Part shown: positions 1 through 42,954 of the stretch, piece after piece | How the letters are laid out: every line of letters starts with the position of its first letter | Numbering within the stretch: the first letter of the stretch is position 1 | Assembly (NCBI GenBank): GCA_016936435.1 | Contig: JAFGXX010000235.1 | Coordinates: 1-42,954, forward strand | Reading direction: 5' to 3' | From: Bacteroidales bacterium | Lineage (GTDB): Bacteria; Bacteroidota; Bacteroidia; Bacteroidales; VadinHA17 | DNA length: 42,954 nt | Notes under the pieces: model-generated | Told to the model about the DNA's origin: nothing | Databases searched by the model: none | What the model saw: the letters and a program-made list of their open reading frames with translations, nothing else | Made by a program: the position numbers and the translations under genes

Positions 1-1544
1 GCATTGAAGTTTATGTTCAGGGTCTGAGTAAGGATATATGAGACTGAAAACCTGGGCGATAACTGCGTCAGCGGGTTCGACATCGACTGCGAATATGTAT
101 TGATGTCGGTTCTGATGCCCAGTGAAAGCCTCAGCCTATCCTCAAGGTAAGCCTTGCTGGCCTGCCCGAAAGCACTGAACTTTCCAAGCCTGAGGTTTGT
201 GTTATAATTCAGTTCTGTTTCACCGGTGCCGGTGTACAGCAGCCTGAAAGTAGAATTACGGTAGTGAGCATATTCTGCTCCAAAACCGAAATTAAGTCTC
301 AGGCCTTTATCCTCAATTATCGTTCTTTCAAATCTCCCCTTTATCTCACCCTCGCCCGAAAGATAATCCAGCAGCCTGTTGGTATCGGCTTCTATATTGC
401 CTGAATATTTGTATTGTGAGTTATTGAGGTAATTCCTGCTAAGCACCCATGTATCGTATCCTTTACTCCTGAAATGCTTGTAAACCAACCCTGTAACATA
501 GCTGTACTGCTCCTGCACGGGAATGTTATCGAGTAGGTAACGCTGGTATTCCGTTTCATTAGCCTTCAGATTGAGTTCGAAATCGTCTTTTGCTCCAAGT
601 GCAAAAATACTTAGTTCATTTTTTGCGTCCAGTCTCACACGGTATTTAAACTGCAGATCCGTGTAATCAGGAAGGAAAGGAAGGTCAAGAGCACTGAACA
701 GAAATTGCAGATAAGATCTTCTCACCGATAACACCATACTGCTGTTTTTGCCTGTAGGTCCATCAATTGTAAGACCAAGATCAGAGGCTCCTACTGTTGC
801 ACGGTACTTCATTTTTTCACGATTCCCGTCGAGAAATGTAAAATTCAGGACTGAGCTCAGAGCATTACCTCTGGAAGCAGGAAAAGCACCCGAGAGGAAA
901 TCAACCGACTGGATAAAGTCAACATTCAGTATACCTATAGGTCCTCCTGAGGATCCCTGTGTTGAGAAATGATTTAGATAGGGAATTTCAATATTGTCGA
1001 CATAAAAACGGTTTTCATTAGGACCACCGCCACGGACTATCACATCATTACGGAATGCCGGGGTTGAAGCCACCCCGGGAAAAGTCTGAATTACCTTGGA
1101 AATGTCGCGGTTCCCTCCGGGATTCTTTTCAATCTCGTCGATACCTATTATCCTCACCGAAACAGGCGTTTCTGCTTTTTTTGTAAAAGGAGAAGCCTTG
1201 ACAACCACCTCACCAATATCTATGGCCATTTCTTCGAGCGGGATCTCAAGATTGACAGGATTGCTGTTCGTCACCAGCAGAGCCTGTGAAATATATGACT
1301 TGTAACCTACTGATGATACCCTGAGTTCCACATAACCGGGCTTTACACCGGTAAAAAGAAAGTTACCGTCGTAGCCCGATACGGCACCTGTGGTAGTCCC
1401 CCATATCTGAATTGTAGCAAAGGGAACACCTTCATTGGTCTTGTCATTGTAAACCCTTCCCTTTATTACACCTGCATTTGTCTGGGCCACGCTGCTTCCT
1501 GAAGCCAACAGAACGAAGAGAAATAATATGCTGATGTGTTTCAT
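1..1544 (-). CDS. TonB-dependent receptor with N-terminal carboxypeptidase-regulatory-like domain (partial, runs off window start)
   Basis: Reverse-strand reading from ATG at 1544: MKHISILFLFVLLASGSSVAQTNAGVIKGRVYNDKTNEGVPFATIQIWGTTTGAVSGYDGNFLFTGVKPGYVELRVSSVGYK..., then plug-like VIVRGGGPNENRFYVDNIEIPYLNHFSTQGSSGGP. Open at window edge. Confidence 0.88.
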   Translation of the reverse strand, partial: MKHISILFLFVLLASGSSVAQTNAGVIKGRVYNDKTNEGVPFATIQIWGTTTGAVSGYDGNFLFTGVKPGYVELRVSSVGYKSYISQALLVTNSNPVNLEIPLEEMAIDIGEVVVKASPFTKKAETPVSVRIIGIDEIEKNPGGNRDISKVIQTFPGVASTPAFRNDVIVRGGGPNENRFYVDNIEIPYLNHFSTQGSSGGPIGILNVDFIQSVDFLSGAFPASRGNALSSVLNFTFLDGNREKMKYRATVGASDLGLTIDGPTGKNSSMVLSVRRSYLQFLFSALDLPFLPDYTDLQFKYRVRLDAKNELSIFALGAKDDFELNLKANETEYQRYLLDNIPVQEQYSYVTGLVYKHFRSKGYDTWVLSRNYLNNSQYKYSGNIEADTNRLLDYLSGEGEIKGRFERTIIEDKGLRLNFGFGAEYAHYRNSTFRLLYTGTGETELNYNTNLRLGKFSAFGQASKAYLEDRLRLSLGIRTDINTYSQSMSNPLTQLSPRFSVSYILTQTLNINFN

Positions 1545-1609
1545 AAACCATGAAATTTGCTTTAGAAACAAGGATAAGGGATAAGTTGTTCAGCTGTCTT
1601 CGAATATTA

Positions 1610-2608
1610 TTAATATCCTTTCGAAGATTTCAGAAGATCAACAAAGTATGTCCGCTCTTTTTCAAGCTTCAAAAACGAATTTTGGCTTTCAATTTTGTCG
1701 ATCCTGGATAGCATTTTTTCTGCAAAAACAGACAGCTCTGCTGATTTATCGTGCCTTACCCGGTGCGACATAGCCCTGGTAATTGCCTCTGCCTCAGTCC
1801 AGAGTTTAACAGTTGCCTCATCAAAATAGGAGTCCATGAATGCACTCCAGATATAATCAATGGCCCTGCCCGAAGGATGGAGCATATCATCGTCATAGAA
1901 CCGGTAATCCCTGAGATCGTCCATAACAATCTCATATGCGGGGAAATAGCCGGGTTTTGAGGGGTGCCGGAGAAGCTCCTCTATCGCCAGAAAAAGAACC
2001 GATTTGCTTATCTGGTTTTCATGAGCACCGTCTTTTAAGTGTCTTACCGGGCTTACGGTAAAGATTACTTTAAGTTGTGGACTGATCGTTTTAAGCTGTG
2101 CCAGGCAATCATTCCAGAGTGCAACTATTTCAGAAACTGTAAGAAGTTCGTTTGTAAAATTTGCTGCCGGCATTTTATGGCAGTTCGACACTATTTTCCC
2201 TGATTTCTTCAACTTGTAAACCCTTGCCGTTCCAAAGGTTACAAAAAGATAAGCGGCATTTGAAAGAAAATCTGAGGCTTCTTCATTCTTTCTGTTGACC
2301 TTTTCCAGAACCTCCCCTGGTGTTGATGCCGAGAAGTCGGTATAATGGCTGAAGCTAAACCATCTTCCGTTGTGATGGTGAAGATCCTCACTTGTGAATT
2401 CTTTTCCTGAAGTTATTTTTTCAAGAGTATTGCAGACTGATACAGGGTTATATACTGTGCCGTAAGGATTCACCATCACTGATAAATGTCCTTCCTTCAT
2501 TTTGTTTCCGATCTCAATGGAAAAACATGAACCTATGAACATAACCGGCTCATTGTGAGTGATCCTGAAAGGCGATGGTTTTGTTCTGACAACAGTCCTG
2601 AATTCCAT
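1610..2608 (-). CDS. GSCFA domain-containing protein
   Basis: ORF 332 aa with N-terminal MFIGSCFSIEIGNKM (GSCFA family motif) and later DDDMLHPSGRAIDYIW. Confidence 0.85.
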   Translation of the reverse strand: MEFRTVVRTKPSPFRITHNEPVMFIGSCFSIEIGNKMKEGHLSVMVNPYGTVYNPVSVCNTLEKITSGKEFTSEDLHHHNGRWFSFSHYTDFSASTPGEVLEKVNRKNEEASDFLSNAAYLFVTFGTARVYKLKKSGKIVSNCHKMPAANFTNELLTVSEIVALWNDCLAQLKTISPQLKVIFTVSPVRHLKDGAHENQISKSVLFLAIEELLRHPSKPGYFPAYEIVMDDLRDYRFYDDDMLHPSGRAIDYIWSAFMDSYFDEATVKLWTEAEAITRAMSHRVRHDKSAELSVFAEKMLSRIDKIESQNSFLKLEKERTYFVDLLKSSKGY

Positions 2609-2612
2609 GTAC

Positions 2613-3431
2613 TTATATAACTTTCTTCATCCACGAAAGAATATATGTAAAGACTTCTTCCCTGAATGGCTCATTGTGGAGTTCATGATATCCTCCATCC
2701 CATATTTTAAGCTCCGCTGTTTTCGCTCCTGAAGAGAATAGCCTGCTTCCTTCCGGAGAGCAGATCATATCGCCGCTGCCATGCATTAGCAATAACGGAA
2801 TATTTATCTCTTCTGCTCTTGAAAGAGATGATGATGCGGCTGTCATCGCGCTGTTAAAAAGACTAACGGAAATCTTGTCATGAACAAGGGGATCGGATTT
2901 ATATTTTTCAACTATCCCGCTGTCGTGCGACAGGTGTTCAACGACAAGGCCTGATGGCTGAACCAGACCTGGAAGAACGTGTTTCATGAATGATGCAAGC
3001 GCCAGCTTGAACCGGGAAGGCTCGAATGCCAGTCTCAGCCAGGGAGCGGTGACAATTGCAGCCCTGAAACCATGTTTCCTCCTGATAAGATAATCAAGCA
3101 CAATTCCACCACCAAGAGAATGACCATATAAAAAGACAGGCTTACCCGGAAAAGTCTTCGAAATATTTTCATACAATATTCCAATCATTGCAGCAGTCTG
3201 ATCAAAATTTCTTATGTTACCACGGGCTCCATCCGAGAGACCATGGCCGGGAAGATCGACCCCCGCAAAGACAATCCCCTCAGATCTGAACATTGAAGAC
3301 CACGATTCGTAACGACGGATATGCTCACCCAGTCCGTGTACAAAAATTATTAATGCCTCCGGTTCATCGGGGGGAGACGAGATCATCCCTCTCAGGACAA
3401 AGCCCTTCTTTAGTTCAATGCTGTATTCCAT
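2613..3431 (-). CDS. alpha/beta hydrolase (monoacylglycerol lipase-like)
   Basis: ORF 272 aa with HGLGEH, GHGLSDG, nucleophile elbow GHSLGG, and C-terminal GGYHELHNE. Confidence 0.85.
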   Translation of the reverse strand: MEYSIELKKGFVLRGMISSPPDEPEALIIFVHGLGEHIRRYESWSSMFRSEGIVFAGVDLPGHGLSDGARGNIRNFDQTAAMIGILYENISKTFPGKPVFLYGHSLGGGIVLDYLIRRKHGFRAAIVTAPWLRLAFEPSRFKLALASFMKHVLPGLVQPSGLVVEHLSHDSGIVEKYKSDPLVHDKISVSLFNSAMTAASSSLSRAEEINIPLLLMHGSGDMICSPEGSRLFSSGAKTAELKIWDGGYHELHNEPFREEVFTYILSWMKKVI

Positions 3432-3631
3432 ATTTTCAGAATGTACGATTTTCCTCTAAAAATACTAAATATCAGGGATATTAAAACCTGTAAGACGGTA
3501 ATCTTTCTATGTTTTTTACAGCTTCTTCCGGGTAATGTAATTCTGTTTCGCAACTTATTTAAGTGTCCGAAATTATTTTGACACAATTTATACCCGGAAA
3601 CAATTTCTGTCTTTATTATACTGTATATCTG

Positions 3632-3661
3632 TTGTTTAGAAAATCTGCTTGTTTAGAAAAT
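3632..3661. repeat. Perfect 13-mer direct repeat TTGTTTAGAAAAT (3632-3644 and 3649-3661, 17-nt period)
   Basis: Direct reading: TTGTTTAGAAAATctgcTTGTTTAGAAAAT. Confidence 0.85.
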
Positions 3662-3671
3662 ACTTAGATTA

Positions 3672-3690
3672 CAGGGATATTAGGATATTA
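3672..3690. repeat. Perfect tandem 8-mer GGATATTA x2 (3675-3682, 3683-3690) just upstream of the putative -33 box; another CAGGGATATTA copy at 3473-3483
   Basis: Direct reading: cagGGATATTAGGATATTAagatttg; CAGGGATATTA also at 3473-3483. Confidence 0.8.
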
Positions 3691-3693
3691 AGA

Positions 3694-3725
3694 TTTGCAT
3701 ATCTTTATTTGTTGACATATTTTTG
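3694..3725 (+). promoter_or_regulatory. Putative Bacteroidota-type promoter (TTTG -33, 20 nt spacer, TATTTTTG -7) for the ECF sigma gene
   Basis: TTTG at 3694-3697 and TATTTTTG at 3718-3725 fit the Bacteroides consensus TTTG/TAnnTTTG; the start codon is 28 nt downstream. Confidence 0.55.
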
Positions 3726-3752
3726 CATCGTAACAATTAAAAGTAAAAAGCA

Positions 3753-4259
3753 ATGACAACAACTGAATTCAACAACAATCTGGTCGGAATGAAGCCAATT
3801 CTTCAGAGGTTTGCCATGAGCCTTACATCAGATCGCGACGACGCTCTGGATCTTGTTCAGGATACATATCTTAAAGCAATTACATATAAGGATAAATTTG
3901 CAGATTACACGAATCTGAAGGCATGGGTTTTCACCATAATGAAGAATACATTCATCAATAACTACAGGCGTGGAGTTAAAGAGAACACCATCGTCGACGG
4001 AACACAGGATCTGTATTATCTCAACAAGCCTCATGACAAGGGATACATTTCTCCTGAATCGAAATATTCAGAGTCTGAAATTGAGAAAGCAATAGATTCG
4101 CTTGAGGATGAGTTTCGTATTCCCTTCAGAATGCATATTGCAGGCTTTAAGTACAAGGAAATAGCAGACGAACTTGGTTTGAAGATAGGGACAGTTAAAA
4201 GCAGGATATTCTTTACGCGTCAGAAACTGATGCTTATCCTGAAAGATTATGTAAAGTGA
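3753..4259 (+). CDS. RNA polymerase sigma factor, sigma-70 family ECF type
   Basis: ORF 168 aa with region 2 (DALDLVQDTYLKA...NLKAWVFTIMKNTFINNYRR) and region 4 (FKYKEIADELGLKIGTVKSRIFFTRQKL). Confidence 0.93.
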   Translation: MTTTEFNNNLVGMKPILQRFAMSLTSDRDDALDLVQDTYLKAITYKDKFADYTNLKAWVFTIMKNTFINNYRRGVKENTIVDGTQDLYYLNKPHDKGYISPESKYSESEIEKAIDSLEDEFRIPFRMHIAGFKYKEIADELGLKIGTVKSRIFFTRQKLMLILKDYVK

Positions 4260-4298
4260 TTTATTCGTTTTAGTCAGGTTTGGTTTTTTAAGGGTAGA

Positions 4299-4331
4299 CA
4301 GAGACTCGTTAGCGGGTCTCTGTTCTTTTAT
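4299..4331 (+). terminator. Rho-independent terminator downstream of the sigma factor gene
   Basis: CAGAGACTCG-TTAG-CGGGTCTCTG: 10-bp stem with one G.T wobble and 4-nt loop, followed by TTCTTTTAT. Confidence 0.85.
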
Positions 4332-4386
4332 ATGGGAACGATCCGGCCTCTTAGCACCCTAAAGAAATCTTTTGCGAATCAGGCTG

Positions 4387-5343
4387 TCACTGCTTATCAA
4401 GCGATCTTAATGCATCGTCGATATTCCTCCTGAAGTCAGTGAATCTGATCCTGTTAAGAGAAGTATTTCCAAAAAGCCTTATAAATTTTTCTTCTGTAAG
4501 TGACACCCACTCTTCCCTCGTCATAGAAGCTATCTCAGGATTGATAGTGAACTCAGGATGAGTTGGTGTTTTTATCCGGAGGTTCCAGGGGCATACCTCC
4601 TGGCAGATATCACAACCATAGACTCTGCCCTGCATTTTCCTTACTATTTCTTCCGGTATGGGTCCCCGGTTTTCTATTGTAAGATTTGAAATACATTTCC
4701 TGGCATCAATGGTTCTGTTTTCATTTATCGCAGCAGTCGGGCAGGCGTCTATGCACAACCTGCAGCTTCCGCAAAGATCTTTAGTCTCCGGCAGGTCATA
4801 ATCCGCTTCAATGTTCAGCATAAGGATGCCTATAAAAAAGAAGGAGCCGATCTCCCTGTTTATCATGACTGAATTACGGCCCTGCCATCCTATACCTGCT
4901 TCCCTTACCCATGATTTCTCATGCAGAAAACCAGTATCACAGAATACCTTCCCGTGTACCCCGGGTACAATTTCCTCCAGAAAAGCAAGGACCTTCCCGA
5001 GTTTTTCCGTAACAACTTCATGATAATCTGTGCCATGAGTATATCTTGAAAGGACAGGAATATCTTTTCCAGTTTGCCTGTTACCTGAATTATAACTTAT
5101 ACCCGCCACAACTATTGATTTTGCACCGGGGAAGACAAGCTTAGGATTGAATCTTTTTCCCGGATCCCGTTTCAGGTAAGCCATTTTGTCGTTCATCCCG
5201 GCAGCGAGCCATTCTTTGAAAACAGCCTCCTCCTCAGACAATGATCGTGCCCTTGCTATACCGCAAATGTCAAAACCCGCCTCCAGTGCTTTCTCTTTTA
5301 TTGTCTGAGCCAGGCTGGCTTCCTTCTTGCTCATAGCATGCAT
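4387..5343 (-). CDS. queG: epoxyqueuosine reductase QueG
   Basis: ORF 318 aa with GFDICGIARA, GRNSVMINREIGSFFFIG and two 4Fe-4S clusters (CGSCRLCIDACP; CDICQEVCPWN). Confidence 0.95.
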   Translation of the reverse strand: MHAMSKKEASLAQTIKEKALEAGFDICGIARARSLSEEEAVFKEWLAAGMNDKMAYLKRDPGKRFNPKLVFPGAKSIVVAGISYNSGNRQTGKDIPVLSRYTHGTDYHEVVTEKLGKVLAFLEEIVPGVHGKVFCDTGFLHEKSWVREAGIGWQGRNSVMINREIGSFFFIGILMLNIEADYDLPETKDLCGSCRLCIDACPTAAINENRTIDARKCISNLTIENRGPIPEEIVRKMQGRVYGCDICQEVCPWNLRIKTPTHPEFTINPEIASMTREEWVSLTEEKFIRLFGNTSLNRIRFTDFRRNIDDALRSLDKQ

Positions 5344-5345
5344 GT

Positions 5346-5666
5346 CTAAAGAAACCCCAGCTCAAGCTTTGCCTCGTCGCTGAGCATATTCCTGTCCCAT
5401 GGAGGAGAGAACGTCAGTTTCAGATCGACATCCTTAACACCTCTTGTTCCACCGACCTTATATCTTATCTCTTCCATCATCTGGTCGGCCATGGGACAAT
5501 TGGGCGCAGTAAGGGTCATCAGTATATGTGCAATATTGTCATTGTCAACACTGAGACTGTAAATAAGTCCCAGGTCGTAGATGTTTACAGGTATTTCGGG
5601 ATCGAAGATACTTTTGAGAACACCCACGATTCTTGTTTCGATTTCAAGCTGTTCTGAAGCGTCCAT
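5346..5666 (-). CDS. DUF59/MIP18-type Fe-S cluster assembly protein (SufT-like)
   Basis: ORF 106 aa: VLKSIFDPEIPVNIYDLGLIYSLSV...LMTLTAPNCPMADQMMEEIRYKV...FSPPWDRNMLSDEAKLELGFL. Confidence 0.9.
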   Translation of the reverse strand: MDASEQLEIETRIVGVLKSIFDPEIPVNIYDLGLIYSLSVDNDNIAHILMTLTAPNCPMADQMMEEIRYKVGGTRGVKDVDLKLTFSPPWDRNMLSDEAKLELGFL

Positions 5667-5747
5667 ATCTTTTCAGTTTATCAGTCAGTTTCCTGGTATT
5701 CATCCTTAATGCATTGCTGTACGTATAAAAACCGCGCACGCAAAATC

Positions 5748-5767
5748 ACATATCCCGAATGATATGT
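5748..5767. other. Inverted repeat ACATATC-N6-GATATGT in the sufE/DUF59 intergenic region
   Basis: Perfect 7-bp arms (5748-5754, 5761-5767), 6-nt loop. Confidence 0.5.
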
Positions 5768-5772
5768 TATCA

Positions 5773-6201
5773 TCAACTGCCACCCATTTTCGCCTTATAA
5801 GCCATCGCATAAAGCTTCATCTGGCGCAGCATGGCCTGAAGCCCGTTCGACCTTGTGGGTGAAAGGTTCTGGCGGAGGCCGGTCCTGTCGATAAAATAAA
5901 GATCTGCATTAATGATCTCTTCGGCACTGCGACCTGAGAGGACCCTTATCAGCAAGCCCGCGATGCCCCTTGTAATAATTGCATCGCTGTCGGATGAAAA
6001 ATAAATTTTATCATCCCTGAATTCAGGGTGCAGCCATACTTTCGACTGACAGCCTTCTATAAGATAATCTTTTGTCTTATAACGCTGATCGATTACAGGT
6101 ACAGATTTACCCATTTCGATCAGGAGATTGTATTTATCCATCCAGTCATCGAAAACCGAGAACTCCTCTATAATTGAATCCTGTACCTGGTCAATTGTCA
6201 T
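5773..6201 (-). CDS. sufE: SufE family protein
   Basis: ORF 142 aa: LLIEMGKSVP...DYLIEGCQSKVWLHPEF...SDSDAIITRGIAGLLIRVLSGRS; adjacent to sufS. Confidence 0.93.
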   Translation of the reverse strand: MTIDQVQDSIIEEFSVFDDWMDKYNLLIEMGKSVPVIDQRYKTKDYLIEGCQSKVWLHPEFRDDKIYFSSDSDAIITRGIAGLLIRVLSGRSAEEIINADLYFIDRTGLRQNLSPTRSNGLQAMLRQMKLYAMAYKAKMGGS

Positions 6202-6211
6202 AATGACTACA

Positions 6212-7436
<1,225 letters not shown>

Positions 7437-7444
<8 letters not shown>

Positions 7445-8798
7445 TGCATCTCAGCATACAACTTGCACACCGTGAAAGTTCACCTCTCAGCCTCTGCATA
7501 ACGAGACTGTCTATTCTTTCACGCAGTGCTTCAACATTTATATTCTGGACTACCTCATGAGCAAATCCGAACATAAGCATCAGGCGTGCTTCTCTTTTAT
7601 CAATGCCTCTCGACTGAAGGTAGAACAGTGCATCTTTGTCGAGCTGACCTACCGTTGCACCATGGCTGCATTTTACATCATCGGCGTATATCTCAAGCTG
7701 AGGCTTTGTATCCATTTTTGCATCGTCGGTAAGCAGTATGCTGTCGTTTTTCTGATAGGCCAGAGTCTTCTGTGCATCCTTGTGAACGAAAATCCTGCCG
7801 TTAAAAGCCCCGGTAGCCATATCATCGAGTACCCCCTTGAAGAGCTGGTTACTGGTACAATGGGGAAAAGCATGATCGACACTTACATAATTGTCGACAT
7901 GCTGGAATTTATCACTCAGATACAGACCATAAGAATTACTTTCGGCACCTTCGCCTCCAAGGTAATGATGTGTACTGTTCCTGACGAGTCCTCCGTGAAG
8001 AGTTATATTGCCCGATGCTGCACTGCTGTTTCTCTCCTGATGGATAAAGGTGTGGGTTATCTTGCCTGCATTGTTATGCTCATTCTGTATCCTTATGATA
8101 TCGAAGCGTGCATTTTCTCCCACAAAAATCTCGGTAACGGCATTGGTTAAGAATCTCCCCGGAGAAAGTGTGTGGTCACAGATTATGATTGTTGCCTCAG
8201 CATTTTTTTCAACTATTATCAGGTTGCGGTGCTGGTTGAAAATATCCTCGTTTGCATGTACAAGATTGACGATCTGAACGGGTTTCCTGAGCCTTGTTCC
8301 CTCAGGGATACGGATAAAAACGCCGTCACAGGCCATGGCACTGTTAAGATGAACGAGGGCATCATTATTACCATTCAGGTACCTGCCATAGTGTTCGGCT
8401 ACTGCAGAACTGAATTTTTCAGCAGCTTCATTCATACTTCCAATCCATGCCCCTCCCGGGAGCTCACGAAGTTTATCATGAAGCGTTGGATAAAATCCGT
8501 TCAGCAGCACAATACCGTGTGTGTCGAGTGCTTTGACATCACATCTGAATTCTTCTGCTTTAAGAAAATCGGATTCTGAAGGCATGAAAACATTCCGGAA
8601 ATCGTGGTTGAAGAATGATGCCAGGTTGGTATACCTGTAAGATTCATTTTTCCTGTCGGGAATTCCCATCATAGTGAATTTCCCGATTGCTTCTTCACGG
8701 AAAGAGTTGAGAAGCGGAGAAGAATTCTGCCTTATTCTTTCGATGTTATCGTTATAAAGCTGAAGATAACGTTGTGATATTCCGTCTTTATTGTTCAT
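7437..8798 (-). CDS. sufD: Fe-S cluster assembly protein SufD
   Basis: ORF 453 aa: KTLAYQKNDSILLTDDAKMDTKPQLEIYADDVKCSHGATVGQLDKDALFYLQSRG; overlaps sufC and sufS slightly. Confidence 0.95.
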
Positions 8799-9550
8799 GA
8801 CCGGTCAACTTCATTCCTGATCCACTCATATCCTTTCGCCTCGAGTTCGACAGCAAGTTCCTTTCCTGCGGTTTTTACTATTCTTCCATCATAAAGGACG
8901 TGGACAATATCGGGCACTATATAATCCAGAAGCCTCTGGTAATGAGTTATTACGATAGTAGATGTATCGGGTCTTTTTAGTTTGTTGACCCCGTTAGCCA
9001 CGATCCTCAGAGCATCGATATCAAGTCCAGAGTCGGTCTCATCGAGAATTGCCAGACGGGGTTCGAGCATTGCCATCTGGAATATTTCGTTCTTCTTTTT
9101 TTCACCTCCGCTGAAACCTTCATTTACTGATCTGTTGGCCAGTTTCGAATCTATCTCCACCAGTTCCTTCTTATCCCGCATAAGCTTCAGGAAATCGGAA
9201 GCGGATAGAGGTTCCAGACCTTTGTGCCTGCGATGTTCGTTAACGGCTGTTTTCATGAAATTCACCATACTTACACCCGGTATCTCTATCGGGTACTGAA
9301 ATCCAAGGAACAACCCTTCCTTCGATCGTTCTTCCGGAGCCATGTCAAAAAGGTCCCTGCCCATGTATTTTATGGAACCTTCAACCACTTCGGCAAAATC
9401 CCTCCCTGCCAAAACGGCAGCAAGAGTGCTTTTACCCGAGCCGTTTGGTCCCATTATTGCGTGAACTTCTCCTGCTTTCACATTAAGGCTGATGCCTTTC
9501 AGGATATTCTTCCCGTTTATGGCAACCCATAAATTATCTATTTCGAGCAT
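8795..9550 (-). CDS. sufC: Fe-S cluster assembly ATPase SufC
   Basis: ORF 251 aa ABC ATPase: GPNGSGKSTLAAVLAG, FLGFQYPIEIPGVSMVNFMK, FSGGEKKKNEIFQMA, LAILDETDSGLDIDAL. Confidence 0.97.
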   Translation of the reverse strand: MLEIDNLWVAINGKNILKGISLNVKAGEVHAIMGPNGSGKSTLAAVLAGRDFAEVVEGSIKYMGRDLFDMAPEERSKEGLFLGFQYPIEIPGVSMVNFMKTAVNEHRRHKGLEPLSASDFLKLMRDKKELVEIDSKLANRSVNEGFSGGEKKKNEIFQMAMLEPRLAILDETDSGLDIDALRIVANGVNKLKRPDTSTIVITHYQRLLDYIVPDIVHVLYDGRIVKTAGKELAVELEAKGYEWIRNEVDRS

Positions 9551-9639
9551 AATCAGTTAACAATATCGTGTTGTATGTTCATTTTTCTGAGCCTGTCTTA
9601 ATCCGGCTATTTTTCCCGGCACCTGTTTTTTGTTTTTTA

Positions 9640-11088
9640 TCAACCCACACTTCCTTCAAGCGATATCTGCAGCAGTTTCTGTGCTTCAACCGCGAATTCC
9701 ATCGGAAGCTTGTTGATCACCTCCCTGGCATAGCCGTTTACAATCAGCCCCACCGCATCCTCAGTGGAAATACCTCTCTGATTGCAGTAGAATATCTGGT
9801 CTTCGCCTATCTTTGATGTCGTGGCCTCATGCTCCACTATTGCAGTCTGATTATCGACCTCTATATACGGGAAGGTATGGGCTCCGCATTTATCTCCAAG
9901 AAGAAGTGAATCACACTGAGAAAAATTTCTGGCTCCTGCCGCATTTCTGAGCACTTTTACGAGACCCCTGTAACTGTTCTGGCTTACACCGGCTGAAATT
10001 CCCTTCGACACGATAGTGCTTTTGGTGTTCCTTCCAATGTGTATCATTTTGGTACCTGTATCAGCCTGCTGGTGGTTATTGGTCACAGCAACGGAGTAAA
10101 ATTCACCCGATGAGTTATCTCCCTTGAGAATGCAGGAAGGGTATTTCCAGGTTATCGCAGACCCAGTTTCTACCTGCGTCCAGGATATTTTCGAGTTTTC
10201 TCCCCTGCACAAACCTCTCTTGGTAACAAAATTAAATATCCCTCCCCTTCCTTCCTTGTCACCCGGGTACCAGTTCTGGACTGTCGAATATTTCACTTCC
10301 GCATTATTCTCGGCGATGATCTCCACCACAGCAGCATGGAGCTGATTTTCATCACGCATCGGGGCAGTGCATCCTTCGAGATAGCTTACATAAGCTTCTT
10401 CATCTGCAACAAGGAGAGTCCGCTCGAACTGACCTGTATTTGCGGCATTGATACGAAAATATGTCGACAACTCCATGGGACATCTCACCCCTTTGGGAAT
10501 ATAGCAGAAAGAACCGTCGCTGAAAACAGCAGAGTTAAGGGCGGCAAAGAAATTATCTGTATAGGGCACCACGGTACCAAGGTATCTCTTAACCAGGTCG
10601 GGATATTCTTTTACGGCATCGCTGAATGAAGAAAATATTATTCCGGCTTCGGCAAGGGTTTCCTTAAAAGTGGTTTTCACTGACACTGAATCCATGACTG
10701 CGTCAACAGCCACACCCGCAAGGTGTTTTTGCTCTTCCAGGGGAATCCCCAGCTTATCGAAGGTCTTCTTAATTTCAGGATCTATTTCTCCGCTGCCATC
10801 AACGGTATTTTGTTTTCTGGGGGCAGCATAATAGATGATATCCTGAAAGTCGATATCTGGTATCCTCAGGTTTGCCCATCGCGGCATTTTTAACGTTTGC
10901 CAGTGTCTGAAAGCTTTGAGACGGAAATCGAGCAGCCACTGCGGTTCCCCTTTCTTCCCCGATATTATTCTGACAACATCCTCGCTGAGTCCTTTTGGTA
11001 TACTTTCAATTTCGATGTCAGAATAAAAGCCATACTTATATTCACCCGATGTTACCTCACCAATTACCTTATCATTCTCTTTTCCCAT
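9640..11088 (-). CDS. sufB: Fe-S cluster assembly protein SufB
   Basis: ORF 482 aa: [63 protein letters not shown]. Confidence 0.97.
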
Positions 11089-11174
11089 CAGAAATGCTGT
11101 ATATAACGACTTCTCTAGAGTTTAAACAACGCTTGCCGTTTTTTGTTTGCTCAGAATGAATTAAACAGGGACTA

Positions 11175-11182
11175 CAAAATTA
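11175..11182 (-). promoter_or_regulatory. Possible -7 element TAATTTTG (TAnnTTTG) upstream of sufB
   Basis: Reverse strand TAATTTTG about 87 nt upstream of the sufB start; no well-spaced -33 element recognised. Confidence 0.3.
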
Positions 11183-11233
11183 CAAAATTCCTGATCCATT
11201 ATTTACACAATGTACAGGAATCTGTTGTGAAGG

Positions 11234-11267
11234 CTGCCTGATGATCCTTCCGTTAATCTTCAGGCAG
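11234..11267. other. Inverted repeat CTGCCTGA-N18-TCAGGCAG between the V-ATPase operon 3' end and sufB
   Basis: Perfect 8-bp arms; no T-tract, so terminator function is uncertain. Confidence 0.4.
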
Positions 11268-11304
11268 GGCAGAGCAGGGCATTCTCCTGTCAGCGGACCA
11301 AAGT

Positions 11305-13801
<2,497 letters not shown>

Positions 13802-13805
<4 letters not shown>

Positions 13806-14410
13806 ACTTCCGTTGCGGCTTCTGTCATTTCCTGTCTCGACTTGATAATTTTCTGAGCCGATTTAAGCAGGTTTTCCTCATCTTCAAGAAAACTTTTGAT
13901 CCTTCTTATCGCCTCTTCATATCCCGGGATCTGTACTTTTTCGTAAAGATTAACTTTCTGAGTTGTCTTTTTACGGGCAAAATTCAGCATTTCCGCCTTT
14001 CTGAGTGCCAGATCCTTTTTTACCAGAACCGTATACAGTTCCTTAAGTATCCTGATACCGTCGGGGAACCAGTTCGGATTATCGAACAGACTGAAATCGC
14101 TGACTGTAAAAGATATATTGTCAAACTCAGGGATTTTGATACCGGCGATTTTAATATATTTGATGCTGATTTCCTTAATTTGCAGTATTCCGGGCTTGAA
14201 TTCCGTCCACAGTCTTACTCCATCATCATATCTTTGCTGTATTGTCAGAAGGTCGCGACTATAGTTCTCAGCCACATCCTTAGCTTTTTTCACCTCGATT
14301 CTGAGCGCCGATTCCTTGTTCTTAAGAATAGGCAGAGCCTGAGTCCTGATCCTCAGTTGTTTGTTAAGGGCCTGGAGTGATATTTTATTATATTGAAAAC
14401 GTATCGCCAT
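13802..14410 (-). CDS. atpD: V-type ATP synthase subunit D
   Basis: ORF 202 aa coiled-coil protein: NKISLQALNKQLRIRTQALPILKNKESALRIEVKKAK; position in operon. Confidence 0.88.
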
Positions 14411-14418
14411 CAGGGTTG

Positions 14419-15753
14419 TTAATTATTGCTGCCTTGAGGCCAGTATTTCTTCACAAATTCATCTTTTATCCCTATTTCTGCAGGAGAGAAATATTTTGCA
14501 AATAATTCCCATCCGGTGTCAAGCATGGTTGTGACATCGATATTTACGTCTATTGCAAGGAGCTTTTGTGAATATTCCTTTGCAAAACCGAGAGCCCTGT
14601 TATCATATTCCGAAAGGTCGAAGCCGTTTTCGTGTTTTGTACGGGCATTAGCAGCATCGGCATAAAGTCTTATCGAACTGTTCATTACCTGTCCGTGATC
14701 TTCCCTTGTCTGTTTTCCGATCACAAGCTGTTTCAGACGCGAGAGAGACCTGAAAGGATCGACTATAACCTTTCCTATATCAGCATCTCTGCGGAGGAAA
14801 AGCTGTCCTTCGGTTATATAACCCGTATTATCGGGTATGGCATGAGTGATATCGCCTCCCGATAATGTTGTTACGGCAATGATTGTAATAGATCCGCCGT
14901 CGGGGAACTGAACAGCCTTTTCATAGATCTTTGCCAGGTCGCTGTAAAGTGACCCCGGCATGTTGTCTTTTGATGGTATCTGGTCCATCCTGTTCGATAC
15001 TATCGACAGGGCATCGGCGAAGAGTGTCATGTCGGTGAGCAGTACAAGTATCTTCTCTTTTTTCTCCACAGCAAAATATTCGGCTGCAGCCAGCGCCATA
15101 TCCGGTACCAGGAGCCGTTCGACAGGAGGATCTTCGGTTGTATTGATAAACGCCACTATCCTTTCGAGTGCTCCCGCATTTTCAAAGGTATTACGGTAAT
15201 AGAGGTAATCATCATTTGAAAGTCCCATTCCTCCGAGGATAATCTTGTCGGCCTGTGCTCTCAGTGCAACGGTTGCCATTACCTGGTTGAATGGCTGATC
15301 GGGGTCTGCAAAGAATGGTATTTTCTGGCCTGTAACAAGGGTGTTGTTAAGGTCAATACCTGCTATCCCTGTGGCAATAAGAAACGATGGCTGTTCCCTG
15401 CGGACAGGATTCACGGCGGGTCCGCCTATTTCCAGTTCCTTTCCGCTCAAAGCCGGACCTCCGTCGACAGGTTCTCCATAGGCATTCAGAAAACGGCCGG
15501 CCAGGTCGTCACTTACCTTTAGTGCCGGGGCTTTACCCAGAAAGATAACCTCGGCATTGGTAGGCAAGCCCTCGGTTCCTGAAAATATCTGCAGTGTAAC
15601 ATCATCCTCAATGATCTTCACAACCTGCGAAAGACGACCGTTTACAAGTGCAAGTTCTTCATAACCAATATCTGCAGCTTTAACAGAACAGGTTGCCTTA
15701 GTTATCCTTGTAAGTTTCGTATATATCTTCTGAAATGCAATATTTTCCTTCAT
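14419..15753 (-). CDS. atpB: V-type ATP synthase subunit B
   Basis: ORF 444 aa: ALVNGRLSQVVKI, GEPVDGGP, VNPVRREQPSFLIATGIAGIDLNNTLVTGQKIPFF, VLLTDMTLFADALSIVSN. Confidence 0.95.
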   Translation of the reverse strand: MKENIAFQKIYTKLTRITKATCSVKAADIGYEELALVNGRLSQVVKIIEDDVTLQIFSGTEGLPTNAEVIFLGKAPALKVSDDLAGRFLNAYGEPVDGGPALSGKELEIGGPAVNPVRREQPSFLIATGIAGIDLNNTLVTGQKIPFFADPDQPFNQVMATVALRAQADKIILGGMGLSNDDYLYYRNTFENAGALERIVAFINTTEDPPVERLLVPDMALAAAEYFAVEKKEKILVLLTDMTLFADALSIVSNRMDQIPSKDNMPGSLYSDLAKIYEKAVQFPDGGSITIIAVTTLSGGDITHAIPDNTGYITEGQLFLRRDADIGKVIVDPFRSLSRLKQLVIGKQTREDHGQVMNSSIRLYADAANARTKHENGFDLSEYDNRALGFAKEYSQKLLAIDVNIDVTTMLDTGWELFAKYFSPAEIGIKDEFVKKYWPQGSNN

Positions 15754-17507
15754 CTTCCACTTATTTCAGTTAACATCTGATCGATTTCCTTAAGGTAGTT
15801 ATTGAATTCATCCGATTTAAAGGATGAATAGTTCATCTGCTTAAAGAGGTTGATAAGCTTTTTAAACCATGATGCGACCTGGTCGAATGACTCAAATTTC
15901 ATTTCAGTATCTATAACCCCCAGTATCTTATCAAGCATAAATTTCTGCCTTGCAATAGGCGTCAGCCGGTCAACGACATCAAAGCCGTCCTGCTGCAGAA
16001 CAATGAAATCAACCACCTCAGATTTCCAGAATCTTACATGGTAGTCAACAGGAACCCCGTCATCGCCAAGAATATTGATCTGTTCCTGGGCTTCTCTTCC
16101 TTTCAGCAACACATCCCTTGTCTTAATGACATCATCAACCCAGTCGGGTGAAATATTAGCTGAAATATACTCCTTTACCTCATCGTATTCCAGATACTTG
16201 GAATAGCTGTCGATGGGATCGATTGCTGGATATCTCTTTGAATCAGACCTTTGCTGAGAAAGAGCATAAAAGCAGCGGGCTGTTTTCTTTGTCGATTCGG
16301 TTACCGGTTCCTTGAGGTTACCTCCTGCAGGAGATACTGTCCCTATAAAAGTTATTGAACCGCTATTCCCGTTATTTAGAATAACATACCCTGCCCTGGA
16401 ATAATAATTTGAAATTATGGCGGGCAGGTCCATCGGAAAGGCATCGGGGCCCGGAAGTTCTTCCATCCGGTTCGACATTTCGCGTAGTGCCTGGGCCCAT
16501 CTTGATGTTGAATCGGCAAGCAGAAGTATCTTCAGTCCCATGGAACGGTAGTACTCGGCAATGGTCATGGCTGTGTACACCGAAGCTTCACGTGCAGCGA
16601 CAGGCATACTCGAGGTATTTGCAATGATAGTTGTTCTCTCTATCAGCTTCCTCCCTGTACGTGCATCTATCAGTTCAGGAAATTCGGTGAATATTTCAAC
16701 TACTTCATTGGCTCTCTCTCCGCATGCTGCAATCACCACCATATCGGCTTCAGCCTGCCTCGACAATGCATGCTGGAGAACGGTCTTCCCGCACCCGAAA
16801 GGGCCTGGTATAAAACCCGTGCCCCCTTCTGTCATGGGATTGAGAGTGTCGATTACCCGTATCCCTGTTTCCATGATCCTGAAAGGCCTTACTTTGTTAC
16901 GATATGCTTTCACAGGCAGTTTTACAGGCCATTTCTGCACCATGGTCACCTTATGTTCATTCCCTTTGCTGTCGGCCAGAATGGCGATAACCTCATTTAT
17001 TTTGTAATCGCCCGAAGGTGCCATCCATTTTATGGTGTAGGTTCCGCTGAACTTGAAAGGGACCATTATTTTATGGGGCATCCAGTTTTCAGTTACCTCA
17101 CCAAGCCATGACCCGGCAACCACTTCCTCACCTTTAAGAGCAAGAGGCTTATACTTCCATTCTGCGTTTTCGTCGAGAGGGAAATTACGTTCTCCCTTCT
17201 TAAGAAAAACACCTTCAAGCCTGTCGAGGTCATTCTGCAGTCCGTCATAGTTACGTGACAGAATGCCGGGGCCGAGGGTCACTTCGAGCATGCTTCCCGT
17301 AAAATCCACTTCCGTACCCACCTTTAAACCACGCGTACTCTCGAAAACCTGTACAAAAGCCCTGTTATTCTGAATTTTTATAACCTCTGCCATAAGTTCG
17401 GTCCCATCCATCCCTATCATACATATCTCGTTTTGTGCGACAGGTCCGTCGGCCTCAACAATAACCAGGTTCGCTATTATACCCTTAACTTTTCCTTTTG
17501 TCGGCAT
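15750..17507 (-). CDS. atpA: V-type ATP synthase subunit A (catalytic)
   Basis: ORF 585 aa: P-loop GPFGCGKTVLQHALSRQA, CGERANEVVEIFTEFPEL, LLADSTSRWAQALREMSNRMEELPGPDAFPMDLPA. Confidence 0.97.
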   Translation of the reverse strand: MPTKGKVKGIIANLVIVEADGPVAQNEICMIGMDGTELMAEVIKIQNNRAFVQVFESTRGLKVGTEVDFTGSMLEVTLGPGILSRNYDGLQNDLDRLEGVFLKKGERNFPLDENAEWKYKPLALKGEEVVAGSWLGEVTENWMPHKIMVPFKFSGTYTIKWMAPSGDYKINEVIAILADSKGNEHKVTMVQKWPVKLPVKAYRNKVRPFRIMETGIRVIDTLNPMTEGGTGFIPGPFGCGKTVLQHALSRQAEADMVVIAACGERANEVVEIFTEFPELIDARTGRKLIERTTIIANTSSMPVAAREASVYTAMTIAEYYRSMGLKILLLADSTSRWAQALREMSNRMEELPGPDAFPMDLPAIISNYYSRAGYVILNNGNSGSITFIGTVSPAGGNLKEPVTESTKKTARCFYALSQQRSDSKRYPAIDPIDSYSKYLEYDEVKEYISANISPDWVDDVIKTRDVLLKGREAQEQINILGDDGVPVDYHVRFWKSEVVDFIVLQQDGFDVVDRLTPIARQKFMLDKILGVIDTEMKFESFDQVASWFKKLINLFKQMNYSSFKSDEFNNYLKEIDQMLTEISGR

Positions 17508-17550
17508 ATTTATTCTATTTCATTTCTAAATGATTTCTGTTAACGGAACC

Positions 17551-18411
17551 TCATTCTTTTTCACTCATTTTTTCTGCCAGTATTTTTGATTCCGTCTCCT
17601 GTAAAAATCTCTGAAGCAGCTCCCTCCCTCTGACAGGATCAAGGCGGGCCCATCTCAGAACAATTGAATATTTTATCAGGTACCCAAGTATCAGATCTAT
17701 CGTGAAGTATTCAAAGAAATTGGCCGTATCGATAAAATCCCATTTCAGCAGGTCAACTTTCCTTTCTCTTTCAAGAAACTCATTTTCAACGATTATTTTA
17801 AAAACAGATGAGGCGTACTCCGACTCGAAGGATATTGAAAAATCCTTTCCTGATCTGTATAGTTCGAGCAGCTCGTTCCTGAAAGGATCATTACCCACAA
17901 GATGACCGTCGGGATCTGTTTTGAGAAGTTTTGAGTTTATAAAGGTGAATATGTTCTGCAGATCGGTATCAAATTTTGTCCATTCCCTGAGGAAGCGGTT
18001 TCCTGAATCATGTGCCATCGCTATGCTTCCTTCAGCAAGCTTCTTTCTTGTTGCTTCAATCTGCAGACCGTCCTCTGAAGCCTGCCAATCACGCATTACA
18101 CTTACCATGTACCCGGGGAGTATGTCTTTTTCTTTCAGGATCGACTTTAATATCCGCAGCTGTTCCTCAAACTGCTCCCTCGAAAAGTTGCCGTTAACGG
18201 CCCACTCTTCATCACTCCCGCTCATAAACGATATAAGGTTCCTGTTGTCGTCAGGAAGGAAAAGAAGGGAAGTAAGATCATAGTCGTCAGGGTGAAGATG
18301 GCTTTGCAGTTCCTTTCTGAAATCCGGCATCTCAGGATAATTCCTGCCGTTGTCGAACAGAAGGTCTGCCAATCCGGCTACAAAATAATAATAGCGTCTT
18401 TTATACCTCAT
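17551..18411 (-). CDS. DUF2764 family protein encoded in V-ATPase operon (probable subunit C counterpart)
   Basis: ORF 286 aa, MRYKRRYYYFVAGLADLLFD..., between subunits E and A; overlaps the E stop by one base. Confidence 0.8.
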   Translation of the reverse strand: MRYKRRYYYFVAGLADLLFDNGRNYPEMPDFRKELQSHLHPDDYDLTSLLFLPDDNRNLISFMSGSDEEWAVNGNFSREQFEEQLRILKSILKEKDILPGYMVSVMRDWQASEDGLQIEATRKKLAEGSIAMAHDSGNRFLREWTKFDTDLQNIFTFINSKLLKTDPDGHLVGNDPFRNELLELYRSGKDFSISFESEYASSVFKIIVENEFLERERKVDLLKWDFIDTANFFEYFTIDLILGYLIKYSIVLRWARLDPVRGRELLQRFLQETESKILAEKMSEKE

Positions 18412-19025
18412 TATTCCTCTTCAAACAGTAAACTGACCAGTTTCGGACGAAGGAACTCCTTTATATAATTTTCCATATCAGCTTCTGTAATCCTGATCTT
18501 ATAATCCTGCCCGCGGGGAATTATCTCAAAACCCTTTTCCATCGATTTGACCGGGACCAGAGCTATCCCCCCGGAAATTGCTTTTGCTGTGTTGTCACGG
18601 AGATACTGCTCTGTCTCTCCGGCTATTTCTTCCGGCAATTGTATGTCAACTCCTCCTGCAATGTTGCCGTCAAATATTTTTTTCACGGCTGACTCGATAA
18701 GCCGTGCCACAAAAGAAGGATCTGACAAAACTTCTCCGACAGGCTCAGCTACAATTCTGCCTGTTATTAAATTTTCGATATCCTGTTTCAGGGCATTCAA
18801 TGAGTTGCGGAATGAGATCCTCAGTTCCGAAAGAGTATTCTTCCTGAGCTCTTCCGAATCCCTGCCGGCCTTCTCAATAATTTCCCCGGCACGTGTTTCA
18901 GCATTTTTAATTATTTCTTCCGCCTTATCCCTGGCTTCTGAAATAATGATCTCAGCCTCCTGCTTTCCCCTGGTCAGTCCTTCCTGGTAAATTTTTTCCG
19001 TAAGTTCCTGAAGCTTATTCTGCAT
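18411..19025 (-). CDS. atpE: V-type ATP synthase subunit E
   Basis: ORF 204 aa with long N-terminal amphipathic helix (GKQEAEIIISEARDKAEEIIKNAETRAGEIIEKA); first gene of the operon. Confidence 0.87.
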   Translation of the reverse strand: MQNKLQELTEKIYQEGLTRGKQEAEIIISEARDKAEEIIKNAETRAGEIIEKAGRDSEELRKNTLSELRISFRNSLNALKQDIENLITGRIVAEPVGEVLSDPSFVARLIESAVKKIFDGNIAGGVDIQLPEEIAGETEQYLRDNTAKAISGGIALVPVKSMEKGFEIIPRGQDYKIRITEADMENYIKEFLRPKLVSLLFEEE

Positions 19026-19291
19026 CGTTCATCAATTTTATTTTTCCGAATTATTTTGTTTTTGCATCTGATCACTTAACTGAAAGGTTATAAATACCCG
19101 GTCCCGATCAGTATGCTGCGCCGACAGTGATCCGCTCCAAATAGCCACGCAAATATGCAATTTTTTTTTAATCCTTAAAATAGCACCATGTCACATGCAT
19201 CTATATTGTGTTGAATATTAATTTATTATAAATTCAGGAAAAACAGGACTCTTCCATAAACCTGTCATATATTCCAGGCTCCGGTAAAAAA

Positions 19292-19325
19292 CCTTAACTT
19301 TATATTTTTATGCCCCTTAACTTTA
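19292..19325. repeat. Direct 11-mer CCTTAACTTTA x2 (19292-19302, 19315-19325); the second copy lies within hairpin CCCTTA-ACTT-TAAGGG
   Basis: Direct reading of the divergent V-ATPase / muiA-like intergenic region. Confidence 0.65.
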
Positions 19326-19402
19326 AGGGCGGAAAAACAATTGATTTTGCACATTTTTTGATATTATGGTAAGCTGCTGTTAACTAAAATAAAAAATTAA
19401 AA

Positions 19403-21028
19403 ATGAACAGGATTATTTTAGCTTTTTTAATTCAATCGTTGCTTTGGATTCTTCCCTTGTCCGGTTCCGGAAAAGAAATCGGGGCACCAATCGTCAGGGT
19501 AACTGTTTATCCCGACAGGGCACAGATAACGCATGAGGGGTCTGCCGATATTGCTGCCGGACAGAATATCCTCCGACTCTCCGGCCTTTCTCCCTATATA
19601 GATGCTCAAAGCATAAGGGTGAGCGGATATGGCAATTTTACCATCCTTTCTGTAAACCACCAGAATAATTACCTTCAGAATCTTGAAGAGCTGCCTGAAA
19701 TAAGAAGTATCCGCAGCCAGATAGAAACTCTTCAGATAAAAGTTGAAGACGAAAAATCGGAGATTTCGGTTCTGAAGGAAAAGGAAGCTTTTCTTATAGC
19801 CAACCGGGCCATCCTGGCATCAAAACAGGGTGCCGTAACTCCCGACCAGCTTAAAGCCATGATGGATCTTTACACGGGAAGTATGGATCAGGTAGCAACA
19901 ACTATCCTGAAAAAGAACAGGCTTATTAAAGATTTTGAGAATCAGATTACCGCACTGCAGAACCAGATAAACGACAGGAAAGGGAAAAAACAACTGCCTT
20001 CAGGAGAGATCACGGTTTCGGTAAGTTCAACCAAACCCGGGACAGGGAAGTTTACAATATCCTATGTTGTTTCCAATGCAGGATGGCACCCGTCATATGA
20101 TATCAGGGTTGAAGACATCAGCAAACCGGTAAGCATTTTTTACAAGGCAAATGTTTTCCAGAACACAGGTGTTGACTGGAAAGATGTAAAGCTGAGTTTT
20201 TCAAATGCCAACCCGTGGATAGCCGGCACAATGCCCCTTCTGCCTCCATGGTTCATCGATTTCTATGTGCCGCCTCAGGCAAGATACCTGAGCGGCAGAG
20301 CAGCTTCAGTAAACACTGCACGAAAGAGCGAAGCTCCCGCAATGGTCGAAATGGCTGCCGATGCGGAGACGTTCAAAGCAGTTGAGGCATCACCGGTAGC
20401 TGTTGAAAAACAGGTGGGAGAAACTACAGTTTCTTTCGACATTGCAGTTCCCTATTCCATTGCTTCCGACGGCAAAATACAGACTATAGAGATCCAGCGC
20501 ACTGCATCTCCCGCCGAATACAAATACGTTTCAATACCCAAGCTTTCACCTCATGCCTACCTTACAGGGAACATCACCAACTGGGCAGAACAGAACCTCC
20601 AGAGCGGCGAAGTGACACTATATTTCGAAAACACTTTTGTGGGAAAATCTTTTCTTAACGTAAACCAGCTCTCAGATACCCTGACCCTTTCGCTCGGGAC
20701 CGATAACAGCATACTGGTCAAAAGGGAAAAAAGAAAGGATTTTACAAGCAAAAGGGTTATCGGCGCCAACAAAACCGATATTTTTTCCTTTTTGATAACG
20801 GTCAGAAACAACAAAGCTACGGGCATAAAGATCACCCTGAACGATCAGATCCCGGTATCAACGAACAGCAGTATTACGGTAGAGGCTCAGGAGCTTTCGG
20901 GGGGCAGGCTCAACACCCAGACCGGAGAGGTAAAATGGGACCTTGAGGTCAAACCCCGGGAGACCAGAGAGTTAATTCTCTCCTATTCAGTAAAATATCC
21001 GAAAGACAGAACCATCATCCTTGAATGA
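19403..21028 (+). CDS. mucoidy inhibitor MuiA family protein (DUF4139/DUF4140)
   Basis: ORF 541 aa with signal peptide, VRVTVYPDRAQITHEGSADIAAGQNILRLSGLSPYIDAQSIRVSG (DUF4140-like), then coiled coil and YVVSNAGWHPSYDIRVED (DUF4139). Confidence 0.88.
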   Translation: MNRIILAFLIQSLLWILPLSGSGKEIGAPIVRVTVYPDRAQITHEGSADIAAGQNILRLSGLSPYIDAQSIRVSGYGNFTILSVNHQNNYLQNLEELPEIRSIRSQIETLQIKVEDEKSEISVLKEKEAFLIANRAILASKQGAVTPDQLKAMMDLYTGSMDQVATTILKKNRLIKDFENQITALQNQINDRKGKKQLPSGEITVSVSSTKPGTGKFTISYVVSNAGWHPSYDIRVEDISKPVSIFYKANVFQNTGVDWKDVKLSFSNANPWIAGTMPLLPPWFIDFYVPPQARYLSGRAASVNTARKSEAPAMVEMAADAETFKAVEASPVAVEKQVGETTVSFDIAVPYSIASDGKIQTIEIQRTASPAEYKYVSIPKLSPHAYLTGNITNWAEQNLQSGEVTLYFENTFVGKSFLNVNQLSDTLTLSLGTDNSILVKREKRKDFTSKRVIGANKTDIFSFLITVRNNKATGIKITLNDQIPVSTNSSITVEAQELSGGRLNTQTGEVKWDLEVKPRETRELILSYSVKYPKDRTIILE

Positions 21029-21037
21029 CATCCAACC

Positions 21038-21412
21038 ATGAGTATACTTGGAAACATTATATGGCTTTTGTTTGGTGGCATTGTAATTGCTATCGAATAT
21101 CTAATCGGCAGCATTGTGCTGATCCTTACCATTGCAGGTATCCCCTTTGGGGTCCAAACACTTAAAATGGCTGCCCTGGCAATATGGCCTTTCGGAAGAG
21201 ATACGCGCGTTCATTCAAGAGCCTCCGGATGCCTTTATATAATTATGAATGTCATCTGGCTCCTTTTCGGAGGGATATGGATTGCACTCACGCATATGAT
21301 CTTCGGACTTGTTCTTTGTATTACTATCATTGGAATACCCTTCGGATTACAGCATTTTAAACTTACATCCCTGGCCCTGAATCCCTTCGGCAGAGATATC
21401 GTCAGAATCTGA
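21038..21412 (+). CDS. YccF domain-containing membrane protein with internal duplication
   Basis: ORF 124 aa: two copies of N-[IV]-IWLLFGGI...GIPFG[VL]Q...PFGRD. Confidence 0.88.
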   Translation: MSILGNIIWLLFGGIVIAIEYLIGSIVLILTIAGIPFGVQTLKMAALAIWPFGRDTRVHSRASGCLYIIMNVIWLLFGGIWIALTHMIFGLVLCITIIGIPFGLQHFKLTSLALNPFGRDIVRI

Positions 21413-21502
21413 GCCTGGAGAATTAATAGCCCTAAAAAATAAAAATGTACAATAAAACCGAAACAGCCGGGGCTTTTCCGGGAAAGACCAAAAACACCTG
21501 AT

Positions 21503-22537
21503 ATGAACAAAAGAGGAGATAACAAAACCCCGCTGTCGGACCTGGGTAAATACGGATTGATCGATCATCTTTGCAGCGAATTAAAGATCAGCCATAAATC
21601 AACTGTAAGAGGTGTTGGTGATGATGCCACTGTTATTGATAACGGTAACAGGTATACGCTGGTTTCAACTGATCTTCTTCTGGAGGGTATACATTTCAAC
21701 CTCATCTACAGTCCTCTGAAACATCTTGGATATAAAGCTGTTATAAGGGCCATGTCGGACATTTTTGCCATGAACGGCACACCTTCGCAGGTTCTCATAG
21801 CTCTCGGAATCAGTTCAAGGTTTTTTGTTGAAGATCTGCGTGAGTTTTATGAAGGAGCTTCATCTGCATGTGAAAAATACGGAGCCGATCTTGCCGGAGG
21901 AGATACAACAAGTTCACTTACAGGTCTTACCATCAGTGTTACGGCTGTCGGTTCTGTAGAAAAAAATGAGATCACAGGAAGAGCAGGAGCAAAACCCAAC
22001 GATCTGATCTGTGTCACCGGTGATCTGGGAGCAGCCTATGCAGGACTTCAGATCCTGGAGCGGGAAAGGAGGCTATTCGAAAAGGACAGGCAGATAAAAC
22101 CCGATCTCGGCGGAAATGAATATGTTATTGGCCGGCAGCTTAAACCCGAAATTCCTGCCGGGGTACTGGCCATGCTGAGAGGTAAAAAAATAAGGCCGTC
22201 TTCGATGATAGATATTACGGAGGGTCTGGCGTCAGACCTTATGCAGATATGCAAAGCTTCCGGGACAGGTTGCAGGGTCTTCAGCAAAAACATTCCTACA
22301 GACTATGAAACGGTACGGGTCTGTGAAGAGTTTAACATTGACCCTCTCATTCCGGCCCTCAACGGGGGCGATGATTTCGAAATGCTCTTTACGGTTCCGG
22401 TAGAGCTGTACGATAAAATTCTTGGCATCGGGGAAGTAAAAGTGATAGGTCACATAACGGAGAAAGGCTCGGGCAATTTCCTGGTCGGTGCCGACGGAAC
22501 AGAAGTGGAGCTCACAGCACAGGGCTGGAAAAAATAG
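21503..22537 (+). CDS. thiL: thiamine-phosphate kinase
   Basis: ORF 344 aa: VRGVGDDATVID, LVSTDLLLEGIHF, KAVIRAMSDIFAMNGTPSQVLIALGI, ADLAGGDTTSS, NGGDDFEMLFTV. Confidence 0.95.
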   Translation: MNKRGDNKTPLSDLGKYGLIDHLCSELKISHKSTVRGVGDDATVIDNGNRYTLVSTDLLLEGIHFNLIYSPLKHLGYKAVIRAMSDIFAMNGTPSQVLIALGISSRFFVEDLREFYEGASSACEKYGADLAGGDTTSSLTGLTISVTAVGSVEKNEITGRAGAKPNDLICVTGDLGAAYAGLQILERERRLFEKDRQIKPDLGGNEYVIGRQLKPEIPAGVLAMLRGKKIRPSSMIDITEGLASDLMQICKASGTGCRVFSKNIPTDYETVRVCEEFNIDPLIPALNGGDDFEMLFTVPVELYDKILGIGEVKVIGHITEKGSGNFLVGADGTEVELTAQGWKK

Positions 22538-22547
22538 CAGGACAATT

Positions 22548-23321
22548 CTATTTTGCCCTTATAACTCCTCTTTCGGAACTCCTGATAAATTCCAGGATAT
22601 AATCTCTTTCGGGGGAAGGGCTTATTTGATTCTCCACCTCATCAAGTGCTTTGGAAAGGTTCATCCCGCTCAGGAAGAGAGCCCTGTAGATATTGTGAAT
22701 TTCGTCTATCTTCTCCTTTTCAAATCCCCTTCTTGTAAGTCCCACAGTGTTAAGTCCCATGTATGACAGCGGTTCACGGTCGGCTTTTATGAACGGGGGT
22801 ACATCCATACGTATTTTTGATCCGCCACCCACGATCACATGTGCACCTATCCTGGAAAACTGATGGACGAGAGTGCCGCCGCTGAGAATAGCCCAGTCAT
22901 CAACCCTAACTTCGCCGGCCAGTCCGGTTCCGTTTCCAATAATGCAGTAATTTCCAATCTGGCAGTCGTGGCCGACATGCGAATAAGCCATTAGCAGGCA
23001 TTTACTTCCAACTACCGTTTTACCCACTGCAGCAGTACCCCTGTTCACGGTTGCTCCTTCTCTCATAATTGTCCCGTCGCCCAGTTCGGCCGTGGTCTCT
23101 TCACCCCTGAACTTAAGGTCCTGGGGGATACCCGAAAGGACCGCTGAAGGAAAGATCCTGCATTCCCTGCCTACCCTTGCTCCGTCAAGGACAGTAGCGT
23201 TAGGACCTATCCATGTGTCATCACCAATGATAACATTTCCGGCAATATAGGAAAAGGGTTCAATAACAACATTTTTACCTATGGTGGCATCAGGGTGGAC
23301 AAAAGCTAATTCCGATATCAT
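22548..23321 (-). CDS. lpxA: acyl-ACP--UDP-N-acetylglucosamine O-acyltransferase
   Basis: ORF 257 aa hexapeptide repeats, HPDATIGKNVVIEPFSYI, GIPQDLKFRGEET, SHVGHDCQIGN, GLNTVGLTRRGF. Confidence 0.95.
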   Translation of the reverse strand: MISELAFVHPDATIGKNVVIEPFSYIAGNVIIGDDTWIGPNATVLDGARVGRECRIFPSAVLSGIPQDLKFRGEETTAELGDGTIMREGATVNRGTAAVGKTVVGSKCLLMAYSHVGHDCQIGNYCIIGNGTGLAGEVRVDDWAILSGGTLVHQFSRIGAHVIVGGGSKIRMDVPPFIKADREPLSYMGLNTVGLTRRGFEKEKIDEIHNIYRALFLSGMNLSKALDEVENQISPSPERDYILEFIRSSERGVIRAK

Positions 23322-23328
23322 TGCGATC

Positions 23329-24723
23329 CTATTTATTCTTGATTACCTGGGCCACCATTTCACCTTCTGTTACGAGATCATTCCCTACAAAGGCTTGTCC
23401 ATACATCATTACTATTCCTCTGCGAATGGGCTCTATCATTTCCATTTTAAGAATAATGGTATCGCCGGGTACTACTTTATGCTTGAATTTGAGCTTGTCA
23501 ATTTTCAGGAAGTAAGTCGAATATTTCGCGGGTTCTTCCACATCATTCAGCACCAGCAGTCCTCCGCATTGGGCAAGAGCTTCAACGATAAGCACCCCTG
23601 GCATAACCGGTTCGTCGGGGAAATGTCCCTGGAAAAATGGTTCGTTGAAGGTTACATTTTTTATTCCAACGACGGTTGTTTCGTCAAGGTGGATAACCTT
23701 ATCGACCAGGAGGAAGGGTGATCTGTGCGGCAGTTTCTTTTTTATATCCTCAAGAGTCATGACAGGTTTTATCGTCGGGTCATAAACCGGGATATTATGT
23801 TTTGAAAGAGTTTTTTTCATCTCCTGCCTCATCATCCTGGCAAGGCGGGTGTTGGCATAATGTCCGGGCCGGGTTGCAACAACCTTACCCTTAATGGGAT
23901 GGCCTACGAGTGCAAGATCACCCATAAGGTCGAGAAGCTTATGCCGGGCAGGCTCATTGGGATATCTCAGTTCAGTATTGTTGAGGATACCGGCGGTATG
24001 CTTGCTGATGCCGGGTCGGTTGAATAATTTTGCTATCCTGTCTATTTCAGCCTGTTCAACTTCGCGCTCAAGAATTACAACGGCATTATCGAGATCACCA
24101 CCTTTTATCAATCCCATTTTATTAAGAGGCTCCAGTTCATGGAAGAACACAAAAGTACGACTGTCGGCAATCTCCTCTTCAAACTCCTTCACAGTATCCA
24201 GTATGGCATACTGGTTCCCGAGTATCCTGGAATTATAGTCTATAAGGACATTTATACTGAAGTGATCATCGGGATACACAATAAGGTCGACACCATGCTC
24301 TTCGTCGGAATAGACAAGTTTTTGTTTTACGACAAAATAATTCCTCTCTTCTTTAAGTTCGGTGATCCCTGCACTTTTTATGGCATCCACAAAAGCTCTT
24401 GAAGCTCCTCCCATAATCGGTGCCTCGGGAGCATCGAGCTCTATCAGGGCATTATCGACCTGCATCCCGTGCAGTGCAGCAAGAGCATGTTCAATCGTTG
24501 AAACTGAGGCGTTGTTCTGAACCAGTGTCGTCCCTCTTGAAGTGTCGGTAACATGCTCGGCCAGTGCGTCGATTACCGGCTTCCCGGGAAGATCGGTTCT
24601 GCAAAACTTATATCCATGATTCGCAGGAGCAGGCTTGAAAGTTATTTTGACGTTTAATCCCGTATGAAGGCCTTTACCACTCAGGCTTACTTCTTTGGCC
24701 AATGTCCTTTGCTTTTCACTCAT
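23329..24723 (-). CDS. lpxC/fabZ: bifunctional UDP-3-O-acyl-N-acetylglucosamine deacetylase / 3-hydroxyacyl-ACP dehydratase (LpxC-FabZ fusion)
   Basis: ORF 464 aa: N-terminal LpxC (SLSGKGLHTGLNVKITFKPAP, STIEHALAALHGMQVDNALIELD, HKLLDLMGDLALVG) and C-terminal FabZ (LPHRSPFLLVDKV, GHFPDEPVMPGVLIVEALAQ). Confidence 0.96.
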   Translation of the reverse strand: MSEKQRTLAKEVSLSGKGLHTGLNVKITFKPAPANHGYKFCRTDLPGKPVIDALAEHVTDTSRGTTLVQNNASVSTIEHALAALHGMQVDNALIELDAPEAPIMGGASRAFVDAIKSAGITELKEERNYFVVKQKLVYSDEEHGVDLIVYPDDHFSINVLIDYNSRILGNQYAILDTVKEFEEEIADSRTFVFFHELEPLNKMGLIKGGDLDNAVVILEREVEQAEIDRIAKLFNRPGISKHTAGILNNTELRYPNEPARHKLLDLMGDLALVGHPIKGKVVATRPGHYANTRLARMMRQEMKKTLSKHNIPVYDPTIKPVMTLEDIKKKLPHRSPFLLVDKVIHLDETTVVGIKNVTFNEPFFQGHFPDEPVMPGVLIVEALAQCGGLLVLNDVEEPAKYSTYFLKIDKLKFKHKVVPGDTIILKMEMIEPIRRGIVMMYGQAFVGNDLVTEGEMVAQVIKNK

Positions 24724-24842
24724 TATCTGTTTTATCTGATTAAACCGGGTACAAAAAAAATAAAAAAAATTCGAACAAACTAAAAAATTGCCGTATAACT
24801 ATATTAATACCAGCTGATTTAGTTTAGACTATTATCTTATCA

Positions 24843-25880
24843 TTAAGGTTCTGCCTGTTTACGCAAATCTCTTTCAAGATTGTCCACCTGTACCTTAAGG
24901 TCGGGCAATTTCCTGAAAATCACTGAAGATCTCAGAAAATCCTTGTGGTCTATTGCGGGCAGGCCCAGTAGAATTGAATTATCTTTTTTTACATCTCCTG
25001 CCACTCCTGCCTTGGCACCTATTTTTGTTCCGTCGGCTATCCTCAGGTGTCCGGCTATCCCAACCTGACCTGCAAACATACAGTTCTTTCCCACCTTGGT
25101 TGAACCGGCAATTCCTGTTTGTCCGGCCATAACGGTATTTTCTCCGATCTCCACGTTATGGCCTATCTGGATAAGATTATCGAGCTTGACTCCTTTTCTG
25201 ATAATGGTGGAACCTACTGTGGCCCTGTCGATAGCGACATTTGCTCCTATCTCAACATGATCTTCAATAACGACATTCCCCAGCTGAGGAATCTTCATGA
25301 ATTCAGTCTCCGACTGAGGGGCAAATCCAAAACCGTCGCTGCCGATAACCGAGCCTGCATGAATTGTACAACCTTCACCTACGACACATTCATGATATAT
25401 GGTAACACCCGGGTTTATTGTGCAGCTCTTGCCTATCCTTGAATTATCACCTATATAAACATGTGGATATACGGAGCAGTCATCGCCTATGCTGCAGTTA
25501 TCTCCTATATATGTGTAGGCACCTATATATACATCGGCTCCTATTGTGGCTGTGGGTTCGATTACAGCCGTAGGATGTATGCCTTTTTTTCTCGGACGTG
25601 CCTGATCGACAAGCCTGAGAAGCGATGCAAAGGCATCGTATGCATTGTCGACACGTATGAGTGTGGCTTCTATCTTTGCTGAGGGAACAAATGACCGGTT
25701 CACCAGGACCACCGACGAAAGGGTGGAGTATATGTAATGCTCATATTTGGGATTTGCCAGGAACGAAAGAGCGCCCTTATGGCCTTCCTCTATCCTGGCG
25801 ATGGTGTTCACTACGGTTTCAGGATCTCCTTCAATTTCACCTTTAAGAAATCCTGCGATTGCTGATGCTTTAAATTCCAT
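24843..25880 (-). CDS. lpxD: UDP-3-O-(3-hydroxymyristoyl)glucosamine N-acyltransferase
   Basis: ORF 345 aa hexapeptide repeats with [46 protein letters not shown]. Confidence 0.95.
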
Positions 25881-25895
25881 AATTTCCAGTTGTTG

Positions 25896-27149
25896 TTATC
25901 TGCATTCTTTAGGGTAACAGAGAAAATATTTCGTTATCCGTTCCTGAAGGTACCTTTGTTCAAACATATCGGACACCTCTGCAATGTTGGAGCTTTCTCC
26001 CGATTTGAGAAGTATCTTGACTTCCGGTGCCTCGGGAGCATAAGCCAGGTTGGATATACTGTCGGTGAAAACATAGTATGCGGCCAGTTCCGGGCTGATA
26101 CCCGGCAGAAGGGTTACCCGTTTTTTCAGCTCATTCACTCTTGCACTGTCAAACGGTTCATTTTGTAATTCTATTGCGAAAAGGTTTCTTTTTATCAGCC
26201 GTGTTGAAAGGTCGGAAAGAACCTTGTCGGAATCGTCGCACCAGTATTTGGCGGCAACAAAGATATCAGAGTCGTCGAGTTTTGTAAACTGTGAGGCGAT
26301 TATTGAAGGTGTGAAGATATTCTCTCTCAGAAGATCGACAGGCCCGATCCTGTTGCGGAGGAAAAATTTCAGAGCCGGAGTCGCATACAATTCCTTCCCG
26401 GATAATGAGAGCTCCCTGGCCCTTTTCAGTATGTTAACAAGCAGATGCTCCGAAGCCAGAACAGTTTTATGCATATAGACCTGCCAGTACATAAGCCTGC
26501 GGGCTACAAGAAATTTCTCAACTGAGTATATCCCCTTCTCGTCGACCACCAGCCTGTCGTCGACAACATTGAGCATTCTGATAATACGGTCGGACCCCAC
26601 TGAACCTTCGATAACACCGGTAAAGAAACTGTCCCTTCTCAGATAGTCAAGACGATCCATGTCCATCTGCCCCGAAATGAGCTCATGAAAAAATCTTCTT
26701 TCGTAGCTCCCGCTGAAAATCCGAATGGCAAGGTCAAGCTTACCGCTGAATGATTCATTCATCAGGCGCATCAGAAGCAGTGAAAGGTCCTCATGATTTA
26801 TCCCTTCAATTATGGAATGTTCAAGAGCATGCGAAAAAGGACCATGCCCGGCATCATGGAGCAGTATTGCAATAAAGGCAGCTTCCTCCTCTTCGGGCGA
26901 AATATCTATTTTCTTGCTTCTGAGAGTTCTGACAGCCTGATCCATCAGGTAAAGGGCACCCAGACAATGCTGGAACCTGCTGTGTACTGCCCCGGGATAT
27001 ACGAAGCTTGTCAGTCCCAGTTGCTTAATATGTCGTAGCCTCTGAAACCACTGATGTTCAATGATATCGAAAATAAAGTCGCCCGGAATTCCAATAAAAC
27101 CGTAGACGGGGTCGTTTATAATCTTTCTTTTGTTAGTATTGAATACCAC
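25896..27149 (-). CDS. HD domain-containing phosphohydrolase (dNTPase-like)
   Basis: ORF 417 aa (GTG start at 27149): IIEHQWFQRLRHIKQLGLTSFVYPGAVHSRFQHCLGALYL, LLHDAGHGPFSHALEHS, MDMDRLDYLRRDSFFTG. Confidence 0.92.
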   Translation of the reverse strand: MVFNTNKRKIINDPVYGFIGIPGDFIFDIIEHQWFQRLRHIKQLGLTSFVYPGAVHSRFQHCLGALYLMDQAVRTLRSKKIDISPEEEEAAFIAILLHDAGHGPFSHALEHSIIEGINHEDLSLLLMRLMNESFSGKLDLAIRIFSGSYERRFFHELISGQMDMDRLDYLRRDSFFTGVIEGSVGSDRIIRMLNVVDDRLVVDEKGIYSVEKFLVARRLMYWQVYMHKTVLASEHLLVNILKRARELSLSGKELYATPALKFFLRNRIGPVDLLRENIFTPSIIASQFTKLDDSDIFVAAKYWCDDSDKVLSDLSTRLIKRNLFAIELQNEPFDSARVNELKKRVTLLPGISPELAAYYVFTDSISNLAYAPEAPEVKILLKSGESSNIAEVSDMFEQRYLQERITKYFLCYPKECR

Positions 27150-27274
27150 CCCCTGAAATTATTAAGATACAAAATTAGGAATTTGTTTTTAATAAAATTA
27201 AATGCAACATTTGGAATAAACGTCGTCTTTTATAGGTCAAATGAACATTAAGAATCCTTGTCAAAACGATTCCC

Positions 27275-28168
27275 ATGAAAATTGAGATCAGGGGCCTGAA
27301 TAAAATATACCCTAACGGCAACCAGGCTTTGAAAGATATTAACCTCGAACTGGAAAACGGCATGTTCGGGTTGCTCGGACCAAACGGAGCCGGGAAATCG
27401 AGTCTTATGAGAATACTTGTAACCCTTATGAAACCTTCATCGGGCGTCGTTCTTATCGACGGGAAGGATATTCAGAAACACAGGAAGGAACTTCGCAGTA
27501 TTCTCGGTTATCTCCCGCAGGATTTCAGATTTTTCTCAGCGCTGAAAACATGGGAATTTCTCGATTACTCAGGCTCTCTTGCAGGCCTCAGGAACAGAAG
27601 GGAGAGGCTTGCCGAGGTCGACAGGCTCCTCGACCAGGTCGGACTGCTGGAAGTACGTGACCGTAAGGCCAACCGACTGTCGGGCGGAATGAAAAGAAGG
27701 CTCGGTATTGCACAGGCCCTCATCGGAAACCCCCGGATAATAGTTGTGGACGAACCGACAACAGGGCTCGACCCCGATGAAAGGATAAGATTCAGAAATA
27801 TCCTTTCTCAACTGAGCCAGAATGACGTGATAATAATACTTTCGACACATATCGTCGGCGACATATCATCAACCTGTCAGAGCATGGCTCTCCTTAACAG
27901 GGGAGAACTTGTATTTAACGGGCCTCCCGAAGATCTTATCAGGCATGCTGAAGGACATGTCTTCAGAATGAACCTGACTCCCTATGAGTACGACAAGGTA
28001 AAGGAAGAATACAATGTAATATCAACCATACCCGTGGATACAGGCTGGGAGGTGCAGGTAGTATCGGATCACATCCCCGGATATGATAACGTCCTGGTGA
28101 CTCCGAATATCGAACACGCATACGTGTACTATATGGAGCATAAACTGCATGCCGACCTTATAGAATAA
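27275..28168 (+). CDS. ABC transporter ATP-binding protein
   Basis: ORF 297 aa: GLLGPNGAGKSS (Walker A), LSGGMKRRLGIAQ (signature), IIVVDEPTTGLDP (Walker B), ILSTHIVGD (H-loop); C-terminal HAEGHVFRMNLTPYEYD extension. Confidence 0.96.
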   Translation: MKIEIRGLNKIYPNGNQALKDINLELENGMFGLLGPNGAGKSSLMRILVTLMKPSSGVVLIDGKDIQKHRKELRSILGYLPQDFRFFSALKTWEFLDYSGSLAGLRNRRERLAEVDRLLDQVGLLEVRDRKANRLSGGMKRRLGIAQALIGNPRIIVVDEPTTGLDPDERIRFRNILSQLSQNDVIIILSTHIVGDISSTCQSMALLNRGELVFNGPPEDLIRHAEGHVFRMNLTPYEYDKVKEEYNVISTIPVDTGWEVQVVSDHIPGYDNVLVTPNIEHAYVYYMEHKLHADLIE

Positions 28169-28181
28169 GCAACTTACAATC

Positions 28182-31100
28182 ATGACACTCATTCACAATA
28201 TCAGAACGGTGGCCGGGTACGAGGCCACAACCCTGCGAAGAAGCTGGTTTTTCAGGCTCTTCTCAATAAGCGCTCTCGCCATCTTCACCGGGATGAACAT
28301 AGGCATCTTCTCACCTGTGGGTGACGAAGACTGGTCTCTGGTATCATTCACTTCATCGATTCCACATATAAATTTATATCTCCTCAATATTGCACAGTCG
28401 ATAGTTGTGATCTTTCTCGCTGCCGACTTCCTTAAAAGGGATAAGAAGGTAGATACCAACGAGGTACTGTATACAAGGTCGGTGTCGAATTTCGAATATG
28501 TAATGGGCAAAACCTTCGGGATCCTCAGGCTTTTCCTTGGACTCGATATCCTTATCCTGCTTATAGGCCTGGTGATAAACATCATCTCGAAAAGAATGAG
28601 CATTGATCTGATGGCATATCTGTGGTATCTGATAATAATCTGCGTGCCCACGATCATCTTCAGTCTCGGACTTGCATTTATGCTCATGTCTGTTATCAGG
28701 AACCAGGCGATTACTTTTCTTCTTCTCCTGGGCCTGGCTGCTACAAATATGTTCTGGCTGTGGTTTCGCTTCGGTTTTTTATTCGATTATATGGCTTTCG
28801 GCCTTCCTGTTTTCAGATCTGAGGTGGCCGGATTCGGCAATCCGGAACTTATCCTCAATCAGAGATTATTGTATTTCTCTCTTGGGATGATGCTTGTAAT
28901 GGCTACGATCCTGCTCTTTAAGCGTCTTCCCCAGTCGCGCTTACACATGACCATAGCATGGACTTTCCTGGTCATTTTTTCCTTATTAGCCGGAGTATGT
29001 GGATTCAACACATGGAATCTGTATCATAAAGACATTATTTCGAAAAACCTTGTCGTTGAAACAAACAGACAATTTGAGGAAAAAGCCGTTGCAAGTCTTA
29101 TTTCAGCTTTTATTGAATTCCGTCATTTCGGAGATTCCTACGAGGCTGACGCGAAAATAGTATTCGTTAATGACACAAAAGAAGATCTTACTTCCTATAT
29201 ATTTTCGCTAAACCCGGGGCTCACTGTTTCAAAAATAACATCAAAGGAGGGGGATGTTAGTTTTAAAAGGATAAATCATATCATTCAGGTCGACCCTTCA
29301 TATGCCCTCTCGCCGGGCTTCAGCGACAGCCTTACGATATTATATTCAGGTACTATCGACGAATCGTTCTGTTATCCCGACTATATCGAAAATGAAAAGG
29401 AATCACCCTACAGGATCGCTATGGTGAACGTGGATAAGCGGCAGGCCTTCCTCAGCGACAAATATGTGCTCCTCACGCCCGAATCACACTGGTACCCTGT
29501 TCCGGCTCTCAATTATTACCCTTCAAATCCTGCAAGAATAAAAGTTGACTATACTGATTTTACACTTCGCGTCAAATCGGCTACAGGCCTTCAACCGGTG
29601 GCACAGGGGATAAGGACAAACACAGACGGTACTTATCTTTTTACTCCGGAGAAACCACTTACAGGGCTGACACTGGCCATGGGAAATTATCTCTCAGATA
29701 CACTGATTGTCGATTCGCTGAAATTCATCTCCTGGTATTTCCCCGGAAACGATTACTATAAAAAAGACCTGTCGGAACTCAGGGATACGTTAAACCTCCT
29801 GGTAAGGGGTATTATGAGGGAACTTGAAACGAATTTTTCAACAAAGTATCCTTTCCCTACATTCAACCTTGTAGAAGTTCCCGTTCATTTCTATTCTTTC
29901 CCCAGAATGAGCACTCAGACAAGAGCTGAGCTTCAGCCATCTATGGCCCTGCTGCCTGAAAAATTGTCCACTCTTCAGAATGCCGGATTCGGAAAACAGT
30001 TTACCCGACAGAAAAAACGGATGGAAAGGAGTAACCAGGTAATCACCGACAAGGAACTACAGGTAAGACTCTTCAATAATTTCGTACGTAACACCTTCCT
30101 TAACGGCACAAATTTCAGGATCCGGAACGGACAGGCGTTAAACGAACCAACAAGGTATATGCTGGGTCCGAGTTACTATTTCTTCAGAAATAACTTCTAT
30201 TCAACTGAATACCCTGTTATTAACGCCGTTTTCGAATCGCATCTGCAAAAGATAAGCCAACCCGGGCCGGGAGGAGGCGTAAGGGCGATGGCAGGCGGTC
30301 TCTCAGACATTGACAGGGCTAATCTGATACTCAGGCAAGCCAGCTTCAGGGATGTCCTGGCAATGAACCCCGGAAGCGATACTATCAGTGCGGTACTGAC
30401 CGTTAAGGGTGACTATCTCTTCAACCTGCTGCGCGGGAGGGCGGGCATTGAAAAATTCAATGCGTGGTTCAGGAAATATATAGAAGATAATGAATTCAAA
30501 AGGATCGACATTGCTGAAATGAATGAAGAAATAAGCAAAGAGTTCGGATTTGAATTCTATCCATATCTTGACGACTGGTTTAATATTAAAGAACAGCCGG
30601 GATTCATTTTTGAGAAACCTGTCGCCAATGAAATAATTGTCGGCGACAGGGTAAGATATCTTATCACTTTCGTTGTCTCCAATCCTGAAAAGGTGGCGGG
30701 GATGTTCAATGTTGCATTCCGAACGGGAGGACCAGGAGGAGGCCGTGGAGGTGGTCAGATGATGACCGGTGCTTTCCGGGGCGGACCCGGAGGGGGAGGA
30801 AGGGTGGCAGTTACAATATCGATGCAGGGACGGGGAATGGAAGCTTCCGATATTTCCAGGATAGTTGAGGTAGCACCGGGACAGGCAAAACAGATAGGTA
30901 TCATACTCGACGCTCAGCCAAGGGCAATGATGATAAACACTCTTTTTTCACAGAACATCCCCGGAGAAATTAATATTCCCATCACTGAAATAAAAAAATC
31001 AAGGATCGGACCGGAAAACTTTGAGGATAGTGAAACAGAAGTGACTGTACCTTCACGGAATATGAAGGGAGAAATTATCGTTGACAATGAGGATCCCGGA

Positions 31101-31664
31101 TTCGACATGGGAAATAACATCACCGAAGTTCCCCTCAAAAGGATACTGGGAATAAAGAACAGACGACAGGAAGGGTATCAGCAGATCAACATGTTCTGGG
31201 CCCCGGACTTCTGGCAGCCGGTAGTGCAATCGACATACTATGGAAAATATATTCTTTCATCTGTATATACACGTGCCGGAACAGGAGACAAATCTGTTAC
31301 ATGGAAAGCAAAAATCGAGGATCCAGGATACTATGACGTCTATTGCTACATCGGAAAACAAACGGGAGGAAGAGTTATGGTCGGAGTTCAGCGGGCAGGA
31401 CAGAGAGGAGCTCAGGGAGGACCGCCGGCAGGAGGCCCCGACGCAGGAGCTCAGGCTGAACCTCCTTACAAGGATATGCACTACCGGATCTATCACGATG
31501 AGGGAGTTGAAGAGATAACGGTGGATTTTGAAAATGCCGAGGGAGGATGGAACAAACTGGGACAGTATTATCTTTCTCCCGATACTGCAATAGTTGAGCT
31601 TACAAACCAGTCATCCGGAAGGATCGTCCTGGGAGATGCAATAAGGTGGGTTAAAATTAACTGA
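28182..31664 (+). CDS. ABC transporter permease fused to a degenerate M1-aminopeptidase-like extracytoplasmic region and a C-terminal golvesin-like domain
   Basis: ORF 1160 aa: N-terminal hydrophobic permease (about 7 TM segments); M1-like central region (FNLVEVPVHFYSFPRMSTQTRAELQPSMALLP) with no HE dipeptide anywhere, hence no HEXXH; C-terminal YRIYHDEGVEEITVDFENAEGGWNKLGQYYL...GDAIRWVKI. Confidence 0.8.
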   Translation: MTLIHNIRTVAGYEATTLRRSWFFRLFSISALAIFTGMNIGIFSPVGDEDWSLVSFTSSIPHINLYLLNIAQSIVVIFLAADFLKRDKKVDTNEVLYTRSVSNFEYVMGKTFGILRLFLGLDILILLIGLVINIISKRMSIDLMAYLWYLIIICVPTIIFSLGLAFMLMSVIRNQAITFLLLLGLAATNMFWLWFRFGFLFDYMAFGLPVFRSEVAGFGNPELILNQRLLYFSLGMMLVMATILLFKRLPQSRLHMTIAWTFLVIFSLLAGVCGFNTWNLYHKDIISKNLVVETNRQFEEKAVASLISAFIEFRHFGDSYEADAKIVFVNDTKEDLTSYIFSLNPGLTVSKITSKEGDVSFKRINHIIQVDPSYALSPGFSDSLTILYSGTIDESFCYPDYIENEKESPYRIAMVNVDKRQAFLSDKYVLLTPESHWYPVPALNYYPSNPARIKVDYTDFTLRVKSATGLQPVAQGIRTNTDGTYLFTPEKPLTGLTLAMGNYLSDTLIVDSLKFISWYFPGNDYYKKDLSELRDTLNLLVRGIMRELETNFSTKYPFPTFNLVEVPVHFYSFPRMSTQTRAELQPSMALLPEKLSTLQNAGFGKQFTRQKKRMERSNQVITDKELQVRLFNNFVRNTFLNGTNFRIRNGQALNEPTRYMLGPSYYFFRNNFYSTEYPVINAVFESHLQKISQPGPGGGVRAMAGGLSDIDRANLILRQASFRDVLAMNPGSDTISAVLTVKGDYLFNLLRGRAGIEKFNAWFRKYIEDNEFKRIDIAEMNEEISKEFGFEFYPYLDDWFNIKEQPGFIFEKPVANEIIVGDRVRYLITFVVSNPEKVAGMFNVAFRTGGPGGGRGGGQMMTGAFRGGPGGGGRVAVTISMQGRGMEASDISRIVEVAPGQAKQIGIILDAQPRAMMINTLFSQNIPGEINIPITEIKKSRIGPENFEDSETEVTVPSRNMKGEIIVDNEDPGFDMGNNITEVPLKRILGIKNRRQEGYQQINMFWAPDFWQPVVQSTYYGKYILSSVYTRAGTGDKSVTWKAKIEDPGYYDVYCYIGKQTGGRVMVGVQRAGQRGAQGGPPAGGPDAGAQAEPPYKDMHYRIYHDEGVEEITVDFENAEGGWNKLGQYYLSPDTAIVELTNQSSGRIVLGDAIRWVKIN
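30722..30808 (+). repeat. Gly-rich low-complexity coding segment in the permease/M1-like fusion
   Basis: Encodes RTGGPGGGRGGGQMMTGAFRGGPGGGGRV. Confidence 0.85.
31195..31661 (+). other. Golvesin/Xly CBD-like C-terminal domain of the permease fusion (approximate bounds)
   Basis: KIEDPGYYDVYCYIG...HYRIYHDEGVEEITVDFENAEGGWNKLGQYYLSPDTAIVELTNQSSGRIVLGDAIRWV resembles golvesin-type domains. Confidence 0.6.
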
Positions 31665-31675
31665 ATGATATCAAT

Positions 31676-33160
31676 ATGAATAAACTATTCAAAAAATGGA
31701 ACAGACCAATAATTGTCTGTTTAATGATAACGGCAAACCTGCTCAGTGCCTATTCCCAAAAGGCACTTACTCTCGAAGAGGCTCTGCAGATAGCGGAAAA
31801 CAACAGTCCTTCAATGAAAAGAACCAGGCTGAATCTTGTCCGGAGCAGGGAAAACCTGAATGCCCAGAACGCAGCTCTCAAATCACAGTTCTCACTGTCG
31901 GTGAACCCTATCCTCTACAACCAGAACCGTGAATTCAACGACCTGATATCTGAATGGAACTCAACAAGGAGCGTGGAGAGTTTTGGCAATTTCACCATAG
32001 CCCAGCCAATAGTGTTCACCGATGCAGTTCTGTCGCTGACAAACCGTTTCGGATACAAGGATTCATACAGTGAATATACCGACAAAACAACAAAAGGGTT
32101 CAGTAACAGGCTGTCGTTGAACCTCGATCAGCCTCTTTTCACATACAACAGGACGAAGCTGCAGCTCAGGGAGCTTCAACTGGCCCTGGAAAATGCACAG
32201 CTTAACTATGCAATACAGTTGCTGTCTCTTGAGAAAAGTGTGACACAGGCTTTCTACTATGTTTACCAGCAGCAGCAAAGCATGGAGATTTCCAACCAGG
32301 CTTTCCAGAATATGCAAAAGAGCTACGAAGTGTCAAAGGGCAAGGTTGAAGCGGGAATATCAGCACGCGAAGAGATGTTCCAGGCAGAGCTCAACCTTGC
32401 ATCCTCCAGATCGGAATATGAAAACAGCCAGGTATCATTCGAAAACGCCAAGGATGAATTCAAGTTGCTGATAGGAATGAGCCTATACGATGATTTTGCT
32501 GTTCTTCCAAATATTGAAGTTGACACCGTTCAGGTCGACATCGCTTTTGCAATCGACAAGGGACTGGCAAACAGGATGGAACTGAGGCAGAGCCAGATCT
32601 CCATAGAAACATCACAGTTCGACCTTATCCAGACAAAAGCAATGAATGAATTCAAGGGTAGCCTCGGCCTTTCTGTCGGTCTCTTCGGCGATAACGAGAA
32701 GTTCGGAAACGTGTACGAAAGTCCCACCGACAATGAAAGCGTGTCACTTTCGCTTAGCATTCCTCTCTGGGACTGGGGAGAGCGAAAATCAAGGATAAAG
32801 GCAACCGAAGCCAATATTGAATCGGCAAATATTTCATACGAAGAGGAAGAGAATAATATAATACTGGGTATCAGAAAAGTATACAGGAACCTTATAAACC
32901 TGCAGAACCAGATCGAGATCGCAAGACAGAATGTTGTCAATGCCCAGCTTACCTACGACCTCAACCTTGAAAAATATAAAAACGGAGACCTTACTGGCAT
33001 GGATCTCAATATATATCAGAACCAGCTTTCGGAGAAACAACTTTCCTATACCAACTCACTAATTTCCTACAAACTGGAACTGCTGAACCTCAAAATTCAG
33101 ACACTTTACGATTTTGAGACAAAATCGCAGGTAACCCCGGTTAAATCACTTGAAGAATAG
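31676..33160 (+). CDS. TolC family outer membrane efflux protein
   Basis: ORF 494 aa with signal peptide, ALTLEEALQIAENNSPSMKRTRLNL, coiled-coil repeats, SIPLWDWGERKSRIKATEANIE. Confidence 0.94.
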   Translation: MNKLFKKWNRPIIVCLMITANLLSAYSQKALTLEEALQIAENNSPSMKRTRLNLVRSRENLNAQNAALKSQFSLSVNPILYNQNREFNDLISEWNSTRSVESFGNFTIAQPIVFTDAVLSLTNRFGYKDSYSEYTDKTTKGFSNRLSLNLDQPLFTYNRTKLQLRELQLALENAQLNYAIQLLSLEKSVTQAFYYVYQQQQSMEISNQAFQNMQKSYEVSKGKVEAGISAREEMFQAELNLASSRSEYENSQVSFENAKDEFKLLIGMSLYDDFAVLPNIEVDTVQVDIAFAIDKGLANRMELRQSQISIETSQFDLIQTKAMNEFKGSLGLSVGLFGDNEKFGNVYESPTDNESVSLSLSIPLWDWGERKSRIKATEANIESANISYEEEENNIILGIRKVYRNLINLQNQIEIARQNVVNAQLTYDLNLEKYKNGDLTGMDLNIYQNQLSEKQLSYTNSLISYKLELLNLKIQTLYDFETKSQVTPVKSLEE

Positions 33161-33173
33161 AAAATATCAGAAT

Positions 33174-34226
33174 ATGAAAAAGAGAATTATACTATCAATT
33201 GCATTAATAACTGCAATAATGTCCTGCAGAAACCAGGATCAGAATCTTACAGCTGATGTTGAAATACCTGTAACTGTCGAGGATCTTAAGCCCCGGTCGA
33301 TAGAAGAATTTGTAAACACAACCGGCACTGCCTTCCCAAAGGGAGAGATCGAGCTTAAATCGAAAATTCCGGCTGCATATTTCCTCGAGCTTAATCCGCA
33401 GACCGGAAGGCTCTGGCAGCTTGGCGACAGGATCAGGACAGGTATGGTAATAGCCCGGCTCGAAGACGAAGAGTATGTAAACTCGGTAAAAATGGAAACA
33501 AACCAGCTTAACATGGAGCTGATGGAAACGGAGCTGAGGAAGCAGGAATCACTATATGAAAAGGGAGGCGTAACACTTAAAGAGCTCAAGACTGCCGGAA
33601 TAAACTATGAAAATGCTAAAACCACAGTCGCCAATTCCAGACTTCAGCTTCAGAAAACAAGGATCGTGGCACCTATCGACGGCGTAATTGTCGAACTCCC
33701 CTACTACACCCAGGGAACTGAAGTGGCATCAGGAGTCACAATAGCCAAAATAATGGACTACAAGACAATGTATATGGATGTCCAGCTTCCCGAAAAGTAT
33801 ATTACTGTTATAAAACCGGGGCAGAAAGTCAACCTTACTAACTACACTATTCCCAACGACACCATAATAGGCAACATAACCCAGCTTTCTCCTGCCATCG
33901 ACCCTGATACCAGAACATTCAGGGGAACAATAGCTGTCGACAACAAAGAATACCTCCTGCGGCCCGGAATGTTTGTAAAAGCCGATATCATAACCGCAAG
34001 AAAAGACTCGGCCATAGTTATACCGAAGAGTATTATCCTGTCAAGACAGAGAGGCAAGACAGTTTTCACTGTCGACCGGGGGATTGCTGTTGAAAAGGTA
34101 ATACTTACAGGCCTTGAAAACCTGACCGAAGTGGAAGTAACCAGAGGCCTTGTAAAAGACGAACGTATTGTAACAAGCGGATTCGAGACTCTGAGTAACA
34201 GGTCGAAGGTCAAAATCATCAGATAA
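33174..34226 (+). CDS. efflux RND transporter periplasmic adaptor subunit (lipoprotein)
   Basis: MKKRIILSIALITAIMSC lipoprotein signal from ATG 33174 (track start 33150 is less likely); RLQLQKTRIVAPIDGVIVELPYYTQGTEVASGVTIAKIMD; beta-barrel domain. Confidence 0.93.
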   Translation: MKKRIILSIALITAIMSCRNQDQNLTADVEIPVTVEDLKPRSIEEFVNTTGTAFPKGEIELKSKIPAAYFLELNPQTGRLWQLGDRIRTGMVIARLEDEEYVNSVKMETNQLNMELMETELRKQESLYEKGGVTLKELKTAGINYENAKTTVANSRLQLQKTRIVAPIDGVIVELPYYTQGTEVASGVTIAKIMDYKTMYMDVQLPEKYITVIKPGQKVNLTNYTIPNDTIIGNITQLSPAIDPDTRTFRGTIAVDNKEYLLRPGMFVKADIITARKDSAIVIPKSIILSRQRGKTVFTVDRGIAVEKVILTGLENLTEVEVTRGLVKDERIVTSGFETLSNRSKVKIIR

Positions 34227-34233
34227 AACTTTT

Positions 34234-37200
34234 ATGAACGCCATTGCACGATTTGCAGTTAAATATCCGGTAACGATCCTGATGCTTGTTCTGGGTATAG
34301 TCCTTCTCGGGTTTATTTCTTTCGGGAAGCTTGGAACAGACCTCTTTCCCGATCTGAACAACCCGAAGATTTATGTTGAGCTTTCTGCCGGGGAAAAACC
34401 ACCGGAGGAGATCGAAAAGAACTATGTCGACCAGATTGAGTCTCTCGCCATGCGACAGAACAGCGTAACACAGGTTTCATCGGTTTCACGTGCCGGTTCG
34501 GCAAGCATAACCGTCGAATACAGCTGGAACAAGGATATGGACGAAGCATTCCTCGATCTTCAGAAAGAATTAAACTCATTCAGTCAGAACTCTGACCTTG
34601 AGGAATTTACAATTTCACAATACGATCCGAATGCTACTCCTGTGATGATCGTCGGCCTTAAAAATGAACGGATAACAAATATGGAAGAACTCCGGAAGGT
34701 GGCCGAAAATTACATCCGCAACGAGCTGGTAAGAATAGAAGGTGTAGCCGACGTAAGGATCATTGGCAGGGAAGAAAGTGAGGTTGTGGTAGAGACCAAC
34801 AGGTACATGCTTGAATCTTTCGGACTTACTGCCGACGGAATAGCCTCACAGATAAGCAATTATAACCGTAATGTGTCGGGCGGATCCATCGTCGAAATGG
34901 GAACCAGATATGTCGTGAAAGGAGTAAGTGTGCTTCAGGACCTTTCGGATCTTGAGAATATCATAGTCGGTTTCAAACAGCCATCATCTTCAACCTCATC
35001 TGCTGCAGCATCATCAGCTGCATCGGCAGCCACATCGGAAAGGATACCCGTTTACCTCAGGGATGTTGCTAAAGTCAGCTTCATCAACAAAGACCCTGAG
35101 AATATTGTTACAATAAACGGAGAGAGATGTATTAGTCTGGCTGTATACAAAGAACCCAAGTACAATACCGTCGATGCGGTTAAAAGCCTGGAGGAGGCAA
35201 TAGCCACAATGACACGTGCTTTGCCGGGTTATGAATTCATTAAGGTTCTCGATCAGGGAAAATATATCGACAATGCCATCGGTGAGGTAAAAAACACTCT
35301 GCTGCTTGGCATCCTGCTGGCGGTATTCGTGTTATACATCTTCCTCCGACGACTCGGGACCACCCTTGTTATAAGTATAGCCATACCGGTATCGATAATA
35401 GCGACATTCAACCTGATGTACTTCAATAATCTCACCCTCAACATTATGACTCTGGGAGGACTTGCCCTTGGAGCAGGTATGCTTGTCGACAATGCTATTG
35501 TGGTACTGGAAAACATAACAAGGTATCGCGAAGAAGGAATGAACCTGCAGGAAGCTGTGATAAAAGGGACCGGGCAGGTAGGCGGAGCGATAGTGGCAGC
35601 CACCATTACAACTATCGTCGTCTTTCTTCCGATCGTTTATCTTCAGGGAGCATCAGGTGAATTGTTCCGTGACCAGGCCTGGACAGTTGCCTTTTCGCTC
35701 CTTTCATCGCTGCTGGTAGCCCTGCTTGTTATTCCCATGCTTGTTTCTGTATTTTTCGCCGGAAATAGTGAAAAGGGAAAGCTGACAGCTCCGATACGTT
35801 TTAACTGGTATACAAGGATCCTTGAAAAAGTTATTGATAAAAGGAACCTGGTAATCCTGGGCGCTGTGATCCTCCTGGCCGGAACTGCACTGCTTGTTCC
35901 CGGTCTGGGAAGTGAATTTATGCCGAGATCGGAGTCGGCTGAATTCACAGTAGAACTAAGGCTCCCTGAAGGAACCAGCCTGGAAAGGACATTCGGAACA
36001 GCTGTAAAGACAGAAGAGATAATCAGAGAGCTGATGGGAGAAAAAATCTTTCTCATTTACAGCCAGTCAGGTGAAGACAACACCTCTTCATCAGGCCAGA
36101 CAGAATCGGCAAGGGGTGAAAATACGGCGTCTCTCAAGGTAATTCTGAAAAATGAATTCGCCGGTGAAACTGAAAATGCAATTACCATGATACAGAGTTA
36201 CCTGAAAGAGGTCCCGGACCTCGAGGTGACATTTTCGAGGGAAGAGAGCGCTTTGCAGGCATCACTGGGAACAAGCGGATCGCCATTTGCCCTTGAAATT
36301 GCAGGAGAAGATTACACTGAGCTTGAGAATATCCTTAAACAGGCCCGTTCCATACTTGAAAATAACAAGGGACTATATAACTTTACCACATCGATGGATG
36401 AAGGCACACCCGAAGTGGAGGTCTCTATCGACCGGTTCAGGACAAGCTATTACGGTGCTTCGGTTGAAAACATAGTATCACAGATAAGAAGTTACCTCCA
36501 GGGTTCCTCAGCAGGAAATTTTGATAAAGACGGTGAACTCAAGGACATCACAATAAGTCTCGGTGATATCTCACTAAGCCAGCTTAACGACCTGATGATA
36601 ACTGCAGGAAATGTCAGGGTACCTCTGAGCGAACTGGCGACAATACAGAAAGTAGTGACTCCCCGTGAAATCACCAGGCGAAACCAGTCACGCACAAGTT
36701 ACGTCTACGCAATGGTCTCACCCGGAACAGCATTCGACAGAGTTGTAAAAGATGCCGGTGAATCCCTTAAAGTGATAAGCCTGCCTCCCGATTACAAGAT
36801 GACATTCACAGGGGAAGAGATTAAAAGAAAAGAATCAACTTCAAATCTCACCTTTGCACTTATACTCTCACTTGTGCTGGTATTCATGGTCCTTGCTGCA
36901 CAGTTTGAATCCGTCATCCAGCCTTTTATTATAATGCTTACCATTCCTCTTGCAGGAGTAGGTACTATTCTTACTTTCTTCCTGCTCGGGAAACCGCTGA
37001 ATATGATGGCATATATCGGAATAATAATGTTGGGCGGAATAGCTGTCAACAATGCAATAATATATATTGACAGGATAAATCAGCTCCGGGAATCAGGCAT
37101 GAACAAAAGAGAAGCCGTTATTGCAGCAGGATCACAACGTATCAGACCTATCCTGATGACAAGTCTCACAACCATACTGGCGCTTCTGCCCCTTACTCTG

Positions 37201-37374
37201 GGGATCGGGGAAAGCGCTTCACTGAGATCGCCGATGGCACTCGCTGTAATAGGAGGTCTCTTCTCATCAACCCTTCTCACACTGATAATTATACCTTCAG
37301 TTTACTGGGTTCTTGATTCTTTCAGCGCTTACCTGAGAGGAATAGGTAAACCGGTTTCTGAACCTGTCAAATAA
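34234..37374 (+). CDS. efflux RND transporter permease subunit
   Basis: ORF 1046 aa: FPDLNNPKIYVEL, TM4 GGLALGAGMLVDNAIVVLENI, TM10 GGIAVNNAIIYIDRINQLRESG, RIRPILMTSLTTILALLPL. Confidence 0.96.
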   Translation: MNAIARFAVKYPVTILMLVLGIVLLGFISFGKLGTDLFPDLNNPKIYVELSAGEKPPEEIEKNYVDQIESLAMRQNSVTQVSSVSRAGSASITVEYSWNKDMDEAFLDLQKELNSFSQNSDLEEFTISQYDPNATPVMIVGLKNERITNMEELRKVAENYIRNELVRIEGVADVRIIGREESEVVVETNRYMLESFGLTADGIASQISNYNRNVSGGSIVEMGTRYVVKGVSVLQDLSDLENIIVGFKQPSSSTSSAAASSAASAATSERIPVYLRDVAKVSFINKDPENIVTINGERCISLAVYKEPKYNTVDAVKSLEEAIATMTRALPGYEFIKVLDQGKYIDNAIGEVKNTLLLGILLAVFVLYIFLRRLGTTLVISIAIPVSIIATFNLMYFNNLTLNIMTLGGLALGAGMLVDNAIVVLENITRYREEGMNLQEAVIKGTGQVGGAIVAATITTIVVFLPIVYLQGASGELFRDQAWTVAFSLLSSLLVALLVIPMLVSVFFAGNSEKGKLTAPIRFNWYTRILEKVIDKRNLVILGAVILLAGTALLVPGLGSEFMPRSESAEFTVELRLPEGTSLERTFGTAVKTEEIIRELMGEKIFLIYSQSGEDNTSSSGQTESARGENTASLKVILKNEFAGETENAITMIQSYLKEVPDLEVTFSREESALQASLGTSGSPFALEIAGEDYTELENILKQARSILENNKGLYNFTTSMDEGTPEVEVSIDRFRTSYYGASVENIVSQIRSYLQGSSAGNFDKDGELKDITISLGDISLSQLNDLMITAGNVRVPLSELATIQKVVTPREITRRNQSRTSYVYAMVSPGTAFDRVVKDAGESLKVISLPPDYKMTFTGEEIKRKESTSNLTFALILSLVLVFMVLAAQFESVIQPFIIMLTIPLAGVGTILTFFLLGKPLNMMAYIGIIMLGGIAVNNAIIYIDRINQLRESGMNKREAVIAAGSQRIRPILMTSLTTILALLPLTLGIGESASLRSPMALAVIGGLFSSTLLTLIIIPSVYWVLDSFSAYLRGIGKPVSEPVK
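34984..35037 (+). repeat. Ser/Ala/Thr-rich low-complexity insertion in RND porter domain
   Basis: Encodes SSSTSSAAASSAASAATS immediately before ERIPVYLRDVAKV. Confidence 0.85.
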
Positions 37375-37388
37375 TTAACAAGGCAAGA

Positions 37389-40300
37389 ATGGATTTCATT
37401 TTAAAGAGAAGGATCCTGATCAGCATGCTCTTCCTGGGGCTGTCAATGCTTGGCTATATATCCTACAAAAACCTGTCAATGGAGCTGATACCCAATTTCC
37501 AGCTGCCGGGTATGATCGTGCAGGTAGGCACCATGCTTGAAACAGATCCTTCCTATATTGAATCGCAGGCTGTTATACCGATCGAAGGAGCTATCGGAAC
37601 ACTGGATAATGTAGAAAAGATAGAATCAAATATCACCTCACGTTATGGCACAATAACGATTTATTTCACCCAGAATGCCGATCTGAAATATGCAAATCTC
37701 AAACTACAGGAAAAAATAGACATAGTAAGAGGTTCCATCCCCGACGACTTTATTATCAACGTGATAAAGGTAGACCTCGAACAAATGACAAACCAGTTCA
37801 TGTCGTTGCAGATAAGAGGAGAAGGAGGCGTCGACAGAATACGCAATATAGCGGACCGTGAGATAAAGCCTAAATTTGAGAACATCGACGGCATTGCAGG
37901 AGTACAGGTCTATGGCGGACAGGAAAACTCAATAGAAGTCCGGCTCGACGAGAAAGCCTGCGAGGCTATCGGAATAACTCCTAATCAGATAAGCAGTCTG
38001 CTCAACAACAATGGCAGGGATAAAACTTTTGCAGGAAAAGTTGTAGATGGAAACAATGAATATTTCGTAAATGTTACTTCCGAATATACCGACGTTCGTG
38101 AAATAGGAAGCATCATTGTAAAAAAGCAGGGTCCTATTCTCCTGAGGGACATAGCTGAAATTTTCTACGGTGTCAAGGAAGAAACTTCCTACAGCAGGGT
38201 GAATGGTATGGACGCCGTCACCATGAACCTTGTGAATGATAACCAGGCAAACCTTATTCAGCTTTCACACGACGCTCTCGACGAGGTGAACAGGATCAAC
38301 AGGGATCTTGCTGCTAAAGGAATTGAAATAGCCGTACAGTATAACAGTGCGGAAACAATGGAGAAAAATATCGACCAGATAATAAACCTGGCAATAACAG
38401 GCGCTGTTCTCGCCGTTCTTATCCTGTGGTTTTTCCTCCGTAACATTAAACTTGTCACTGTCATTGCAGTCTCTATACCCGTCTCTGTTTATATTGCATT
38501 CAACTTCTTCTATGCCAGGGACATATCACTAAACAGTCTAACCCTGGTAGGTATAGCCCTTGCTATCGGGATGCTGGTCGACAATTCGGTAGTGGTTCTC
38601 GAGAATATTTATCGACTATCGGGGACAGGGAAGGATTATACCTCCTCGGTCAAACAGGGAACAAGGGAGGTATGGAAAGCTATTTTCGCCGCCACCCTTA
38701 CAACAACGGCTGTTTTCCTGCCCTTTCTTTTTACTTCAAATTTTCTGGTTAAGATCATCGGGGAAAACATCGGGGTCTCTATAATTTCAACACTACTTGT
38801 TTCTCTATGTGTGGCTCTTATCTTTATTCCAATGGCAACAAACTTCCTGCTGTCAGGTCAGTCGGGAGGTAATACGGAAATATTCAAAAGACTGTCAATA
38901 CACGACAGGCTGATCCAGATATACTACATGGTGCTGAAAGCCAGCATGAGGAAACCTGCCACCACGATACTTGGAACCCTGACTCTTTTTTTCGCTGCCC
39001 TTCTGATAAGCCTTACCGTGAGTCTGAGCACTACCCAGGAGATCAACACTCCCGATTTCAGGCTCAGTGTCACGATGCCCACGGGATCTACTCTCGAAAA
39101 AACCGACGCAGTAGTGACCGAAATTGAGTCACGGCTCGAATCACTGGCTGAAAAGGAGGACCTTACAAGCCGTATCGAGGAAGAACAGGCGACGGTAACC
39201 ATCAGTCTGAAGGAAAACTGGGACAAAGAAAGCAAGAGAAGCCTTCCTGAAATAAAAAATGATATTTCCGAAAGGATCAAAAATATCAGCACTGCTGAGA
39301 TCAGCATGGATGATGTCTCAACAAGCGGAGGATTCACAGGAGGAGGAAGCGGAATGGAAACGGTAAATCCCGGAGAAGGTTTTATGAACATGCTGGGTAT
39401 TGGCTCATCTTCCGAAAGTGTGCTCATAAAAGGTCAGAATTTCGACGAAATGAAAAACCTGGCCGACGATATAGAAACATATATCGATGAACTCACAACC
39501 ATAGAACGTGTTAACGTTAATGTTCAGGATAATAAGCCGGAGGTACAGCTTCACTTCGATATGGACTATATTGGTCGCAACAATTTCACCCTCATGAATC
39601 TTGCGTCGTCGCTGAATTCTTTCGGACGGGAATATTCTTCAGGGGCAACCTTCAAACAGGGTGCCGAATCGTACGACATAATAATAAAATATGCAACAGC
39701 CGACTCACTGGAAGAAGAAAATACCGAAAAAACAATAGACGACCTGAAAAAGCTTGAAGTCAGCAACGCTTCAGGCGCTGTGATGGAGATGGAGGAACTG
39801 GCAGGAATTATCTTTTCTTATGGCATGGGTAACATCCACAGGGAAAATCAGGAAAAAAGGGTAACAGTAACATATAGTTTCACCGACGAGATCAAGTCTT
39901 CAAAGGACCTTCTTGAAGGAGCACGGGCAGAGATACAGTCAATAGTTAACGGAATGAATATCCCTGCAGGCATTGCAGTGGAGGTAATTCAGGAGGAAGA
40001 TCAGTTTACCGAGTTTTACAAGCTTATCGGTATAGCTTTCCTGCTTATCTACATGATCCTGGCAGCAGTTTTTGAATCACTTACCCTGCCGTTTGTTCTC
40101 CTGTTCAGCATACCACTTGCGGCCCTGGGTGCACTTATCGGACTTATTCTTACCGGTAATTCGCTTATAAACGCCAATACCCTTATGGGACTTCTTATCC
40201 TGCTGGGTGTAGTCGTAAATAATGGTATCATCCTCATTGACTATACAAATATCCTCCGCAAAAGGGGCTTCCGGAGGTCAAGAGCACTGATGACGGCCGG

Positions 40301-42128
40301 CGTTGCCAGGATCAGGCCGATTATGATCACAGCCCTCACCACCATTGTTGCAATGTTACCCCTGGCCATGGGCAAAGCAGAATATGTGTCAGTTATCGGG
40401 GCTTCGTTCGCAATTACGGTTATCGGAGGTTTGTCGCTGAGCACCCTGCTGACTTTGATCTTTATTCCTACATTCTATTCGGGCCTTGAAAATGCACTGG
40501 AATGGTTCAAATCACTGGGCTGGCGAAACAGGATCATACAAATGGCGATATTTGCGCTTATAATATTCCTGATATACACTTCTGTCGATAAATTCATCTG
40601 GAAGCTTATCACAACAATCCTCGCCATTGTCCTTGTCCCTGCTTCAACATGGTTCATTATGAACAGCCTCCGGAAAGCCAGGGAGACAGTGATTTCAGCC
40701 AACGAATCCGTTAATATACGAATTCAAAGCCTTGTCAAAATATATGAAAGGGAAAACCGATGGTCGAGGGAATGGAAAGCAGGAGCCCTGATACGTGAGA
40801 AACTGGGACTTAACACTCATTACAGGACATGGAGCGATATGATCGACGTTGCCTGGGAATTGCCGGTGTTTGGATTCCTGATCTACTTTACTTATTTCTA
40901 TCTGCACAAGGGCTTATGGATATTTCTCTTCAGCATCGGATGCTGGTTCTTCATTTCAGCAATATGGATGCAGTTAAGGGAACTCTTTACCGAAATGACC
41001 CGGGACGGAAAATCACGGCTTCTTAAGAAAATAATTCCTGTTGCCGATTTCATTGTATTCTGGATAATCCCGCTGCTGAATCTTGTCTTTTTCCAGCTTA
41101 AATGGGACAATATTGTGGTAGTACTGATACTTGCTGTTGTGTGGTTCGCAGCTCTATTTATTTATACAACGGGGCAGAAACTCAACAGGGAAAATATCGA
41201 CATCTACAGACTGGAGGGAAGGTTCAGGGGCCTGAGAAAAACCATATACAAAATTGTCGCAGCAGTGCCACTAATAGGTAAAAGGAAAAAACCTTTCAAG
41301 GCACTCAGTTGTGTAAGTATGGACATCGGCAATGGTATGTTTGGTTTGCTCGGACCAAACGGAGCGGGCAAGACAACCCTTATGAGGATAATCTGCGGAA
41401 TTCTCGAACAAAGTTACGGCAAGGTATGGATCAACGGGCTTGACACCCAGGAAAAGAGGGAAGAGCTCCAGGGACTTATCGGATACCTTCCCCAGGAATT
41501 CGGAAGCTACGAAAACATGACAGCACATGAATACCTCCATTACCAGGCAATGCTCAAGAACATCATCGATGCAAAGGCACGTGAGGAAAGAGTTACCTAT
41601 GTGCTGCAGGCTGTTCACATGGAAGACCGCCGTCACGAAAAGATAAGCTCATACTCCGGAGGAATGAAACAGAGGATGGGGATAGCCCAGATATTACTCC
41701 ATCTTCCAAGGATACTGGTCGTTGATGAACCCACTGCCGGCCTGGATCCCCGCGAAAGGATAAGATTCAGAAATCTGCTTGTGGAGCTGAGCCGCGAAAG
41801 AGTGGTAATTTTTTCAACCCATATTATTGAAGATATCTCCAGTTCGTGTAACCAGGTTGCGGTATTGAATAAGGGAAGCCTGAAATACCTCGGTAAGCCT
41901 GTCGACATGACACATGAAGCTGAAGGCCATGTATGGCAGTTTAACATCCCGGCCGGCGAATTCAACGACTTTGTTAAAGAACACCTTGTAGTTCATCACA
42001 TGACCGAAGGGGGCTTCGTAAGAGTAAGGGTTATCTCCGAAATGAAACCTCACATAAATGCAAAAGCAGCTTTACCCAATCTTGAGGATGCCTATCTGTG
42101 GCTGCTGAGAAAAAAAACAACAACCTAA
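37389..42128 (+). CDS. RND efflux permease fused via about six extra TM helices to a C-terminal ABC ATPase domain
   Basis: Single uninterrupted ORF, 1579 aa. RND part (residues about 1-1035): IPNFQLPGMIVQV, GIALAIGMLVDNSVVVLENI, LLGVVVNNGIILIDYTNILRKRG, RIRPIMITALTTIVAMLPLAMG. ABC part (from about residue 1300): GLLGPNGAGKTTLMR, YSGGMKQRMGIAQ, ILVVDEPTAGLDP, IFSTHIIED. Confidence 0.93.
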   Translation: MDFILKRRILISMLFLGLSMLGYISYKNLSMELIPNFQLPGMIVQVGTMLETDPSYIESQAVIPIEGAIGTLDNVEKIESNITSRYGTITIYFTQNADLKYANLKLQEKIDIVRGSIPDDFIINVIKVDLEQMTNQFMSLQIRGEGGVDRIRNIADREIKPKFENIDGIAGVQVYGGQENSIEVRLDEKACEAIGITPNQISSLLNNNGRDKTFAGKVVDGNNEYFVNVTSEYTDVREIGSIIVKKQGPILLRDIAEIFYGVKEETSYSRVNGMDAVTMNLVNDNQANLIQLSHDALDEVNRINRDLAAKGIEIAVQYNSAETMEKNIDQIINLAITGAVLAVLILWFFLRNIKLVTVIAVSIPVSVYIAFNFFYARDISLNSLTLVGIALAIGMLVDNSVVVLENIYRLSGTGKDYTSSVKQGTREVWKAIFAATLTTTAVFLPFLFTSNFLVKIIGENIGVSIISTLLVSLCVALIFIPMATNFLLSGQSGGNTEIFKRLSIHDRLIQIYYMVLKASMRKPATTILGTLTLFFAALLISLTVSLSTTQEINTPDFRLSVTMPTGSTLEKTDAVVTEIESRLESLAEKEDLTSRIEEEQATVTISLKENWDKESKRSLPEIKNDISERIKNISTAEISMDDVSTSGGFTGGGSGMETVNPGEGFMNMLGIGSSSESVLIKGQNFDEMKNLADDIETYIDELTTIERVNVNVQDNKPEVQLHFDMDYIGRNNFTLMNLASSLNSFGREYSSGATFKQGAESYDIIIKYATADSLEEENTEKTIDDLKKLEVSNASGAVMEMEELAGIIFSYGMGNIHRENQEKRVTVTYSFTDEIKSSKDLLEGARAEIQSIVNGMNIPAGIAVEVIQEEDQFTEFYKLIGIAFLLIYMILAAVFESLTLPFVLLFSIPLAALGALIGLILTGNSLINANTLMGLLILLGVVVNNGIILIDYTNILRKRGFRRSRALMTAGVARIRPIMITALTTIVAMLPLAMGKAEYVSVIGASFAITVIGGLSLSTLLTLIFIPTFYSGLENALEWFKSLGWRNRIIQMAIFALIIFLIYTSVDKFIWKLITTILAIVLVPASTWFIMNSLRKARETVISANESVNIRIQSLVKIYERENRWSREWKAGALIREKLGLNTHYRTWSDMIDVAWELPVFGFLIYFTYFYLHKGLWIFLFSIGCWFFISAIWMQLRELFTEMTRDGKSRLLKKIIPVADFIVFWIIPLLNLVFFQLKWDNIVVVLILAVVWFAALFIYTTGQKLNRENIDIYRLEGRFRGLRKTIYKIVAAVPLIGKRKKPFKALSCVSMDIGNGMFGLLGPNGAGKTTLMRIICGILEQSYGKVWINGLDTQEKREELQGLIGYLPQEFGSYENMTAHEYLHYQAMLKNIIDAKAREERVTYVLQAVHMEDRRHEKISSYSGGMKQRMGIAQILLHLPRILVVDEPTAGLDPRERIRFRNLLVELSRERVVIFSTHIIEDISSSCNQVAVLNKGSLKYLGKPVDMTHEAEGHVWQFNIPAGEFNDFVKEHLVVHHMTEGGFVRVRVISEMKPHINAKAALPNLEDAYLWLLRKKTTT
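41289..42128 (+). other. ABC ATPase domain of the RND-ABC fusion
   Basis: Walker A at about residues 1322-1329, signature YSGGMKQ, Walker B VVDEPTAGLD, H-loop STHIIED all intact. Confidence 0.95.
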
Positions 42129-42139
42129 GCTGCTGAGAT

Positions 42140-42856
42140 ATGAGAAGCAACAAATTATACAGCTACTTCATCCTGGTTCGTAAAATGATCGTTTATAATC
42201 TCAAGATCATTTTCGCAAACAAATTTATCTGGTTCCTGGCAGGTTCCCTGGCTTTCTACATAGGACTCTCGCTTATACATGTTTTTTCGACGAACGTTTC
42301 AAGGATGCAGGATCTGTACGGGATATTCATATTTTCAGGCATTCTCCTGGTCTTCTACCCCTCAGTCTTCGGTATCCAGAATGACCAGGACGCAAGAACA
42401 ATTGAGATCCTTTTCGGCATCCCGAACTACAGATATAAAGTATGGCTGGTAAGACTCATCCTGATCTTCATCATTACTTTTTTAATTATGTTCCTGTTCA
42501 CATTCCTGTCGTCGGTGCTGATAGTAAAATTCCGATCCGGCATAATGACTGCCCAGGTTATGGTACCGGTCATATTCCTCGGGATGATGGCCTTCATGCT
42601 TTCGACTGCGATCAGGAACGGAAACGGTACAGCCGTAGTGATGATCATTTTCGGGATCTTCTTCATGATCCTCGAGGATCCTCTCAGAAAAAGCCAGTGG
42701 AATGTGTTCCTCAATCCTTTCGAACCTGCCTATGATGTGAATGAAACAACCTGGGCCCTGATAACCATGAAAAACAGGATCATACTTCTTACCGGAACAT
42801 TGATCTTCCTGCTTGCGGGTCTTTTCAACCTTCAGAAAAGAGAGAAATTCATGTAG
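42140..42856 (+). CDS. ABC-2-like transporter permease (short, about 6 TM)
   Basis: ORF 238 aa, hydrophobic; IQNDQDARTIEILFGIPNYRYKVWLVRLILIFIITFLIMFLFTFLSSVL typical of ABC-2 membrane proteins; 12 nt downstream of the RND-ABC fusion. Confidence 0.75.
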   Translation: MRSNKLYSYFILVRKMIVYNLKIIFANKFIWFLAGSLAFYIGLSLIHVFSTNVSRMQDLYGIFIFSGILLVFYPSVFGIQNDQDARTIEILFGIPNYRYKVWLVRLILIFIITFLIMFLFTFLSSVLIVKFRSGIMTAQVMVPVIFLGMMAFMLSTAIRNGNGTAVVMIIFGIFFMILEDPLRKSQWNVFLNPFEPAYDVNETTWALITMKNRIILLTGTLIFLLAGLFNLQKREKFM

Positions 42857-42877
42857 CATTCTATTCTCTTACAATCG

Positions 42878-42900
42878 CACAGGCCTTTAAGAGACCTGTG
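42878..42900 (+). terminator. Possible weak hairpin after the operon
   Basis: CACAGGCCT-TTAAG-AGACCTGTG: 8 of 9 stem pairs, no following T-tract; 21 nt after the permease stop. Confidence 0.3.
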
Positions 42901-42954
42901 TCGTCTCATCGTAGTTTAAGTATCATGAATATCGATGAACCCTAAACCTTAAAC

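Follow-up and report, generated by a model that had tools for sequence, protein, structure and literature searches.

The window analysed here is the whole 42,954-nucleotide stretch of contig JAFGXX010000235.1 (positions 1 to 42,954, forward strand) from a Bacteroidales bacterium of the GTDB lineage VadinHA17 (assembly GCA_016936435.1). Towards its 3′ end lie seven genes on the forward strand, which encode components of ABC and RND transporters. The second gene joins a permease to a region resembling M1 aminopeptidases. The genes and their main features are as follows:

27275-28168, forward strand: ABC ATPase, 297 aa (Pfam ABC_tran, E = 4e-32)
28182-31664, forward strand: half ABC permease, M1-like region (very probably a pseudo-peptidase), beta domain and Golvesin_C-like domain in one protein of 1160 aa, ATG start
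28182-29081, forward strand: ABC-2-like half permease, residues 1-300, about 7 transmembrane (TM) helices (hydropathy, profile match)
29082-30596, forward strand: M1-fold region, residues 301-805, with an N-terminal beta domain and a degenerate catalytic domain (hhalign, Foldseek)
30051-30065, forward strand: KELQV, residues 624-628, counterpart of HEXXH (profile alignment)
30222-30236, forward strand: NAVFE, residues 681-685, counterpart of NEGFA (profile alignment)
30597-31031, forward strand: beta-rich domain, residues 806-950, with a Gly-rich loop predicted to be disordered (AlphaFold model)
31059-31661, forward strand: Golvesin_C-like beta domain, residues 960-1160 (Pfam PF25275, E = 9.4e-14)
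31676-33160, forward strand: TolC-type outer membrane efflux protein (Pfam OEP, E = 1.5e-45)
33150-34226, forward strand: RND periplasmic adaptor (MFP; TIGR01730, E = 5e-55)
34234-37374, forward strand: RND permease 1 (ACR_tran, E = 8e-224)
37389-42128, forward strand: RND permease 2, multi-TM linker and C-terminal ABC ATPase in one protein of 1579 aa (ACR_tran, E = 6e-163; ABC_tran, E = 4.5e-28)
41274-41933, forward strand: ABC ATPase domain of the RND fusion, approximately residues 1296-1515 (Pfam, motifs intact)
42140-42856, forward strand: second half ABC permease, 238 aa (profile match to the first half of the permease/M1 fusions described below)

The locus thus encodes a TolC-type protein, an adaptor and RND permeases together, as expected of a tripartite RND system. 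The ATPase at 27275-28168 has intact Walker A, signature, Walker B and H-loop motifs, which are also found in 8 of 8 orthologues; the same four motifs are retained by both ATPases of the locus in all orthologues checked.

We searched almost 700 genomes belonging to the same phylum and order for homologues of the 28182-31664 protein. Strong homologues were found in 42 of the 295 genomes of the order, and three closer ones (64-69% identity) came from MAGs on GTDB contigs. A total of 38 sequences were aligned as a family. Gene content and gene order turned out to be conserved across families and classes: of 10 loci fetched from relatives, 7 contain all seven genes in the same order and the other three are cut by contig ends. 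Among 37 relatives, an ATPase homologue lies directly upstream in 35 and a TolC gene downstream in 35, the exceptions being short or truncated loci. The RND-ABC fusion is present in seven other fetched loci (1556-1576 aa), and its linker was detected in 37 of the 42 genomes with a strong match to the 28182-31664 protein compared to only 3 of the 253 without one (Fisher p value = 5e-38 across the 295 genomes of the order). We considered the multi-TM linker as a further ABC permease and rejected this assignment after profile comparisons, with E-values of 0.07-0.3 against both halves of the permease/M1 fusions and both permeases of the locus. A search of the open-access literature with narrow terms found no description of the 28182-31664 protein or of an RND-ABC hybrid, which is weak evidence of novelty.

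On the opposite strand, upstream of the locus (22548-25880, reverse strand), are genes which we take, from their sequence and family knowledge, to encode LpxA, an LpxC/FabZ fusion and an LpxD-like protein. They are also found near the locus in the three closest relatives and were not seen around more distant ones. The hint at a lipid substrate given by this neighbourhood is not relied on here, as it is limited to those three.

Next we examined the 28182-31664 protein, for which an earlier first-pass annotation, made from the sequence alone, had proposed an N-terminal ABC-type permease followed by an extracytoplasmic region with the layout of M1 aminopeptidases. Both assignments hold. The N-terminal part shows about seven hydrophobic helices by hydropathy and adjoins the ABC ATPase gene, as expected of an ABC-2-type permease. 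The Pfam model ABC2_membrane_2 is matched by 29 of the 38 family members and by the 28182-31664 protein itself only weakly (E = 0.013, below the cut-off). Given this number of helices, the C-terminal part, including the M1 region, would sit in the periplasm. The four-part layout is common to the whole 38-member alignment, and the C-terminal Golvesin_C domain (PF25275), which the first-pass annotation had not described, is matched in 37 of 38 members. Two Gly-rich, low-confidence loops (residues 848-890 in the beta domain and 1061-1092 within the Golvesin_C-like domain) vary widely in length across the family and are very long in one relative; residues 850-890 of the AlphaFold model have a pLDDT below 50.

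Direct searches with the 28182-31664 protein were of little help for the M1 region. The Pfam Peptidase_M1 model does not match this protein, the NCBIfam search returned no family, and a single-sequence search of solved structures gave nothing meaningful, so that profile and fold searches were needed. Comparing the family profile of residues 284-830 with a profile of 16 standalone M1 proteins that carry HEXXH and come from the same order, hhalign aligned 414 columns over both M1 domains (98.6%, E = 7.6e-16). Peptidase_M1 is matched by 20 of the 38 family members (best E = 1.3e-6). AlphaFold modelled the whole protein with a pLDDT of 80 and a pTM of 0.77, and the M1 region alone with 84 and 0.84, respectively. 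When these models were compared with the PDB using Foldseek, M1 enzymes made up all the matches listed for the whole protein (best E = 4.7e-16) and for the M1 region (best E = 7.4e-18), at moderate TM-scores of 0.44-0.50 by query and up to 0.56 by target. The predicted fold, an N-terminal beta domain followed by a catalytic domain, is that of ERAP1, IRAP, LTA4H and the two-domain M1 enzyme of Deinococcus (6kp1). Based on profile comparison, Pfam matches in the family and predicted structures, we consider the M1 homology of residues ~301-805 to be firm.

Unlike those four enzymes, the 28182-31664 protein lacks the zinc ligands, the catalytic Tyr and GAMEN, and it has an insertion between the zinc motifs. 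As pointed out in the first-pass annotation, there is no HE dipeptide among the 1160 residues; H..E, H...H, HH and HEXXH are absent from the protein as well. With 11 His and 62 Glu, however, HE is also missing from 54% of 2000 composition-preserving shuffles, so that its absence says little until the sequence is aligned with M1 enzymes. In that alignment the canonical site is indeed lost, and it is lost across the family. HEXXH, replaced by KELQV, is found nowhere in the sequence of any of the 38 homologues; its first His is retained in none of them and its second in one. NEGFA is replaced by NAVFE, in which the zinc-ligand Glu has become Ala682 (Glu in 0 of 38). The catalytic Tyr of Y-x-K-G corresponds to Thr740, with Tyr in only one member. 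GAMEN has no counterpart in the 28182-31664 protein, where residue 582, which aligns with its Glu, is Ala; this column is Glu or Asp in 30 of 38 members, in a part where the alignment is uncertain. By profile alignment, an insertion of ~35 residues has lengthened the usual spacing of the two zinc motifs from 18 to ~53 residues; the assignment of the pseudo-active-site residues rests on this alignment, at ~14% identity. We also rejected a pseudogene or frameshift as the reason why the motif is missing, since the reading frame is uninterrupted and all family members share the loss.

Some relics of the active site are still recognizable. The catalytic-Glu column of HEXXH is still acidic (Glu or Asp) in 36 of 38 members, the Asn of NEGFA is retained in 36 of 38, and K-G of Y-x-K-G is retained in most; these relics are consistent with an active enzyme as the ancestor. 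Six residues of the M1 region (N344, E434, W437, Y438, E565 and E593) are invariant across the 38 sequences. One could therefore imagine that the domain is still an enzyme, using non-zinc or non-HEXXH chemistry based on other conserved residues such as E434, E565 and E593, a reading to which the acidic catalytic-Glu position also lends itself. We consider it extremely improbable: the loss extends to the His, zinc-Glu and Tyr positions alike, and the counterpart of E593 in M1 sequences is a Glu that lies outside the metal site, so that E593 may be conserved for structural reasons. The alignment also contains no invariant His or Cys column, the best His column being residue 523 (27 of 38, Asn in the 28182-31664 protein). 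No alternative metal site, which the first-pass annotation had named as a possible objection to its reading, is thus suggested.

We conclude that the M1 domain is almost certainly a pseudo-peptidase, in agreement with the first-pass annotation: an M1 fold is present, its zinc site is lost family-wide and, as described below, comparison fusions retain HEXXH. The same genome contains three further M1 genes, each encoding HEXXH, so that probable active M1 peptidases are kept elsewhere in the organism.

A dead domain may simply act as a rigid spacer or scaffold that binds no ligand itself and sets the height of the Golvesin_C-like domain in the periplasm. The near-universal Golvesin_C domain and the low identity of the M1 region (24-32% outside the closest relatives) would agree with such a role, whereas the six invariant residues seem more than a spacer needs, and we regard this explanation as very improbable. 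Repurposing of the dead domain for the binding of a substrate or partner, as proposed in the first-pass annotation, is plausible from the sequence data. TAF2 of TFIID, a eukaryotic transcription factor from an unrelated setting, is an M1-like protein that is not known to act as a peptidase and would show that an M1 fold can serve in binding instead of catalysis.

The first-pass annotation had also expected ABC-permease/M1 fusions of Bacteroidota to carry HEXXH, and all 20 fusions that we fetched do, although they were retrieved with a HEXXH-bearing query and do not represent an unbiased count. Like the 28182-31664 protein, these fusions have an ABC-2-like permease followed by an M1 region, adjoin an ABC ATPase gene of the same kind and match it at the profile level. 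In contrast to its single permease half, they carry two halves per chain, seen as ~13 hydrophobic helices ahead of the M1 region. The four HEXXH-bearing loci checked all have the ABC ATPase gene directly before the fusion and nothing else of the set; no homologues of the RND genes were found near them. The permease of the 28182-31664 protein matches the second fusion half better (E = 7e-18) than the first (E = 4e-8), while the 238-aa permease at 42140-42856 matches the first half better (E = 1.6e-5) than the second (E = 0.008). As the two permeases match opposite halves, the ABC system of the window looks like the same transporter with its halves encoded separately.

The conserved operon, also absent from the first-pass annotation, is the more unusual part of our findings. 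Similar to RND systems of the MdtABC-TolC type, it encodes an adaptor, two RND permeases and TolC together. Unlike them, it carries an ABC ATPase on one of the RND permeases, two ABC half permeases and a further ATPase. The combined explanation that we favour, and consider likely, is a hybrid ABC-RND exporter in which the dead M1 domain either binds the substrate or links the components. It is less secure than the pseudo-peptidase assignment because we infer both the formation of a physical complex and the role of the dead domain; export as the direction of transport is likewise a proposal.

According to this model, the 28182-31664 protein would be one half of a heterodimeric ABC-2-type permease and the 42140-42856 protein the other, the former carrying in the periplasm the catalytically dead M1 domain followed by the Golvesin_C-like domain. 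The two half permeases would be driven by the two ATPases: the ATPase at 27275-28168 would pair with the 28182-31664 protein, and the C-terminal ATPase domain of the 1579-aa fusion with the 238-aa permease. The two ATPases could instead form separate homodimers rather than one heterodimer. The RND-ABC fusion would covalently tie the ABC unit to the RND/adaptor/TolC pump. Instead of cutting peptides, the dead M1 domain would most likely capture the substrate coming from the ABC unit or dock onto the adaptor/RND complex; a periplasmic position would be the right compartment to take the substrate and hand it on.

Alternatively, the M1 domain may be a pseudo-peptidase within two separate machines, an ABC transporter and an RND pump that share their regulation and perhaps TolC, in which case it would act within the ABC transporter only, for example as a gate or lid. 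Each set is complete enough to act alone, and the HEXXH-bearing relatives have no adjoining RND genes. Nevertheless, in eight loci, that of the window among them, one RND permease and an ABC ATPase form a single polypeptide, an arrangement difficult to account for without physical coupling, and the conservation of gene content and order across families and classes also argues against separate machines. We therefore regard this alternative as unlikely.

The favoured hybrid exporter can be taken one step further. Tentatively, and with somewhat more doubt than confidence, we propose that one exporter spans the envelope and draws its energy from both ATP and the proton gradient, with a heterodimeric ABC transporter covalently joined to an RND trimer and the dead M1 domain serving as the periplasmic hand-over point. 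The RND proteins MdtBC form a 2:1 heterotrimer. If the RND pair of the window did the same, each trimer would carry a single fused ATPase, giving one ABC unit per pump.

ABC exporters and RND pumps are regarded as separate energy systems that have only TolC and adaptors in common. A conserved RND-ABC fusion beside split ABC permeases would make the mechanical coupling of both systems directly testable. In addition, the dead M1 domain and its HEXXH-bearing relatives would offer a before-and-after view of a processing enzyme turning into a binding module.

Finally, both RND proteins of the window (34234-37374 and 37389-42128) have VDN instead of VDD in TM4 and NN in TM10, at a position where AcrB has its relay Lys. 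Judging from these residues, their proton relay may differ from that of AcrB.
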